Shown here: piece after piece, positions 1 through 64,000 of the stretch
How the letters are laid out: every line of letters starts with the position of its first letter
Numbering within the stretch: the first letter of the stretch is position 1
Source: Stigmatella erecta
GTDB taxonomy: Bacteria > Myxococcota > Myxococcia > Myxococcales > Myxococcaceae
DNA: 64,000 nt
Reading direction: 5' to 3'
Assembly: GCF_900111745.1 (NCBI RefSeq)
Contig: NZ_FOIJ01000022.1
Location: 1-64,000 of the forward strand
Position numbers and translations under genes: made by a program
Notes under the pieces: generated by a model
Database searches by the model: none
Told to the model about the DNA's origin: nothing
The model's input: only the letters and a program-made list of their open reading frames with translations

Positions 1-495
1 GCCGGGCTGGCCGGGGCCGGGCTCGATGCCGCCTCCATGCTCGGCATGATGGCGCCGCAGCTGATGGCGCCCGCGATGGACCCCTACGCGGCCGCAGGCC
101 TGGGCCAGGGCGCGCCCATGATGGATCCGTACGCCATGGACCCGTACGCCGCCGGTGGCCTGCCCCCGGAGCTGGCCGGTGCGCCCATGATGGATCCGTA
201 CGCCGCGGGCCTGCCCCCGGAGCTGGCCGGTGCGCCCATGATGGACCCGTACGCGGCCGGGGCCCCGGCCCCCACCGCGGGCGGCTTCGGCGGCCCCGCC
301 GTGGACGGCAGCGGCCAGTCCGGCTCGGGCCTGAGCGCCCTGCTGGACACGGTAGCCAACGCCGTCTCCACCGTGACCCAGGTGGCCCAGGCCGTGACGA
401 ACCTCGTGGACCAGGCCAGCGGCGCGAACCCCCTGCCCTCGCTGGCCAAGACCGTCGCCGAGGCCGTGAAGGCCCCGCAGACGCCGGAGTTCTGA
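1..495 (+). CDS. Repeat-rich Met/Pro/Gly/Ala protein, 5'-partial
   Basis: The frame is open to the first base of the window, so the true N-terminus lies upstream and only the last 164 residues are visible. The first half is low complexity, built on a 17-residue unit (GLPPELAGAPMMDPYAA) with shorter MDPYA variants. The second half is an Ala/Val/Thr-rich stretch that could form an amphipathic helix (around TVANAVSTV and TQVAQAVTNLV), ending at a Pro-rich tail. No catalytic motif or membrane segment is visible. I do not recognise a family; a structural or surface-associated role is only a guess. It converges on the metalloprotease gene 121 bases downstream. Confidence 0.6.
   Translation, partial: AGLAGAGLDAASMLGMMAPQLMAPAMDPYAAAGLGQGAPMMDPYAMDPYAAGGLPPELAGAPMMDPYAAGLPPELAGAPMMDPYAAGAPAPTAGGFGGPAVDGSGQSGSGLSALLDTVANAVSTVTQVAQAVTNLVDQASGANPLPSLAKTVAEAVKAPQTPEF
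109..262 (+). repeat. 51-bp in-frame tandem repeat in the first gene
   Basis: A 51-bp unit coding for 17 residues (GLPPELAGAPMMDPYAA) occurs twice almost identically, with copies beginning near 160 and 211. It is preceded by a partial unit (APMMDPYA, MDPYAA). The DNA copies differ at only a few third positions, which suggests recent slippage or unequal crossing-over. Confidence 0.75.
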
Positions 496-616
496 GTCCC
501 GCGCGGTCTTTCCCTGATGGAGACGGGGGCCGCGCCGGAGTTCACCGCCGAAGGCTGCATCCCGTCTCCACTGCGGCTCCGCTGCCAGCGAACGGTGCGC
601 TGGCAGCACTGTTCGG

Positions 617-1366
617 TCATGTGACCTTCGAGCCGTACACTTCGACATCGACGAGGCGCCGGCCCTTCTTTGCCTGGGCCTGCCATTGCTTCTCGAAGCC
701 GAACCAGTCATCGCCCACCCACAAGGCCTGAGAGTAGGTGCCGGTGCGGAAGACGCCGGCGTAGCGGCGGGTCCTGCCGTCGAGCCACGTCTCCAGGTCA
801 ATCAGCCGCAGGTTCTTCTTCGCCAGCTCCTTCCACTTCGCTTCGAAGCCGTCCCAGTCGTCGCCCACCCACAGGGCCTGCTCGTCGGTGCCGGTGCGGA
901 AGACGCCAGCGTAGCGGCGGGTCTTGCCATCGAGCCACGTCTCCAGGTTGATCAGCCGCAGGTTCTTCTTCGCCAGCTCCTTCCACTTCGCTTCGAAGCC
1001 GTCCCAGTCGTCGCCCACCCACAGGGCTTGCTCATCGGTGCCGGTGCGGAAGACGCCAGCGTAGCGGCGGGTCTTGCCGTCGAGCCACGTCTCCAGGTCA
1101 ATCAGCCGCAGGTTCTTCTTCGCCAGCTCCTTCCACTTCGCTTCGAAGCCGTCCCAGTCGTCGCCCACCCACAGGGCCTGCTCGTCGGTGCCGGCCTCGA
1201 AGACGCCGGTGTAGCGTTGCTTCGAGTCGACGGCATACGTCTCGAAATCGACCAGGCGCAGGTTCTTCTTCGCCAGCTCCTTCCACTTCTTGTCGAAGCC
1301 ATCCCAGTCATCGCCGACCCACAACGCTTGCTCCTCACTGCTGTCGGAAAACACGCCGGCATACCG
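617..1366 (-). repeat. Five tandem 150-bp coding repeats
   Basis: The same landmark (GAAGCC-type sequence at the start of the GFEAKW coding block) recurs at 691, 841, 991, 1141 and 1291, an exact 150-bp period. The middle copies are almost identical in DNA, while the outer two have diverged. This pattern points to recent duplication or gene conversion in the centre of the array. Confidence 0.9.
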
Positions 1367-2188
1367 GACTCCGGCACTGGTCTCGATCAGGTGCTTGCGC
1401 GTCTTGTGATGGACGGTGGTGCGAATCACCTGCACCTGCTGCGGCGACACGGTCACTGGCGGATGGCACCTGTTGTAGTAGCTCATCAGGTTCAGGCGAT
1501 CCGGCTTGAACGTGATGCCTTCGATCTTGAAGCTCGCCGGGCCACCGCAGAGGTCGTTGCTCACGTTGGCCGTGTAATAAGCGACGCAGCAGTCAGGGGC
1601 GGTATCGGTCAGCAGGTCGCCGTCGAGTCCGTCCGCCCCCTGTTCCTTGACCAGCTCGATGACCTTCTCGACGCTGGTCGTCCCCCAGCCCGGATGCGTA
1701 TGGAACAGGCCGAAGTAATGACCGAACTCATGCGCAAGGACAGCGCCGGTCCCAGCGGTGCCGGCGAACCTCGAGGACTGGTTGGTGATCGCCACGAAGT
1801 CGATGTTCTCGTGCGGCAGCTTCGCCAGCGGCGGCTGCTTCTGGCCGGTGTCGGGGGGGTACGCGAACCAGTTGCTCGCGGACTTGTCTGGATCGGCGCC
1901 CCAACGCAGAAACACCGTGAACTGGCCACGAATCCCGGCCGCGACCTCGTTCGCCTCCTTCCACCACTCTGATTTGCCGCCGTTGCTGAGCCGGTTCAGC
2001 GAGGTGCTCTTGCGTGGATGCCAGTCCTTTACCGGATCGAAGGTAAAACGCAGGTTTGCCTGCTCGAAAATATCGTTGACGGTTTCGAGCGCGCTCGCGA
2101 AAGCCTGAGGTGTGACGCTGCAGGAACGGGAGCCGTCGTCATCGGACAAGGGAATCGCATGGATGCGAATTGTATAGGTGACAGCCAT
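617..2188 (-). CDS. Metzincin-type metalloprotease with five C-terminal 50-residue repeats
   Basis: A 523-residue protein with a zinc-protease motif HEFGHYFGLFH (HExxHxxGxxH, about residues 153-163) and a likely Met-turn in LNLMSYY near residue 235, an arrangement seen in M43 (pappalysin-like) and related metzincins. From about residue 275 to the end there are five 50-residue repeats with the core YAGVFRTGTDEQALWVGDDW, resembling the bacterial tandem repeat found in polyglycine hydrolases. They probably form a substrate- or surface-binding array. The ATG at 2188 has a strong GAGGAG site; an upstream in-frame extension to 2332 lacks one. No signal peptide is seen at either start, which is odd for a predicted extracellular protease. 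Substrate unknown. Confidence 0.85.
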   Translation of the reverse strand: MAVTYTIRIHAIPLSDDDGSRSCSVTPQAFASALETVNDIFEQANLRFTFDPVKDWHPRKSTSLNRLSNGGKSEWWKEANEVAAGIRGQFTVFLRWGADPDKSASNWFAYPPDTGQKQPPLAKLPHENIDFVAITNQSSRFAGTAGTGAVLAHEFGHYFGLFHTHPGWGTTSVEKVIELVKEQGADGLDGDLLTDTAPDCCVAYYTANVSNDLCGGPASFKIEGITFKPDRLNLMSYYNRCHPPVTVSPQQVQVIRTTVHHKTRKHLIETSAGVRYAGVFSDSSEEQALWVGDDWDGFDKKWKELAKKNLRLVDFETYAVDSKQRYTGVFEAGTDEQALWVGDDWDGFEAKWKELAKKNLRLIDLETWLDGKTRRYAGVFRTGTDEQALWVGDDWDGFEAKWKELAKKNLRLINLETWLDGKTRRYAGVFRTGTDEQALWVGDDWDGFEAKWKELAKKNLRLIDLETWLDGRTRRYAGVFRTGTYSQALWVGDDWFGFEKQWQAQAKKGRRLVDVEVYGSKVT

Positions 2189-2441
2189 GGTTCTGCTCCT
2201 CGTTCCTGCGCCGGCACGCAGGGATGGCGCGAACACCGCCGTGCCCGTGGTGCTCTCGATGCGGCAGGTGCCGCCGTGGAGAGAACAAACCTGGCTGCGC
2301 GGGCAGTCCCGGCACCATCCATCCTGAGACAATGGGTGGGCGGAAGGGCGGCTTGAACAGGCGTATCCCCCCGAGTCCGCTCATGCAGGCGCAAACCTGC
2401 TAATTTCCCGGCCGGTCTCGCCACGCGGCACAGGAGAAACG

Positions 2442-3662
2442 ATGAGCGCAAGCGACGGTATCGATCTGACGAGCGAGAGCTTCTTCGCCAATCCCTTCCC
2501 CACGTTCGAGCGGTTGCGCACCCAGCAGCCTGTCTACTTCTTCGAGCCCTACCAGTCCTTCATCCTCACGCGGGGTGCCGACATCGAGGCGGTCACCAAG
2601 AGTCCGTGTTTCTCCTCGCGGCGCGCGAACGAGATGCTCGGGGGGCTCGGGCTGCTGGGAGAGGACGAGACGTCGAAGAAGATGCTCGCCACCTGGTCAC
2701 GGCTCGTCTTCTTCCAGGATCCTCCCCGCCACACGCTGCTGCGCCAGCTCGTCATGAAGGGCTTCACGCCGACGGTGCTCGAGCGCTTCCGCCCCCAGCT
2801 CGCCTCGCTCGTGGAGCGGGCCCTGGAGAAGGGACGGCGCCAGGGGGAGATGGACGTCGTCGCGGACTTCGCGGAGCCCATCGCCATCAATGCCATCGCC
2901 GAGCTGTTCGCGCTTCCCGAGGCGGACCGGCCGCAGTTCATGCGCTGGTCGAAAGACCTGCTCAAGCCCGCGGGCGTGGGGGTCGGCACGGACGAGGCGA
3001 GGACCTCCGTGCGGCGGACCTCCAACGACATGGTGGCTTACCTGACGGACCTCGTCGAGAAGCGCCGTGCGGCCCCTGGCGAGGATCTCGTCAGCCAGCT
3101 CATCGCGGGGGAGGAGGGCAATGCCCAGCTCGCGGGCGAGGCCGTCATCCAGTCCTTCCAGATGATCGGCGCGGGCTTCGTCACGTCGACGAACCAGCTC
3201 ACCAACACGGTCCTCGCGCTCCTCAAGCACCCCGAGCCGCTGCGCGCGTTGCGGCAGGACCCGGGCCTCACCCGGGGCGCCATCGAGGAGAGCTTGCGCC
3301 ATGAGCCGGCCATCCTGTCCATCAACCGGCTGTGCGTGGAGGACACGGAGCTGGGCGGCACCAGGATTCCCAAGGGGCGGTTCGTCTACGCGATGGCCGC
3401 CGCGGCCAACCGCGATCCCGCCGTGTTCCCCGATCCGGATCGCTTCGACATCACCCGGACGGCCAACCGCCATATGACCTTTGGGGTTGGCGCGCACTAC
3501 TGCCCCGGCGCCTCGCTCGTGCGTCTCGAGGTCGAGGAGGCCCTGCGCGCCCTGCTCACGCTTCCGCGCTGGGAACTCGCGGGAAAGCCCTTCGACTACC
3601 AGGGCTCCAACTTCCAGGATCGTGGGCCCAGCTCGCTGCACGTGCGCTTCCCGAGAGCCTGA
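2442..3662 (+). CDS. Cytochrome P450
   Basis: A bacterial soluble P450 of 406 residues, the usual class I length. The heme-ligand loop FGVGAHYCPG places the thiolate Cys at residue 354. The K-helix ExxR is ESLR at about 283-286, and the I-helix region is seen around AGFVTSTNQLTN. The ATG at 2442 follows AGGAG by about six bases. It heads a small set with an epimerase/dehydrogenase, a SnoaL-like protein and an FAD monooxygenase, so it probably hydroxylates or epoxidises a secondary metabolite or lipid. No dedicated ferredoxin gene is beside it. The substrate cannot be told from sequence. Confidence 0.95.
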   Translation: MSASDGIDLTSESFFANPFPTFERLRTQQPVYFFEPYQSFILTRGADIEAVTKSPCFSSRRANEMLGGLGLLGEDETSKKMLATWSRLVFFQDPPRHTLLRQLVMKGFTPTVLERFRPQLASLVERALEKGRRQGEMDVVADFAEPIAINAIAELFALPEADRPQFMRWSKDLLKPAGVGVGTDEARTSVRRTSNDMVAYLTDLVEKRRAAPGEDLVSQLIAGEEGNAQLAGEAVIQSFQMIGAGFVTSTNQLTNTVLALLKHPEPLRALRQDPGLTRGAIEESLRHEPAILSINRLCVEDTELGGTRIPKGRFVYAMAAAANRDPAVFPDPDRFDITRTANRHMTFGVGAHYCPGASLVRLEVEEALRALLTLPRWELAGKPFDYQGSNFQDRGPSSLHVRFPRA

Positions 3663-3743
3663 GTCACTGAAGGGGGTGCCCCTCGGCTCCCTCCCGTACT
3701 TCTCCAGCAGCACCTTCAGGCCCAACGCCTTCGCCTCCTCCGG

Positions 3744-4736
3744 TTATCCCAACAGACTCCTGGCGGGGCCGGCCCGGCGCAAGGCTTCGAGCCCCTGCGC
3801 GTGGGTCACCTGCCCCACGTAGCCCAGCTCCCGGCGGGCCTTGTCATCCTTCAACGTCACCTCGCGCCCCAGCAGATAGACCGCCAGGCGGAGGGCCGGC
3901 GCGCGCGCCCCCGGCACCAGGGCGCGCCAGAGGCCCTCGGTCAGGTGAGCCGCGGCCCGTGCGACCCCGAAGGAGATGTTGCCCACGTTGGCCTGGATGC
4001 CCTGGGTCTCCAGCAGTTGGGTGAGGAAGGCGCGCAGCTCGACCGGCGGTCCATCCGTGAGGAAATACACCTCCCCTCCCCGGCCGCGCTCGGCCGCCCG
4101 GAGCATGCCTTCACAGACATTGGCCACGTGGCAGGTGGAGGTCAGGTACCGCCCGCCATCCATCCAGCGGAAGCGTTTGGTTCGCACCGCCTCGATGAGC
4201 TGAGGCAGAAAGGCGGTGTCATCGGCCCCCCAGATGAAGCGGGGCCGCACCACCAGCGTGGTGAACCCGGGGGCATTGGCCTGGAGCACGAGCCGCTCGG
4301 CCTGGGCCTTGGTGGCGGGGTAGCCCGGCAAGGGCTTCTCGGGCAGCGGGCGGCTCTCGTCCACCTGGATGAGCGGGAGGCCGTCGGCGAGCACGGCCTC
4401 GGTGCTGACATGGACCACGCGCTGGACTCCGGCGGCGCGGGCGGCGGCGAGCACGGCCTCCGTGCCCAGCACGTTCACCCGGTGGAACTCAGCATCGGGC
4501 GCGCGGGCCGATGTGAGCGCGGCCGCATGGAAGAGGACATCACAGCCCGCCATGCCCTCGCGCAGCGCCTCCGGTTGATCCAGGCCGCCCCGCACGGGTT
4601 GGGCCCCCAGCGCCTGAACCTTCCGGGCCGCTTCCTCGCCGCGGATCAGCGCCCGCACGGTGTCCCCCCGGGCGGCCAGTGCGGAGAGCAGGTTCCGGCC
4701 CAGGTACCCCGAACCTCCCGTGACGAACGCGCGCAT
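3744..4736 (-). CDS. NAD(P)-dependent epimerase/dehydratase or 3-beta-HSD-like reductase
   Basis: An extended short-chain dehydrogenase of 330 residues. The N-terminal Rossmann motif is TGGSGYLG (residues 6-13), and the catalytic Tyr-Lys pair is seen in YPATK. Later motifs (VVRPRFIWG, YFLTDG) match the 3-beta-hydroxysteroid dehydrogenase/isomerase branch of the family. The ATG at 4736 is preceded by GAGAGGA; a GTG five codons upstream would overlap that site and is less likely. It is divergent from the SnoaL-like gene and lies between two oxygenase genes, so oxidation of a hydroxyl group on the same substrate as the P450 is plausible but inferred. Confidence 0.9.
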   Translation of the reverse strand: MRAFVTGGSGYLGRNLLSALAARGDTVRALIRGEEAARKVQALGAQPVRGGLDQPEALREGMAGCDVLFHAAALTSARAPDAEFHRVNVLGTEAVLAAARAAGVQRVVHVSTEAVLADGLPLIQVDESRPLPEKPLPGYPATKAQAERLVLQANAPGFTTLVVRPRFIWGADDTAFLPQLIEAVRTKRFRWMDGGRYLTSTCHVANVCEGMLRAAERGRGGEVYFLTDGPPVELRAFLTQLLETQGIQANVGNISFGVARAAAHLTEGLWRALVPGARAPALRLAVYLLGREVTLKDDKARRELGYVGQVTHAQGLEALRRAGPARSLLG

Positions 4737-4846
4737 GCCCTTTCCTCTCACTTGAGCGCGCGTTGCAACGCGCCCTGCCTGTAGACTCGGGCGGGGGCCC
4801 CGGACACCCGGGCTTTCGCCCCCATCCCAGAACAGAGGAGCCTAGC

Positions 4847-5236
4847 TTGAACGAGGCCGAGCGTCGCGCGGTGGAAACGGTTGAGAACGCCCAGCGGGCC
4901 ATGGAGCGCGGAGACATCCCCGGGTTCCTGGCGCACTTCGCCGAGGATGGCATGGTGAATGACCCCTTGGCCCCCGCAGTGGTGGGCCGGGCGGGCCTCG
5001 AGCAGTGGCTGCAGGGGCTGCTGGCGGTCTGCTCCAAGGTGGAGATGTTGGAATTGAAGCCGTTTGCCTCGGGGCGGAACGTGGCCGTGAAGGTCACCCT
5101 CCGGCTGGTGGGGCGCAACGGCCGGACGGCCACCGCCGAGGCCATTGACGTTTTCGAATTGGACGAGAGCTTCCGGATCCAGAAGATGACCGCGTACTGG
5201 GATCCTGCGCCCGCCATGCAAGCCCTGATGGGCTAA
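4847..5236 (+). CDS. SnoaL-like / NTF2-fold protein
   Basis: A 129-residue protein with the features of the NTF2-like (SnoaL, ketosteroid isomerase) fold: an N-terminal helix with ERGDIPGFLAHFAEDG, a central hydrophobic core, and a C-terminal strand with KMTAYWDP. Members are small cyclases, isomerases or binding proteins. The best start is a TTG at 4847, seven bases after GAGGAG; an upstream ATG at 4763 would add an unlikely Pro-rich leader. It is followed 25 bases later by the FAD monooxygenase, so the two are probably co-transcribed. Confidence 0.8.
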   Translation: MNEAERRAVETVENAQRAMERGDIPGFLAHFAEDGMVNDPLAPAVVGRAGLEQWLQGLLAVCSKVEMLELKPFASGRNVAVKVTLRLVGRNGRTATAEAIDVFELDESFRIQKMTAYWDPAPAMQALMG

Positions 5237-5261
5237 ACCGGGCGCAAGGGGCATCCACACC

Positions 5262-6641
5262 ATGACGATGAACACCGGCGCTTTTCCACGTTCCCAGCGG
5301 GCCGCCGTCATTGGCGGGGGCATGGCGGGCCTGCTGGCCGCGCACGTGCTGGCAGAGCACTTCGAGCACGTGGTGCTCATCGACCGGGACGAGTTTCCCA
5401 CCGCCCCGGAGCCCCGGGTGGGCGTGCCCCAGGCCCGGCACGCCCACCTGTTGCTCACCCGCGGCAGGAAGCTGCTTGAAGAGATCTTCCCCGGCCTGAC
5501 GGCGGAGCTCACCGCGGCGGGGGCGTGGCCGGTGGACGTGACGAAGGACTTCGTCTTGCACAACCTGGGCTACGCGATGCCCCAAGTGGCCTCCCAGGGC
5601 CAACTGCAGACGCTGACGTTGAGCCGGGACCTGCTGGAGTGGGCGGTCCGCCGCCGCCTGAATCCGAAGATCTCCTTCCAGACGGGGTACGCGGTGGAGT
5701 CCCTGGTGCACGATGCCGCCACCTCGCGCGTCATCGGCCTGCGCGCGGTGCGCAACAAGCCCTCGGCGGACGGGCAGCGGGAGGCCCTGGAGCTGCCCGC
5801 GGACCTGGTGGTGGATGCCAGCGGACGGGGCTCGCTGGCGCCCCGGTGGCTGGAGACGCTGGGCTATGGCGCGCCCCGGGAGACGGTCGTCAACCCGTTC
5901 GCGGGCTACGCCACGCGCTGGTACCAACTGTCCCCGCGCACCTCCTGGCACACGCTGGTGGTTCACGAGCGCCGCACGGGCACGATTCTCCGGGTGGAGA
6001 AGGACCTGGGCATCGTGACGCTGGTGGGCACAGGCAAGGACTACCCGCCCACGGACGAGGCGGGCTTCCTGGAGTTTGCCCGGAGCCTCTCGCTGCCGGA
6101 GTTTCACGAGACGCTCCTCAAGTCGGAGCCGCTCTCCCCCATTCACGGCTTCCGGAAGACGGAGAACCGGCTGCGTCACTATGAGAGCCTCGAGCGCTGG
6201 CCCGAGGGCTTCCTCGTGCTGGGCGATGCGGCGTGTACGTTCAACCCCGCCTATGGCCAGGGGATGACGCTCAGCGCCAGCACCGCCCTGCGGCTCAAGG
6301 ACTGCCTGAAGCAGCAGAAGCGCGATGCCTCGGGCATCGCGCTGAAGGGCCTGGGACAGCGCTTCCAGCGGCTGCTGGCCAAGGACTTCCGGCTGCCGTG
6401 GCTGATGGCCACCAGCGAGGATGCCCGCGTGCCCGAGGTGACAGGCGCGCAGGTGACCGCCTTCAGCAAGGTCGCCCAGCGGTACATGGACGAGGTGGTG
6501 GCGCTCGCGGCCCAGCGGCCCGAGGTCTACATCGCCTTCTTCTCCGTCATCCACATGGTGAGCCCTCCCGAGCGCCTGTTTCACCCCAGCATCCTGCTGC
6601 GGGTGCTCCCCCGCATGTTCCGGGAGAAACGGGAGGGGTAG
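5262..6641 (+). CDS. FAD-dependent monooxygenase/oxidoreductase
   Basis: A 459-residue flavoprotein of the geranylgeranyl-reductase/squalene-epoxidase/PHBH-like fold. The ADP-binding motif VIGGGMAGLLAA sits near residues 17-28, and the second FAD motif GDAACTFNPAYGQGMT (Gly-Asp plus substrate-side loop) is near residue 325. The length fits single-component flavin hydroxylases. The start at 5262 has only a weak AAGGGG site. With the P450, reductase and SnoaL-like protein it forms a four-gene oxidative set. A halogenase is less likely, because the usual WxWxIP motif is not seen. Confidence 0.9.
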   Translation: MTMNTGAFPRSQRAAVIGGGMAGLLAAHVLAEHFEHVVLIDRDEFPTAPEPRVGVPQARHAHLLLTRGRKLLEEIFPGLTAELTAAGAWPVDVTKDFVLHNLGYAMPQVASQGQLQTLTLSRDLLEWAVRRRLNPKISFQTGYAVESLVHDAATSRVIGLRAVRNKPSADGQREALELPADLVVDASGRGSLAPRWLETLGYGAPRETVVNPFAGYATRWYQLSPRTSWHTLVVHERRTGTILRVEKDLGIVTLVGTGKDYPPTDEAGFLEFARSLSLPEFHETLLKSEPLSPIHGFRKTENRLRHYESLERWPEGFLVLGDAACTFNPAYGQGMTLSASTALRLKDCLKQQKRDASGIALKGLGQRFQRLLAKDFRLPWLMATSEDARVPEVTGAQVTAFSKVAQRYMDEVVALAAQRPEVYIAFFSVIHMVSPPERLFHPSILLRVLPRMFREKREG

Positions 6642-6647
6642 CCGCCT

Positions 6648-7130
6648 TCAGGGGGAACGTCCCGGAGACAGGGCGAAGCGCTGCCGGACACGCCCGGCGG
6701 CCTCGCCCATCCCCTCCTTCTCGAAGCGGTGTGCGGCCCAGGCGGCGGCCTGCTCCAAGCGGGGCGCCGTGTAATACGGGAAGGGAGGCGGCTTGAGGCG
6801 AAAGCCCAGGTTCAGCATCCACCGGAGCAAGCGCGTATCGAAGGCATAGGCAATGCCGAGCAGCCGCTCCCGGAGCAGCGTCTCGTGCCGTGCCATCCAA
6901 TCGTCCTGCAGCTTGCGCTGGGGAGCCGGGGGAACCGTGCCGCGAACCCTGTCCACGAGGGTGAGGTGCCGCTCTCCCCGGAGGAGATAGCGCTCCCGCG
7001 TCTCGAGCATCTCCTCGAACTGGCGGGGCGACAGGGGCCCTTCGAGCCGGATGAGGAGCAGCGGCCAGAGCGAGTCATCAAAGACACAGGCAGCGGAAGG
7101 CTCAGGAGGCATGAAGCGAGTGTCTATCAT
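6648..7130 (-). CDS. Small STAS/SpoIIAA-like myxobacterial protein
   Basis: A 160-residue soluble protein. The N-terminal part (SLWPLLLIRLEGPLSPRQF, then RERYLLRG and LTLVDRVRGT) has the strand-helix rhythm of SpoIIAA/STAS-like domains common in myxobacteria. The C-terminal half is helical and Arg/Trp-rich. No catalytic motif is visible. The ATG at 7130 is the first sensible start; the longer frame upstream runs through the DoxX gene on the other strand and is an artefact. It converges on the FAD monooxygenase with a six-base gap and is divergent from the DoxX gene. Function unknown. Confidence 0.7.
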   Translation of the reverse strand: MIDTRFMPPEPSAACVFDDSLWPLLLIRLEGPLSPRQFEEMLETRERYLLRGERHLTLVDRVRGTVPPAPQRKLQDDWMARHETLLRERLLGIAYAFDTRLLRWMLNLGFRLKPPPFPYYTAPRLEQAAAWAAHRFEKEGMGEAAGRVRQRFALSPGRSP

Positions 7131-7217
7131 GGACGTCCGCTTGAGCAGGGCCTCCCCGCCCTGATAGGCACGAGGGAGGCGCGGTCCTTCGCGGGCCCCG
7201 GATAGGAGTTCCCCTGC

Positions 7218-7637
7218 ATGGGAATCATGGCCCCCGTGGGCCGAGCACTGTTCTCGGCCCTGTTCATCTTCGCTGGCTTCGACCAGTTCCGCCGGTTCGG
7301 CGAGGTGACCGCGCTGGCCCGCAGCCTGAATGTGCCCATGCCCGAGGTGACCACCGCCGTCACCAGCTTCATCTTCCTGGCCGGTGGAATCTGTGTGCTG
7401 CTGGGGGTGCTGGCACGGGTCAGCGCGACGCTGCTCGCGATCTTGACCCTCTACGCGGCCGTGGAGGTGCATCCTTTCTGGAAGCACGAAGGCGAGGAAG
7501 CCGTGCAGAAGCGGGTCCACTTCATGAAGGACATGAGCATCGCGGGCGCGGGACTGTTGCTCGCGCACCTGGGGCCGGGGGCCTACAGCCTGAGAAGAAA
7601 CCGCTCCCGGAATCAGGGCCTCAAGCTCGGGCCCTGA
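7218..7637 (+). CDS. DoxX-family membrane protein
   Basis: A 139-residue inner-membrane protein with four predicted transmembrane segments (near residues 5-22, 45-65, 66-85 and 107-125). The first is followed by FAGFDQFRRFGEV, typical of DoxX/DoxD-like proteins. These are linked in various bacteria to quinone or thiosulfate redox chemistry and to oxidative-stress complexes, but the role here is not defined. The ATG follows AGGAG by about ten bases. There is no obvious operon partner; the next gene starts 241 bases later. Confidence 0.85.
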   Translation: MGIMAPVGRALFSALFIFAGFDQFRRFGEVTALARSLNVPMPEVTTAVTSFIFLAGGICVLLGVLARVSATLLAILTLYAAVEVHPFWKHEGEEAVQKRVHFMKDMSIAGAGLLLAHLGPGAYSLRRNRSRNQGLKLGP

Positions 7638-7720
7638 AAGGCCATGGGTTGTTCTCGCGCAGGTTCCTGCGACATCCGTGCAACAGGGCGGACGTGGTGA
7701 GCGCTCGGTCTGGGCTCGGC

Positions 7721-7786
7721 CTAAACCTCCTCGAACCTCGTGCCGGTGGCCCCTATGCGATCCAATGCGTCCTTGATCTCCCCGGA
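7721..7786 (-). pseudogene. Relic of the 3' end of an Imm11 immunity gene
   Basis: Read on the minus strand, these 66 bases encode SGEIKDALDR then IGATGTRFEEV and a stop. The intact Imm11 protein at 9246-9806 ends SGEIKDALDR, MAATGTRFEEV, stop. By direct comparison 57 of 66 bases and 19 of 21 residues match. The similarity ends abruptly upstream of the first Ser, and no start or other domain survives. It is a scar of a second toxin-immunity locus in inverted orientation, just before the toxin gene. Confidence 0.8.
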
Positions 7787-7878
7787 CAGAGGTGAAGCAC
7801 GGGCGCCACCCGGCGGCTCCTCCTCTTCTCCGTGGCTGCCCTCTCCCCTGATCACCTCCTCGCACGAAGGGGTGACGC

Positions 7879-9234
7879 ATGCTGCGGTGGCGAATGCTCT
7901 GGAAGGCCGAAGCGCTGTTCCTGGCGTTGATCGTGGGGTGCGCTGGCATCCCGAGAGTCCCTCTCGCCGCAGACACCGGCCAGGGCCAAGCCGTCGTCCA
8001 CGTTCCCCGCACGGCTGACCTCCAACCGGTGCAACTGGAGGAAGCGGAGTTCCAGCAGGCCGTCAGGCGCCTTGCGCACGAGGCGAGGCTGACAGGCACC
8101 CCACGCCAGACGGCGGAGACGGCGTTTCAAATGGACCCGCAGGGCGGTAACTACCTGTACCTGCGGGAGGACAAGAAGTTGGTGCCAGCAGGACCCGGCG
8201 AGTCCTGGGATGGCACGTTGACGAAAGAGGATCTGGAGTTGGCGGAGCGCTACCGGCTCTGGTGCCGGAGCGCCTACAACTTCTACGGCGACTGTCTTGG
8301 GGGCGCGCTGGTGGAAGGGCGCTACCTGGACATGCAAGGCCGTTACGTCTGGGCGCTGGCCATGAGCAAGAGCCCGGTGCTGGACGAGATGAAGAAGGCA
8401 CTGGGAGAAATGGTGGAATTCCGCGCGCTCATCAGCGCGGCCCTGTGGACGTTGGGTTCCATGCTGTTGATCATGCTCCTCAATCCCGTGGCTCCGGCCC
8501 TGGTGGCGGTCCTGGGCGTTGGGATGCTGCTGTATGTGGGCTATGACACGCTCCGCAACCTCGTGACGGGTTGGGGGGAGTTGACGAAGGCGGCGAAGGC
8601 CGCAACCACCTTCGAGGAGATCCGGGAGGCGGGCAAGCGCTTCGGGAAGATCATCGGGCGAGAGGCCGCGCGCGCGTTCGCCCTGCTGCTGGTCGCGGCG
8701 ATTGGTTCGACGGCGAGACTGTTCGCGGCGAAGGTACCGACGCTTCCCGGCTCGGCGCAGGTGGCCATGCAGGCCGAGGGGCAGGCAGGAATTGCTCTGC
8801 GCGCGTTGGGGGCCGTGCAGGAGATCGCGGTCACTGCCGAGGGCATGAGCATCACGCTGCCCGCGAACGCGGTAGCCATGGCAGCGCGGCCCAGTGGCGG
8901 CAAGGGCCCCTGCGTCGAGACGCACCACATCGCCACCATCTGCAACGACAAGGATCCCAAGCGCGGGGGCCCGTGGACGCCGAGGTTCCGGAAGGTCTTC
9001 GCCAAGGCGGGAATGTCGATGGAGGATCCTGCGAACAAGATGCCTCTGCCGGGGCATTACGGCCCGCACCCCGAGCGGTATCACCAGATCGTCTTCAATG
9101 CACTGGATGACGCGACGCGGACCTGTCGCAGCGTCGTCGCGTGCAGAGCGAAGCTGATGGAGGTCCTCAAGGATCTGGCTAAAGACATCGCAACCCCGGG
9201 AACAGAGCTGAACCAACTCGTCACCCGGCAATAA
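7879..9234 (+). CDS. SitA-like toxic lipoprotein with C-terminal AHH nuclease domain
   Basis: A 451-residue protein. The N-terminus is a lipoprotein signal with lipobox LIVGC (Cys about 21). A soluble region follows, then a hydrophobic central segment (ALWTLGSMLLIMLLNPV and onward) and a second hydrophobic stretch near AFALLLVAAIG. The C-terminal 120 residues carry ETHHIATICNDKD, TPRFRKVF and HPERYHQIVFNAL, the pattern of the AHH family of HNH/Endo VII nucleases. Known SitA toxins of Myxococcus are lipoproteins with variable C-terminal toxins, transferred between cells by TraA-dependent outer membrane exchange; this architecture fits. The Imm11 gene starts 12 bases after the stop. No SitB-like helper gene lies upstream. 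Confidence 0.85.
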   Translation: MLRWRMLWKAEALFLALIVGCAGIPRVPLAADTGQGQAVVHVPRTADLQPVQLEEAEFQQAVRRLAHEARLTGTPRQTAETAFQMDPQGGNYLYLREDKKLVPAGPGESWDGTLTKEDLELAERYRLWCRSAYNFYGDCLGGALVEGRYLDMQGRYVWALAMSKSPVLDEMKKALGEMVEFRALISAALWTLGSMLLIMLLNPVAPALVAVLGVGMLLYVGYDTLRNLVTGWGELTKAAKAATTFEEIREAGKRFGKIIGREAARAFALLLVAAIGSTARLFAAKVPTLPGSAQVAMQAEGQAGIALRALGAVQEIAVTAEGMSITLPANAVAMAARPSGGKGPCVETHHIATICNDKDPKRGGPWTPRFRKVFAKAGMSMEDPANKMPLPGHYGPHPERYHQIVFNALDDATRTCRSVVACRAKLMEVLKDLAKDIATPGTELNQLVTRQ

Positions 9235-9245
9235 CCGAGCTACAT

Positions 9246-9806
9246 ATGGAGCCCATGTCCCAGCGCTTCTTCGAACTCGCCGACGATGTGAATGTGCCGC
9301 ACCGCTGGCACCTTGACATGCCGACGAACAGTCACAGTGAGCAAGTGGACGACGGACAATTCAGGATTGGGGCACCCGTTCATGTCAAGGAACGCCTGAG
9401 AATCCCCATCGAGATCGCGGGCAAGCCGCTGGACTTCACAGAAGCGGGCATCCGCATCCCGGTGGTCCATGTCCGAGTTGCGTCCATCTTCGCAGAGCTG
9501 GCCCCAGACGACGTGCAACTGCTCCCCGTGGATGTAGACGGCCAACCGGATCAGTACTTCATCCTCGTGGCCACACGTCTCATACCCTGTATCGACGAGA
9601 ATGCTTCGCGATTCAGCCGCCCAGGGGTGCCTGATCCAGTCAGGCGGTATTCCATCATGTACGCACTGCGCACCGACAAGTCCAAGGTCGGAAGCGCCAA
9701 GGTGTTCCGGTGCGAGGGGTGGCCAGGCCCGCTGATCGTCTCTGGGGAGATCAAGGACGCCTTGGATCGCATGGCCGCTACCGGCACGAGGTTTGAGGAG
9801 GTCTAA
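9246..9806 (+). CDS. Imm11-family immunity protein
   Basis: A 186-residue cytoplasmic protein, with no signal or membrane segment, matching the Imm11 (MXAN_0049-type) immunity family in length and in its features: an N-terminal FFELADDVNVPHRWHL, a central IPVVHVRVASIF, and a C-terminal VSGEIKDALDRM. It lies 11 bases downstream of the AHH-nuclease toxin on the same strand, the usual toxin-immunity order, so it should bind and block that nuclease in producer and sibling cells. A second Met four codons in (MSQRFFEL) is an alternative start. A 66-bp relic of another copy lies at 7721-7786. Confidence 0.85.
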   Translation: MEPMSQRFFELADDVNVPHRWHLDMPTNSHSEQVDDGQFRIGAPVHVKERLRIPIEIAGKPLDFTEAGIRIPVVHVRVASIFAELAPDDVQLLPVDVDGQPDQYFILVATRLIPCIDENASRFSRPGVPDPVRRYSIMYALRTDKSKVGSAKVFRCEGWPGPLIVSGEIKDALDRMAATGTRFEEV

Positions 9807-9933
9807 GAGAGGGTTGATCAGAAGCAGGCAAGCAGGCTTTTCTCGTGGAACCTGAGCCCACATCTTGTGCTTGGTCAACCGCTGGGAGAGCCCTGCATGT
9901 TGAGGTCGGCTGACTCGGCTCAACGCCCTCTTA
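9804..9933. repeat. Imperfect inverted repeat spanning two convergent stop codons
   Basis: TAAGAGAGGGTTGA (9804-9817) is matched in reverse complement by 9920-9933 at 12 of 14 positions, with weaker matching continuing inward. The outer triplets are the stop codons of the Imm11 gene and of the Cys-rich gene on the other strand. A second inner pair, GGTTGATCA (9812-9820) and TGGTCAACC (9872-9880), also matches. It could act as a structured bidirectional terminator or be a remnant of an insertion; there is no clear T-tract. Confidence 0.4.
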
Positions 9934-10293
9934 GAACTCATCCCTCCATCTGTACAGCGTAAACCATCCACATTTGGCGCACTTGATCTCGCTGCATTCG
10001 TTGACGCCGTCCAACCCTGCATACTCGTCCATGAAGATCTTGATGTTGCCTTCAACATTGCCGCAGCCGTCGTGTGCGCAGGGCGACTGAGTAGGCTCGC
10101 CCGCACTCACCCAGCGGCTGCCGTACGAGTGTGTCTGGTCGACGCGATTCGGACCCATGGACGCGTAATGTGCTGGCGCCCTCTGAGGCTTCTCCGACGC
10201 ACTCGCCGATCCGCGGTGGTAATGGCTCTTCGGGGCATGTGCCACGCCGCACGCATGGCACATCGAGATCTCGGCAGCGTTGCTCTGTGACAT
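9931..10293 (-). CDS. Cys-rich zinc-ribbon-like hypothetical protein
   Basis: A 120-residue protein with paired cysteines: CHAC near the start, CAHDGC in the middle, and C-x5-CAKC near the C-terminus. This suggests one or two structural zinc sites. There is no signal peptide or membrane segment. The ATG at 10293 lacks a clear Shine-Dalgarno site, but the protein reads as folded, with aromatic residues around the last cysteines (CGWFTLYRW). It lies 20 bases downstream of the Vps62-like gene on the same strand. I do not recognise the family. It may be part of the toxin-immunity island or a partner of the Vps62-like protein. Confidence 0.6.
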   Translation of the reverse strand: MSQSNAAEISMCHACGVAHAPKSHYHRGSASASEKPQRAPAHYASMGPNRVDQTHSYGSRWVSAGEPTQSPCAHDGCGNVEGNIKIFMDEYAGLDGVNECSEIKCAKCGWFTLYRWRDEF

Positions 10294-10313
10294 GAGGAAG
10301 AGGCAAGAGTAAG

Positions 10314-12239
10314 TCACTCCAGCGACATGGCACTCGGGCTGGCGAAGCCCTTTTTCAGCGGCGCCGTGGGCCCACTGTTGAGCACGCACTCGCCTGATTG
10401 CTGCGAGACGATGTTGTCGCAGCCCGCCGCCTCGTTGCCCCAGTCGCTCGTGATGTTGAGCCAGGAGAGGCTTCCGGTGAAGGTGCCCATCGGCTGCCAA
10501 TTGAAAATCACCGGCCGGTCCCAGGTGTTCCAGGCGACTCCCCGGCTCGTGTCATCATGCAGGGCGTCACCGTTGAAGAGGGTCTCGTAGGTGTGCCGCG
10601 CGGCGTCCGGGTAAAGGCCGTGAGACCCCTTCGCGGAGTAGGCCTCCGGATGCCAACCGCTCAAGGCCACCTCCTTGCCGCCGAAGGTGAAGGTCTGTCC
10701 ATCGGCGTGCTGGCTCATGTACACCTGCGCGGGACGGCCATCGACGAACCGCACCGTCAGGTGTTCCCAGTCGCCCACGTGGTTTCCGAAGGTGGAATAG
10801 GCGCCCACGCAGCCCAGGCTCGTGTACCAACCCACGCACACCCGCTTGCCATTGTTGTAGGGGTAGAAGCTCCAGTAGATGACGTCCGTGATGTTCGTGG
10901 GCACGCCCCCCTGGGTGCGGGTGACAATCTGCGCATACGCGGGCACGTGGGTCTGATCTGGCCGCTGTCCATCGAGGAACTGGGGATCCGTGCAGGAATC
11001 ACAGCCGAGCGGTTGGTTCGTCACCAGGTGGCCATTGGCCTCGTGCATGTTGGGGAGGAAGAACTCGGCCGAGGACGGGAAGTAAGACTCCTCGTGATGG
11101 AGCCAGATGCGGGGCGCGTACTGAAGGGCGGTGGAGGCCTCGACGGGAGTGCCTTGCAGCTCCGGGTTGGCGGTGGCGCTCTTGTTGAGGACCCAGAAGC
11201 GCCCCCCCTCGGGGTTGCCATGGTGGCCCTGCGCGACCATGGCGGACGCGCCCAGCCCCCGGTGGTCCAGGGGGTTCGCCTGCCAGAGGGCGAGATCGTA
11301 GTCCGCGCCCGAGCCGCTGTCGTTCCACACCCAGCCGCTGCCGGCCGGAAGCACGTACTCGCTCTTGACGCACCGGATGAGCTCCGTGGAGGGCGCGCTG
11401 TAGCCCAGCGTGGCGACCGAGCCCAGACACGTGTATCCGGAAGGGGCCACCGGCGCCCAGAAGGAGACGTCGTGGGTGCCCCCGGAGCCCCAGTCGCTCC
11501 AGATCCAGGTGTAGCCCGTGGGGCGCGCCAACAGGTTGCCCTCGCCCGAGACCACGAACGCCGTCCGGGGGGCCTGTCCATGCGAGGGCATGGCCACATC
11601 TCCCAGCGCGTAGTAACCGGGCAGCTGGCCGAGGTTGGGCCGCCAGATGGAGACATTGCCGTTGGCGCCCGTCCCCGCGTCGTCGTAGACCCAGTTGAAC
11701 TGGGTGGCGGCCTGGACCCAGAGGCGCTGCGGATAGCGCAGCACGGCCTTGTCCGAACGGATCGTGAACGCCCCCGCCCGCCCCGCCACCGGGGTCGCCG
11801 CCACCAGCGTGTAGCTTCCCGGCGCCAGCGTGCTGGAGAGGTGTGCCTGGGTGCCCTGCCCACCGTGGGCCTCCAGGAGCACCTGCCCCTGGGCGTTCAA
11901 CAGGTAGAGCGAAGGGGTGATGCCCGCGTCGAGCTCGAAGGTCACGGGGCCCGTCGTGCCCGTGGACTCCACGAGAAAACGCCGGTTGCCCGCACTGGAG
12001 GGAACAGGCCCTCCCGAGCTGCTCCAGTATCCATAGAGGGTGTTGCCGCGTGCCCCCTCCAGCGCCGCGGAAGGGGCGGCCCTTCCATCCGCCCGGAGCG
12101 CGCCCGGCGTCTCCTCGCCCTCGCCATGACACCCCACGGCCCAAGTGGCGAGGCTCGCGGCCAGGACACCGAGTGCCCACCTGCGGCGGTACGGCTCACT
12201 GCGGGCACGACCTTCCAGGGGCTGCTGCGGAGTAACCAT
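10314..12239 (-). CDS. Vps62-related secreted lipoprotein
   Basis: A 641-residue protein starting at the ATG at 12239, eight bases after AGGA; another in-frame Met lies 13 codons upstream. The N-terminus has an Arg-rich stretch, a hydrophobic segment and a lipobox-like AVGC. Residues about 60-170 resemble a bacterial pre-peptidase-type beta domain, and the middle contains repeated W(V/I)W-x-D-(S/A/W)-G-(T/S)-G motifs. The C-terminal 250 residues (GNHVGDWEHLTVRF, QVYMSQHADGQ, GSHGLYP) match the Vps62 domain first named from yeast. That domain is found in many secreted bacterial proteins, and its biochemical role is not known. The cysteine pairs suggest disulfides outside the cytoplasm. Confidence 0.8.
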   Translation of the reverse strand: MVTPQQPLEGRARSEPYRRRWALGVLAASLATWAVGCHGEGEETPGALRADGRAAPSAALEGARGNTLYGYWSSSGGPVPSSAGNRRFLVESTGTTGPVTFELDAGITPSLYLLNAQGQVLLEAHGGQGTQAHLSSTLAPGSYTLVAATPVAGRAGAFTIRSDKAVLRYPQRLWVQAATQFNWVYDDAGTGANGNVSIWRPNLGQLPGYYALGDVAMPSHGQAPRTAFVVSGEGNLLARPTGYTWIWSDWGSGGTHDVSFWAPVAPSGYTCLGSVATLGYSAPSTELIRCVKSEYVLPAGSGWVWNDSGSGADYDLALWQANPLDHRGLGASAMVAQGHHGNPEGGRFWVLNKSATANPELQGTPVEASTALQYAPRIWLHHEESYFPSSAEFFLPNMHEANGHLVTNQPLGCDSCTDPQFLDGQRPDQTHVPAYAQIVTRTQGGVPTNITDVIYWSFYPYNNGKRVCVGWYTSLGCVGAYSTFGNHVGDWEHLTVRFVDGRPAQVYMSQHADGQTFTFGGKEVALSGWHPEAYSAKGSHGLYPDAARHTYETLFNGDALHDDTSRGVAWNTWDRPVIFNWQPMGTFTGSLSWLNITSDWGNEAAGCDNIVSQQSGECVLNSGPTAPLKKGFASPSAMSLE

Positions 12240-12375
12240 GGGACTGTCCTTTTTGGCGGTTCCAGCGGACGCGGCCATCCTGACAGTCCTCCCGGGAGCC
12301 CCGTGAGCCTCTTCGCCGGAAATCCCCTGGCCACGGAAGCGCCGGCCCCTGGCGGCCTCTTGCTAGATTGGCCCC

Positions 12376-13371
12376 ATGCGCATGGTTTCCTTTCTGGCCT
12401 GTCTCCTCATCGGCACCTCGGCGCGCGCCGAGGCTCCCGTGGCGGCGGACACTCCCTCCAAGGTGTCCCGCGCCCTGGAGAAGGCGCTGGGCAAGCCGCT
12501 GCGGGTGGCGGGCGAGGAGGGCTTCGTGGAGGGGCGGCTGCTGGAGATGAGCGCCCAGTCCCTCACGCTCGACGCTGGGGTGTCTGAGTCCAGGCGAGCG
12601 CTGTTTCCGCTGTCCAGTGTCCGGGAGCTTTACGTCCGGGGGCGCCACGCGGGAACGGGTGCGGCCATCGGCGCCGTGCCCGGCTTTCTGACAGGCGTCA
12701 TCGTGGGCATGTACGTGTGCCGCATCCAGGATTACTCCACGACGGCTTCATGCCTTCCGGCGAGTGGCCTGGCCGGCCTCGGGGGCGGCCTCGTGACGGC
12801 GGGGTTGGGCGCGATCATCGGAAGCCTCATTCCCAGCTGGGACAGGGTGTACGAGCGCGTGTTGGATGGGCCGCTCCTCCTTCCCCCGCTGCGAGCGCCG
12901 GAGAAAGCCTGGGTGGAGACCGCCGAGGGGCAATCGTGGCCCGTCACCGGGCAGCTCGGCCTGTTCGTCTCCAATGTCCTCACCCTCGACGAGCCCTCGG
13001 ATGCCCTCGGCCTGGGCGCTCGCGTCGAGGGACTCGTGCAGCTTGGCCCTTACGTCGCCGTCGGGCCCGAGGTGGCCTTTCACCATCTGTTCGAGAGCCT
13101 GGATGGGCAGCCGCTGAACGCGGCCTTGTTCTCCTTTGGCGTGCTGATGCGCGCCACGCCACGCCCCTCCGCCCTCACGCCTTCACTCCTGGTGGGCTTC
13201 TCCGGGCATACGGCGGGGCAGCCCGTGACCTACTCCGTGGGGGCGGGCCTGGACTGGAGGCCCGCCAACGGGGCAACGCTCGCGCTCGAGCTGCGGTGGC
13301 ATCAGTTCAACGTGCCCTGGAAGGATGGAAGGCAGCTTACCCTGGGTTTTGGCACCCGCTTCTTCCTGTAG
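12376..13371 (+). CDS. Secreted outer-membrane beta-barrel-like protein
   Basis: A 331-residue protein with a signal peptide (MRMVSFLACLLIGTSARAEA). The mature N-terminal part looks like a small beta domain (FVEGRLLEMSAQSLTLDAG). Two Gly-rich hydrophobic segments follow (near residues 96-115 and 130-150), a glycine-zipper-like pair. The C-terminal half alternates polar and hydrophobic strands and ends in FGTRFFL, a terminal aromatic typical of outer-membrane barrels. It is divergent from the Vps62-like gene and only 16 bases before the esterase start. Function unknown. Confidence 0.7.
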   Translation: MRMVSFLACLLIGTSARAEAPVAADTPSKVSRALEKALGKPLRVAGEEGFVEGRLLEMSAQSLTLDAGVSESRRALFPLSSVRELYVRGRHAGTGAAIGAVPGFLTGVIVGMYVCRIQDYSTTASCLPASGLAGLGGGLVTAGLGAIIGSLIPSWDRVYERVLDGPLLLPPLRAPEKAWVETAEGQSWPVTGQLGLFVSNVLTLDEPSDALGLGARVEGLVQLGPYVAVGPEVAFHHLFESLDGQPLNAALFSFGVLMRATPRPSALTPSLLVGFSGHTAGQPVTYSVGAGLDWRPANGATLALELRWHQFNVPWKDGRQLTLGFGTRFFL

Positions 13372-13387
13372 TCCGAGGTCCCTGCCC

Positions 13388-14359
13388 ATGAGCCATCCGA
13401 AGACGGGGCCCAAGCCCCCTCCGTTCGAGCCTGAACTCGCCACCCTTCTTCCCAGGTTCGCCCCCTTCGCCCCCGTCCATATGACGGCCGATCAGATCGA
13501 AAAATACCGGGCCATGCCCTCGCCTTCGATGGCCGAACAGATCGGCGGGCGGCCGGTCCAGTGCGTTGACTTCACCATCCCCGGATACCAGGGGGTGGAC
13601 CTGGCCCTCTCGGTCATCTCACGGAAAGACCATGCCACGCCGGGACCTGGCATCTACCACCTCCATGGTGGCGGCATGGTCATGGCCGACCGCTTCGCTG
13701 GCGCCCAGGATCTGGTCGCATGGGCGATGAAGTTCGACGCGGTGTGCGTCACGGTCGAGTACCGGCGGGCTCCCGAGAACCCTGATCCCATTCCGGTCGA
13801 GGACTGCTACGCGGGACTTCAGTGGATGGCCGCACACGCCGGGGAGCTGCGGGTCGACCCAGAGCGAATCGTCATCTTCGGAGGGAGCGCGGGGGGCGGC
13901 CTCGCCGCGGGGACCACCCTGCTGGCGCGAGACCGGAAGGGGCCGAAGCTGTTCGGACAGCTCCTCCAGTGCCCGATGCTCGACGACCGCAACCAAACCG
14001 TCTCCTCGTACCAGTTCCAGGGGACCGGCATCTGGGACCGGGTCAGCAACCTGACCGGTTGGACGGCCCTGCTCGGGGACCGGTGCGGAACGGACGGTGT
14101 ATCGAGCTACGCGGCCCCCGCTCGCGCGCTGGACTTGAGCGGCCTGCCGCCCACCTTCATCGACGTGGGGGCGGCGGAGGTCTTCCGCGACGAGGCCGTC
14201 GCCTACGCGAGCGCGATCTGGGCAGCAGGGGGCGACGCGGAGTTGCATGTCTGGGGCGGCGCGTTCCATGGCTTCAGCCAGATGGCGCCGGAGGCCGCCA
14301 TCTCCCGGGCGGCGAACGCGGCCCGGGAGGCCTGGCTCGAACGGCTGCTGTCCCGGTAG
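13388..14359 (+). CDS. Alpha/beta hydrolase, HSL (family IV) esterase
   Basis: A 323-residue enzyme with the HSL-family oxyanion motif HGGGM and the nucleophile elbow GGSAGGG (GxSxG). The likely acid is in DVGAAEVFRDE, and the catalytic His is in HGFSQMAP near the end, all in the canonical order. It hydrolyses esters of short to medium acyl chains or an acetylated xenobiotic. The ATG at 13388 follows GAGG; a longer in-frame extension overlaps the upstream gene and has no support. It converges on the histidine kinase gene with one base between them. Confidence 0.9.
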   Translation: MSHPKTGPKPPPFEPELATLLPRFAPFAPVHMTADQIEKYRAMPSPSMAEQIGGRPVQCVDFTIPGYQGVDLALSVISRKDHATPGPGIYHLHGGGMVMADRFAGAQDLVAWAMKFDAVCVTVEYRRAPENPDPIPVEDCYAGLQWMAAHAGELRVDPERIVIFGGSAGGGLAAGTTLLARDRKGPKLFGQLLQCPMLDDRNQTVSSYQFQGTGIWDRVSNLTGWTALLGDRCGTDGVSSYAAPARALDLSGLPPTFIDVGAAEVFRDEAVAYASAIWAAGGDAELHVWGGAFHGFSQMAPEAAISRAANAAREAWLERLLSR

Positions 14360-14360
14360 C

Positions 14361-15578
14361 TCAGGAAGCCGGTGAAACAGGAGCCTGCGGAAGCCGGACC
14401 GTGAAGGTGGAGCCCTCGCCTTCGACGCTCTCGACCGAGAGCGTCCCGTGGTGCGCCGCGACGATGCGCGAGCAGACGAAGAGGCCGATGCCAAGCCCTT
14501 GCAGGTGACGCGCGTTCGAGGCCCGCTCGAACGCCTTGAAGACGCGCGGAAGCTCCTCGCGCCGGATTCCAATGCCTCGGTCTCGCACGTGGAGCAGCGC
14601 CCAGCCTTCCTCCTGGACCACCTGGACATCGATCGGCTTCCCGGCGCCGTACTTCCGGGCATTCTCCACGAGATTCAGCACGACCTGCTCGATGCGCTGC
14701 GGATCCCACGTCCCGACGACGTCCTCCGCCACGCTCACCTGGAGCGGCGGCGCATTCGCCGTGGCGTTCTCGAAGGGCAGGAGCACCTCGCGCACCAGGG
14801 CACCCAGGTTCAACGGACGGGGGGCCAGCTCGAGCGTCTGGGCCTGGATCCGGGACAGGTCCAGCATCTGCTCCACCAGGCGGATCAGCCGGTCGATGTG
14901 CTTGTCGCTGTCCGCCAGCAGGCGCTGAATGGAGTCGGGCGACAGCGTCTTTCCATTCGCCAAGGCACGCTGCCGGGCCTGATTCATCAGCTTCAGAGAC
15001 GTCAGGGGCGTGCGCAGCTCATGGGAGGCGATGGAGAGAAACTCCTCCCGGGCGCGGACCGCCTCATGCAACAGGGCCTGCGTCTCCCGGAGCTCGGCCT
15101 CCACGCGCTGCTGGCGGAGGATCGTGTCCTCCTGCCGGAGCCGTTGCACCGCTCCCGCGAGCACGCCGGAGGCAATCCGGGCAAGGCGCACGTCCGCATC
15201 GCTGAAGACCGCGCCGGGCGCGCCGGAAAACCAGAGCACGCCGAGGTCCGAGCCGTTCGCCACCAGGGGGACGAACAGCTCCGTGCCTTGCCCGTGCGGC
15301 TGCACGCGAAAGCTGGCCGCAGCGAGCGCCTCCTGCACGCGGGTGCGCTCCGGCTCAGGCAGCTCGCTCACCCGCAGGCGCACCGTCCCCTCCGCGCCTC
15401 CGAGGAGCGCGGCCGCCGCCCCCTCGGAGTCCTCCTTCAGGACCAGCGCACAGCGGCGGAAATCGAGGACCCAGGACAGACGGCTGAAGACGATGCGCGG
15501 GAGTGCCTCGAGCGCTGTCACGCCCGCGCAATCCGTCAGCACCTCAAGCAGCAGGTCCTGACGCTGGAGTATGTCCAT
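14361..15578 (-). CDS. GAF-domain sensor histidine kinase
   Basis: A cytoplasmic kinase of about 405 residues: a GAF-like sensor domain (residues about 10-170), a coiled linker, a HisKA dimerisation domain with FLSIASHELRTPL (phospho-His), and an HATPase domain with NLVENARKYG, DRGIGI and GLGIGLFVCSRIV. All ATP-binding boxes look intact. The ATG at 15578 is placed nine bases after GGAAG, better than the ATG at 15587, which abuts it. It follows the AhpD-like gene by about 20 bases, so the two probably form an operon and the GAF domain may sense redox or a small ligand. No cognate response regulator is adjacent. Confidence 0.9.
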   Translation of the reverse strand: MDILQRQDLLLEVLTDCAGVTALEALPRIVFSRLSWVLDFRRCALVLKEDSEGAAAALLGGAEGTVRLRVSELPEPERTRVQEALAAASFRVQPHGQGTELFVPLVANGSDLGVLWFSGAPGAVFSDADVRLARIASGVLAGAVQRLRQEDTILRQQRVEAELRETQALLHEAVRAREEFLSIASHELRTPLTSLKLMNQARQRALANGKTLSPDSIQRLLADSDKHIDRLIRLVEQMLDLSRIQAQTLELAPRPLNLGALVREVLLPFENATANAPPLQVSVAEDVVGTWDPQRIEQVVLNLVENARKYGAGKPIDVQVVQEEGWALLHVRDRGIGIRREELPRVFKAFERASNARHLQGLGIGLFVCSRIVAAHHGTLSVESVEGEGSTFTVRLPQAPVSPAS

Positions 15579-15597
15579 GCTCGCCATCTTCCAGGGC

Positions 15598-16146
15598 TTA
15601 CGCCTTCTCGAACATCTTGTCCGGAGGAACCTTGAGTGCCTCGGCCATGGTGTTGAGGTAGACCGCGAGCCCGGCCATCGACACGGTCTCGACCAGCTCG
15701 GCCTGGGAGAACCCCTGCCCGCGCAGGGTTTCATAGTCCGCCGCGGTGAGCGCCTGCGGATTCACGGCACAGCGCACACCGAACTCCAGCAGGCGCCGTG
15801 TCTTCACCGGCATGATGTCCGAGACATTCGAGACCAACGCGTTGAGCGTCGACTCGTCGATGCCCAGGGAACGGCAGCACGCGAGGTGCGCGGCCTCGCA
15901 GTACTTGCACCCCCGCGCATGGGAGATGGCGACGAAGAGCATCTCCTTCACCGTCCGGGGAAGAACGCCTTGCAGGAGGACGTGCTTCACGATCTCCAGC
16001 GTCCCGGCGGCGGCGGCGTACGAGTGGCCCACGGCCTTGATGAAATCAGGGGGGGCCGGGAAGCCCATTCCCGTCTGGAAGGCCTGGTAGATAGAGACGA
16101 CTTCAGGGGTGGCGCGGTCGGCTTCGAGGAGCGGGACGTTGGACAT
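15598..16146 (-). CDS. AhpD-like carboxymuconolactone decarboxylase family protein
   Basis: A 182-residue all-helical protein with the AhpD-type redox motif in ARGCKYCEAAH (CxxC followed by His). Such proteins act as alkylhydroperoxidases or thiol-disulfide reductants. The ATG at 16146 has GAGG nine bases upstream; a longer frame to 16296 lacks a site. It is the first gene of a likely two-gene operon with the histidine kinase downstream, which hints that the kinase responds to oxidative conditions; that link is inference. Confidence 0.9.
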   Translation of the reverse strand: MSNVPLLEADRATPEVVSIYQAFQTGMGFPAPPDFIKAVGHSYAAAAGTLEIVKHVLLQGVLPRTVKEMLFVAISHARGCKYCEAAHLACCRSLGIDESTLNALVSNVSDIMPVKTRRLLEFGVRCAVNPQALTAADYETLRGQGFSQAELVETVSMAGLAVYLNTMAEALKVPPDKMFEKA

Positions 16147-16344
16147 GGTGGTGAGCCTCGGGCTCCGGCCATTATGGCACTGTCCACCCTCAGGAGGGCC
16201 GGAGGTGGCCCGCGGCCACGGGCGGCCCCTGTTGATCCAGGACAGGTCCGCGTCCAGACGTTCACTTCTGACCAGGACGCCCAAGGTCCTGGGCATCCGC
16301 GAAAGAACCGCTAACCTCTGAAGGACTCACAACCGGGAGGATGC

Positions 16345-16596
16345 ATGCGCGGACTTGTTGGGGCGGTACTGGCCTTGGGCTTGCTCGTGGGATGTGGCGG
16401 CGCCGAAGGGGACACGGGCGGCGACAAGGCCGAAGTCGAGGCGATGGCGCTGTGTTCGGATTGCAGCTGGCTCTACGTGCGGTGCATGTCGCGCGCGCAG
16501 ACCCCTGAGGCCAAGCAGAACTGTGAATACGCCCGCATGGACTGCGAGGCGACCTGGTGCACCTCGGCCGCGCCCGCCCCGGGCGAAGCCCAGTAG
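16345..16596 (+). CDS. Small Cys-rich lipoprotein
   Basis: An 83-residue lipoprotein: MRGLVGAVLALGLLVGCGG is a clear type II signal with lipobox LVGC. The mature part has six further Cys residues (CSDC, then C, C, C and C in two short blocks), which can form disulfides in the periplasm or outside the cell. The start is set by GGGAGG just upstream. It is a lineage-type small lipoprotein of unknown role, transcribed alone and divergent from the AhpD-like gene. Confidence 0.75.
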   Translation: MRGLVGAVLALGLLVGCGGAEGDTGGDKAEVEAMALCSDCSWLYVRCMSRAQTPEAKQNCEYARMDCEATWCTSAAPAPGEAQ

Positions 16597-16737
16597 CCGT
16601 CTCTCACAAGCGGGGCCTGGCGGGCGCCGGAAACGGCGGCCGCTGAAACACAGGCACATGGAGCGTCACCGGACGGGGATGTTTCGTGTATCCCCTGTCT
16701 TGAGGAACTCGACACCAGCGCGAGAACCGGAGCCGCC

Positions 16738-17193
16738 TCACGTCAGGCTCGCCAGATAGGCCTTCGTCAGCCCCTCGAATTCCTCCATCGCGGGCAATGC
16801 CTCGAAGCTGTGCACCGCGGGGGTCGACGCCCACGGCAGCTTCTCGCGGGTCCAGGTCTCGATGAAGGGCGTGAACCAGCGGGGGTCATCGAGCATCGTC
16901 GGGCGCAGGTTGACGAACCAGTCCATGCCGTCGGGCCGCGTGAACATCCACGTCATGCAGTACCCACAGAAGAAGTGCCGGTGCGCGCCGTGCAGCCCGC
17001 CGATGACGGGCTCGCCCTGGGTGACCTCGAAGCCCGAGCTCGGGATCGCCGCGCTCAGGGAATAAGCGCTGGAGGACATTCGCTGGCAGCCCGTGCAGTG
17101 GCACGCCATGGTCAGCAACGGCATGGCATTGACGCGAATCCGGACCTGCCCACACCGGCATCCTCCTTCCCACGGAAGCTTCCAGTTGCTCAT
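16738..17193 (-). CDS. GFA-family (CENP-V/GFA domain) protein
   Basis: A 151-residue zinc protein of the glutathione-dependent formaldehyde-activating enzyme fold. The signature CRCGQVR at residues 12-18 and CHCTGCQR at residues 32-39 supply the zinc cysteines, and FFCGYC is the later pair. Most members of this large family have no proven formaldehyde activity, so the exact reaction is uncertain. It is monocistronic and divergent from the threonyl-tRNA synthetase-like gene. Confidence 0.85.
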   Translation of the reverse strand: MSNWKLPWEGGCRCGQVRIRVNAMPLLTMACHCTGCQRMSSSAYSLSAAIPSSGFEVTQGEPVIGGLHGAHRHFFCGYCMTWMFTRPDGMDWFVNLRPTMLDDPRWFTPFIETWTREKLPWASTPAVHSFEALPAMEEFEGLTKAYLASLT

Positions 17194-17464
17194 CTCAGTC
17201 CTCTCCTTCCGCCTGCAGGGAGTCGAGTCACGGCGGACGGGGCATCTTGACGAAGAGCAACTCCGCGTGCATCTTGTCCGTCATGAAGTTCAGCCAGCTC
17301 ACGACTCGCACCACCACTCCCCGCACCGGCGGGCGAGCGGTTGTGCGCACGTAGGCTGAGCGCGCGGAACCGCAGCCCCGCCGGGTCATCCGGACTGGGG
17401 CGCACCGCGCGAATCGCTTCAACCCCGCTCCGGACCGGCTTTTCCCGACACACGGAGAACGGAC

Positions 17465-18658
17465 ATGTTGAGCGAACACGATCATCGCGCCCTGGGCGAC
17501 CGCTTGGACCTCTTCCACCTGCAGGAGGAGGCCCCCGGCATGGTGTTCTGGCACCCCCGAGGCTTCATCCTGTACCAGCTCCTGGAGGAGCGGGTCCGCC
17601 GGGAGCTGGCCTCCGGCGGTTACCGCGAGGTGAGGACGCCGCAGGTGCTCGGCCAGCGCATCTGGGAGAGCAGCGGCCATTGGCAGAACTTCCGAAGCGG
17701 CATGTTCGTGCTGGATGACGGCGAGCGGCCCTTCGCGATGAAGCCCGTGAGCTGCCCGGGGCACATCCAGCTCTTCCAGCAGCAGGCCCCTTCCTTCCGC
17801 GCCCTGCCCTTGCGGCTGGCGGAGTTCGGGCTCGTTCACCGCAACGAGTCCTCGGGCGCGCTGCACGGCCTGTTCCGCCTGCGGCAGTTCACGCAAGACG
17901 ATGGCCACATCTTCTGCCAGGAGGAGCAGGTGGCCGACGAGGTGGCCGCCTTCTGCCGGTCCCTGCGCGCGTTCTACCGGGAGTTCGGCTTCGAGGAGGT
18001 CCAGGTGGCCTTCAGCAGCCGGCCTGCCCAGCGCGCCGGGGATGACCGGCTCTGGGACCGGGCCGAGGCCGCGTTGCTCGAAGCCGCGGAGCGCGTGGGG
18101 CTCGACTGCCGGATGCAGCCTGGCGAGGGCGCCTTCTACGGCCCCAAGCTGGAGTTCATCCTGAAGGACCGGTCCGGCCGCGACTGGCAATGCGGGACGA
18201 TCCAGCTCGACTTCGTCCTGCCCGAGCGCTTTGGCCTGCACTACGTGGACTCGGGAGGAGAGAAACGGCGCCCCGCCATGCTGCACCGGGCCATCTTCGG
18301 CAGCGTGGAGCGGTTCCTGGGCATTCTGCTGGAACATCACCAGGGCGCGCTGCCCGCCTGGCTCGCGCCAGAACAGGTCCGCGTGCTCCCGGTGAGCGGG
18401 GACTCGCAGGCCTATGCCGCCGAGGTGCTGGAGCAGCTCTCGGCCGCGGGCCTCCGCGTCCAAGCGGACATCCGGAGCGAGACGCTGTCCCGGCGCATCC
18501 TCGAGGCCCACCAGGACGGCGTCCCCTTCGTCGCCCTGGTGGGTGGCCGGGAACAGGCCAGCCGCTCCCTCCAACTGAGGGAGCGGAGCGGGGCCCAACG
18601 GAACCTCCCGCTGGCGTCAGCGGCCGCCGAGCTTGCCTCGGCGTGCCGGGCCCCCTGA
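17465..18658 (+). CDS. Minimal threonyl-tRNA synthetase (catalytic and anticodon domains only)
   Basis: A 397-residue class II synthetase that begins directly at the ThrRS catalytic core. It lacks the N-terminal TGS and editing (N2) domains of the usual roughly 640-residue bacterial enzyme. Motif 2 (RNESSGALHGLFRLR), the TQDDGHIFC segment and motif 3 (HRAIFGSVERFLGIL) are intact, as are the zinc-site residues: Cys in VSCPGH, His in DDGHIFC and His in LHRAIF. A C-terminal anticodon-binding domain follows (from about residue 300). GGAG eight bases before the ATG sets the start. It probably charges tRNA-Thr as a second enzyme without proofreading, as a stress or antibiotic-resistant copy, or else acts on a carrier or other substrate. 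Confidence 0.9.
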   Translation: MLSEHDHRALGDRLDLFHLQEEAPGMVFWHPRGFILYQLLEERVRRELASGGYREVRTPQVLGQRIWESSGHWQNFRSGMFVLDDGERPFAMKPVSCPGHIQLFQQQAPSFRALPLRLAEFGLVHRNESSGALHGLFRLRQFTQDDGHIFCQEEQVADEVAAFCRSLRAFYREFGFEEVQVAFSSRPAQRAGDDRLWDRAEAALLEAAERVGLDCRMQPGEGAFYGPKLEFILKDRSGRDWQCGTIQLDFVLPERFGLHYVDSGGEKRRPAMLHRAIFGSVERFLGILLEHHQGALPAWLAPEQVRVLPVSGDSQAYAAEVLEQLSAAGLRVQADIRSETLSRRILEAHQDGVPFVALVGGREQASRSLQLRERSGAQRNLPLASAAAELASACRAP

Positions 18659-18675
18659 CGCCCGGGGGCGGCGGC

Positions 18676-19347
18676 CTACTTGTTCAGCTCCCCCGAGCCG
18701 GAGACCTTGGGCATGACGTCCACGGCAGGCTCGGCGGGAGCATTCAACGGCCGCAGCCCCACGCCCGTGGGCAGCCAGGTCTCCCGGAAGGACGCCGTTC
18801 CGAGCGAGGAGGCCCGGACCACCAGGGCGGTGGACACCTCCACCAGCACATGGTCATCCACCCGCATCGTCTCGGCGCTGGCCCGTACCGCCTCCTGCCC
18901 GCCCAGCACCGCGTCCGCGCTCGCGTCGTCCAGCACATAGACGAAGGTGCGAAAGGGGCTGGGGGCCAGGGTGGGCCCTGTGTTCAGCGACTCGCCCTTG
19001 CCCTCCAGCCGGCGCTTGGGCAGTCCCTCTCCGGGACACCCGCGCTGCAGCCGCACCGGGGCCCGGCGGTAGCGCGCCACGCCCCAGTCCGGATGACCGC
19101 CCTCCAGGGCCGCCACATCCGCCTGGAGCCGGCTCAGCACCTCCTCGCTCCGGTCTTCCAATCCGGGGGCCAGCTCCACGCAGAGCTGGAGCGCCTGGCG
19201 CTCGGACACCAGCAGCCCACCCTCGAACACCACGTGGGAGTGCCCGGCCTCCTCCGGAGCCTCCTCCCCCGCGCACCGGACGCCCAGGCCGAGGACCCCC
19301 AGCATCGCCGCCACGTGAACCCACTCCCGCATCGACACTTTCTTCAT
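18676..19347 (-). CDS. Secreted hypothetical protein
   Basis: A 223-residue protein with an N-terminal hydrophobic segment (MLGVLGLGV) followed by RCAG. This resembles a lipobox, but the Arg at position -1 is unusual, so lipidation is doubtful. The mature part is acidic to neutral with no recognised domain. It is the last of three minus-strand genes for exported proteins (18676-21100), 22 bases downstream of the snapalysin-like protease, and is likely co-transcribed with it. Function unknown. Confidence 0.7.
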   Translation of the reverse strand: MKKVSMREWVHVAAMLGVLGLGVRCAGEEAPEEAGHSHVVFEGGLLVSERQALQLCVELAPGLEDRSEEVLSRLQADVAALEGGHPDWGVARYRRAPVRLQRGCPGEGLPKRRLEGKGESLNTGPTLAPSPFRTFVYVLDDASADAVLGGQEAVRASAETMRVDDHVLVEVSTALVVRASSLGTASFRETWLPTGVGLRPLNAPAEPAVDVMPKVSGSGELNK

Positions 19348-19369
19348 GGCTCGATTCCTTTCCGTGGGC

Positions 19370-20122
19370 TCAGTTGCGGCGGTCCTGGATCTTCGTCACG
19401 GACGCGAAGTCATTGGGGGTGGGGTACCAGACGGGGTCCCAGCACCCATAGTTGGAGTACAGGTCGTTGTGCATGACGCTGTGTGAGCAGTCATTCGGGC
19501 CGCTGGGATCCTTCAGCCCGAGGACATGGCCGGTCTCGTGGTTGATGAACTTGCGCGCGCGGGTCACGTCCGTGCTGAGGTGCTGCGCCTTGAGATGGGA
19601 GTACACCCACTTGAAGTGGGTATGCCCATTCACGGGATCCACCACCGGGTTGGCCTGGACGACGCAGCTGTACAGGTCCCCGCCGCAGACCGAGGCCCAG
19701 GAATCGGCGATCTGGTATTCGATCGCGATGGTGGCGCGGGTGGCCGAGTCGTACTGATTGCAGAACTTGGCGGCACGCCACAGGTCGACACGCCACGAGC
19801 CCGTGCCATCCCAGATCTGGCCCGCCGCCAGCTTCGCGAGCGTCTCCTCGATGAGGTTCGCCATCTGGGTGGCGTTGACGGCCGACGTGAGCGGCAGGAT
19901 GCAGTACTGCTCGTCCTGAGGGCCCGGCGTGGTGCTCGTCCCATCGTTGCCGTGAATCGTGGAGATGTGCACCTGATACGAGCCGTTGTGCGAGTGCGAC
20001 GCCTGGGCCAGGGGCACGTGCCGCCAGGCCACGAACGACAGCACCGACACCCACCCCAGGGCAATCCAGCGGGGCAGGCGCCGGGGGTGAGACCGGGGCT
20101 CTTCGTGTGAGGGGACGTTCAT
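19370..20122 (-). CDS. Secreted snapalysin-like zinc protease
   Basis: A 250-residue protein with an N-terminal basic stretch and a membrane/signal segment (WIALGWVSVLSFVAW). The C-terminal region carries NHETGHVLGLKD, an HExxHxxGxxD motif as in snapalysin (M7) metzincins, with Asp as the third zinc ligand, and a likely Met-turn in SHSVMHN. Paired cysteines suggest disulfides. It sits between a secreted hypothetical gene and an SH3b lipoprotein gene on the same strand, 21 bases from the latter, so the three may act together outside the cell, perhaps in prey degradation. Confidence 0.85.
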   Translation of the reverse strand: MNVPSHEEPRSHPRRLPRWIALGWVSVLSFVAWRHVPLAQASHSHNGSYQVHISTIHGNDGTSTTPGPQDEQYCILPLTSAVNATQMANLIEETLAKLAAGQIWDGTGSWRVDLWRAAKFCNQYDSATRATIAIEYQIADSWASVCGGDLYSCVVQANPVVDPVNGHTHFKWVYSHLKAQHLSTDVTRARKFINHETGHVLGLKDPSGPNDCSHSVMHNDLYSNYGCWDPVWYPTPNDFASVTKIQDRRN

Positions 20123-20143
20123 GGGGTTTCTCCAGGGAAAACG

Positions 20144-21100
20144 CTACGGGGCGAAGCCGTCCAGAATGGCCTTCAGCTCGCGGATGGACTCCAGGGCCTC
20201 GGTGCGGTTGGGCGCATAGCGGGACGTCTCCTCCCAGCCCGTGCCGTAGCACCAGGAGATGCTGCCGTTGATGCAGTCGCTGGTCACGAAGGGCTCCTGC
20301 AGGGTGATGCCCACGGCGTGGTTGCGCAGCAGCCAGGACTTCCGCAGGTCTCCCGTGGAGTTGACGACGCCGTTGTACGTCGCCGAGCCCGTGGCGAACC
20401 CCGCCTGGTTCGCCGTGGCCCCCAGCACCTGGGCCTCGGTCAGGGATTTGTGAATGGACGCCGAGGTGCTCTGCGCCTGCGCCAGGGTGCGGATGTTCGG
20501 CACCTGGACTCCCGAGAGCCCCACCTGCCACGCCCAGCCCGGCGCACAGGTGGCCAGGGGCTCGATGCGCGTGTCCCCCGACGCGGTGTTGCAGTTGGAG
20601 TAGACGAACGGGTTGGACAACCCCAGCACCCCCTCCTTGAGGGACCACCACGCCACGCGCGAGGCCACGGTGAGGCGCGCCTCCCGGTCTCCCAGCAGCT
20701 TGGGGACCGAATAGGTGGCGATCCACTTCACCCACTGCGCCTGCGTGCTGGTGAGCGCGTAGCCGTTCACCCACAGGCCTTGCAGCACGGTCCAGTAGTC
20801 CCCGTGCGTCCAGCCCACGGTGCCCTGGTAGTTCACCTTGTAAAACCCGCCACTCGCCACGGGATCCATCACGATGGCGGTCTGTCCCGCAGGCACCGTC
20901 AGCAGAACGCCGTACGAGGTGCCAGCACCGGAGCGGAGGTTGACCCCTTCGAGGGCCCGCACCGTGGCACCGCGGATGGCACCACTGATAACGGCCTGGG
21001 AGTTCTGCTCCCACCCCTCCGCCGCCAGCTCCGGGCCACACCCGCTCATCACGGCAGCCACCAGCAACGGCAGCCACCTACCTGTGTCTTGGGCTCTCAC
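20144..21100 (-). CDS. SH3b-domain lipoprotein
   Basis: A 318-residue protein with a lipoprotein signal ending in lipobox VMSGC (Cys about 21). Residues about 45-110 form a bacterial SH3 domain (GVNLRSGAGTSYGVLLTVPAG, cut here in two: GVNLRSGAGTSYG and VLLTVPAGQTA), a fold that often binds cell-wall peptides. The rest is Trp-rich with conserved cysteines, ends in a helical tail, and matches no enzyme I recognise. It is the first gene of a probable three-gene operon of exported proteins. A role in wall binding or targeting is inferred. Confidence 0.75.
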   Translation of the reverse strand: MRAQDTGRWLPLLVAAVMSGCGPELAAEGWEQNSQAVISGAIRGATVRALEGVNLRSGAGTSYGVLLTVPAGQTAIVMDPVASGGFYKVNYQGTVGWTHGDYWTVLQGLWVNGYALTSTQAQWVKWIATYSVPKLLGDREARLTVASRVAWWSLKEGVLGLSNPFVYSNCNTASGDTRIEPLATCAPGWAWQVGLSGVQVPNIRTLAQAQSTSASIHKSLTEAQVLGATANQAGFATGSATYNGVVNSTGDLRKSWLLRNHAVGITLQEPFVTSDCINGSISWCYGTGWEETSRYAPNRTEALESIRELKAILDGFAP

Positions 21101-21236
21101 GCTGGAACTCCTGGGGCAAGGGGCCTGGCGCCATGGCGCAAACCCATTCCTGTTCCTGCCTACCAGTTAATTCCAGCATTTCACGACAATCAAGCCCCTC
21201 CCCCCTCTTCGGAAGGAGTGCCCCGAGCGGTGAGGC

Positions 21237-23927
21237 TCATCGCCGGGGGCGGCGGGAGCCCCGCTCCCGCTTTCCTGGCCGCCCTCCCCCGCCAGGCTTG
21301 CCGCCACGGGCAGGGCCCCGGCCACCGCCGCCCTGCTTCCGGGGGCCGCCTCCTCCGGGCCGGGGGCGGGGGCTGTGCCGGGGCTCGAGCTCCTCGGGCA
21401 TCCACGGCATGTCGAGCAGCTCTTGCAGTTCGAGCAGCGTCCCGGCGCGCAAGGTGCCGCGCTGGCCGCGGCTCACCATGAAGCGCATGGGCCGGTCGAG
21501 CACCGGCAGCTCCTCTTCCACGAGCGTGCGCGCCAACTTCTCCGGGAGGTGGAGCCGCACCACGCCCTGCGGCGCCCCCGCGTCCTCGGACTCCACCTCG
21601 TAGCTCAGTGGCACCTCGCGCTCGCGGAGGTACACCGCGTCCGGGAGCGCCAGAAGCACCTCGCGCTCCTCGCGAGGCACCCAGGTGCTCAGACCGAGCT
21701 CCAGCGGACGCGCCAGGAATTCGTCCATCGTGGAGATGCCCTGGAGACGGGCCTCGTAGAGGGCCGTCAGCTCCGGCACCCCGAGCTTCGCCGTGCGTCC
21801 CCCCGAGCGGCGCCAGAGCTCGCGCACCTGCGCGATGGCCGCCTGGTTGCGGCGCACCGCCGGGTGGCGGGTCTCCCCCCGCGCCAGCGCATCCGCCAGC
21901 GCCCGCCGGGCGCTGTCCATCAGCTCCGGCCCCCAGGCGCGGAGCACTTCGACTTCGTGCTCCAGCTTGAAGCCAGAGTGCTCCAGGCTCCACTCGCGGA
22001 TGAGCGCCCGGTACTCCGGCCCATAGACCAGCTCCGGGTTCGTGCGGCGCGCGAACTTTCGCAACAGCCCCATGGGCACCTGGGTGCCTTCGATGGCCGC
22101 CCGGGTGACGCCCTGCCGGTCCGCGAAATACCGGAGCGACCCGGCGACCGCCCCCAGCCCTCCGCACATGCTGGTCTTCGAGACGCGTGCCTCGTCGCCC
22201 CAGGACGTCCGCTCGTCGATGACGAGATCGAACGGCATGTAGCGCGCGAGCAGCTCGGCGAAGCGGCGGAGGACCCGGTCCCCGGCGAAGGGCATCCGGC
22301 CCGGCAGGTCCACCCCCACGCTCCGGTAGATGCTGGCCATGGCCAGCGCCGCGTCCTCCACCGCCTTGATCAGCACCCCACGCCGCTCCGCCCACGCCTC
22401 CATCTTCTCCGCCTGGAACACGTGGCGCTCCAGGCCATGCACCTCGCCGATGGAGCCCGCCTCGCGGTACGCCTCCGCGTAGAGGTTGTAGGCCGTGAGG
22501 TGATCGCTCCCGGGAACGCGCAGGCCCTCCAGGGAATGCTCCTCCCGCAGCATGCGGTGGAGCGATTCGATGGCGCTGCACACCGAGAGGAAGGGCAGCA
22601 GCGCATCCTCCGCGTTGACGATGAGCTCCGCCCACGCGCGCTCCACGGGAAGCGCCTCGACCGCGCGGCCATACGGGGAGAGCTTCCCCTCCGCGTCGAT
22701 GATGTAGCGCGCTTGCAAGTGCTGGAACGCCCGCCGGTAGGCGATGCGGTCCAGGGGCACGGGCAGGTCCAGCTCATCGGCCCTCACGCCCAGGGCGGCG
22801 GCCGTGAGGGCCACCCGCTCCGAGTCCCCCGCGAGCTGGAAGTCCGGCTCCGTGGGCTTCAGGGAGAAGAAGTCGATGTCGCGGTCGCTCAGGATGAAGA
22901 CGCGCCCCCCCTCCACGCGGCCATGCACACGCCCCGCCATCTGGAGGATCTCGTTGTTCCCCAGGTGAACCCGCGTGAGCACGTTGCGCCCCCGCTCGAC
23001 GAGGTTGGCGAAGCGCGTGTCATCGATGATGACCGTGTCGAGCCCCGGGACGTTGAGCGCGCTCTGGCCCGCGGCGGTCATCGCGAGCAGGAACGGCCGG
23101 GACTCCGTGCCTTCGAGGAACGGCCGGATGGCGCGGATGGGCTCCCCGCCGTGGTAGTACGCCGCGTTGATGCGGGGGGCGAGCGCGCGCACGTGCGCGG
23201 CCGCCTGCTCCACCGAGGCCCGCGTGGGCAGGAAGATGCCGGCGCCGCGCCGCTCCCGCCCCATCGTCTGAAGAAAGGTCTCGTCGAGGAACGCGAGGGG
23301 CTCTTTGCGCTCGACCCGCACCGTGGCCACCTTCGCCGCGTCGAACGCCTGCACTTGCAGCACGCTGTCGCTGTTCAGGTAGCGCGCGTAGAGCGCCGGA
23401 TCCACCGTGGCCGACAGCCAGATGAAGCGGCACCCCACCCGCTTGCCGAGCGCCAGGCAGAGCTCGAGCTCCGCCGAGGTCTGGTGGATCTCATCGATGA
23501 TGAGCGTGTCCCGCGGCAGGATGTCGCCGTTCTGGAACCAGCGCCGGGCGATGCCGGTCGTCACGATGATGACGTTCCAGGAAGGGGTGTCGGCCGTCGC
23601 CTCGCGCTCGCGGTTGATGACCCCCACCCGGAGCGGCACCTCGCCCCCGGCGCCCACGGCCTCCTCGGCGATGAGCCGGATGGCGAGCGTCTTGCCCGTC
23701 CCCGTGCCGGCCACGATGCCAAAGCCCCTCCCGGCCCGCGCCAGCTCCCGGACCTGGGGCCCATGGTGCTTTTCGAGGTAGGTGGCGAGCCTCAGCCCCA
23801 TGGCCAGCTCGATGGTCTCGCACGCGGCGCGCGTGGGGGCGATGACGATGACGCGCCCTCCCGGTGGCGCGGAGGCGGCGAAGGCTTCTTGGGAAGGCGG
23901 AAGGTAGCGGTCGGACGGGGTGCGCAC
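21237..23927 (-). CDS. DEIH-box helicase with Gly/Arg-rich tail
   Basis: An 896-residue superfamily 2 helicase. Walker A is GTGTGKT (residues 74-80), Walker B is DEIH (145-148), and motif III is SAT (172-174). RecA domain 2 follows with a QMAGRVHGR motif. A long C-terminal region of unknown structure comes next, and the last 50 residues are Gly/Arg/Lys/Pro-rich (RGG-like), as in RNA-binding tails. The DEIH signature and tail suggest an RNA helicase related in its core to DEAH proteins, but not HrpA or HrpB by overall layout. The GTG at 23927 lies 10 bases after the stop of the cytochrome-like gene, so the two are co-transcribed. Confidence 0.85.
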   Translation of the reverse strand: MRTPSDRYLPPSQEAFAASAPPGGRVIVIAPTRAACETIELAMGLRLATYLEKHHGPQVRELARAGRGFGIVAGTGTGKTLAIRLIAEEAVGAGGEVPLRVGVINREREATADTPSWNVIIVTTGIARRWFQNGDILPRDTLIIDEIHQTSAELELCLALGKRVGCRFIWLSATVDPALYARYLNSDSVLQVQAFDAAKVATVRVERKEPLAFLDETFLQTMGRERRGAGIFLPTRASVEQAAAHVRALAPRINAAYYHGGEPIRAIRPFLEGTESRPFLLAMTAAGQSALNVPGLDTVIIDDTRFANLVERGRNVLTRVHLGNNEILQMAGRVHGRVEGGRVFILSDRDIDFFSLKPTEPDFQLAGDSERVALTAAALGVRADELDLPVPLDRIAYRRAFQHLQARYIIDAEGKLSPYGRAVEALPVERAWAELIVNAEDALLPFLSVCSAIESLHRMLREEHSLEGLRVPGSDHLTAYNLYAEAYREAGSIGEVHGLERHVFQAEKMEAWAERRGVLIKAVEDAALAMASIYRSVGVDLPGRMPFAGDRVLRRFAELLARYMPFDLVIDERTSWGDEARVSKTSMCGGLGAVAGSLRYFADRQGVTRAAIEGTQVPMGLLRKFARRTNPELVYGPEYRALIREWSLEHSGFKLEHEVEVLRAWGPELMDSARRALADALARGETRHPAVRRNQAAIAQVRELWRRSGGRTAKLGVPELTALYEARLQGISTMDEFLARPLELGLSTWVPREEREVLLALPDAVYLREREVPLSYEVESEDAGAPQGVVRLHLPEKLARTLVEEELPVLDRPMRFMVSRGQRGTLRAGTLLELQELLDMPWMPEELEPRHSPRPRPGGGGPRKQGGGGRGPARGGKPGGGGRPGKRERGSRRPRR

Positions 23928-23937
23928 GGAAGTCTGC

Positions 23938-24459
23938 CTACCGGTGGTTCAGGTACGCCGAGTGACAGGCCACGCACGTCTCCACCAGACGGCCATACCC
24001 TTCGGCGAGGGCCTTGTCGTCATGCTTCTCCGCGGCCTCGCTGACGGCGCGTGCCCGCAGGCGCGCCTCGTCCTGAAGCAGGAAGAAGCGCTCGGGCAGC
24101 AGGGAGTTGAGCTCCCCCTCTCCACCGGGCAGGGGCCGGACCAGCCGGGGCTCGGAGGAGATGCGCTGGGCCGCGGCCCGCGCGACGTCGTACTGGAGCA
24201 GGGTCACCCCGAACATGAGGTCCCTCGCGTCCTGCCCGTGACGCTCCATCTTCTGGCGCAGCAGGCCCCGGGCCTGCTCCGGAAGGTAATCCGGCTTGGG
24301 GAGGGAGGGCGGGGCCACCTTGGGCTCGCTGGGCTTGGCCTTCTTGGCCGGCGCCGCGGGCTTCGCGCCGCCGGACTCCTGGGCGGAGGCTTGCACGAAG
24401 AACCCCGCGGTCAGGCACGCCACGAGCACGAGGGGAGGGTTCCAAGGAGTGTTTTTCAT
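23938..24459 (-). CDS. Secreted cytochrome c-like protein with C-terminal CxxCH
   Basis: A 173-residue exported protein. The signal peptide ends near SAQES and an Ala/Pro/Lys linker follows. A helical domain then ends with CVACHSAYL about nine residues before the C-terminus. A single heme-binding CxxCH at the end of a four-helix domain is the pattern of class II cytochromes (c'-like). It would carry covalent heme in the periplasm and bind or transfer electrons or small gases. The ATG at 24459 gives a clean signal peptide; a longer frame to 24522 does not. It is upstream of and close to the helicase gene, an unexpected pairing. Confidence 0.75.
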   Translation of the reverse strand: MKNTPWNPPLVLVACLTAGFFVQASAQESGGAKPAAPAKKAKPSEPKVAPPSLPKPDYLPEQARGLLRQKMERHGQDARDLMFGVTLLQYDVARAAAQRISSEPRLVRPLPGGEGELNSLLPERFFLLQDEARLRARAVSEAAEKHDDKALAEGYGRLVETCVACHSAYLNHR

Positions 24460-24549
24460 TGAACGGTCTTGCCTGTGAGGGGAGCAGCGGACGGGACCAT
24501 ACGCCGTCCCGGGGAAATCCAAGGCAAGACCGAATTAAAAGAAGGGCCC

Positions 24550-25509
24550 ATGTCCAGCACCACACCCGCGGCCCTCTACCCGCCCCTCGAGCCCTACGCC
24601 ACCGGGCGGCTGCGCGTCTCCCCCGTCCATGAGCTCTATTACGAGGAGAGCGGCAACCCTCACGGCAAGCCCGTGGTCTTCGTCCACGGCGGCCCTGGGA
24701 GCGGCACGGATGGCCGGCAGCGGCGCTTCTTCGATCCGAAGGCCTACCGCATCGTGCTGTTCGACCAGCGCGGCTGCGGCCAGAGCACGCCCCACGCGAA
24801 CCTGGAGGACAACACCACCTGGCACCTCGTGGAGGACATGGAGCGGCTGCGCCGCCACCTGAACATCGAGCGGTGGATGGTCTTCGGCGGCTCCTGGGGC
24901 AGCACGCTCTCGCTCGCCTACGCGCAGAAGCACCCCGAGGCCGTCACCGAGCTGGTGCTGCGCGGCATCTTCCTGCTGCGCAAGCTGGAGATCGACTGGT
25001 TCTACCAGCAGGGCGCCAACATCCTCTTTCCGGATGCGTGGGAGGACTACCTCGCCCCCATTCCTCCCGGGGAGCGGGGAGATCTGCTCCAGGCCTACCA
25101 CCGGCGGCTGATGAGCGACGATGTGCACGTACGCCAGGAGGCCGCGCGGGCCTGGAGCATCTGGGAGGCGCGCACGAGCCACCTGTTGCCCAACGCGGCC
25201 CTGGTCGACCGGTATGGCGAGGATCTCTTCTCGCTGGCCTTCGCGCGCATCGAGAGCCACTACTTCGTCCACCGGGGCTTCTTCCGGAGCGACACCCAGC
25301 TCCTGGACGATGTGCCGCGCATCCGCCACATCCCGGGCGTCATCGTCCAGGGGCGCTACGACATCCCCTGCCCCATGCAGAGCGCCTGGGCCCTGCACAA
25401 GGCCTGGCCCGAGGCGCAGCTGCGCATCATCGATGACGGGGGGCACTCGGCCAACGAGCCCGGCATCGCCTCCGCGCTCGTGGAGGCCACGGACCGCTTC
25501 CGGCCCTAG
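24550..25509 (+). CDS. pip: Proline iminopeptidase
   Basis: A 319-residue S33-family alpha/beta hydrolase that removes N-terminal proline from peptides. The oxyanion motif HGGPGSG, the conserved DQRGCGQS, the nucleophile elbow GGSWGS, and the C-terminal Asp (GRYDIPCP) and His (DDGGHSANEP) are all present and in the family's usual spacing. The ATG at 24550 has AAGGG just upstream. There is no signal peptide, so the protein is cytoplasmic. It converges with the M20 dipeptidase gene eight bases away, so two peptide-processing enzymes lie side by side, consistent with a peptide-consuming predator. Confidence 0.93.
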   Translation: MSSTTPAALYPPLEPYATGRLRVSPVHELYYEESGNPHGKPVVFVHGGPGSGTDGRQRRFFDPKAYRIVLFDQRGCGQSTPHANLEDNTTWHLVEDMERLRRHLNIERWMVFGGSWGSTLSLAYAQKHPEAVTELVLRGIFLLRKLEIDWFYQQGANILFPDAWEDYLAPIPPGERGDLLQAYHRRLMSDDVHVRQEAARAWSIWEARTSHLLPNAALVDRYGEDLFSLAFARIESHYFVHRGFFRSDTQLLDDVPRIRHIPGVIVQGRYDIPCPMQSAWALHKAWPEAQLRIIDDGGHSANEPGIASALVEATDRFRP

Positions 25510-25517
25510 GCCCGGGC

Positions 25518-26912
25518 TCAGCGCGCCGCCAGCTCGCGGGCCAGCTCCTCGTACATGTGGATGGCGGTGCGGATGGACTTCTCCCAGTCCCCCAGGTGCA
25601 GGCTCTCGTTCTCCGAGTGCGCCTGGGTGTAGGGGTCCTCCACGCCGATGAGCAGCGCGGGCACCCCCCCCAGCTCCTTGGCGAAGGGCTCCACGAAGGG
25701 AATGGAGGCGCCGCACCCGATGGTCACCGGCTCCCGGCCGAAGCCCTGCTTCATCGCCCGGAGCGCCGCCTGGAAGGCCGGGGGGCTGGAGTCCGTGTAC
25801 CACCACCCCGAGGGCTGCTCCTCGCGCAGGTGCAGCTCCAGCCCCCACGGCGTCACCTTCCGCAGGTGCTCCACCAACCGGCGGTGCACGTCCTCCGCGT
25901 CCATGTCCGGCACGATGCGGATGCCCACCCGGGCCCACGCCGAGTCGCAGATGATGTTGCGAGCGTCCTTCCGGCTGCTCGCCTGAATGGCGTTGATGGC
26001 CAGCGAGGGCTGCCGCCAGTTCGTCTCCCAGGGGTGCCGCCCATTGCCCAGCAGCTGCACCCCGGGCAGCAGGCCCGCCTGCTCCCGGAAGCGCGCCTCG
26101 TCCCCCGGCAGGGCCTGGATGCTCCGCCGCTCGGCCTCCGTCAGGGGTTTGACGGCGTCCAGGATGCCCGGAATGGCGAGGGTGCCATCCGGATGGGTCA
26201 GCGTCGCCAGCATCCGGCACAGCCCCATGACCGGATCCGGCACGGGGCCTCCCCACATACCCGAGTGCACGGCCTGCCGCAGGGCGCGCACCTCCACGTC
26301 CACCATCACCAGGCCCCGCAGGGCGGTGGTGACGGAGGGCAGGCCCACATCGAAGTTGGACGTGTCCGTCAGGACGATGGCATCGGCCTTCAGCAACGCC
26401 GCATGCTGGCGCAGGAACGGGGCCAGGTGCTCGCTCCCCGCCTCCTCCTCGCCTTCGATGATCACCTTCACGTTGAGGGGCAGGGTGCCCGCCCCCTTCA
26501 GCCACGCCTCCACCGCCGAGGTGTGCACCACGATGCCCGCCTTGTCGTCGGCGGTCCCTCGGCCATAGAGCCGCCCGTCCCGGACCTCGGGCGCGAAGGG
26601 AGGGCTCTTCCAGAGCCCCTCGTCCCCCGCGGGCTGAACATCGTGATGGGCATACAACAACAGCGTGGGCTTGCCTGGTGCCTGGAGCACCTCCCCGTAG
26701 ACGTAGGGGTGCGCTCCCTCGATTTCGAGCAACTGCACATTTTCAAAGCCACGGTCTCGCAGGAGCGCCGCGGTGGCCTCGGCGCTGCGCCGGACCTGAT
26801 TTGGGTCGAAGCCTTGGAACGAGACGCTGGGGATGCGCACCAGGGCCTTCAGATCCTCCAAGTACGAATTCTTCTGAGACTCAAAACATGCGAGCGCTTT
26901 GTCGATCGACAT
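25518..26912 (-). CDS. M20-family dipeptidase
   Basis: A 464-residue zinc dipeptidase. Metal-site motifs are AHHDVQPAG (near residue 89), [10 protein letters not shown] (near 122) and [10 protein letters not shown] (near 155), with the dimerisation (lid) insertion in the middle. The C-terminal GCGASIPFV and HSENESL complete the family pattern, as in carnosinase/CNDP-type enzymes. It hydrolyses dipeptides or N-acylated amino acids in the cytoplasm. The ATG at 26912 was chosen over a longer in-frame start at 26978, which would overlap the divergent promoter of the response regulator gene 82 bases away. Confidence 0.92.
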
Positions 26913-26994
26913 GGAAACGTCCCATATCGCAAAAGCCGCCGCTTCCGCTCGCTGTCCATGGGCACGGGGCGAGCCCACCCGATATCATGGGCGC

Positions 26995-27369
26995 ATGTCC
27001 GACGCTCCGACTCTTCTCCTGGTAGATGATGACAACTTCGTCCGGCGCATTCTCAAAGACACCCTGGCCGAAACGGGAATCGAACTGAGACTGCTCGAGG
27101 CTTCGGACGGCGAGGAGGGGCTGGCCATCGCCGCGCGGGAGAAGCCCGAGCTGATGTTCCTGGACCTGTTCATGCCCCGCCGCAGCGGGCTGGAGGTGCT
27201 CGCCGCGATGAAACAGACGTCGCCGGGCACGCGCGTGCTGGTGATCAGCAGCATGGACGCGGAGCCCGTGGTGGAGCAGGCCCTGGCGGCCGGTGCGGTG
27301 GGCTTCGTGGGCAAGCCCTTCCACCCGCTGGAGATTGCCTCCGCCGTCCGGCAGGCCCTCGCTCAATAG
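26995..27369 (+). CDS. Stand-alone response regulator
   Basis: A 124-residue receiver domain with no output domain. The acidic cluster is DDD (residues 11-13), the phospho-acceptor is Asp57 in LMFLDLFMP, the conserved Ser/Thr lies in VISSMD, and Lys in GKPFHP. It is the first gene of a three-gene operon with a GYF/J-like/PilZ protein (12-base gap) and a histidine kinase (7-base gap), so the kinase is the obvious partner. Signalling through protein-protein contact, as with CheY- or Spo0F-like proteins, is expected. Confidence 0.93.
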   Translation: MSDAPTLLLVDDDNFVRRILKDTLAETGIELRLLEASDGEEGLAIAAREKPELMFLDLFMPRRSGLEVLAAMKQTSPGTRVLVISSMDAEPVVEQALAAGAVGFVGKPFHPLEIASAVRQALAQ

Positions 27370-27381
27370 ACGGGCGCGCGC

Positions 27382-28371
27382 ATGGCGAACTACTGGATTG
27401 GAGATGCAACGGGCCGGGTGCTCGGCCCCCTGACGCTTCAGGCCCTGAGGGATCTGATCGGCTCCGGACGCCTGCGGGCCGTCAACCGGGCCTCCCGCGA
27501 TGGCACCACGTGGATTCCCCTCCAGGACTTCACCGAGGTGAAGGACCTGATCGCCTCCGCCCTGCCCACGCTCGCCGCCGAGCAACAGCGGGCCGAGGCC
27601 CTGCGCACCCAGCTCCGGGGCCTGCAGAACCTGAAGACGCCGCACGAGGTGTTCGGCATGAAGCCCACCTCGTCCCTGGACGAAGTGCGGCTGGCCTTCT
27701 TCCGGATGGCCAAGCGCTACGCTCCGGAGCACCTGCCCGCGGAGACCTCCGAGGCGCTGCGCCAGGTGTCCCAGGAGACCTTCGACTTCCTGTCGCAGAA
27801 GATGCGTGAGGTGGAGGCCCTGGCCCCGCGGGGCACCCCGGGCCGAGTGCCCACCCCCGTGCCCGTGGCGGGGCGGCAGCCCACCCCCGCGCCCGTGGCG
27901 GGCCCGCGGCTCACCCCCGTGCCCGTGGCGGCCCGGCCCCTTCCGGGCTCCACGGCCCCCATGGCCCCGGGCGCGCTGCTGGCCACGCAGGTGCGGCAGC
28001 AGATCACCTCGCCCATCTACTCCACCTCGGAGTTCGTTGGCCTCAAGCCGCGGGATGGCGAGCGGCTCCAGGCGGAGATCCACGTCAACGCGCGCAGCGT
28101 GGGGCTCTTCACCGAGCACCGGATGATCAACCTGGCCACGGGCGGGCTCTTCGTTCCCACCCCGCGGCCCCTGCGGCTGGGCACGCAGGTGGACCTGACG
28201 CTTCGCTTCGAGCAGCCGGCCCGCACCATCGAGCTGCGCACCACCGTCATCTGGGAGAACGCCCTGAACGATGGGCGGCAGCCCGCGGGCTACGGGTTGG
28301 GCTTGTCGGGATTAAGGGCCGAGGAAAAGAGCTTCCTTCAGGAGTTCGTCCGCCATCACCCCAAGGACTGA
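27382..28371 (+). CDS. GYF_2 - J-like - PilZ three-domain protein
   Basis: A 329-residue protein. Residues 1-60 resemble the GYF_2 domain (YWIGDATGRVLGPLTL, then the WIPLQDF end). Residues about 85-150 resemble a J-domain (HEVFGMKPTSSLDEVRLAF), but the HPD tripeptide is replaced by APE, so Hsp70 stimulation is unlikely. A Pro/Val-rich linker follows with four repeats of (T/P)PVPVA type. Residues about 215-325 form a PilZ-type domain (LATGGLFVPTPRPLRLG), the TIGR02266-like family of myxobacteria, though the RxxxR needed for c-di-GMP binding is not clear. It sits between a receiver and a kinase gene and probably acts in that pathway. Confidence 0.75.
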   Translation: MANYWIGDATGRVLGPLTLQALRDLIGSGRLRAVNRASRDGTTWIPLQDFTEVKDLIASALPTLAAEQQRAEALRTQLRGLQNLKTPHEVFGMKPTSSLDEVRLAFFRMAKRYAPEHLPAETSEALRQVSQETFDFLSQKMREVEALAPRGTPGRVPTPVPVAGRQPTPAPVAGPRLTPVPVAARPLPGSTAPMAPGALLATQVRQQITSPIYSTSEFVGLKPRDGERLQAEIHVNARSVGLFTEHRMINLATGGLFVPTPRPLRLGTQVDLTLRFEQPARTIELRTTVIWENALNDGRQPAGYGLGLSGLRAEEKSFLQEFVRHHPKD

Positions 28372-28378
28372 GACCCTC

Positions 28379-30013
28379 TTGACCGCTCCGCCTCCACCCA
28401 CCGGGCTTCGCGCCGCCTCCGAGTACCTGCCGCTCGAGGGCTTGCCCATCCCCGTGGCGATCCTGCGGGCGGACCGGGTGGCCTATGCCAACCCCGCGCT
28501 GACGGCCCTGCTCGGCATCACCCAGGAAGCCCTGTCGCAGCTGTCCATGTCGGATCTGCTCGCGCGCTTCGCTCCCAAGGATCAGCCCTGGATCGAACCG
28601 CGCTATCAGGCCCAGGCCCAAGCCCGGCACCTGCAATCGGCCCCCACGGACCTGTGGCTGCACGTGCGGGGCGTGGGCGGCAAGGAGCGGACATTCCACC
28701 TGCGGATCCACAGTGGCCCCGGCGCCGGCGAGCAGACCGTGGTGCTGGTCGACGCGCAGGGAGAGGACACCGCCCAGCAGCTCATCGGGGCGCTGGTCAT
28801 CGCCGCCAGCGAGATGATGGTCTGCCAGGACGAGAAGGGGGTGCTGGAGCGGGCCCTGGATGCCATCTCCGCCCAGGGCTTCTTCGCCTCCATCATCCAC
28901 GCCCGGCAGGACCTGTTCGTCTATGGGCCCGTGCGCCATGATCCCGAGGCCATCGCGCTGCTGGAGCGCCTCATCGGGCAGCCCCTCACGGACTACAGCT
29001 ACCCGCGGGCCCGGATGCCCCACCTGGACGCCCTGTTCCAGCAGCGCAAGGCCACCTTCCACCCGGATCTGAGCACGCTCATCCGCCGGCTCTTTCCCTC
29101 CGAGCTGGCGGAGTTCCACGAGCGCAAGCACCCCGGGCTCAAGTCGCTGGATGTGCCCATCTTCGTCGAGGGCCAACCCTACGGCGTGCTGTCGGTGAAG
29201 GGCCGCTCGCTCACCATCATGAGCACGGCCACGCTGGAGCTGTTCGCGCAGATGATGAGCGGGGCGCTGGAGAACGTGCGCCACCACCAGCGGGCGCAGG
29301 AGCGGCTGGCGGAGCTGACCCGGCTCCAGAATGAGCTGGTGGCGCACGAGCGTATCACCGTGCTGGGCGAGGCCGCCGGCGTGGTGGCCCACGAGGTCCG
29401 CAATCCCCTGGGCGCCATCCTCAACGCCACGGCCCTGCTCAAGCGCGAGGAGCAGCTGAGCGCCGTGGGCCACAGCGCGGTGTCCATGCTGGAGGAGGAG
29501 GCCATCCGGCTGGAGGACATCGTCCGGGACCTGCTGGACGTGGTGCGCCCCTTCGAGCTGCGGCCCCGCCTGGTCCACCTGGGAGACCTGGCGCGGCACA
29601 CGGTGACGCTCCTGCAGCCCGTGGCGGAGGCCACGCAGGCCCGGGTCGTCATCGAGGAGGAGCCGGACCTGCCCCCGCTCCAGGCCGATGAGACGCTGAT
29701 GCAGCTGGCGCTCTCCAACCTCGTCCGCTACGCGCTGCGCTCCTCGCCCGAGGGGGGCACGGTGCGCATGGTGCTGGCCCGGGCCGGCAAGGGCTTCTCC
29801 ATCGCCGTGGAGGACCAGGGCGCGAGCCTCAGCCACACGGACACCCAGCGCTTCTTCGAGCCCTTCTTCACCAGCCGCAACAATGGCGCGGGCCTGGGGC
29901 TCGCCGTGGTGCGCCGGGTGGTGCTCGCCCACGGAGGGGACATCCAGGCCTCCGAGCGGCCCGGCGGCGGGGCTCGCTTCGAGCTGCTCCTCCAGGACGT
30001 CGGACGCGGCTAA
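28379..30013 (+). CDS. PAS-GAF sensor histidine kinase with altered N-box
   Basis: A 544-residue cytoplasmic kinase: an N-terminal PAS domain (residues about 15-120), a GAF-like domain (about 140-310), HisKA with [11 protein letters not shown] (His338) and a C-terminal HATPase. In the HATPase N-box the Asn that coordinates Mg-ATP is replaced by Tyr451 (SNLVRYA instead of NLxxNA). The G1 box reads DQGAS rather than DxGxG; the F-box (FFEPFFTS) and G2 (GAGLGLAVV) are intact. The TTG at 28379 follows the PilZ-type gene with a seven-base gap and AAGGA upstream. It may be a slow or inactive kinase, a phosphatase, or a scaffold. Confidence 0.85.
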
Positions 30014-30032
30014 GCCGGGGCCGTCTGCCCGC

Positions 30033-31154
30033 TCAGAGCGGGCTCAGCAGGCAGCGGCAGGGCAGCCCGCCGTTGCGGACCGGCAGGCTCCGGGCCCCGG
30101 TGAGCCCCAGCGCGCGGATCAACACCGCCTCGTCCGGGACGAGCAGCGCCACCCGCCAGCCCCCGAAGGCCCGCTTCAGCGTGGCGCCCAGCGCCCGGTA
30201 GAGGTCCGGCAGCTCTCCGCCCTCCCCCACCCGCTTGCCGTACGGCGGGTTGGCCACCACCAGGCCGGGGGTTTTTCCCGGCGCCTCGAGCGTCTTCACA
30301 TCCCGGCGCTCCAGGGCAAGTGTCACCCCCGCCCGCCGCGCGTTGCGCCGGGCCGTTCCGAGCGCCCCCGCGTTGAGGTCGAACCCGGCCAGGGCCGAGC
30401 GGGGCGTGGACAGCGCCTCGGCCTGCACCCGGGCCCGGAGCGCCTCCCAGGCCGCCGGCTCGAACCCTGGGAAGCGCTCGAAGGCGAAGCGCCGCTCCAG
30501 GCCCGGGGCCCGGCGCATGGACATCCACGCCCCCTCGATGAGGAAGGTGCCGGAGCCGCACATGGGGTCCACCAGGGGCTCCCCGCCGTCATAGCCCGCG
30601 AGCACCAGCAGCCCCGCCGCGAGCGTCTCGCGCAGCGGGGCCCGGCCCACCTCCTGGCGGTAGCCCCGGCGGTACAGGAGCCCCCCGCTGGTGTCCACGC
30701 TCACCGTGCAGGCGTCACCCTCCAGCCTCGCCAGCAGGGTGAGCCCCTCGGCGTCGTCCTCCTCCAGGTCCCCCGCGCGGGCCAGGCCCGGCACGCCCCA
30801 GGCCCGGGCCGCCGCGCCCAGCACCGCCCCCGCGGGCACCCGGGAGCGGTGCGCGGCCACGAGCAGCCGCGGCGTTCCCGTGCCATTCCACACGCGGCCC
30901 AGGTCCAGCGCCGCCAGCCCCCGGGTGAGCGCGCCCACGTCCGGTGCCCGGAAGCCGCCCAGGCGCAGCAGCACCCGGCTGGCGGTGCGAAGGCGCACAT
31001 TGGCCTCCTGATGCAGCCCGGCGGGGCCCTCCAGCACCACCCCGCCCTCCGCCCTGCGGGGCCGCATCCCCCACGCCTCCGCCTCCGCTTCCAGGGCGGG
31101 CTCCAGCCCGGGGGCGGCCACGGCGAAGAGCTGTTCGGTCGATGGAGGGGGCAT
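30033..31154 (-). CDS. THUMP-domain RNA methyltransferase (RlmL-like N-terminal half)
   Basis: A 373-residue class I SAM-dependent methyltransferase. The N-terminal half has the ferredoxin-like plus THUMP region that grips structured RNA (residues 1-160). The SAM site is DPMCGSGT (near residue 197), and the catalytic motif is NPPY (near 297), typical of base N-methylation. This matches the m2G2445 23S rRNA methyltransferase half of RlmL and related tRNA enzymes; the exact target cannot be told. It is monocistronic and divergent from the flavoprotein gene. Confidence 0.88.
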   Translation of the reverse strand: MPPPSTEQLFAVAAPGLEPALEAEAEAWGMRPRRAEGGVVLEGPAGLHQEANVRLRTASRVLLRLGGFRAPDVGALTRGLAALDLGRVWNGTGTPRLLVAAHRSRVPAGAVLGAAARAWGVPGLARAGDLEEDDAEGLTLLARLEGDACTVSVDTSGGLLYRRGYRQEVGRAPLRETLAAGLLVLAGYDGGEPLVDPMCGSGTFLIEGAWMSMRRAPGLERRFAFERFPGFEPAAWEALRARVQAEALSTPRSALAGFDLNAGALGTARRNARRAGVTLALERRDVKTLEAPGKTPGLVVANPPYGKRVGEGGELPDLYRALGATLKRAFGGWRVALLVPDEAVLIRALGLTGARSLPVRNGGLPCRCLLSPL

Positions 31155-31238
31155 GCGGCGGAGGCCATTGTCCGCGCCGGGGGCCCCACTGCAATCCTTA
31201 TCGGCACCCGCCCCCCGGTTGCGTTAAGGGAGAGGCGC

Positions 31239-32123
31239 ATGAGCCCCCCCGAAGCCCCCGTCCGAAAGAAGCCCCTGGAGTACGAGCCCACCGTGACCCG
31301 CGTGCAGATGGAGACGCCGGACACCGCCACGCTCTCCCTGGACTTTGGCGGGGCCCCGCTGGACTACAAGGCCGGCCAGTTTCTCAACATCGACCCGCAC
31401 CAGTTCCGCGAGCTGGCCCCGCTGGCCGCCTTCCTCCAGGAGCAGAAGGGGCGCCGGGAGATCTTCCGCTCCTACTCCCTCAGCTCCGCGCCCCACGAGC
31501 CGCTCGTGGCCATCACCGTGAAGGACGAGCCCTACCTGCCTGGGTTCACCCGCTACCCGGCGCTGCTCGCGCCGCTGCTCATCCACGGCCGGCTCACCGG
31601 GGCCCGCATCAAGGTCTCCGGCTTCATGGGCCCCTACGTGCTGCCCGAGGACGTGGAGTCCCGCACGGACCACATCGTCCACGTGGTGGCCGGCTCCGGC
31701 GCGGTGCCCAACTTCTCCATCATCAAGGATGCGCTGCACCGGGGCCTGAAGCTGCGCCACACCTTCGTGCTCTCCAACAAGACGGCCGCGGACATGCTCT
31801 ACCGCGAGGCCCTGGACGCCCTGGAGGCCGCGCACCCGGACCGGCTGCGCGTGGTGCACACCCTCACCCGGGAGACGGACGCCGCCCCCTTGGGCCCCCG
31901 CGTGCGCAAGGGCCGGGTGGACCAGGCCCTCTTGGAGGAGCTCATCCCGGACCGGGAGACGTGCCTGGTCTACATTTGTGGGCCCGCCATCACCCCGTGG
32001 GACCGGCGCAAGGCGCTGGAGACGCGCACCCCAGCCACGCCCCGCTTCCTGGAGACGGTGGTGGGCCACCTCCACACCCTGGGGGTTCACGACAAGCGCA
32101 TTAAGCGGGAGGCGTACGGGTAG
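31239..32123 (+). CDS. Ferredoxin-NADP reductase-type flavoprotein
   Basis: A 294-residue FAD/NAD(P)H oxidoreductase. The FAD-binding motif is RSYSLSS (near residue 77), the pyrophosphate/NAD motif is GSGAVPNFSIIK (near 158), and the C-terminal YICGPA is the nucleotide-specificity strand. No 2Fe-2S domain is attached, so it should pair with a separate ferredoxin or oxygenase, possibly one of the cell's P450s. The ATG at 31239 has a GGGAGAGG site. Its end overlaps the end of the convergent methyltransferase gene by about 20 bases. Confidence 0.9.
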   Translation: MSPPEAPVRKKPLEYEPTVTRVQMETPDTATLSLDFGGAPLDYKAGQFLNIDPHQFRELAPLAAFLQEQKGRREIFRSYSLSSAPHEPLVAITVKDEPYLPGFTRYPALLAPLLIHGRLTGARIKVSGFMGPYVLPEDVESRTDHIVHVVAGSGAVPNFSIIKDALHRGLKLRHTFVLSNKTAADMLYREALDALEAAHPDRLRVVHTLTRETDAAPLGPRVRKGRVDQALLEELIPDRETCLVYICGPAITPWDRRKALETRTPATPRFLETVVGHLHTLGVHDKRIKREAYG

Positions 32124-32931
32124 CCGCAGGGCCCACGCCCAGGGCCTGGGTCAGCTTGGGCTGCACCCCGAAGGAGCCCAGCAGCGCCTCCAGCTTCGCC
32201 CGCGCTGGACGGTTCTCCCGGTGCACGCGGCGGCCCAGGATGAGCTCGTTCTTCAGCGAGTGCTCCCAGCCCGTCAGCTCCGTCACCGTCACCTGGTAGC
32301 CGAACGCCTCCAGCGTCAGCGCGCGGATGACGTTGGTGAGGTGCGAGCCGAACTCGCGCCGGTGCCAGGGGTGCTGGAAGAGCATCCCCAGCGAGGCGTC
32401 CACCTCCTGGCGCTGCCCCTTGAGCTGCGCGGCCACCTCCGCCTGGCAGCAGGGCACCACCGCCACGTGGTCCGCGTTGCGCTGGATGGCGGCCAAGAGC
32501 GCGTCATCCGTCGCCGTGTCACAGGCGTGCAGCGCGGTGAGCAGGTGGATGCGCTCGGGCCAAGGGGCCCCCTCCAGGTGCGCCGTCTGGAAGTCCATGC
32601 GCGTGAAGCCCAGGCGCTGGGCGCGCTCCTTCGCGCGCTCCGTCAGCTCCGCCCGGCCCTCGATGGAGAGCAGGCGGCCCTCGGCGGCGTCCTTGAGGAA
32701 CAGCTCGTAGAGGATGAAGCCCAGGTAGGCGTTGCCGCTGCCCGCGTCCACGAGGACGGCGGACGGGTGGCGCGCGAGCACGTCCTCCACGGCGGGCCGC
32801 AGCAGGCCCACCAGGTGGTTGACCTGCTTGAGCTTGCGCAGCGAGTCCGCGTTGAGGTTGCCCTCGCGCGTGAGCAGGTGCAGCTCCCGCAGGAGCGCCG
32901 GGGACTGGGCCGGCAGCAGCTCGCGCCGCAC
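32101..32931 (-). CDS. SAM-dependent methyltransferase
   Basis: A protein of about 276 residues with a SAM-binding strand VLVDAGSGNAYLGF (motif I), followed by LLSIEGRAEL (acidic ribose-binding end). The later HACDTATD and VVPCCQAEV resemble the PF13679/METTL25 type of methyltransferase. The target is unknown. No ATG is available near the start: the GTG at 32931, with AAGG upstream, is my choice, though a start overlapping the Nfu gene cannot be excluded. It lies directly downstream of the Nfu scaffold gene on the same strand, so the two probably form an operon. Confidence 0.75.
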   Translation of the reverse strand: MRRELLPAQSPALLRELHLLTREGNLNADSLRKLKQVNHLVGLLRPAVEDVLARHPSAVLVDAGSGNAYLGFILYELFLKDAAEGRLLSIEGRAELTERAKERAQRLGFTRMDFQTAHLEGAPWPERIHLLTALHACDTATDDALLAAIQRNADHVAVVPCCQAEVAAQLKGQRQEVDASLGMLFQHPWHRREFGSHLTNVIRALTLEAFGYQVTVTELTGWEHSLKNELILGRRVHRENRPARAKLEALLGSFGVQPKLTQALGVGPAATRTPPA

Positions 32932-32954
32932 CTGGGCGGCCTTGACGTTGCGCC

Positions 32955-33518
32955 TCAGACGGACACCACCTCGGTCACCTCGGGAATCGCCTCGCGCAGG
33001 CGCCCCTCGATGCCCATCTTCAGGGTCGCCGTGGAGGAGGGGCAGCCGCTGCACGAGCCCTGCATGTGCAGGTAGACGATGCCACCCTCGAAGCGGTCCA
33101 GGGTGATGTCGCCGCCGTCCTGCGCCACCGCGGGGCGGATCTCCGCATCGAGGATGTCCCGGATGCGCTGCTCCACCGAGGAGCTGGAATCCGCCGGGTT
33201 CGCGCGCGCGGCCGCCACGGCCGCCTCGTCCACCACGGGCTCATCGCTGCCCAGGTGCGCATCCAGCGTGGACATCACCGCGTCGTTCAGCTCGTCCCAC
33301 TCGCCCTCCGCGCCCTTGGTCACCGTGACGAAGTTGAGGCCCAGCATCACCGCGGTGACGCCTTGGATGTCCATCAGCTTGCGGGCCAGGGGGGACTTCT
33401 GCTCCGCGTCTTCGCGGCGGGTGAAGTTCACCGCCCCGCTGGCCAGCAGGCGCCGATCCACCACGTACTTCAGGGTGCTGGGGTTCGGGGTCCACTCCAA
33501 CTGGATGTTGACTGACAT
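32955..33518 (-). CDS. Nfu-type iron-sulfur scaffold/carrier
   Basis: A 187-residue protein with an N-terminal Nfu_N domain (residues 1-90, beginning IQLEWTPNPSTLKYVV) and a C-terminal NifU domain with the cluster-binding CxxC in GSCSGCPSS. This two-domain form delivers 4Fe-4S clusters to target enzymes, as in mitochondrial NFU1 and bacterial NfuA-like carriers. It is the first gene of a probable two-gene unit with a methyltransferase. A hairpin (33574-33600) lies in the intergenic region before it. Confidence 0.92.
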   Translation of the reverse strand: MSVNIQLEWTPNPSTLKYVVDRRLLASGAVNFTRREDAEQKSPLARKLMDIQGVTAVMLGLNFVTVTKGAEGEWDELNDAVMSTLDAHLGSDEPVVDEAAVAAARANPADSSSSVEQRIRDILDAEIRPAVAQDGGDITLDRFEGGIVYLHMQGSCSGCPSSTATLKMGIEGRLREAIPEVTEVVSV

Positions 33519-33573
33519 TCAAATCTCCTATGCCTCTTCTCTAAGACGGCCCCCGCCCCATAGCAACCCGGCG

Positions 33574-33600
33574 GGCGTGGAGGCAATCTGCCCCCACGCC
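33574..33600. promoter_or_regulatory. Hairpin in a divergent promoter region
   Basis: GGCGTGG (33574-33580) pairs with CCACGCC (33594-33600), and GGCA (33582-33585) with TGCC (33589-33592), with one mismatched pair between them and an ATC loop. It lies between the starts of the divergent Nfu and DUF2378 genes. It could be an operator-like palindrome or a leader hairpin of either transcript; there is no T-tract, so a terminator is unlikely. Confidence 0.35.
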
Positions 33601-33670
33601 TTCTCAAGGGCCAAGATGTAGAGAGGAGGCCCCGGACGGTGTAAGAGGGTACCTCTGGGGACCCCCGCCA

Positions 33671-34240
33671 ATGGAGCCGAAGCCACCCATCCGCCCGCTG
33701 TCCGAGCCCGCCTCGCCTCCCCGCGTGCCGGTAAGCGTCATGGAGGGGCTCTTCGTCCGGGGGCTCAAGGCCGAGGGGCGCCTGGCCGAGCGGCTGCTCT
33801 CGCTGGGGTATGACCTCAAGAAGCCCGAGGTGCACTACTCGGTGCTGACCTACCAGCGCTGTGTGAACGCCGCCCGGCAGGAGCTGTTCAGCCACCTGAG
33901 CGACGAAGAGGCCCACCGGCTGCTCGGCCGGAAGATGATGGAGGGCTTCCTCGAGACCCTGCTGGGCAAGGTGGTGGGCGTGGCCATGCCGATGATTGGC
34001 CCGGCGCACGTGGTGGACCGCATTCCGCGCTACTGCGCGATGATGGGCCGCGCGGACATGGCGCCCCAGATTACCTCCGCGGGCGAGAAGGCCCGGCGCA
34101 TCGCCTTCAAGGACATCTACAACCGGCCCGAGTTCCTGGCCGGCGCCATCGAGGCGGGCATGGAGCGCACCCACGTGCGGCCCACCGTCACCGTGGAGGA
34201 GCGCACCCCGGAGGGCTACCGGCTCTTCTTGCGCTGGTAG
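33671..34240 (+). CDS. DUF2378 (TIGR02265) family myxobacterial protein
   Basis: A 189-residue helical protein with the features of the myxobacterial paralogous family TIGR02265/DUF2378: VMEGLFVRGL near the N-terminus, a central CVNAARQELF, and a C-terminal half with RIAFKDIYNRPEFLAGAI. Many paralogues occur per genome in Cystobacterineae; no function has been established that I know of. No signal peptide or membrane segment is seen. It is transcribed in the same direction as the FemAB-like gene 67 bases downstream. Confidence 0.8.
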   Translation: MEPKPPIRPLSEPASPPRVPVSVMEGLFVRGLKAEGRLAERLLSLGYDLKKPEVHYSVLTYQRCVNAARQELFSHLSDEEAHRLLGRKMMEGFLETLLGKVVGVAMPMIGPAHVVDRIPRYCAMMGRADMAPQITSAGEKARRIAFKDIYNRPEFLAGAIEAGMERTHVRPTVTVEERTPEGYRLFLRW

Positions 34241-34307
34241 CCCCGCGCGAGCCTCTGGAAAGCCCCGGTCCCGGACGTTATACGCTCGCCCGGCCCTGGC
34301 CGTTCCG

Positions 34308-35471
34308 ATGTCCCGTCCGACGCCCTCCACCCTGCGCGTCCACCGCGCCCTCACCGAGGTTGCCCAGCAGGACTGGGACGCGCTGCTGGACGACGCGGCC
34401 GTGCCCTTCATGGAGTGGGCCTTCCTCGCGGCGCTGGAGGAGAGCGGCAGCGTGGTGCCCGAGCGGGGCTGGCACCCGCGCCACCTGACGCTGTGGCAGG
34501 GCTCGCGCCTGGTGGCCGCCGCGCCCGCGTACCTGCGCGACGACAGCGAGGGCGAGTTCGTCTTTGACGGCACCTGGGCCGACGCGGCCGGCCGGGTGGG
34601 CCTGCGCTACTACCCCAAGCTCGTGCTCACCGTGCCCTTCACCCCCGTCACCGGGCGGCGCATCCTCGTGGCCCCCGGCGAGGACCGCGCCCTGCGCGAG
34701 GCGGAGCTGTACGCGGGAGCCCTGGCCTACTCGCGCTCCGAGGGCATCTCCGGCATCCACGTCCTCTTTCCCTCCCAGGAGGAGCTGGGCGTGCTGGAGG
34801 ACTCCAGCTTCGCGGTGCGCCTGGGGGTGCAGTACCAGTGGCACAACCCCGGCTACCACACGCTCGAGGACTTCCTCGGCCGCTTCCACGCCAAGCGGCG
34901 CCACCAGCTGCGCCGCGAGCTGCGCGCGCCCGCCGAGCAGGGCATTACCCTGCGCACGCTGCGAGGCGAGGAGCTCTCGGAGCTGGGCAGCGAGGAAATC
35001 TTCCGCTTCTACCACTCCACGGTGGACAAGTACCCGTGGGGCCGCCGCCTCCTCACGCCGGAGTTCTTCGCCCGCCTGCTTGCCACCTTCCGCCACCGCT
35101 GCGAGTTCGTGGAGGCCCGGCGGGAAGGCCAGCGCATCGCCGGAGCGTTCAACCTCGTCGGCCCTGGCGCCCTGTATGGACGGTACTGGGGGTGCATCGA
35201 GGAGCATCCGTTTCTGCACTTCAATGTCTGCCTGTACCACCCCATCCAGGAGGCCATCGCCCAGGGGCTGCGGCGCTTCGAGCCGGGCGCTGGCGGGGAG
35301 CACAAGTTGACGCGCGGCTTCGAGCCCCATCTCACCTACAGCGCGCACCTGCTCCTTCACCCTAGACTGGACCGGGCCGTACGTGCCTTCCTGTCCCAGG
35401 AGCAGGCGGCCGTGCGCACGGGACTGTCCCGGTGGCACGCGGCGACCGGTTTCAAGAAGGAAGGGGTGTGA
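34308..35471 (+). CDS. FemAB/GNAT-like peptidogalycan biosynthesis protein
   Basis: A 387-residue acyltransferase-like protein of the PF04339 (DUF482, FemAB-like) family: [14 protein letters not shown] near the N-terminus, PYKL-type [13 protein letters not shown] in the middle, and [18 protein letters not shown] with [13 protein letters not shown] towards the end, the double-GNAT layout. The family is predicted to use aminoacyl donors in cell-envelope modification, but the reaction is not proven. It precedes clpS by 28 bases, so read-through is possible. Confidence 0.85.
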
Positions 35472-35499
35472 GGTCCCCCCTCACGTCCAAGGAAGAGCC

Positions 35500-35823
35500 A
35501 TGGCCCAGAAGTTCGAAAACGACGAGAACGTCGTCACCGAGACCCGCCCCGAGAAGAAGCTCAAGAAGCCCACCCTCTATAAGGTGCTTCTGCACAACGA
35601 CAACTACACGACGCGGGAGTTCGTGGTCGCGGTCCTCAAGGAAATCTTCCACAAGTCCGAGGCAGATGCCGTGCAGATCATGCTGCATGTTCATTACAAC
35701 GGCATCGGCGTGGCGGGCGTTTATACCTATGAGGTCGCCGAGACGAAGGTCAAGACCGTAGAGGATGCAGCCCGGGACAATGGGTACCCGCTGCGCCTCT
35801 CGATGGAACCAGAGGAAGGTTGA
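35500..35823 (+). CDS. clpS: ClpS adaptor
   Basis: A 107-residue N-end-rule adaptor that delivers substrates with N-terminal Leu, Phe, Tyr or Trp to ClpAP. The core is intact: [17 protein letters not shown] forms the substrate-binding loop with the key Asp-Asn-Asp region, and [23 protein letters not shown] is the ClpA-facing strand (quoted in part: [10 protein letters not shown]). The N-terminal flexible extension of about 25 residues is typical. AAGGAAG sets the ATG. The clpA start is three bases after its stop, so the two are translationally linked. Confidence 0.96.
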
Positions 35824-35826
35824 ACC

Positions 35827-38115
<2,289 letters not shown>

Positions 38116-38137
38116 CCGCTTCCGGCGGTTCTCATTC

Positions 38138-38176
38138 AGGGTGAAGGGGCACCATGCCCCTTCACCCTTCTTTTTT
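38138..38176. terminator. Strong hairpin terminator shared by convergent genes
   Basis: AGGGTGAAGGGGC (38138-38150) and GCCCCTTCACCCT (38156-38168) pair perfectly over 13 bp around a five-base loop, followed on the plus strand by TCTTTTTT. It ends the clpS-clpA transcript. The stop codon of the minus-strand citrate synthase-like gene (38162-38164) lies inside the right arm, so the element overlaps coding sequence. Confidence 0.9.
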
Positions 38177-39112
38177 GGCCTCCACGTAGCGGGCCCGGGG
38201 CCGCAGCACGTGGCCCTGCTCGCGCTGCTCCAGCACGTGGGCCACCCAACCCGCGGCGCGCCTCACCGCGAACAGCGCCGTGGCCGCCCCCCGGGGCAAG
38301 CCCAGGACCGCCGCCAGCGCCACCAGTCCGAAGTCCACGGTAGGCGGCGGGTGCCCTTCTTCCCGCATGGCGTCCGCCACCGCGCGCGCCACCCGCACCG
38401 CGAAGGTCGAGACGTTCAGCTCGTGGTCCGCGCAGAGCACCAGGGCCCGGTCGAGCAGCCCGGCCGCGCCCCGGGCCTTCACCCCCCAGGCCTGCACCAG
38501 CCCCGCGGCCAGGGAGTCCTGCGCCAGGGCCTCGGCCACACGGCCGGGTCCCTGAACCGCGCCCACCCAGGCGCCCAGCAGCCGGAGCAACCGCCGGGCG
38601 CGAAGCCATTCCTGCTCGGGGGACGCCGCGAAACGCACGGAGTCCGCAGCCCCCAGCAGGGGCACCACCGCGGAGAGCACCGCCAAGGGAGGCGCCTCGG
38701 CGGGGAGCAGGCCCTTCAGCGCCGAGGGGAGAAAGGGCAACGGCGGCGCGGGCCACCGCACGACAGCCGCCGGCAGTTGCCCTGTCCACAACAGCTCCGT
38801 CACCGCCTCGAAGGAGGCTCCGCGCGCCACCATCTCCACCGCCAGGTGGCCCCGGTAAGCCGCGCCCCGCGCATCGATGCGCGTCACGGAGGAGTCAATC
38901 ACGGGCTCGCCCCAGCGCAGCGCGCCCGAGGCCACCGCCGCATGCCCCGCCCGCGCATCGTGCCGGACCTTCAGCCGCTCCAGGTCCATGCGCACATAGC
39001 GGCTCTGCTTCGTCCCCTTCTGCGGAACGCACCGCACGAGGCCCCGGCTCACGTACGTGTAGAGCGTCGTCCGCTTGATGCCCAGCAACGCCGCCGCCTC
39101 CGTTGCGGACAC
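38162..39112 (-). CDS. HTH-citrate synthase fusion lacking part of the active site
   Basis: A 316-residue protein. Residues 1-55 are an HTH_17/MerR-like DNA-binding domain (AAALLGIKRTTLYTYVSRGL), and the rest is a citrate synthase fold. The first catalytic His (ADHELN, equivalent to pig His274) and the Asp (TVDFGL, equivalent to Asp375) are present. The segment between them that should carry GPxHGGA (His320) and the substrate-binding GFGHP loop is absent, so STFAVRVARA passes straight to DAMREEGHPPPTVDF. The whole domain is about 100 residues short. Start GTG at 39112. A citrate synthase activity is unlikely; it is either a degraded gene or a ligand-sensing regulator. Confidence 0.75.
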   Translation of the reverse strand: MSATEAAALLGIKRTTLYTYVSRGLVRCVPQKGTKQSRYVRMDLERLKVRHDARAGHAAVASGALRWGEPVIDSSVTRIDARGAAYRGHLAVEMVARGASFEAVTELLWTGQLPAAVVRWPAPPLPFLPSALKGLLPAEAPPLAVLSAVVPLLGAADSVRFAASPEQEWLRARRLLRLLGAWVGAVQGPGRVAEALAQDSLAAGLVQAWGVKARGAAGLLDRALVLCADHELNVSTFAVRVARAVADAMREEGHPPPTVDFGLVALAAVLGLPRGAATALFAVRRAAGWVAHVLEQREQGHVLRPRARYVEAKKEG

Positions 39113-39251
39113 CGCTCCTCATGTCGATGGTCGAATCGAGATTGGGAACGCCCCCCTCTGCGCTTCACCATGATGACCGAAGCCTCCTCGACAGGAAGTG
39201 TCGGCGCGATCCGCCGGGGTGTCGAGACGGGGCGAACCCGCTGGAGCCCTC

Positions 39252-39670
39252 ATGCCCTCCCCTCACCTCATCCACGAATCGGAGCTGTCCTGGACGGACA
39301 TCACCCACGGCTACCACCTCGCCAACGAGGAGGCGATCTATGTGCTCGCCGGCCAGGGCTCCCTGCGCCTGGGGGAGGAAACGCTGCCGCTGAAGGCCGG
39401 GGACTACGTCGCGCTCCCGGCGGGCCCCGGCACCGCGCACCAGCTCTTCAATGAGGGGCCCGAGCCCCTGCGCTACCTGGCCCTCTCCACCATGCAGGCC
39501 CCGGACATCGTCATGTACCCGGACTCGAGGAAGGTGGGCGTGTTCGGCGGCGCGGCGCCAGGGGAGACAAGGCCGCGCGCTTCCTGCATGCCTACCTCCC
39601 CCTGGCCGCCGAGGTGGACTACTGGGACGGCGAGAACACGGGCGAGCCGGAGCCTGGCACCGGCGGGTGA
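39252..39670 (+). pseudogene. Cupin-domain protein with a frameshift and an internal gap
   Basis: The frame from the ATG at 39252 (GGAG seven bases upstream) encodes a cupin: YHLANEEAIYVLAGQGSLRLG, cut here as YHLANEEAIYVLAGQG, then GDYVALPAGPGTAHQLF and YPDSRKVGVFGGAAPG. At the G run at 39561-39564 the family continuation (GGDKAARFLHAYLP and VDYWDGE) moves to another frame; adding one G restores it to a TGA at 39668-39670. The uncorrected frame runs to 39716 with a non-family tail. The N-terminus also goes from WTDITHG directly to YHLAN, lacking about 35 residues of the usual first cupin strands. A sequencing error is possible for the frameshift. Confidence 0.75.
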
Positions 39671-39685
39671 GCCTGCCGGAGGCGG

Positions 39686-40765
39686 CTACCGCTTCTTGGT
39701 GCGCGAGCGCTGGTAGGCCTCCTGGGTGAGGTTTCGCTGGGTGCGCTTGTGCTCGCGCTGCGCGGTGCCGCTCACCTGGCGCTCCCGGTGGGCCTGCTCC
39801 CGCTGGAGCTTCTCGAAGTTATCGAGCCGCTCCTGGGAGAGCCGGCCCGCCTCCACCTCGGCGCGCACCGCGCAGCCGGGCTCCCGCTGGTGGCGGCAAT
39901 CCGAGAAGCGGCACCCGGCCGCCAGGGCCAGGACATCATCGAAGGCCTGCTGCACGCCCTCCTCTTCGCCCCACAGCCCAAGCTCGCGGACACCGGGCCC
40001 GTCGATGAGCAGGCCCCCGTGGGGCAGCAGGAAGAGCTCCCGGTGGGTGGTGGTGTGCCGCCCCTTGTTGTCCTCCACCCGGACGGACTGCGTGGCCAGC
40101 CGCTCCTCTTCCAAGAGCCGGTTGACGAGGGTGGACTTGCCCACGCCCGAGGAGCCGAGCAGGACGCCCGTCTTCCCAGGCGGAAGCCTCGCACGCACCT
40201 CCTCCAACCCAGCGCCGGTTTGCGCGCTCAGGGCGAGCACGGAGACGCCCGGCGCCAGAGCACGGACTTCCTCGACACGGGCGGCGGCGTCCTCGTGGAG
40301 ATCCGCCTTGCTGAGCAGCACCACGGGCGTGGCCCCGCTCTTCCAGGCCACGGCGAGCGCCCGCTCGATGCGCCGCGGGTTGAAGTCCCCATCCAGCCCC
40401 GCCACCAGGAACACCGCATCGAAGTTGGCGGCGATGAGCTGCCCCTCGTGCTCGCTGCCCGCCTCGCGCCGGACAAGGACGCTGCGGCGCGGGAGCACCG
40501 CCTGGAGCAGCGCCTCGCCCTCCCCGGCGGGCAAGGTCAACGCGACCCAGTCTCCCACGGTGGGCAGTGCCTCGATGCCCGAGGCCTGGTGCAAGAGCCG
40601 GCCCGCGGTGCGCGCGAGGTAGAGCCGCTCGGCGGTTTGAACGGAGAGGAGCCCCCGCGCCTGCCGCACCACGCGGCCAGGGACGAGGGACAGCGGAGAA
40701 GCGGAGGAGAGCTGCGACAGCGCGAGGCCGAGGTCGGGGCCCCAGCCGAGAGATTCAAGAAGCAT
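39686..40765 (-). CDS. rsgA: Small ribosomal subunit biogenesis GTPase RsgA
   Basis: A 359-residue circularly permuted GTPase that matures the 30S subunit. It has an N-terminal OB fold (residues about 40-115), a GTPase domain in permuted order with SKAD (G4) before GSSGVGKST (G1) and DGPGVRE (G3), and a C-terminal zinc site CRFSDCRH plus EPGC. The Lys/Arg-rich tail probably contacts rRNA. The ATG at 40765 gives the expected N-terminus; a longer frame adds an unlikely leader. It converges on the damaged cupin gene and lies next to the chemosensory operon, 216 bases away. Confidence 0.95.
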   Translation of the reverse strand: MLLESLGWGPDLGLALSQLSSASPLSLVPGRVVRQARGLLSVQTAERLYLARTAGRLLHQASGIEALPTVGDWVALTLPAGEGEALLQAVLPRRSVLVRREAGSEHEGQLIAANFDAVFLVAGLDGDFNPRRIERALAVAWKSGATPVVLLSKADLHEDAAARVEEVRALAPGVSVLALSAQTGAGLEEVRARLPPGKTGVLLGSSGVGKSTLVNRLLEEERLATQSVRVEDNKGRHTTTHRELFLLPHGGLLIDGPGVRELGLWGEEEGVQQAFDDVLALAAGCRFSDCRHQREPGCAVRAEVEAGRLSQERLDNFEKLQREQAHRERQVSGTAQREHKRTQRNLTQEAYQRSRTKKR

Positions 40766-40981
40766 GGAAAGGATTCCGGGCAGAGCGGTGCCAGAGGCGC
40801 ACCTGAGCATTCAGGGCACCCAGCGGGGAGCAGTCACGCGCTGCGGCGGGCCTTCCGGGGCCTGCTACGCGGCCTGCATCCTCTGGGCGGACAAGAGTTC
40901 CACCGTGGCAAGGACAAGGGGCGGCATCATGATTTCCTCCACTCACTCGCTGGACACACCCACGGGACCGGACAGCCACGC

Positions 40982-42583
40982 CTACTCTACCCGGTAACTC
41001 TTCACGGCGCTGCTGAGCTGCTCGGAAATGATTTGCAGCGTGGTGGCCGCCTCGCCCGTGGAGCCGATGCGCGCCACCGTGTCGTCCATCATCTTCGACA
41101 GCTCGTTCACGGCCTGGTGAATCTGGTTGATGCCCACGTTCTGCTGATTCACCGCGGCGGCGATCTGCCGCACGGCCGCGGCGTTGTCCTGGACGATGCC
41201 GGACAGCTCGCGCAGGTTCTGGCCCGAGGTGCGCACCTGCGTCAGCCCCGACTCCATGCGCTCCGCGCCGCTCTCGGTGATGCGCACCGCGTCGCTCACC
41301 GAGGTGCTGATGTCATCGAGCAGCTCGCGCACCCGGCTGGTGGCCTGGATGGACTGGTCCGCCAGGGCCCGGATTTCGCGGGCCACCACCCCGAAGCCCT
41401 TGCCGTGCTCGCCGCTGCGCACCGCCTCGATGGCGGCGTTGAGCGCCAGCATGTTGGACTGGTCGGCCAGGTCCTTCACCGTCTGCGTAATCCCGCCGAT
41501 CTGCTGCGTGCGCTCGCCCAGCTCGATGATCTTCTGGGCAATCTTGCCCACCTGGTTGCGGATGTCGTTCAGGCCCGCCATCGTCATCTCGATGGCCGCC
41601 TCGCCCGAGCGGGCCAGCTCGTCGGCGCGCTCGGCCACCGCCAGCACCGAGGCGGCCTTCTGCGAGGCCAGGAGGCTCGTCTGGCGGATCTCGTGCGCCG
41701 TCACCTGCGTCTCCTGGAGCGCGGCGGCCTGGCGCGAGACGGTCTGCGCCTGCTCGTTGGACGAGGCGTTGAGGTGGTCGGTGGACTGCTTGAGCGCCTC
41801 GGCGGCCTGCTGGAGGTTGATGGTCACCTCGCGCAGCTTCTCCACCACCTGGGAGAAGCTCTTGGCGAGCCGGCCCACCTCATCCCCGCTCGTCACCTGG
41901 ATGGAGCGCGTCAGGTCTCCGGACTCGACGATGTGGGCGGCCACATCGGTCAAGTTCCTCAGGGGCCGCACGATGGTGCGCACGAACACCGCGGCCACCA
42001 CCACGCTGCCCGCCACGAGCACCAGCGCCAGCAGGAGCATCTCCTGGGACAGCTGCGAGGCCTTCTTCCCCAGGGCGTCGCGCTGCACGCCCACGTGCAC
42101 CACGCCCCGGTTGTCCACCAGGGGCACGGCGATGTCGAGCGCGTGCAGCCGCGCCTTGCCCGTGCCGAGCTCCACCTCCTGGATGCGCCGCTGCTCGGGC
42201 TCCTGCTCCAGCACGATGGGCTCCACGCGCGTGCTGGCGATCAGCTCCGCGGGGGGCATGCCCCGGAAGGTGTGCGCGAGGACGCGGCCCGTGGAGTCCG
42301 ACACGTAGATGTAGCTCACCCCCTGCTGCACCTGGAACGACTCGATCAGGTTCTGCAGGGAGACGCTCTCCCCGGCGCTCCGGGCCTCCTGCTCGGCGGC
42401 CCGGGTGAGCCCCAGGGCCAGCGCGGCCCCCTCGCTCGCGTGCGCCACCACGAGGCTCTGGTGCAGCCTGCGCGTGGCCACCGTGGTGAGGATGACCGCC
42501 ACGATGGCGCTGATCGCCCCGGTGACCAGGATGAACTTGACGGACAGGCCAAGCGAGAGACGGAACCGATTGGGCAATTTCAC
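40982..42583 (-). CDS. Methyl-accepting chemotaxis protein
   Basis: A 533-residue transmembrane receptor: TM1 (residues about 13-38), a short periplasmic domain of about 150 residues, TM2 (about 180-202), a HAMP domain (PLRNLTDVAAHI) and a long signalling coiled coil. Its hairpin tip reads LALNAAIEAVRSGEHGKGFGVVAREIRALA (given here as LALNAAIEAVRSGEHGKGF), the conserved MCP core. Candidate methylation sites are Gln/Glu-rich pairs in the helices on either side. It is the last gene of the che operon, 40 bases after cheB, so it is the likely input of this pathway. There is no CheR-binding pentapeptide at the end. Confidence 0.95.
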   Translation of the reverse strand: MKLPNRFRLSLGLSVKFILVTGAISAIVAVILTTVATRRLHQSLVVAHASEGAALALGLTRAAEQEARSAGESVSLQNLIESFQVQQGVSYIYVSDSTGRVLAHTFRGMPPAELIASTRVEPIVLEQEPEQRRIQEVELGTGKARLHALDIAVPLVDNRGVVHVGVQRDALGKKASQLSQEMLLLALVLVAGSVVVAAVFVRTIVRPLRNLTDVAAHIVESGDLTRSIQVTSGDEVGRLAKSFSQVVEKLREVTINLQQAAEALKQSTDHLNASSNEQAQTVSRQAAALQETQVTAHEIRQTSLLASQKAASVLAVAERADELARSGEAAIEMTMAGLNDIRNQVGKIAQKIIELGERTQQIGGITQTVKDLADQSNMLALNAAIEAVRSGEHGKGFGVVAREIRALADQSIQATSRVRELLDDISTSVSDAVRITESGAERMESGLTQVRTSGQNLRELSGIVQDNAAAVRQIAAAVNQQNVGINQIHQAVNELSKMMDDTVARIGSTGEAATTLQIISEQLSSAVKSYRVE

Positions 42584-42623
42584 GGAAACACCGCGGGCAC
42601 GTTCACGTTAAGGAGCAACCGGC

Positions 42624-43679
42624 TCATACCGCCTCTCCAAATCCCCCCCGCGGCCGGTCGAACGGACGCGTACAGCACTGCCGGATGAAGTCCGGCATGG
42701 CGGAGAGCGCCAGCGCCTGGGTGGTGGCCCCGAGATCCAACGCCGCCTTGGGCATGCCGAAGACCACGGAGGTGGCCTCGTCCTGCGCGCAGGTCACCCC
42801 ACCCACCTGGTAGATGTCCAACAGCCCGCGCGCGCCATCCTCTCCCATGCCCGTGAGCACCATGCCCCCTGCCCGGCTGCCGTACACCCGGGCCAGCGAC
42901 GAGAGCAGCAGGTCGCCCGAGGGGCACGGGCCCCCGCGCGTGCGGCTGAGCCGGGCCACGCCGCCCTCCAGGGTGAGGTCATGCCCGTCGAGCGCGAAGT
43001 ACACCTTGCCCGGCTCCAGCCGCTCGCCCTCGTGGGCGATGGCCACCCCCAGGGTGGTGACCTGGCTGAGCCAGCGCACCATGCCCGGGGTGAAGCCCTC
43101 GGTGATGTGCTGGGCCACCACCACCGGCACGGGCAGCTCCTTGGGCAGGCGAGAGAGGATCTCCGCCAGCGCCGGCGGCCCGCCGGTGGAGGCCGCCAGC
43201 CCGAAGATGTCCACCCGCGCCCCCGTGGAGGGCGGCGGCAGGGGCACATCCTTGCGTGCGCGGCGGGACACCACGGGCACCTCGGCCATGAGGCACACGG
43301 AGTTGACGAGCTCCCGGCCCCAGCGCCGCAGCTCCTCGCCCGACGTCACGTTGGGCTTGGCGATGAGCTCCAGCGCCCCGGCCCGGATGGCCTGGAAGGC
43401 CAGGTCCGCCCCGCGGTCCGCCACGGCGCTCACCACGAGGATGCGCGCCGGCGCGTCCATCATGATGGCGGCGATGGCTCCGGGCCCGTCCAGCCCGGGC
43501 AACAGCAGGTCCATGGTGATGACGTCCGGCCGCAGCAGGCGGGCCAGCGACACGGCCCGGTTGCCATCGCCCGCGCGCCCGATGACCTCGATGCGCGAGT
43601 CCATGGTCAACAGCGTGGCCATCGTATTGACCATGGTGGGCGAGTCATCCACCACCAGCACTCGAATGGGGCGCTTCAT
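42624..43679 (-). CDS. cheB: CheB methylesterase response regulator
   Basis: A 351-residue two-domain protein: an N-terminal receiver (DDSPTM, phospho-Asp in VITMDLLLPG) and a C-terminal methylesterase with the catalytic Ser in AASTGGP, His in AQHITEGF and Asp in GMGEDGA. It removes methyl groups from receptors, giving adaptation together with CheR. Its ATG overlaps the cheA stop by four bases (ATGA), so the two are translationally coupled. Confidence 0.95.
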   Translation of the reverse strand: MKRPIRVLVVDDSPTMVNTMATLLTMDSRIEVIGRAGDGNRAVSLARLLRPDVITMDLLLPGLDGPGAIAAIMMDAPARILVVSAVADRGADLAFQAIRAGALELIAKPNVTSGEELRRWGRELVNSVCLMAEVPVVSRRARKDVPLPPPSTGARVDIFGLAASTGGPPALAEILSRLPKELPVPVVVAQHITEGFTPGMVRWLSQVTTLGVAIAHEGERLEPGKVYFALDGHDLTLEGGVARLSRTRGGPCPSGDLLLSSLARVYGSRAGGMVLTGMGEDGARGLLDIYQVGGVTCAQDEATSVVFGMPKAALDLGATTQALALSAMPDFIRQCCTRPFDRPRGGFGEAV

Positions 43680-45940
43680 GGGCGTCCTCCGCGGCGGCTC
43701 ATCACGTCGAGAACCTCGGCTAGCAACCGGCCCGAGGCACAGTCGCGCTTGCTCAGAAATCCATCCGCTCCCGCCACGCGGCCCCGGTCCCGGGCCGCCT
43801 CGTGGGTGGAGACGAGAATGATGGGCAGGTTGCGCGTCTCGGGGCGCTGCCGCATGCGGCGAATGAACTCCTCGCCATCCATCTCTTCCATCTCCAGGTC
43901 GCAGATGATGACATCGTAGGCATCCGTCAGCACCCGCTCCAGGGCCCGGGCGCCGCTGGAGGCCAGGTGCACGGTGAACCCACCGGCCTCCAGCATGGCC
44001 CGGTGCAGGGCGCGCGCGGTGAGCGAGTCGTCCACCACCAGGGCCCGGCGGCTCTGCGGGGCCGCGGTGGACAGGGCGGCGGGCTCCAGCACCAGCCAGT
44101 TGGGGCGCAGGATGAGCATCAGCTCGCCGCGGCTCAGCGTGGCCGCGCCCTGGTAGGCGGGCACATCGCGCACCTCCGCGGGCAGCGGCCGGATGACCAG
44201 GTCCCGGTCGCCCACCACCGAGTCCACCGCGAGCGCCACGCGCTTGCCCCCGTTCTGGATGACCATGAGCGGCTGCCCCTCGGACGGCGGGGAGGCGGCG
44301 CGCAGGCCCAGCCGGGCGCCCAGGTCCACCACGGGGATGAGCTGCCCCTGGTATTCGAGCTGGGCGCGCCGCTTGCTCAAGCGCAGGGTGCTCATGCGCG
44401 TGAGCTGCGTGGCCTCCACCGCCAGCATGGGCAGGCCCATCATCTGGTCGAACACGCGCACCACCAGCACCGGCGAGCTGCCCAGCTCCACCGGCAGGGT
44501 GAGCATGAAGCGCGTGCCCTGGCCCAGGGTGCTGGCCACCTCGATGCGGCCCTGGAGCGACTCCACCGCGGCGCGCACCGCATCGAGCCCCACGCCGCGC
44601 CCGGAGGTGTCCGTCACGTCCGCGCGGGTGCTGAAGCCCGGGCGGAAGATGAGGTCCCTCACCTGGTTGTCGTTCATCCGCACCAGCTCCTCGGCGGTGG
44701 CCAGCCCCCGGCTCTCGGCCACCTGGCGCACGCGCGCCACGTCGATGCCGCGGCCGTCGTCGCTGGACTCCAGGAAGAGCAGGTTGCCCTGCTGCTCGAT
44801 GCGCAGGGTGAGCGCCCCCTCGTGGTGCTTGCCGGTGCGCTCGCGCTCGGCGGGAGACTCCAGGCCGTGGTCCACCGCGTTGCGCAGCAGGTGCACCAGC
44901 GCCCCGTTGAGCTTCTCCAGGAGCCGCCGGTCCAGCGACACCTCGGCCCCCACCACGGACAGCCGCGCCTCCTTGCGCAGCTGGCGGGACAAGTCCCGCA
45001 CCATGCGCTGCAGCGGCTCGAGGATGGTGCGCACCGGCCGGGTGGTGATGGCCTTGAGCCCATCCTCCAGCGCGTCGACGACGTCGGCCGTCTCCTCCCC
45101 ATCGGAGCGCAGCGCCCGTCCCACGCCCGCCAGCAGCGTCCGGGCCTCGGCCGTCTCCGCCAGCAGGCCCTGCCGGGCCAGCAACGCCACCGCCCGGTCC
45201 AGCTCGCGCGAGCGCTCCTCCGTGCGCAGACGCACCTCGCGCAGGCGCTCCACCTCGCGCATCAGCGCCGTCACCTGGCGCGTGCCCACGCGCCAGCCCG
45301 CGCCCTCGGACTCCCCGGAGTGGAACTCGTCCCGGGGCTGCTCGGAGGAGCCGGCCCCCCCGCCCCCGGCCGAGGACAGCGGCGCGGGCGTGGACGCCGG
45401 CGCCTTGGGGGCCACGGGCACGGCAACGGCGGGCGCCGCGGCGGCGGGCACCACGGCCACCCCGGGGCTCGGGACGGCGGGCACCCCGGCCGCCGGGGGG
45501 GCCACGGGGCTGGGCACCGCGGCGGCCAGCTCCGGCGGAGGCGCCACGGCGACGAGCTGCGCCAGGGCGATGGTGTAGTCGGGCAGCGCATCCCCGCGCC
45601 CGTCGGCGTGGGCCTGGACGCGCAGCATGAAGATATCCAGGCCGTGCAGCAGCAGGTCCACCACCGCCCGCGGCATCTTCTGCGGATGCTCGCGCAGGGG
45701 CGCCAGCGCGTCCTCCAGCTTGTGGGCGATCTCGCTCAGGTCCTGCAGGCCCAGGCTCGCGGCGCTGCCCTTGAGCGTGTGCAGGTGGCGCCCCAGCCGC
45801 ACATAGGCCTTGTTCAGCGCATCGGCATCCAGCCCGTCCCGCTCCAGCTCGAGCAGGTCGATCGTCACCTTCTGACAGACTTCCTGGGCCTCGGCGGCAA
45901 AGCCCGCGACGAGACTTTGCAGGAGCGGATCAACGGCCAT
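43676..45940 (-). CDS. cheA: CheA hybrid histidine kinase with C-terminal receiver
   Basis: A 754-residue kinase. An N-terminal Hpt domain (phospho-His in LHTLKGSA, near residue 55) is followed by a Pro/Ala/Val-rich linker in place of a P2 domain, then a dimerisation domain, HATPase (LLRNAVDHGLE, DDGRGID and a GRGVGLDAV box), a CheW-like domain and a C-terminal receiver with the phospho-Asp in VIICDLEME. The fused receiver, as in M. xanthus FrzE, allows internal phosphotransfer or a phosphate sink. It overlaps cheW by 11 bases and cheB by four. Confidence 0.95.
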   Translation of the reverse strand: MAVDPLLQSLVAGFAAEAQEVCQKVTIDLLELERDGLDADALNKAYVRLGRHLHTLKGSAASLGLQDLSEIAHKLEDALAPLREHPQKMPRAVVDLLLHGLDIFMLRVQAHADGRGDALPDYTIALAQLVAVAPPPELAAAVPSPVAPPAAGVPAVPSPGVAVVPAAAAPAVAVPVAPKAPASTPAPLSSAGGGGAGSSEQPRDEFHSGESEGAGWRVGTRQVTALMREVERLREVRLRTEERSRELDRAVALLARQGLLAETAEARTLLAGVGRALRSDGEETADVVDALEDGLKAITTRPVRTILEPLQRMVRDLSRQLRKEARLSVVGAEVSLDRRLLEKLNGALVHLLRNAVDHGLESPAERERTGKHHEGALTLRIEQQGNLLFLESSDDGRGIDVARVRQVAESRGLATAEELVRMNDNQVRDLIFRPGFSTRADVTDTSGRGVGLDAVRAAVESLQGRIEVASTLGQGTRFMLTLPVELGSSPVLVVRVFDQMMGLPMLAVEATQLTRMSTLRLSKRRAQLEYQGQLIPVVDLGARLGLRAASPPSEGQPLMVIQNGGKRVALAVDSVVGDRDLVIRPLPAEVRDVPAYQGAATLSRGELMLILRPNWLVLEPAALSTAAPQSRRALVVDDSLTARALHRAMLEAGGFTVHLASSGARALERVLTDAYDVIICDLEMEEMDGEEFIRRMRQRPETRNLPIILVSTHEAARDRGRVAGADGFLSKRDCASGRLLAEVLDVMSRRGGRP

Positions 45941-46478
45941 GACGCACTCCCGTCCCGGCCTTCACGAAGAGGCGAGGCGGATCGATGAGGTGAACGAGCT
46001 GCTGGTCGGTGTAGACCTCCAGGATGGCGCCCTCCGCCCGGGAGCGCGCCGCCTCCACCGCCGCCACGGGCAAGCTCGTGGGGCGCGGAATGGCCTCGCA
46101 GTCCAGCGCGCACAGCTCTCCATCGCCCCGGTCCACCACCAGCAGGACCGCGGGATCCTCCCGCCAGCCGTGGCCCCCCAGCAGGGACGCGAGGCTGAGG
46201 GCCGCGAGCACCTGCCCCTGGAAGCGCAGCACGCCGATGATGTGGGGCGCCGAGAGCGGCACGGGGGTCACCATCCGCAGCGGGAGCGCCGCGCGCAGCG
46301 CCTCGAGCGGCAGCGCGTAGCGCTCCTCGCCCAGGGGGAACTCGGCCACCATGTAGACGGCCTCGTCCTGGGTGCTGTCGCCCTGCTCCTGCTCCCGGAG
46401 GCGCTCGGCGCGCCGCTCCAGGAGCCGGCGGAGCTCCTCCTCCTGGGCTTCATCCAGGGTCCTTGGAATCACCTTCAT
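45930..46478 (-). CDS. cheW: CheW coupling protein
   Basis: A 182-residue coupling protein: an N-terminal charged helix of about 40 residues rich in Arg/Glu, then a CheW fold (YMVAEFPLGEERYALPLEAL, shortened to EERYALPLEAL; IIGVLRFQGQVL; LIDPPRLF). It links the receptor to CheA in the array. The long charged N-terminal extension is unusual and may aid array packing. Its start overlaps the cheR stop by four bases and its end overlaps cheA by 11. Confidence 0.92.
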   Translation of the reverse strand: MKVIPRTLDEAQEEELRRLLERRAERLREQEQGDSTQDEAVYMVAEFPLGEERYALPLEALRAALPLRMVTPVPLSAPHIIGVLRFQGQVLAALSLASLLGGHGWREDPAVLLVVDRGDGELCALDCEAIPRPTSLPVAAVEAARSRAEGAILEVYTDQQLVHLIDPPRLFVKAGTGVRHGR

Positions 46479-47689
46479 TCAGCGGCTCCCTGGTTCAGAT
46501 AGGCGTCCGCCGACGCCTTGTAGAAGCGGGCGGGAAGGCACTCGGGCCCCTCGACGAGCTGATCCGGGGGCAGCTTCGCCGCGCGGGCGTGGACGGCGCG
46601 CATCAGCGGGTAGGCGGCCGCGCGGGCCCCGTTGCGCTCGCGCAGCAGCGCCAGCTCCAGCAAGCCGGGCAGGTAGTCCGGGAACTGCCGCACCAGGGCC
46701 TCCAGCATGAGCGTGGCCCGCGGAACGTCTCCCTGCTCGATGCGCTCGAGTGCCTCCAGGTGGAACTGGGAGGGCGCCCGGGGCGGCTCGGGCGGGGGCA
46801 AGGCCACCGGGGGCGGCGTCATCCGCGGGTGGCCGGCGCGCACGGGCCGGGGCACGAGCGCCTTCGGAGGGGCCAGGGGCGTCTCGGGACGGTGGAAGGC
46901 CTGCAGCTCGGGGGGCCCCACGCGCACGAGCCCGTCCGGCACACGGTCCACCTCCACCGTTCCCAGGAAGAGGTAGCCCCCCGGGGCCAGCGCCCGGACG
47001 ATGTGGCCAATGGCCACCTCGCGCGCCGCGGGCGTGAAGTAGGTGAGCACGTTGCGGCAGAGGATGAACTCGAAGTGCCCGAACAGATCCGGCAGCGGCC
47101 CCATCAGGTTGGTGACCGCGAAGGTGGTGACGCTGCGCACCGCCTCCAGGATGACCACCTCCCGCTCCCCCGTGGCGCGGTACAGCGGAAACAGGTGGGG
47201 GCCGGAGTCCCGCCGGGACCAGGCGCCATAGGTGGCGCGCCGGGCGTGCGCCAGGCTCGTCTCGTTGATGTCCGTGCCCAGCACCTCCACGGGCATCCCC
47301 GGCGGCGCGGACGCCAGCAGACAGGAGGCCAGCGAGTAGGCCTCCTCGCCGGTGGCGCACCCCGCGCTCCAGCCCCGCAGGCGCATCGGGTTGCGGCGCA
47401 GCACGCCGGGCACCCCGTCCCGGGCCACGAAGCGGAAGTGCTCCGGGTGCCGGTAGAAGTACGTCTCCCCCACCAGCGAGGAGCGCACGACGACCTGGGC
47501 GAAGGGCGACTCCGGGTTCTGCAGCTCGGTGAGCAGCTCCCCCAAGGAGCGCCCGCGCGCCAGCTCCGCGCGCACGACGCGCTCCAGGGACTCCGGGGCA
47601 ATGGCATCGTCCCGGAAGCCTGTCCGCTCGGAGACCAGTTGCCGGGCCCGGGCAAACAGCAGTGGATCCATTCCCCCCGGCCCCGTCAT
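46475..47689 (-). CDS. cheR: CheR methyltransferase with C-terminal TPR-like extension
   Basis: A 404-residue protein. The CheR core (residues about 5-265) has the SAM site in GWSAGCATGEEAYS and the conserved ILCRNVLTYF. A Pro-rich linker (around residues 270-310) leads to a helical, probably TPR-type C-terminal region of about 90 residues. It methylates receptor glutamates. The ATG at 47689 overlaps the stop of the REC-CheW gene (ATGA) and has AGGG upstream; the ATG at 47671 is an alternative. The TPR extension can mediate receptor or protein contacts, as in other myxobacterial CheR proteins. Confidence 0.92.
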   Translation of the reverse strand: MTGPGGMDPLLFARARQLVSERTGFRDDAIAPESLERVVRAELARGRSLGELLTELQNPESPFAQVVVRSSLVGETYFYRHPEHFRFVARDGVPGVLRRNPMRLRGWSAGCATGEEAYSLASCLLASAPPGMPVEVLGTDINETSLAHARRATYGAWSRRDSGPHLFPLYRATGEREVVILEAVRSVTTFAVTNLMGPLPDLFGHFEFILCRNVLTYFTPAAREVAIGHIVRALAPGGYLFLGTVEVDRVPDGLVRVGPPELQAFHRPETPLAPPKALVPRPVRAGHPRMTPPPVALPPPEPPRAPSQFHLEALERIEQGDVPRATLMLEALVRQFPDYLPGLLELALLRERNGARAAAYPLMRAVHARAAKLPPDQLVEGPECLPARFYKASADAYLNQGAAE

Positions 47690-48549
47690 GCGCCCTGACC
47701 CACACCACCGGGCTTCAACAGCGTGGACAAGTCTTTCAACAGCTCCCGCGCGACGAAGACGCGCGGATCCAGCAGGGGAAGCGTCCGGCCTCCCCCCACC
47801 CGAAGCATGCCGATGAGCCCCTCCTTGAGGAGCCCGTGCTCCACGCCGCCCAGGCGCCGGTCGATGTCCCCCGCGGGGAACTCCTCCGGGTCCTGCACCC
47901 GGTCCACACACAGGGCCAGCGGCACGCCGTCCACGTGGATGATGACGAGCATCCGCTCGCGCACCGGCACGCGGTGCTCCATCTCCAGCCGGCGCGCCAC
48001 ATCCAGCACGCACACCGCCGAGCCGCGCAGCTCCACGTACTCGCGCAGGTACTCGGGCCCGGTGGGCAGGGGCCGCAGCGCCGGCTGCAGCAGCACCTCG
48101 CGCACCGCGTCCAGGGGCACGGCGAACTCCTGGTCCCCCGTCGTCATCCGCAGCACCAGCATCGCCCCGGCGCGCGTGCGCTTGCGGGCGTTCTCCAGCG
48201 CCTTGGCCACCGCGGACAGCAAGTCCTCGGCCCGGAAGGGCTTGGCCAGGAACGCCTCCGCCCCCAGCCCCAGACACGCCTCCGCGCGCGACTTCTCCGA
48301 GGAGATGATGATGACGGGGATGCCGGCGGTGGCCGCGGAGGCCTTCATCCGCTGCAGCACCTCGTCCCCGTCCATCTCGGGCATCGACAGGTCCAGCAGC
48401 ACGGCCTCCGGCTGCAGCCGTCCCACCTTCTCGAGCGCCTCGCGGCCGTTGCTCGCGGTGTTCAGCGAGTAGTGGCCTGACAGGATGGCCCGCTCGAGCG
48501 CGAGAATGGCGTCGCTGTCATCGACGAGAAGGAGGGACGGGAGGCTCAC
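47686..48549 (-). CDS. Receiver-CheW fusion (CheV-like, reversed domain order)
   Basis: A 287-residue protein with a receiver at the N-terminus (LLLVDDSDAIL, phospho-Asp in VLLDLSMP, Lys in LAKPF) and a CheW domain at the C-terminus (QEFAVPLDAVREVL, YVELRGSAVCVLD). Classical CheV has CheW first and the receiver second, so the order here is reversed. It is likely a coupling protein whose array contacts are set by phosphorylation, giving adaptation. It is the second gene of the operon, overlapping cheY and cheR by four bases each. Confidence 0.9.
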   Translation of the reverse strand: MSLPSLLLVDDSDAILALERAILSGHYSLNTASNGREALEKVGRLQPEAVLLDLSMPEMDGDEVLQRMKASAATAGIPVIIISSEKSRAEACLGLGAEAFLAKPFRAEDLLSAVAKALENARKRTRAGAMLVLRMTTGDQEFAVPLDAVREVLLQPALRPLPTGPEYLREYVELRGSAVCVLDVARRLEMEHRVPVRERMLVIIHVDGVPLALCVDRVQDPEEFPAGDIDRRLGGVEHGLLKEGLIGMLRVGGGRTLPLLDPRVFVARELLKDLSTLLKPGGVGQGA

Positions 48550-48929
48550 GGGGCGGCTTGGGGCAGGTACTGACGGACCGTCTCGGTCAAATCGTGGTGG
48601 GACACCGGCTTCTGAATGAACGCATTGGCCCCGGCATCGGCGCCCCGCTGCCGCAGGTCTCCGCCCTTCTCCGCGGTCAGGAGAATCACGGGGATGCCGC
48701 GCACCTGGGGCATGGGATTGGCGCGCAGCTCCTTCACGAAGGTGATGCCATCCATGCCCGGCATGTTGATATCCGCGATCACCACACTCACCGGCACGAG
48801 CCGTAACAGCTGCAACGCCCGCGCCGCATCCTCCGCCTCGATGATGCTGAGCCGGAGGTTCATCAAGTAGATCTTGATGATATTGCGGACGGTTGGGCTG
48901 TCATCCACCACCAGGATGTTGGCACTCAC
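48546..48929 (-). CDS. cheY: CheY-type response regulator
   Basis: A 127-residue single-domain receiver, the first gene of the che operon. It has an acidic pair at VVDDSPTV, phospho-Asp in VVIADINMP, Thr in ILLTAE, and Lys in QKPVSH. It would be phosphorylated by CheA and act by binding an output partner not encoded here. The GTG at 48929 has GGAG upstream; the longer frame to 49028 is without support. The gene stop overlaps the next start (ATGA). Confidence 0.93.
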   Translation of the reverse strand: MSANILVVDDSPTVRNIIKIYLMNLRLSIIEAEDAARALQLLRLVPVSVVIADINMPGMDGITFVKELRANPMPQVRGIPVILLTAEKGGDLRQRGADAGANAFIQKPVSHHDLTETVRQYLPQAAP

Positions 48930-49030
48930 CCCACGGCTCCTCACGCGATGGCCGCCTGTGGCCCCGCTGCAAACAGATGAGACTCTAGCGTGTCCGCTTC
49001 CGGGGGAGAAAGCACGCCCGGTCTTCATGA

Positions 49031-49058
49031 GGCCGGACGAGGGATAGAACGTCCGGCC
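49031..49058. promoter_or_regulatory. Hairpin downstream of fabI
   Basis: GGCCGGACG (49031-49039) and CGTCCGGCC (49050-49058) form a perfect 9-bp stem with a ten-base loop, between the fabI stop and the cheY start (both minus strand). There is no T-tract on the minus strand, so intrinsic termination would be weak. It may partly separate fabI from the che operon or protect the fabI 3' end. Confidence 0.45.
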
Positions 49059-49084
49059 CTTCCCCCCCTGTTTCCGCCTTCCGC

Positions 49085-49912
49085 CTACTCGTCCGCCGGG
49101 GCGGGCTTCGCCTCGGGCGGGTCATCCAGCGAGGGGTCCACCGGAGGGGCCCCGATGGCGTGGTAGCCCCCATCCACGTGCACCTGCTCGCCCGTGGTGG
49201 ACGGCATCCAATCCGACAGCAGGGCACACGCGGTCCGGCCCACCGTCTCGTGGCTGTTGCGCGAGTCCCAACCCAGCGGCGCCTGCCGGCCCCAGGCCTG
49301 CTCCAGGGACTTGAACCCCGGAATCCCCTTGGCGGCCACCGTATTCAGGGGCCCCGCGGCCAGGGCGTTCACCCGGATGCCCTTGGGCCCCAGGTCCCGC
49401 GCCAGGTAGCGAACGGTGGCCGCGAGCGCCGCTTTGCACACCCCCATCCAGTCGTAGATGGGCCATGCAACATTGTTGTCAAAATCCAGTGTGATGATAG
49501 ACCCACCCGAGGGCATGAGCGGGGCGACCGCCACCGCCAGCTCCTTCAGGGAGAAGGTGGAGACGCGGAACGCGGTCTGAACGCTCTCCCAGGGCGTGTT
49601 GAGGAAGTTGCCTCCCAGGGCATCCTCGGGAGCGAAGGCAATCGAATGCACGGCGCCATCCACCCGGCCCCACTTGTCCTTCAGCGAGGCCGTCAGGGCC
49701 TTGAAATCCTCGGGCTTGTTGACATCCAGCTCAAGGACTTCGGTGCCCGGCTTGAGGCGCTTGGCGCTGCGCTCCGTGAGGGAGCGGGCCCGGCCAAAGC
49801 CCGTCAGGATGATTTCCGCGCCCTGGGCCAGGGCATGCTCGGCGATGCCGTAGGCAATCGACTGGGGCGTCAAGACACCGGTGATGAGGATCTTCTTACC
49901 CTGCAGCAGCAT
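49085..49912 (-). CDS. fabI: Enoyl-ACP reductase, InhA-like type
   Basis: A 275-residue NADH-dependent reductase of fatty acid elongation. The N-terminal cofactor motif is ITGVLTPQSIAYGIA, with the conserved HSIAFAP. The catalytic Tyr and Lys are in YDWMGVCKAAL, and the end region is ACALLSDWMPSTTG, VHVDGGYHAIG. The wording of these motifs is closer to mycobacterial InhA (YNWMTVAKSAL, ALLSDWLPATTG) than to E. coli FabI. A charged Pro/Ala/Glu tail of about 20 residues follows. Transcribed towards the che operon. Triclosan/isoniazid-type sensitivity cannot be predicted from sequence alone. Confidence 0.92.
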   Translation of the reverse strand: MLLQGKKILITGVLTPQSIAYGIAEHALAQGAEIILTGFGRARSLTERSAKRLKPGTEVLELDVNKPEDFKALTASLKDKWGRVDGAVHSIAFAPEDALGGNFLNTPWESVQTAFRVSTFSLKELAVAVAPLMPSGGSIITLDFDNNVAWPIYDWMGVCKAALAATVRYLARDLGPKGIRVNALAAGPLNTVAAKGIPGFKSLEQAWGRQAPLGWDSRNSHETVGRTACALLSDWMPSTTGEQVHVDGGYHAIGAPPVDPSLDDPPEAKPAPADE

Positions 49913-50112
49913 GGGGGGCCTTTCACAAGGACAGATGAAGAGGGCGGGCGATCTACCACTCCTGCTGGCCGGGGGGGCAGGGAAACCCCCAAGGGCCCTG
50001 AATGCCTCTCGAAATGTGAGACCCCAAGGGTTTTCTCCGGGGGCCCCGGCGTGAAGTTGGGCTCACGTGGCGCATGACTCTTCCTGTTGCTTTACCCACG
50101 GCCCTTTCCGTT

Positions 50113-50124
50113 GTTTCCGGAAAC
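50113..50124. promoter_or_regulatory. 12-bp palindrome in the sucA upstream region
   Basis: GTTTCCGGAAAC is a perfect 12-bp palindrome 64 bases before the sucA ATG, within a 275-base gap between divergent fabI and sucA. It has the size of an operator half-site pair, but no regulator is named by its sequence. The gap also holds two copies of CCCCAAGGG about 45 bases apart. Confidence 0.35.
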
Positions 50125-50187
50125 GGGTGACAAATCGCTTCAAAAACCCCCCAACCGGGGCCCATCACCAGTAAAAGACCCTCTGCC

Positions 50188-53071
50188 ATGGCGAATTTCC
50201 AGGACACGTACCTCTCCGGCGCCAACATCGACTTCATCGAAGGTCTCTACGCGCGCTACCTGCAGGATCCCTCCAGCGTGGATCCCAGCTGGCGCGACAT
50301 CTTCGAGAGGAGCAACGGTGGGGGCCGTCCCATCTTCAGCAAGACGCTGCTGGAGGCGCCCGCCCCCGCGGCCGCGCCCCCGGGCAAGAACGGCAAGCCT
50401 GCCGCCCCCGCCGTGGCCGTGGCCCCTGCCGCCCCCGCGGCCAACGCCGCCGCGGCGGCCACGCTCGCCCAGGACATGCGCCTGCAGTCGCGCGTGGACC
50501 AGACCATCACCGCCTTCCGGCTCCGGGGCCACCTGCGCGCCAAGCTGGACCCGCTGGGCCGTCCCCGTCCGCCCCTGGAGCACGTGGCGGACATGCCCAT
50601 GGTGGACGAGAACCACTTCTCCGCCCAGGAGCTGGAGCAGGGCGTCGAGACGAGCAACGTCTTCCCCGGCGGGCACGTGAAGGTGTCGCAGCTGCTCAGC
50701 CGGCTGCGCAGCACCTACGCCGGCTCCATCGGCGTGGAGTTCATGCACATGCTCGACAGCGAGCGGCGCCGCTGGCTGCTCAAGCGCATGGAGCACAGCG
50801 AGAACCGCACGCCGTTCTCGCAGGAGGACCAGCGCCACATCCTCACCAAGCTCTCCTACGCCGAGGGCTTCGAGCACTTCCTGCACACCAAGTACGTGGG
50901 CGTGAAGCGCTTCAGCCTGGATGGCGGCGAGAGCCTCATCCCCATGATGGACGCCATCCTCGAGGTGGGCGGCGGCCTGGGGCTGCGGGAAGTCGTCATC
51001 GGCATGGCCCACCGCGGCCGCCTCAACGTGCTGACGAACATCCTGCACAAGAGCCCGGATCAGATTTTCAGCGAGTTCGAGGGCCCGGCCGACCCCAAGG
51101 CGTACATGGGGCGCGGCGACGTGAAGTACCACATGGGCTTCTCCTCGGACCACACCACCCGCGCGGGCACCAAGATCCACCTGTCGCTGGCCTTCAACCC
51201 CAGCCACCTGGAGGCGGTGGACCCGGTGGTGGAGGGGCGCGTGCGCGCCAAGCAGGACCGCGGCGGGGACACCGAGCGCACGCGGGTGATGCCGCTGCTC
51301 ATCCACGGGGACGCGGCCTTCATGGGCCAGGGCGTCATCTCCGAGACGCTCAACCTCTCGCGTCTCAAGGGCTACGAGACGGGCGGCACGCTGCACATCG
51401 TCATCAACAACCAGGTGGGCTTCACCACCGATCCGCACGACTCGCGCTCCTCCATCTACGCCACCGCCATCGCGCAGATGCTGGACATTCCCGTGTTTCA
51501 CGTGAACGGGGATGACCCGGAGGCGTGCGTGCACGTGGCGCGGCTGGTGGCCGAGTACCGCCAGGTGTTCAAGAGCGACGTCGTCATCGATCTCATCTGC
51601 TACCGCCGCTACGGCCACAACGAGGGAGACGACCCCTCCTTCACCCAGCCGGGCATGTACGAGCTCATCCGCAAGCAGTCCACGGTGCGCACGCTCTACG
51701 CCCAGTCGCTCGCCGAGACCGGCCGCATTCCCGCCGCGGAGTCCGAGGACATCAAGCAGCGCTGCCTCAAGGACTTCGACGACGCGCTCACCCGCATCAA
51801 GCAGGCCCGCCAGTTCAAGGAGCCCAGCGCCCTGGAGGGCCTGTGGCAGCCCTACAAGGGCGGCTCCTACACCCAGGCGCCGCAGGTGGCCACCGCGGTG
51901 GACAAGGCCCAGCTGCGCGAGGCCCTGCGCAAGCTGGCCGTGGCGCCCGAGGGCTTCAACGTGCACCCGGTCGTCGAGCGCACGGTGCTCAAGAAGCGCC
52001 AGGCCATGCTGGAGAGCGAGGAGCTGCTCTGGAGCGAGGGCGAGGCGCTCGCCTACGCGACGCTCCTGAGCGCGGGCCACACGGTGCGCCTGTCCGGCCA
52101 GGACAGCGAGCGCGGCACCTTCAGCCACCGCCACGCGGTGCTCCACGACGTGAAGACGGGCGGACGCTTCGTGCCGCTGTCGCAGTTCCCCACCGGCCGC
52201 GCCTCCTTCCAGGTCTTCAACAGCCCCCTGTCCGAGATGGGCGTGATGGGCTTCGAGTACGGCTACAGCCTGGACGTACCGGACGGCCTCACCCTGTGGG
52301 AGGGCCAGTTCGGTGACTTCGCCAACGGCGCGCAGATCATCATCGACCAGTTCATCGCCGCCGGTGAGAGCAAGTGGCGCCGGCTCTCCGGGCTCACGCT
52401 GCTCTTGCCCCACGGCTACGAGGGCCAGGGCCCGGAGCACTCCAGCGCCCGCCTGGAGCGCTTCCTGAGCCTGTGCGCCGAGGACAACCTCCAGGTCTGC
52501 TACCCCACCACCCCCGCGCAGATCTTCCACCTGCTGCGCCGCCAGGTGGTGCGCCCCTACCGCAAGCCGCTCGTCGTCATGTCGCCCAAGAGCCTGCTGC
52601 GCCGCCCCGAGGCGGTGAGCAAGCTGGACGAGCTGGCCACCGGCCAGTTCCAGGAAGTCATCCCCGACCGCCAGGATCTCGCCCCCGAGGGCGTGACGCG
52701 GCTGCTGCTGTGCTCCGGCAAGGTCTACTATGACCTGGTCAAGGCCCGGGACGAGCAGCAGGTCCGCAACGTGGCCATCGTCCGCCTGGAGCAGCTCTAC
52801 CCGTTCCCGTTCGAGGCGGTGTCGCGCCTCGTGGCCAGCTTCCCGAAGCTCTCCGAGCTGTACTGGGTGCAGGAAGAGCCGCGCAACGCGGGCGGCTGGT
52901 ATTTCATGTTCCCCCGCCTCCACGACGTGGCATCTTCCCATGCCACCGGTCCGGTGAAGGTGGGCTACATCGGGCGGGCGGAAGCCGCCAGCCCCGCCAC
53001 CGGCTTCACGAAGACCCACGATTACGAGCAGAACCTCATCGTCGAGGAAGCCATCCTCCGAGGAACCAAGA

Positions 53072-53082
<11 letters not shown>
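50188..53082 (+). CDS. sucA: 2-oxoglutarate dehydrogenase E1 component
   Basis: A 964-residue thiamine-diphosphate enzyme of the TCA cycle that decarboxylates 2-oxoglutarate and passes succinyl to SucB. The N-terminal segment ([17 protein letters not shown]) matches the E2-binding region. An Ala/Pro-rich linker of about 40 residues follows, then the TPP domain with [11 protein letters not shown] and [10 protein letters not shown], and the transketolase-type C-terminal half ([25 protein letters not shown] in part). The length and order are normal. It overlaps sucB by 11 bases. lpd and succinyl-CoA ligase genes are not in the window. Confidence 0.97.
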
Positions 53083-54268
<1,186 letters not shown>

Positions 54269-54339
54269 TGGCCTGGACTTGCGGTCCTCTCCCCCACTAA
54301 AAACGGGGGTCTCCCGGTAGTCGGGGGGGTAGAAGAACC

Positions 54340-54361
54340 CGGGTGGCCCCAGGGCCACCCG
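54340..54361 (+). promoter_or_regulatory. Perfect 10-bp hairpin in the leader of the cold-shock gene
   Basis: CGGGTGGCCC (54340-54349) and GGGCCACCCG (54352-54361) pair perfectly around CA. The flanking GAA (54335-54337) and TTC (54362-54364) can extend the stem past a two-base bulge. The stem ends just before the AGAGGA ribosome site of the cold-shock gene (start 54378), and no T-tract follows. It could control translation with temperature, or be a processing/termination element after sucB. Confidence 0.55.
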
Positions 54362-54377
54362 TTCAAGAGGACGCAAC

Positions 54378-54581
54378 ATGGCAACCGGTACCGTGAAGTG
54401 GTTCAACGACGCGAAGGGCTTCGGTTTCATCACGCAGGACGGCGGTGGCGAGGACGTGTTCTGCCACCACACCGCCATCAACATGGACGGCTTCCGCACC
54501 CTCCAGGAGGGGCAGAAGGTCCAGTTTGAGGTGGCCCGCGGCCCCAAGGGCCTCCAGGCCCAGAACGTGCGCGCTGCCTGA
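54378..54581 (+). CDS. CspA-family cold-shock protein
   Basis: A 67-residue single-OB-fold nucleic-acid chaperone. RNP1 is KGFGFIT and RNP2 is DVFCHHTAI; the usual second Phe of RNP2 (VFVHFSAI) is His here, as I recall in other myxobacterial Csp proteins. The N-terminal TGTVKWFND is typical. The ATG follows AGAGGA. It is separated from sucB by 109 bases that include the leader hairpin. It binds single-stranded RNA/DNA and helps translation; cold induction is likely but not proven by sequence. Confidence 0.95.
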
Positions 54582-54621
54582 GCGCCCTCTGAGCCACTCC
54601 TCACGGACTGGCGCATGAGCC

Positions 54622-54662
54622 GAGGCCCGGTGCCCTTCGCGGGAGCCGGGCCTCTCTCTTTT
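54622..54662 (+). terminator. Intrinsic terminator after the cold-shock gene
   Basis: GAGGCCCGG (54622-54630) pairs with CCGGGCCTC (54646-54654), and the inner GCCC/GGG bases extend the stem. TCTCTTTT follows at once. It sits between the cold-shock gene and the end of the convergent S9 peptidase gene. Confidence 0.8.
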
Positions 54663-54668
54663 CCAAGG

Positions 54669-56879
54669 CTACAGGTGCTTCTGGAAGTAGCCCAGCACCC
54701 ACTCGTTCTGGCGCTGGGTGACGAGCGGATCCGGCACCATGTGCGTCAGCCCGCTGAGCGGCAGCAAGTCGTGCGGCTTGCCCGCCCGGAACAGCGCATC
54801 CGAGAGCTTGAGCGTGTGGAAGAAGTAGACGTTGTCGTCCGCGGTGCCGTGCACGAGCAGCAGCGGCCGCATGGGCTTGCTCGCGTCCCGCGCGTAGGTG
54901 AGCAGGGAGCTCTTCTCGTAGGCCTCGGGGTGCTCCTGGGGCAGCCCCAGGTAGCGCTCGGTGTAGTGGGTGTCGTAGTCCAGCCAGTCCACCACGGGCG
55001 CGCCGGACACGGCGGCCTTGAACACTTCCGGCCGCTTGAGCACGGCGAGCGCCGCCATGTAACCCCCGAAGCTCCAGCCCTCGATGCCCACGCGGTTGAG
55101 GTCCAGCTCGGGCACCTTCTCCGCCAGGGCGCGCAAGGCCGTCACCTGGTCATCGAGCGTCACGGTGGCGAAGTCGTACTTCACCTGGCGCTCCCACGCG
55201 GCGGTGCGCAGGGGGGTGCCGCGCCCGTCGATCTTCACGACGAGGAAGCCCTTGTCCGCCAGCCACTGGTTGAGCAGGTTCTCCGCCATGCTGTGGCGCA
55301 CCACGGTGGTGGAGGGGCCCGCGTACACCTTGAGGACGACGGGCAGCTTCACCCCGGCCTTCATCTCCCTGGGGCGGATGACGGAGGCGTGGAAGCCCTC
55401 GGGGCCCACCTGGAAGAACTGGGCCTTCGGGGTGAACGGAGGCTCCACGGCCACCGAGGGCAGCTCGCCCACGCGGGTGCCGTCCGCGCGCAGCACGTAG
55501 AAGCGCGGCATGGAGGTGTCCGACTGGGACTGCGTCACCAGCAGCCCGCCCTGCTTGGAGACGGTCACGGCCAGCTCGTTGGCTGGGCCCGCCGCCACGC
55601 CCGTGGCGAGCTTCTCGGGGGCGCCGCCGTCCTTCACCCGCCAGACATAGGACTCGGTGGGGTTGGCCTCCCCGTTGAAGAAGAGCGTGCGGTCCGCGTC
55701 CACGGCGCGAATCAGGGCGCGGAAGCCCGCCTCGGGCTTCACCCAGGCGCGCGCGAGGCTGCCATCCGGGTGGCGCAGCTCCACCTCCGGCCCGCCATTG
55801 CGCTCGGTGTACCAGAGGAAGCCACTGCCATCCTCGAACCACCGGGGGAAGTCCTGGTCCAGGTTGAGCCAGGCGGAGTCCTTCTCCGTGAGCAGCAAGC
55901 GCGTCTTGCCGGTGGCGGGGTCCACGGCGAGCAGCTGCTGCTCGGTCTGCGTCCGGTTCTGCACCAGCACCGTCAGCGGCCCGCCCTTCTGCCACGCCAC
56001 GGTGGCCAGGTACGGGTACGCCTTCGCGTCCCAGGCCACCCACACCGGCTTGCCCCCGGCGGCGGGGGCAATGCCCAGCCGCACCACGGCGTTGTTCTTG
56101 CCGGGCCGGGGGTAGGCGAACACGTTCCCCCCGCGCTCGGGGTGCATCACGTCCACGATGGTGAGCTTCTCCACGGACGAGGTGTCCGCCTCGGCATAGG
56201 CGATGAACTTCGCGTCCGGGCTCCACCAGTAGCCGGAGAAGCGGTGCATCTCCTCCTGGGCGACGAACTCCGCCAGCCCGTGCGTCTTCTCGGGTGAGCC
56301 GCCCTGGGTGACGCGCTGCTCCTTGTTCGTGGCGAGCACGACGCGGAACACGTCATGGTTCCGCACGTACGCCACCTGCTGGCCGTCCGGGGAGAAGTGC
56401 GGGTCGATGATGCCGACGCCCGTCTTCAGCTCCAGCACCTTCCCGGTGGCGCGCTCGAACACGTAGAGCTTGCCGGAGAGCCCCACCAGGATGCGCTCCC
56501 CGTCATGGGACAGCTCGTAGCTGGTGAAGCCCCGGGCACTCACCCGCATGCGCTCGCGCCGGGCGGTCTCCTCCACGGAGAGCGTCTCCTCGACGCCCTT
56601 GAGGAGCACCTCGGGGGTGAGCAGCTCCTTCGTGGTCCCCGTCGCCACGTCGAAGGCGAACAGCGTCTGCGTGGAGGACTTCGGCTGGGCGCGCAGGAAC
56701 AGCACCGTCTTCTCGTCGGGCGTGATGCGCGGCTTGGCAGGACGGCCGCTCATGAAGCGGCGCGTCTCGGAGTATTGCTGCAGGAAGGGATCGATCTTCC
56801 GGTCGGACATAGGCGTCGAAGGGGTCTGGGCGGAAACGGAAAGGCTCACGAGCAAGAGCGCTGCGGCGAGTGGGCGCAT
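54669..56879 (-). CDS. Secreted S9 (prolyl oligopeptidase/DPP IV-like) peptidase
   Basis: A 736-residue serine peptidase. The signal peptide (MRPLAAALLLVSLSVSAQ) directs export. An N-terminal beta-propeller domain (residues about 40-480, with IDPHFSPDGQ and WWSPDAKF repeats) is followed by the hydrolase domain with the nucleophile in EGWSFGGYMAA, Asp in HGTADDNVYF and His in SGLTHMV. It cleaves short peptides, DPP IV-type (Xaa-Pro) activity being likely because of the Glu motif RFSGYWWSPD preceded by FVAQEEM. The ATG at 56879 was chosen for the signal peptide. A useful enzyme for a peptide-feeding predator. Confidence 0.93.
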   Translation of the reverse strand: MRPLAAALLLVSLSVSAQTPSTPMSDRKIDPFLQQYSETRRFMSGRPAKPRITPDEKTVLFLRAQPKSSTQTLFAFDVATGTTKELLTPEVLLKGVEETLSVEETARRERMRVSARGFTSYELSHDGERILVGLSGKLYVFERATGKVLELKTGVGIIDPHFSPDGQQVAYVRNHDVFRVVLATNKEQRVTQGGSPEKTHGLAEFVAQEEMHRFSGYWWSPDAKFIAYAEADTSSVEKLTIVDVMHPERGGNVFAYPRPGKNNAVVRLGIAPAAGGKPVWVAWDAKAYPYLATVAWQKGGPLTVLVQNRTQTEQQLLAVDPATGKTRLLLTEKDSAWLNLDQDFPRWFEDGSGFLWYTERNGGPEVELRHPDGSLARAWVKPEAGFRALIRAVDADRTLFFNGEANPTESYVWRVKDGGAPEKLATGVAAGPANELAVTVSKQGGLLVTQSQSDTSMPRFYVLRADGTRVGELPSVAVEPPFTPKAQFFQVGPEGFHASVIRPREMKAGVKLPVVLKVYAGPSTTVVRHSMAENLLNQWLADKGFLVVKIDGRGTPLRTAAWERQVKYDFATVTLDDQVTALRALAEKVPELDLNRVGIEGWSFGGYMAALAVLKRPEVFKAAVSGAPVVDWLDYDTHYTERYLGLPQEHPEAYEKSSLLTYARDASKPMRPLLLVHGTADDNVYFFHTLKLSDALFRAGKPHDLLPLSGLTHMVPDPLVTQRQNEWVLGYFQKHL

Positions 56880-56961
56880 GCGCCGGAGCCTACCTCCCGG
56901 CGCCGCGCATCCCGAGGGAAAGCGCGGGTCCGGGAGGCGAGTGCCCAACACTCCGCCGCCG

Positions 56962-58290
56962 CTATGGCGTGTCCGAGAGCACCAGGGAGAACGGGTACCG
57001 CTCGGAATCCCTCAGGTCCGGATCATAGGGGCCCGTGGGCAGGACGGTCACGATGAGCGTCCGGCGCTGATCCGCCGGGAACCGCAGGGGCTTGGCACCG
57101 GCCGACAGGTCCAGGGTCTCTCCATCCGAGTCCGGGGTCAGCCCGGGCACCGCCTGAACGACGAAGCGCCGCCGCGCATCGGCCGGGGCCAGCAGGGCGA
57201 CGGACAGCCCGGGCGCCCCTCCCGTCAGCTCGATGTAGCTCGTGCCGAGCATCATCGGGGCGTTCTCCTGGATGGAAATCACCGTCCCGGGCTTCGCCTC
57301 CTGCCGGGCCGCGATCGCGAGCTTGGCCTGCTTGAGGTTGTCGAGCCCGTCCTTGAAGTGCCGGAAGTGGCGCTCATCCACGTGGTCGCCGGTGTACCAG
57401 CGCCAGCGCGAGAACTCGGGGACCGTCGCCAGGTAGCTCGACTGGAACTCGGCCAGCATCCCATCGAGCGCATCGGTGAAGTCGGGCTCGTTGAGCGTTG
57501 GGTCCTGGCCCGCGCCGGGAGGGTTCCGGGACGCCAGCCAGATGCGCGACAGGAACCGGGCATCTCCCCCGAAGAAACGGTCCTTCAGGTAGAGCAGGTA
57601 CATGGACGAGCCGTACATGTACCAGGTGTCGTAGTCGTCGTAGTAGTCGAGCGCCCAGTCCGGGTGCGCCTGGAAGTCGTCGAAGTAGATCTTGATGTAG
57701 CGGTTGGCATACACCTGATCCGTGAAGACGGCGGACATCTCGAAGGTGATGGGAGACTCGTACCAGTCGTCCGCGGCCTGAGAGGCGTGGGCCATCTCAT
57801 GGACGACGGTCTCCTCCAGCTCGGGGCCGCCATACGGCCCCCAGGGGTCCACCACCATGAAGCCGCGGCGGTCGTCCCACGCGGTGGTGTCATCGCCCGA
57901 CAGGACGTTGACGAGGCAGCTGCGGTGCCCCTTCCACACGAAGACATCGAAGGCCTCGTCGGGGCCGCACTCGCCGGCGTCCGTGAGCGGCTGGCGCATG
58001 CCGAGCTGGTTGACGTGGTAGTCCCAGCCCTTCTCGACGAACTGGAGCACCTGCTCGGCCGTCTCGCGCTCGGATTCCTTGTAGTAGTGGACGAGCACCG
58101 GCAGCGACGCGGAGCGAATGGAGAAGGGGAACATCTGATTGAAATCAGACCGCCCACAGATGGTCTCCCCTTCGGCCAGCGGGTGCTGATAGTCCTCAGG
58201 CGGCTTGGGGTCCTCGTCCCCACACCCGAGGAGACTCAAGCCCAGCGACAGACTCACCCAGGACTTCTTGAAACCACGGCCAAACCCCAT
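56962..58290 (-). CDS. Gluzincin-like metalloprotease lipoprotein
   Basis: A 442-residue lipoprotein: the signal ends in LSLLGC (Cys about 23), with GGGAGGAG before the ATG at 58290. The zinc motif is VVHEMAHASQ (HExxH, near residue 165), and FEMSAVF about 20 residues later offers the Glu third ligand of gluzincins. The C-terminal part (about 350-442) looks like a beta-sandwich with SERYPFSLVL. Cysteines near the N-terminus suggest disulfides. Extracellular or outer-membrane proteolysis is likely; the substrate is unknown. The signal and motif are clear, but the family name is not. Confidence 0.8.
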   Translation of the reverse strand: MGFGRGFKKSWVSLSLGLSLLGCGDEDPKPPEDYQHPLAEGETICGRSDFNQMFPFSIRSASLPVLVHYYKESERETAEQVLQFVEKGWDYHVNQLGMRQPLTDAGECGPDEAFDVFVWKGHRSCLVNVLSGDDTTAWDDRRGFMVVDPWGPYGGPELEETVVHEMAHASQAADDWYESPITFEMSAVFTDQVYANRYIKIYFDDFQAHPDWALDYYDDYDTWYMYGSSMYLLYLKDRFFGGDARFLSRIWLASRNPPGAGQDPTLNEPDFTDALDGMLAEFQSSYLATVPEFSRWRWYTGDHVDERHFRHFKDGLDNLKQAKLAIAARQEAKPGTVISIQENAPMMLGTSYIELTGGAPGLSVALLAPADARRRFVVQAVPGLTPDSDGETLDLSAGAKPLRFPADQRRTLIVTVLPTGPYDPDLRDSERYPFSLVLSDTP

Positions 58291-58370
58291 GTGTGCTCCT
58301 CCCAAAGGCCGCATCTTTCCCGAACCGGTAACGGCCGTCGATAGACCGCCGGGCAGAGAGGGTGTCCGGC

Positions 58371-59141
58371 GTGGATCCTGAAGCGTTGGTGCACTTGCGG
58401 CTCGCGGGCGTCATCCGCCTGTCGCTGGCCGGTGGCCGGGGACCCACGGATGCGTGGGTGTTTGATCCGCACCGGCTCGCCCTGCCCTGCTGGGCCTGTA
58501 CGCTGGGCGCCACGGCCCCCCCGGCGCTGCTGGTGACCCTGGACCGGCACCTCGACCTGGTGCCCCCCCGGCACCCCGAGGCAGTGCCCGACCGGACGGC
58601 GGGGCTCCGGGCGCTGGATGACCATGCGCGCTGGTCCCTGGATGTGCGCAACTACGATCACATCCTCGCCGCCATGGAGGCGGGGCTGGTGGGCGACGCG
58701 CTCCTGATTGCCCGGGCCCGCCCCCGGGGGACCTTCGCGGAGAGCACATATAAGGATACGCGCGGCCGGGAACACCGGCTGGTGACGGTGCCCACGGTGG
58801 ACCGGGCGGCGGCGGCCTTCGTGTCGCCCGCGCCGGGCGACGCGGTCCGGGACGTGCTGGAGCGGACGGAGCGGGTGCTGCTGGACGTGGACCTGGATTG
58901 CTTCACCTCGCCCAGCGACGCGGACCCGACGACGGTGCTGCCCTGGCCCCGCGACATCATCCGCGAGTTCCTGCTGCCCGAGGGCTCGGGCCCCTTCTGG
59001 GACGCGGTGCTGGAGAAGACCGTGGCGCTCACGCTGGCCCGGGAGCCGCACCACTGCGGGGGGCTGCTGGCCTCGGGAGAGCTGTTCCGGGACGTCGCCG
59101 AAGTGCTGTTCCGGGAACTGCTCCACGCCACGCCCCCCTGA
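58371..59141 (+). CDS. UPF0489 family protein
   Basis: A protein of about 256 residues resembling UPF0489 (C5orf22-like), an arginase-fold family. Conserved motifs are TLDRHLDL, NYDHI and LLDVDLDCF, with His and Asp residues placed as for a metal-binding hydrolase. The GTG at 58371 is nine bases after GAGAGG; a GTG at 58362 is too close to it. No experimental function is known to me. It is divergent from the metalloprotease lipoprotein. Confidence 0.75.
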   Translation: MDPEALVHLRLAGVIRLSLAGGRGPTDAWVFDPHRLALPCWACTLGATAPPALLVTLDRHLDLVPPRHPEAVPDRTAGLRALDDHARWSLDVRNYDHILAAMEAGLVGDALLIARARPRGTFAESTYKDTRGREHRLVTVPTVDRAAAAFVSPAPGDAVRDVLERTERVLLDVDLDCFTSPSDADPTTVLPWPRDIIREFLLPEGSGPFWDAVLEKTVALTLAREPHHCGGLLASGELFRDVAEVLFRELLHATPP

Positions 59142-59289
59142 TGTCGCCACCTGGCGGGCCCCTGCCTGCCCAGCAGCAGCCCGGGAAAGCAGGCCCACTC
59201 CTAGGCTCTCCCCTGTCTGGATTGCATCCGCTGCCTTGCGTCCTCATCTCCGAAGCAGTCCCTCTGTGATGAACCAGGAGCGCGCGCAC

Positions 59290-60240
59290 ATGGCCACCTC
59301 AGACATGCCGTACCGTGTCCTCGGCAGCACCGGCGAGAAGGTCTCGGCCATTGGCCTCGGTGGTTGGCACCTGTCCATTCCCGGCGTGGACGAGAAGCTC
59401 GCCCACCGCATCGTCCGCAGCGCCATCGATGGCGGCATCAACTTCATGGACAACTCGTGGGACTACAACGACGGCATGAGCGAGCTGCGCATGGGCAAGG
59501 CGCTCCAGGATGGCTACCGGAAGAAGGTCCTCCTGATGACCAAGATCGACGGCCGCTCCAAGAAAGAAGCCCTGCGCCAGCTGGAGCAGTCCCTGGAGCG
59601 GCTCCAGACCGACTGCATCGATCTCGTACAGCACCATGAAATCATCCGCTACGAGGACCCCGACCGCGTCTTCGCCGAGGATGGCGCGCACGCCGCGCTG
59701 CTCGAAGCCCAGAAGGCCGGCAAGCTGCGCTACATCGGCTTCACCGGCCACAAGGATCCCCGCATCCACCTCTACATGCTGGAGGTGGCCCGGCAGAACG
59801 GCGTCAAGTTCGACGCGGTGCAGATGCCCCTGAACCTCATGGACGCGCACTTCCGCAGCTTCTCGAAGCTCGTGGTGCCCGAGCTCGTCCAGGAGGGCAT
59901 CGGCATCCTCGCCATGAAGACCCTCGCCAACGGCTCCCTGCTCCGCTCCAAGACGGTAACCCCCATCGAGTGTCTCCACTACGCCCTCCACCTGCCCACC
60001 TCGGTCGTCATCACCGGCGTGGACAAGCTGGAGATCCTCGACCAGGCCTTCGAGGCGGCCCGCACCTTCAAGCCCTTCACGGACGAGCAGCTCCAGGCGC
60101 TGCTGGCCAAGACCGCCAAGGCCGCCGCCCGCGGCGAGTTCGAGCCCTTCAAGACCTCCTCCATCCACGACGGCACGGCCCTCAACCCCCAATGGCTCGG
60201 TGAGGAGCCCGAGCGCCTGCAGGCCCTCATCCCCGGCTAA
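59290..60240 (+). CDS. Aldo/keto reductase
   Basis: A 316-residue TIM-barrel NADPH reductase: the barrel begins VLGSTGEKVSAIGLGGW, the catalytic Asp/Tyr are in DNSWDYNDG, Lys in LLMTKIDG, and His in LVQHHEI. The cofactor strand follows in GILAMKTLA and SVVITGVDKL. It reduces aldehydes or ketones in the cytoplasm. The ATG at 59290 has AGGAG ten bases upstream; the in-frame ATG at 59269 is an alternative. Alone in its transcript, 135 bases before the marR gene. Confidence 0.93.
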   Translation: MATSDMPYRVLGSTGEKVSAIGLGGWHLSIPGVDEKLAHRIVRSAIDGGINFMDNSWDYNDGMSELRMGKALQDGYRKKVLLMTKIDGRSKKEALRQLEQSLERLQTDCIDLVQHHEIIRYEDPDRVFAEDGAHAALLEAQKAGKLRYIGFTGHKDPRIHLYMLEVARQNGVKFDAVQMPLNLMDAHFRSFSKLVVPELVQEGIGILAMKTLANGSLLRSKTVTPIECLHYALHLPTSVVITGVDKLEILDQAFEAARTFKPFTDEQLQALLAKTAKAAARGEFEPFKTSSIHDGTALNPQWLGEEPERLQALIPG

Positions 60241-60333
60241 GCCCGCAGCCAGCGCCCGGCCGCACGAACGCCCATCTCCCGCTTCCCCGCCAAACCTCTG
60301 TATTGATTGGTCTTCCAAATGGTACGGACCCAA

Positions 60334-60354
60334 ATAGTTGTTGCGTGCAACCAT
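60334..60354. promoter_or_regulatory. Candidate MarR operator
   Basis: ATAGTTG (60334-60340) and CAACCAT (60348-60354) form a 21-bp imperfect palindrome, with a perfect inner pair GTTGC-GT-GCAAC (60340-60351). It lies 21 bases before the marR start and has the size and symmetry of MarR-dimer sites. Another pair, TATTGAT (60301-60307) and ATCAATA (60364-60370), flanks it. Autoregulation of the marR-efflux operon is the likely use. Confidence 0.6.
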
Positions 60355-60375
60355 CAGGCTCCGTATCAATAGGGC

Positions 60376-60918
60376 ATGGTCCACCCGAGCCTTCGCGGCT
60401 ACCTGACGTTCGCGCCCAGCTCGCGCTACGAGCGGCTGAACCGGCTCGCCAAGCGCTTTCCCGAGCTGGACAAGAGCGCCATCACCACGTGCATCACCAT
60501 GCTGCGGCTGGCGCAGGATCTGACCGAGGGCTACGACGCGCACTTCGCGCGGCATGGGCTGTCCCAGGGCCGCTTCATCATCCTCATCCACCTGCTGGAC
60601 GCGGAGGACTCGGGCCGGGGCGGGTGGACTCCCGCGGAGCTCGCGGAGCACGCGGGCGTCAGCCGCGCCACCATGACGGGGCTCATGGACACGCTGGAGA
60701 AGGACGGCTTCATCTCCCGCGAGAACCACCCGTCGGACCGCCGCATGTACACCGTGCGGCTCACCCCCCAGGGGCATGACTTCCTCGTGGCCATGCTGCC
60801 CGACCATTACCGCCGCATCGCGGCCCTCATGGCGCCGCTGAACGAAGCCGAGCGCGAGACCTTGCAGCAGCTGCTCGCCAAGGTCGCCTCGGGCATCCCC
60901 GCGCTCAAGAACCCCTGA
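60376..60918 (+). CDS. MarR-family transcriptional regulator
   Basis: A 180-residue winged-helix dimeric regulator. The DNA-binding region is LAEHAGVSRATMTGLMDTLE, with the wing in ISRENHPSDRRMYTVRLT (DxR motif). An N-terminal extension of about 30 residues precedes the first dimerisation helix. It stands 53 bases before emrA on the same strand, so it most likely represses this efflux operon and releases DNA when a phenolic or drug ligand binds. A palindrome upstream (60334-60354) is a fitting operator. Confidence 0.93.
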   Translation: MVHPSLRGYLTFAPSSRYERLNRLAKRFPELDKSAITTCITMLRLAQDLTEGYDAHFARHGLSQGRFIILIHLLDAEDSGRGGWTPAELAEHAGVSRATMTGLMDTLEKDGFISRENHPSDRRMYTVRLTPQGHDFLVAMLPDHYRRIAALMAPLNEAERETLQQLLAKVASGIPALKNP

Positions 60919-60971
60919 TCCGGTCCTGTTCCCCTTCCTCCTCCATCCCTCATCACCGCCCCGTTCCCATC

Positions 60972-62204
60972 ATGGCCGCGACCCTCGCCCCTGCCCCCGT
61001 TGAGAGCCCCTCCACCCCTTCCGCCGAGCGCGCCAAGCCCAAGGGCCGCGCCCGCATCGTGCTGCCCGTGCTGCTGGGCGTGGCGCTCGTGGGAGGCGTG
61101 CTCCGCTTCATCCTCACCCATGGCCGGGAGTCGACGGACGACGCCCAGGTGGAGGGCCGCATCGGCAACGTGGCCCCGCGCGTGGCCGGACAGGTGCTTC
61201 AGGTGCGGGTGAAGGACAACCAGCAGGTGAAGGCCGGGGACGTGCTGGTGGAGCTGGACAGCCGCGACCTGGAGGCGAAGCGGCAGGTGGCCCAGGCGGA
61301 TGTGCTGAGCGCCGAGGCCCAGCTCACCAGTGCCCAGGCCCAGCTCTCCCTCACCGAGGCCAACGCGGGCGCCAACCTGCGCCAGGCCCAGGCCGGGGTG
61401 ACGCAGGCCTCCAGCGGCATCTCCTCCTCCCGGGCCGCCCTGGACCAGGCGCGCGCGGACGTGTCCTCCGCCGAGGCGCGCTTCCGGCTGGCGGACACGG
61501 AGCTGCACCGCGTGAAGCGGCTGACGGCCGAGGGGGCCCTGTCGCCCGCGGAGCTGGACACGCGCCAGGCCGCGTATGACCAGGCGAAGGCCGCGCTGGA
61601 CCAGTCCAAGGCGCGGCTCGCCTCCACCGAGGCGGGCATCACCAGCTCTTCCGGAGGCCTGGAGGCCGCCCAGGGCAAGCTCGTCGCCGCGCAGACGGGC
61701 CCGGTGCAGGTGCAGGCGGCCCAGGCGGCCCTGAAGCTCGCCGAGGCGCGGGTGCAGCAGGCCCGGGCCTCCTTGCAGCTCGCCGAGCTGGCCGTCTCCT
61801 ACGCCCAGGTGCGCGCGCCCATGAATGGCGTGGTGAGCCGCCGCACGGTGGAGGTGGGGCAGATGGTGGGCCCCGAGCGCCCGCTGATGGCCATCGTTCC
61901 CCAGGATGACGTGTGGGTGGTGGCCAACTTCAAGGAGGACCAGGTGGGCGGCATGCGCCCGGGCCAGCCGGTGGACGTGACGGTGGATGCCTTTGGCAGC
62001 CAGCACTTCCGGGGCCATGTGGACAGCCTGGCGGGCGCCAGCGGCGCGCGCTTCGCGCTGCTGCCCCCGGACAACGCCTCGGGCAACTTCGTGAAGGTGG
62101 TGCAGCGCATCCCCGTGCTCGTGCGCTTCGATGGGAGCCTGAAGGACCTGCCGCTGAAGCCCGGCATGAGCGCCGTCGTCACGGTGGACACCCGGGGGAA
62201 CTAG
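60972..62204 (+). CDS. emrA: EmrA/HlyD-type membrane fusion protein
   Basis: A 410-residue periplasmic adaptor of an MFS efflux pump: one N-terminal membrane anchor (IVLPVLLGVALVGGVL, about residues 33-52), a split lipoyl-like domain (STDDAQVEGRIGNVAPRVAG and later VSYAQVRAPMNGVVSRRT, each a family signature), a long coiled-coil hairpin rich in Ala/Gln/Leu (about 105-275), and a beta-barrel domain. It bridges EmrB to an outer-membrane factor. The emrB start is three bases after its stop. Confidence 0.94.
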   Translation: MAATLAPAPVESPSTPSAERAKPKGRARIVLPVLLGVALVGGVLRFILTHGRESTDDAQVEGRIGNVAPRVAGQVLQVRVKDNQQVKAGDVLVELDSRDLEAKRQVAQADVLSAEAQLTSAQAQLSLTEANAGANLRQAQAGVTQASSGISSSRAALDQARADVSSAEARFRLADTELHRVKRLTAEGALSPAELDTRQAAYDQAKAALDQSKARLASTEAGITSSSGGLEAAQGKLVAAQTGPVQVQAAQAALKLAEARVQQARASLQLAELAVSYAQVRAPMNGVVSRRTVEVGQMVGPERPLMAIVPQDDVWVVANFKEDQVGGMRPGQPVDVTVDAFGSQHFRGHVDSLAGASGARFALLPPDNASGNFVKVVQRIPVLVRFDGSLKDLPLKPGMSAVVTVDTRGN

Positions 62205-62207
62205 GCC

Positions 62208-63749
62208 ATGAAGAGCGATGCCATCACCGGCTCCAAGGCCGGTATCACCATCGCCGCCATGGCCGCGGCGCTGATGTCGGTGCTCGACATCTCCATCGTC
62301 AACGTGGCGCTCAACGACATCCGGGCGAGCTTCGGCACGCCGATGGATCAGATCGCCTGGGTGTCCACCGGCTACATGATGGCCAACGTGGTCGTCATCC
62401 CCATGACGGGGTGGCTGCAGCGGCGCTTCGGCTTCCGGCGCTACTTCACCTTCTCCATCCTCATGTTCACCGCGGCCAGCGTGCTGTGCGGGCTGGCGTG
62501 GAACCTGCCCTCGCTCGTGGTCTTCCGCATCCTCCAGGGCGTGGGCGGCGGCGCCATCATCCCCACCTCCCAGGCCATCCTCTTTGCCCGCTACCCGCGC
62601 GAGGAGCACGGCATGGCCGGGGCGCTGTTCGGCCTGGGCGCCGTGACGGGCCCCCTGCTGGGGCCCACCGTGGGCGGCCTGCTCATCGAGTCCTCGAGCT
62701 GGCACTGGATCTTCCTCATCAACGTGCCCATCGGCCTGTTCGCCGCGTTCATGGCCTGGCGCAACATCGAGCAGAAGGGCTTCCAGCCCTCCGCCGAGCG
62801 CGTGGACCGCTACGGCATCGCCCTGCTGGCGGTGGGCATGGCGGCGCTCCAGTACGTGCTGGAGGAGGGCAACCGCCATGACTGGTTCGACAGCCAGGAA
62901 ATCACCGCGCTGGCGGTCATCGCCGGCGTGGCGCTCATCACCTTCGTCGTGCACGAACTGGAGACGCCCTCGCCCGTGGTGGACCTGCGCGTCTTCGCCA
63001 ACCGCTCGTACACGGCCGCCACGGGCATCAACCTCATGGTGGGCACGGCGCTCTTCTCGGGCACGTTCCTCTTCAGCCTCTTCCTGGGCTCGGTGGCGCA
63101 CTACTCCGCGCTGGACATCGGCCTGCTGTTCCTCAAGGGCAGCGCCATCCAGGTGCTCATCATGCCGCTGGTGGGCCGCTTCGGCGGCAAGCTCGACGGC
63201 CGCGTGATGGTGGCGCTGGGCATCATCGGGGTGAGCCTGTCGCTGTGGACCAATGGCCACCTGGCGACGAACGCGGACAACTCCGCGCTCATCACCCCCA
63301 TCTTCATCCGCGCCTGCTCCCTGGGGCTCGTCTTCGTTCCCCTGTCGGTCATCGCGCTCAGCGATTTGCGGCCGGAGCAGCGCGGCAACGCGGCGGGCCT
63401 CTACAACCTCACCCGCGAGCTGGGCGGCTCCATTGGCACCGCGTGGATGAGCAGCTCGCTCAGCCGCACCACCCAGCTCAACGTCACCACGCTCACCTCC
63501 AAGGTGGACGTCTACAGCCAAGCGACGGCCGAGCAGGTGGCGGCCCTCCAAGGCTCCCTGGCCGGCCGCGTCCCGGACCCCACCGGCGCCGCGTACGGCA
63601 TCCTCCAGATGAAGATCGCGGCCCAGGCCATGGTGCGGGCCTTCAACGCCAACTTCATGGTGTTGACCGCCCTGTTCGTCTGCACCCTGGTGTTCGTGCT
63701 GATGCTCAAGAAGCCCGCCCCGGGCGTGAAGGTCGAGGGCGCGCACTAG
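62208..63749 (+). CDS. emrB: EmrB-type DHA2 multidrug MFS transporter
   Basis: A 513-residue inner-membrane proton antiporter with 14 expected transmembrane helices. Family motifs are present: DISIVNVALNDI in TM1, QIAWVSTGYMMANVV in TM2, RILQGVGGGAIIPTSQA in the TM4 region (motif B), and GPLLGPTVGG (motif C) in TM5. It exports drugs, bile-type amphiphiles or the cell's own metabolites across both membranes with EmrA and an outer-membrane channel, whose gene probably follows. Confidence 0.95.
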   Translation: MKSDAITGSKAGITIAAMAAALMSVLDISIVNVALNDIRASFGTPMDQIAWVSTGYMMANVVVIPMTGWLQRRFGFRRYFTFSILMFTAASVLCGLAWNLPSLVVFRILQGVGGGAIIPTSQAILFARYPREEHGMAGALFGLGAVTGPLLGPTVGGLLIESSSWHWIFLINVPIGLFAAFMAWRNIEQKGFQPSAERVDRYGIALLAVGMAALQYVLEEGNRHDWFDSQEITALAVIAGVALITFVVHELETPSPVVDLRVFANRSYTAATGINLMVGTALFSGTFLFSLFLGSVAHYSALDIGLLFLKGSAIQVLIMPLVGRFGGKLDGRVMVALGIIGVSLSLWTNGHLATNADNSALITPIFIRACSLGLVFVPLSVIALSDLRPEQRGNAAGLYNLTRELGGSIGTAWMSSSLSRTTQLNVTTLTSKVDVYSQATAEQVAALQGSLAGRVPDPTGAAYGILQMKIAAQAMVRAFNANFMVLTALFVCTLVFVLMLKKPAPGVKVEGAH

Positions 63750-63803
63750 CCCGCCCCCACCTGCCGCCCCCCCTCCTTTCTTTTCCTTCCGAGGTCACCC
63801 CTC

Positions 63804-64000
63804 ATGCTCCCCGTCCGTCCGGGCCTCGCCCTGCTCGTGGCCCTCGCAACCCCCGCTTGGGCGCAGACGCCCCCCTCCCCTGAGCCTGCCGCCCCCGCGG
63901 CCCAGCCCCTGCCCGAAGGCCCCGAGCGGCCCGAGCTGCCGGCCACGGAGAGCTTCGATGCGAAGCTCTCCGCCCAACTCGGCCAGCCCGGCGGGCTCAC
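63804..64000 (+). CDS. Probable TolC-like outer-membrane efflux factor, 3'-partial
   Basis: The first 65 codons of an exported protein, cut by the window end. The signal peptide is MLPVRPGLALLVALATPAWAQ, followed by an Ala/Pro-rich stretch typical of the mature start of OprM/TolC-type proteins. The ATG has GAGG nine bases upstream. The identity rests mainly on position, directly after emrA-emrB; too little sequence is present to see the helical barrel repeats. Confidence 0.6.
   Translation, partial: MLPVRPGLALLVALATPAWAQTPPSPEPAAPAAQPLPEGPERPELPATESFDAKLSAQLGQPGGL
63948..63970. repeat. 10-bp perfect inverted repeat inside the partial gene
   Basis: GAGAGCTTCG (63948-63957) and CGAAGCTCTC (63961-63970) form a perfect stem with an ATG loop, within the coding sequence for ESFDAKLS. 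It may be chance in coding DNA. Confidence 0.4.

What the first reader, a model, noticed from the sequence alone, without database searches (positions are those of the whole stretch)
38162..39112. HTH-citrate synthase fusion missing the second active-site histidine region
The ADHELN His and VDF Asp remain, but the segment with GPxHGGA and GFGHP is absent while the frame stays open. That is what one expects of either a precise in-frame deletion or a domain turned into a ligand-binding regulator.
Basis: partly seen in the sequence, partly recalled or inferred. Interest (0 to 1): 0.5.

Follow-up and report, generated by a model that had tools for sequence, protein, structure and literature searches.

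The report
Broken DNA-binding citrate synthase gene
A myxobacterium carries a recently damaged copy of a gene for a citrate-making enzyme joined to a DNA-binding domain; its close relatives carry the gene whole, and the intact family looks like enzymes that may switch their own genes.

Summary
In detail: ORF 38162-39112(-) is an HTH-citrate synthase fusion (HTH-CS) lacking, in frame, the segment with GPxHGG and GFGH. Against the nearest relative (G003) 92 codons (276 bp) are missing. All six same-genus genomes have the gene full length; of 66 same-family genomes carrying it, 63 have it full length in one match, one is open with an insert, two are truncated (hand count). The divergent cupin gene next door has a 108-bp and a 1-bp deletion. 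Best reading: recent decay of a dispensable gene pair, not a domain turned into a regulator. An assembly error is unlikely but not excluded.

The intact family is more interesting: it occurs in several phyla, its active-site residues are nearly invariant, 47 of 98 loci hold a second citrate synthase (45 on the opposite strand), and a DNA motif recurs upstream (75 of 93 regions; shuffled mean 3.65). That suggests a DNA-binding citrate synthase controlling its own promoter; binding is untested.

The parts
38162..39112 (-). Remnant HTH-citrate synthase ORF, 316 aa from GTG
38966..39112 (-). Helix-turn-helix part (HTH_17 / MerR_1), residues 1-49
38387..38914 (-). First piece of the citrate synthase domain (PF00285 positions 3-192), ends after ADHELNVSTF
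38195..38392 (-). Second piece of the citrate synthase domain (PF00285 positions 287-357), with VDF and the C-terminal arginines
38396..38404 (-). Junction of the 276-bp in-frame deletion
   Evidence: break between alignment pieces
39112..39114 (-). Site of the 1-bp deletion that shifts the frame between the relatives' start and the HTH
39049..39171 (-). 40-codon frame from the conserved ATG, ending at a stop inside the HTH region
39123..39145 (-). Candidate operator CCAATCTCGATTCGACCATCGAC (TCAATCTCGATTCGAC in most near relatives)
39252..39670 (+). Remnant of the divergent cupin gene: 108-bp deletion at about 39310 and 1-bp deletion at about 39564 against G003, G005, G004
   Evidence: Cupin_2 in the intact G003 copy

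Best explanation
The ORF is a recently decayed copy of a full-length HTH-citrate synthase gene. A 276-bp deletion removed the part of the catalytic domain that carries two catalytic histidines and four whole helices of the predicted fold; a 1-bp deletion cut the HTH frame off from the relatives' start codon. The neighbouring divergent cupin gene is damaged too. Shown: the four deletions, their absence from the closest relatives, the undamaged genes around. Inferred: loss of function, illegitimate deletion near a short GC-rich repeat as the mechanism, and dispensability as the reason. The intact family most likely works as a DNA-binding citrate synthase that controls its own promoter (inferred from the motif) according to binding of oxaloacetate, an acyl-CoA or the product in its citrate synthase domain (inferred, no direct evidence).
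For: All six same-genus genomes have the gene full length. In the phylum search (195 genomes searched of 400 asked) 66 same-family genomes carry the gene by my hand count: 63 full length in one match, G117 open with a low-complexity insert, G000 and G136 truncated. In 12 of 12 near relatives the frame runs on upstream to an ATG 20-21 codons before the HTH; the window's frame from that ATG ends after 40 codons. Cupin gene: 108-bp and 1-bp deletions against three relatives. In the collinear stretch 16713-60246 aligned to G003 the only two large window deletions are these, and by crude gene calls the frame-changing small indels other than 39113 and 39564 lie outside genes, at a stop codon (25508), or sum to 15 bp (around 45412). 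The residue before the R401-equivalent is Gly, Ala or Ser in 97 of 98 others (one gap) and Arg in the window. A second, independent remnant without the HTH half is in G136, and G141, G142 and G154 of the same genus as G136 have no match at E 1e-40.
Against: Both large deletions (276 and 108 bp) are multiples of three, which random deletions give one time in nine. On the window branch I count 9 synonymous and 9 nonsynonymous changes, on the G003 branch 5 and 6: no clear relaxation, so decay must be recent or not the whole story. The window-G003 ratio for this gene (0.37) is above its neighbours (0.02-0.12), but the gene's ratio is high between intact relatives as well (0.23-0.25). The deletion junction lies just before the shared 9-10 bp repeat, not within it, so slippage on that repeat is not a clean fit. 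The ORF keeps a start codon, the HTH and nearly all of the motif. Expression is unknown and only one assembly of this strain was seen.
Confidence: 0.8

Rival explanations
1. Assembly or sequencing error: the strain's gene is intact and the contig is wrong.
For: Two of the four differences are single bases, one of them in a short run of one base. No reads or second assembly were available.
Against: Two separate large deletions and two 1-bp deletions fall in one 1.5-kb gene pair while the genes around read through without frame breaks over 43.5 kb. The repeat at the junction is 9-10 bp, too short to be collapsed by an assembler (general knowledge). The window lies inside a 133,735-base contig, not at its end.
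Confidence: 0.12
2. Functional truncated regulator: the 316-aa protein is made and acts as an HTH repressor that no longer responds to acyl-CoA, or responds to another ligand.
For: Open frame of 316 aa with HTH; both large deletions keep frame; no clear relaxation of selection on the branch; the motif at 39123-39145 is intact but for one base; the truncated model keeps high confidence outside the junction (mean pLDDT 85.6; residues 232-242 below 50), with relatives in the alignment that could themselves raise it.
Against: The relatives' start is frameshifted off; GAGGAG lies only 2 bases before GTG 39112 (sequence), closer than usual (general knowledge). Four helices are deleted and fold matches weaken: best TMq 0.69 for an intact relative, 0.56 with rmsd 9.1 for the window model. 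The neighbouring gene is damaged too. No other genome shows the form.
Confidence: 0.07
3. A deliberate variant: the frame is bridged by programmed frameshifting, or the product works as a partner subunit of another citrate synthase.
For: The genome has one other, full-length citrate synthase at C1:928562.
Against: No such arrangement in any relative seen; the other citrate synthase is ordinary and has no motif within the 4086-base locus examined.
Confidence: 0.01

Closest known systems
HTH_17 + Citrate_synt (PF12728 + PF00285) fusion proteins
   Same: Same domain order, same locus beside clpA in G003, G005 and G004, remaining active-site residues conserved
   Different: The window copy lacks 92 codons with two catalytic His and the DPR Arg, and is frameshifted from the relatives' start
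2-methylcitrate synthase / citrate synthase II (TIGR01800; structures 3tqg, 6s6f, 3hwk)
   Same: Best NCBIfam match of the window protein, and closest sequence or fold relatives of the citrate synthase part
   Different: Those entries were not reported to carry an HTH; the window protein scores 94.5 bits against a cut-off of 421.3
Caulobacter crescentus CitA, CitB, CitC (PMC7083601; passages read)
   Same: Extra citrate synthase genes with consecutive locus tags (CCNA_03757 citB, CCNA_03758 citC); CitB restores an E. coli gltA mutant and CitC does not; CitA regulates the cell cycle independently of catalysis
   Different: The text has no occurrence of helix-turn-helix or HTH; whether CitC is an HTH-CS was not checked here, so the link is only a lead

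Membership tests
Active citrate synthase (PF00285) | Pfam gathering score | tested here: met
   120.3 bits against 27, in two stretches
Active citrate synthase (PF00285) | Catalytic His of GPxHGG and of GFGH, Arg of DPR | tested here: not met
   Absent in the window. In 98 other HTH-CS sequences: GPxH His 96 (2 gaps), GFGH His 93 (2 gaps, 3 substituted), DPR Arg 96 (2 gaps)
Active citrate synthase (PF00285) | ADH histidine, VDF aspartate, C-terminal arginines | tested here: met
   Present in the window
HTH-citrate synthase family | HTH_17/MerR-like domain followed by PF00285 at the orthologous locus | tested here: met
HTH-citrate synthase family | Full-length frame from the conserved start | tested here: not met
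Pseudogene | Disabling lesions absent from relatives | tested here: met
   276-bp deletion and 1-bp frameshift
Pseudogene | Relaxed selection on the lineage | tested here: inconclusive
   9 synonymous and 9 nonsynonymous changes on the window branch, 5 and 6 on the G003 branch
Pseudogene | No functional product | not testable with these tools
   No expression data
DNA-binding (trigger) enzyme, considered for the intact family | Conserved DNA site at its own gene | tested here: met
   CAATCTTGAT or CAATCTCGAT with at most one mismatch in 75 of 93 upstream regions against a shuffled mean of 3.65 (maximum 7 in 20 shuffles); exact in 51 of 93 against 0.3 (maximum 1). The motif was found on these same, partly related sequences, so the figures are not a blind test. 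The longer 25-base consensus scores 15 or more of 20 in 51 of 93 and in 0 of 279 shuffles, but the named Myxococcaceae loci score only 13-14, inside the shuffled tail
DNA-binding (trigger) enzyme, considered for the intact family | Shown DNA binding and shown catalysis | not testable with these tools
   Needs bench work

The most novel reading that the evidence does not exclude
The intact HTH-citrate synthases form a class, not described in the papers my searches reached, of DNA-binding citrate synthases found in several phyla: enzymes with a complete active site that control their own promoter, and often that of a divergent second citrate synthase, through a TCAATCTYGATT-type operator, with occupancy by oxaloacetate or an acyl-CoA as the signal. 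The window strain is a natural loss of that switch.
Probability: 0.45. Interest if true: 0.65.

Novelty: new member of a known kind. Interest (0 to 1): 0.3.

Why it matters
By itself it is a broken gene, useful mainly as a warning that an open reading frame with intact flanking motifs is not evidence of a new regulator. It also points to a large family in which a central-metabolism enzyme carries a DNA-binding domain and a candidate operator at its own gene. If binding is shown, how cells sense oxaloacetate and acyl-CoA supply directly with a citrate synthase becomes testable in laboratory species.

Tried and rejected
Considered and rejected: (1) a conserved truncated subfamily: in the 195 genomes the only other truncated copy (G136) lacks a different part, and among the 98 sequences the other gaps (L083 frameshift, L050 contig end, L110 28 columns) are of other kinds. 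(2) The GTG at 39112 as the ancestral start: several relatives have CTG, CTC or GTC there and need the upstream ATG. (3) The motif at the own canonical citrate synthase: not found in locus L001. (4) A regulon: with up to 2 mismatches the pattern TCAATCTCGATTCGACNNTCNAC occurs in 10 of 39 genomes, once in nine of them, at HTH-CS, and three times in G013. (5) Literature: nine paper searches listed no paper on an HTH-citrate synthase; subscription papers and preprints are not held. (6) Strain name: genomes bear handles only; the genome-contig scan may leave out the window's own record, and named relatives there are Myxococcaceae (Myxococcus, Pyxidicoccus, Corallococcus, Citreicoccus).

Errors on the way: one search read minus-strand loci in the wrong orientation and was redone; the ADH column was set one residue off (Asp) and was corrected; the script failed (BLAST gap settings) and was rerun. 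Rows dropped: from 98 loci the motif count left out L050 and L083 (fragments), L054 and L058 (taken as copies of L039 and L043 from their contig lengths) and one with less than 260 bases upstream, leaving 93; L069 was dropped from the fold alignments because its reference ran into the stop. The dN/dS control used five neighbour genes; clpS and the cupin were left out.

Full report
What is there. The ORF 38162-39112(-) encodes 316 aa: an HTH of the HTH_17/MerR_1 type (residues 1-49) and a citrate synthase domain. The PF00285 match is in two pieces that abut in the window, with profile positions 193-286 missing. The ADHELN histidine, VDF aspartate and C-terminal arginines are there; the GPxHGG and GFGH histidines and the DPR arginine are not. 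The genome (9.2 Mb, 47 contigs) has one other PF00285 gene, full length, at C1:928562.

The deletion. In 59 genomes searched with the protein, all six same-genus genomes match in two stretches separated by the missing segment, in one open frame. Aligned with 17 such genes, the window lacks 92 codons (276 bp) directly after NVSTF. In the relatives this is the more constrained part: between L034 and L035, 9 nonsynonymous differences per 196 sites in the segment against 56.7 per 676 outside it. In G003 the two ends share CGGGTGGCG in the same codon phase; the junction in the window lies just before that repeat, so simple slippage on it is not a perfect fit. In the predicted fold of an intact same-genus relative (L054, mean pLDDT 88.9), four helices (269-280, 288-299, 302-314, 334-344) fall wholly within the deleted stretch (258-349 in the numbering of L034, taken as the same in L054).

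The second lesion. In 12 of 12 near relatives the reading frame continues upstream of the HTH for 20-21 codons to an ATG. The window has that ATG (39171), but GAGGAGCTGGTG reads GAGGAGCGGTG: one base is missing, and the frame from the ATG stops after 40 codons. The 316-aa ORF can begin only at the GTG at 39112 or later, with GAGGAG two bases away.

The neighbour. On the other side, divergently, lies a cupin gene. In G003, G005 and G004 it is intact (175 aa match; Cupin_2); in the window it has lost 108 bp in frame and one base of a G run, and only residues 57-143 match. The flanking genes compared (clpA, rsgA, a methyl-accepting protein, cheB, a GNAT-like gene; names from my reading, not a search) are 97-100% identical to G003. 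Over 43.5 kb collinear with G003 (16713-60246) the two large deletions are both in this pair; the small frame-changing indels other than 39113 and 39564 fall outside genes by crude calls, at a stop codon (25508), or sum to 15 bp (around 45412). The stretch begins at a break: about 1.0 kb present in G003 is absent from the window at 16713, and left of it the two genomes are less collinear.

Selection. The window-G003 dN/dS is 0.37 for this gene and 0.02-0.12 for five neighbours, but intact relatives also give 0.23-0.25 for it. Polarised with G005 and G004, I count 9 synonymous and 9 nonsynonymous changes on the window branch and 5 and 6 on the G003 branch. This does not show relaxed selection; it fits recent lesions. 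One change is telling: the position before the R401-equivalent is Gly (87), Ala (8), Ser (2) or a gap (1) in 98 others and Arg in the window.

How common is it. In the phylum search (195 genomes; threshold E 1e-40) I count by hand 66 same-family genomes with the gene: 63 full length in one match, G117 open over two stretches with a low-complexity insert, and two truncated, G000 and G136. G136 keeps only residues from about 276 on, plus a weak 16-residue piece, next to what looks by eye like the cupin gene. G141, G142 and G154 of the genus of G136 have no match. So loss recurs, but this form was not seen elsewhere.

The intact family. In 98 sequences the GPxH histidine is kept in 96, the GFGH histidine in 93, the VDF aspartate in 95, with 2 gaps each; L060, L094 and L130 have Q, N or T at the GFGH position. 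In 47 of 98 loci a second citrate synthase without this HTH lies next to it, on the opposite strand in all but L106 and L130; its key residues are also conserved. Upstream regions share CAATCTTGAT/CAATCTCGAT: 75 of 93 with at most one mismatch, shuffled mean 3.65; exact 51 of 93, shuffled 0.3; 113 matches in 1,046,236 bases of the remaining sequence. In proteobacteria it is part of TCAATCTTGATT-N5-AATCAAYA. In Myxococcaceae the shorter core lies at a fixed place inside the first codons; there the long consensus scores only 13-14 of 20, which shuffles reach too, so the link between the two forms rests on the core. The motif was found on the same sequences and many are related. In nine of the ten genomes with a match to the myxobacterial form it occurs once, at this gene; in G013 three times. 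A site at its own promoter suggests autoregulation; binding, ligand and activity are inference.

Known or new. The domain combination is made of two known Pfam families. Nine paper searches listed nothing on an HTH-citrate synthase. The nearest experimental lead is Caulobacter citB and citC, consecutive locus tags, of which CitB but not CitC restores an E. coli gltA mutant (PMC7083601, passages); whether CitC is an HTH-CS was not tested here.

Verdict. A real deletion in a gene that is otherwise also broken: decay with confidence 0.8, assembly error 0.12, working truncated regulator 0.07. In the draft I gave the family-level reading 0.5; after noting that the long consensus is not significant in Myxococcaceae I put it at 0.45.

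Noticed in passing
window 39252-39670: Divergent cupin gene damaged by a 108-bp and a 1-bp deletion relative to G003, G005 and G004.
   Followed up: yes
window 39123-39145 and upstream regions of 93 HTH-CS loci: Conserved motif CAATCTYGAT upstream of or at the start of HTH-CS genes in several phyla, a candidate operator.
   Followed up: partly
L045-L131 (47 of 98 HTH-CS loci): Second, HTH-less citrate synthase gene beside HTH-CS, on the opposite strand in 45 of the 47.
   Followed up: partly
L135 (G136:C1:8118000-8128000), about 5200-5690: Another truncated HTH-CS, keeping only the C-terminal part.
   Followed up: partly
G013:C1:1242185 and G013:C1:9966662: Two further sites matching the operator pattern with one mismatch, away from HTH-CS.
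   Followed up: no
L060, L094, L130: Full-length HTH-CS members whose GFGH histidine is replaced by Q, N or T: candidates for non-catalytic members.
   Followed up: no
G113, G114, G118, G119, G123, G124, G125, G127: Eight same-family genomes of genus g43 list two full-length HTH-CS copies each.
   Followed up: no
window about 16713: About 1.0 kb present in G003 is absent at this point of the window.
   Followed up: no
window about 654-1367, inside ORF 617-2332(-): Alignments to G003 repeat at offsets of 150 bases, suggesting a tandem repeat of about 50 codons.
   Followed up: no
L083 (Nannocystis exedens): HTH-CS is split over two frames; possibly an error of a long-read assembly.
   Followed up: no
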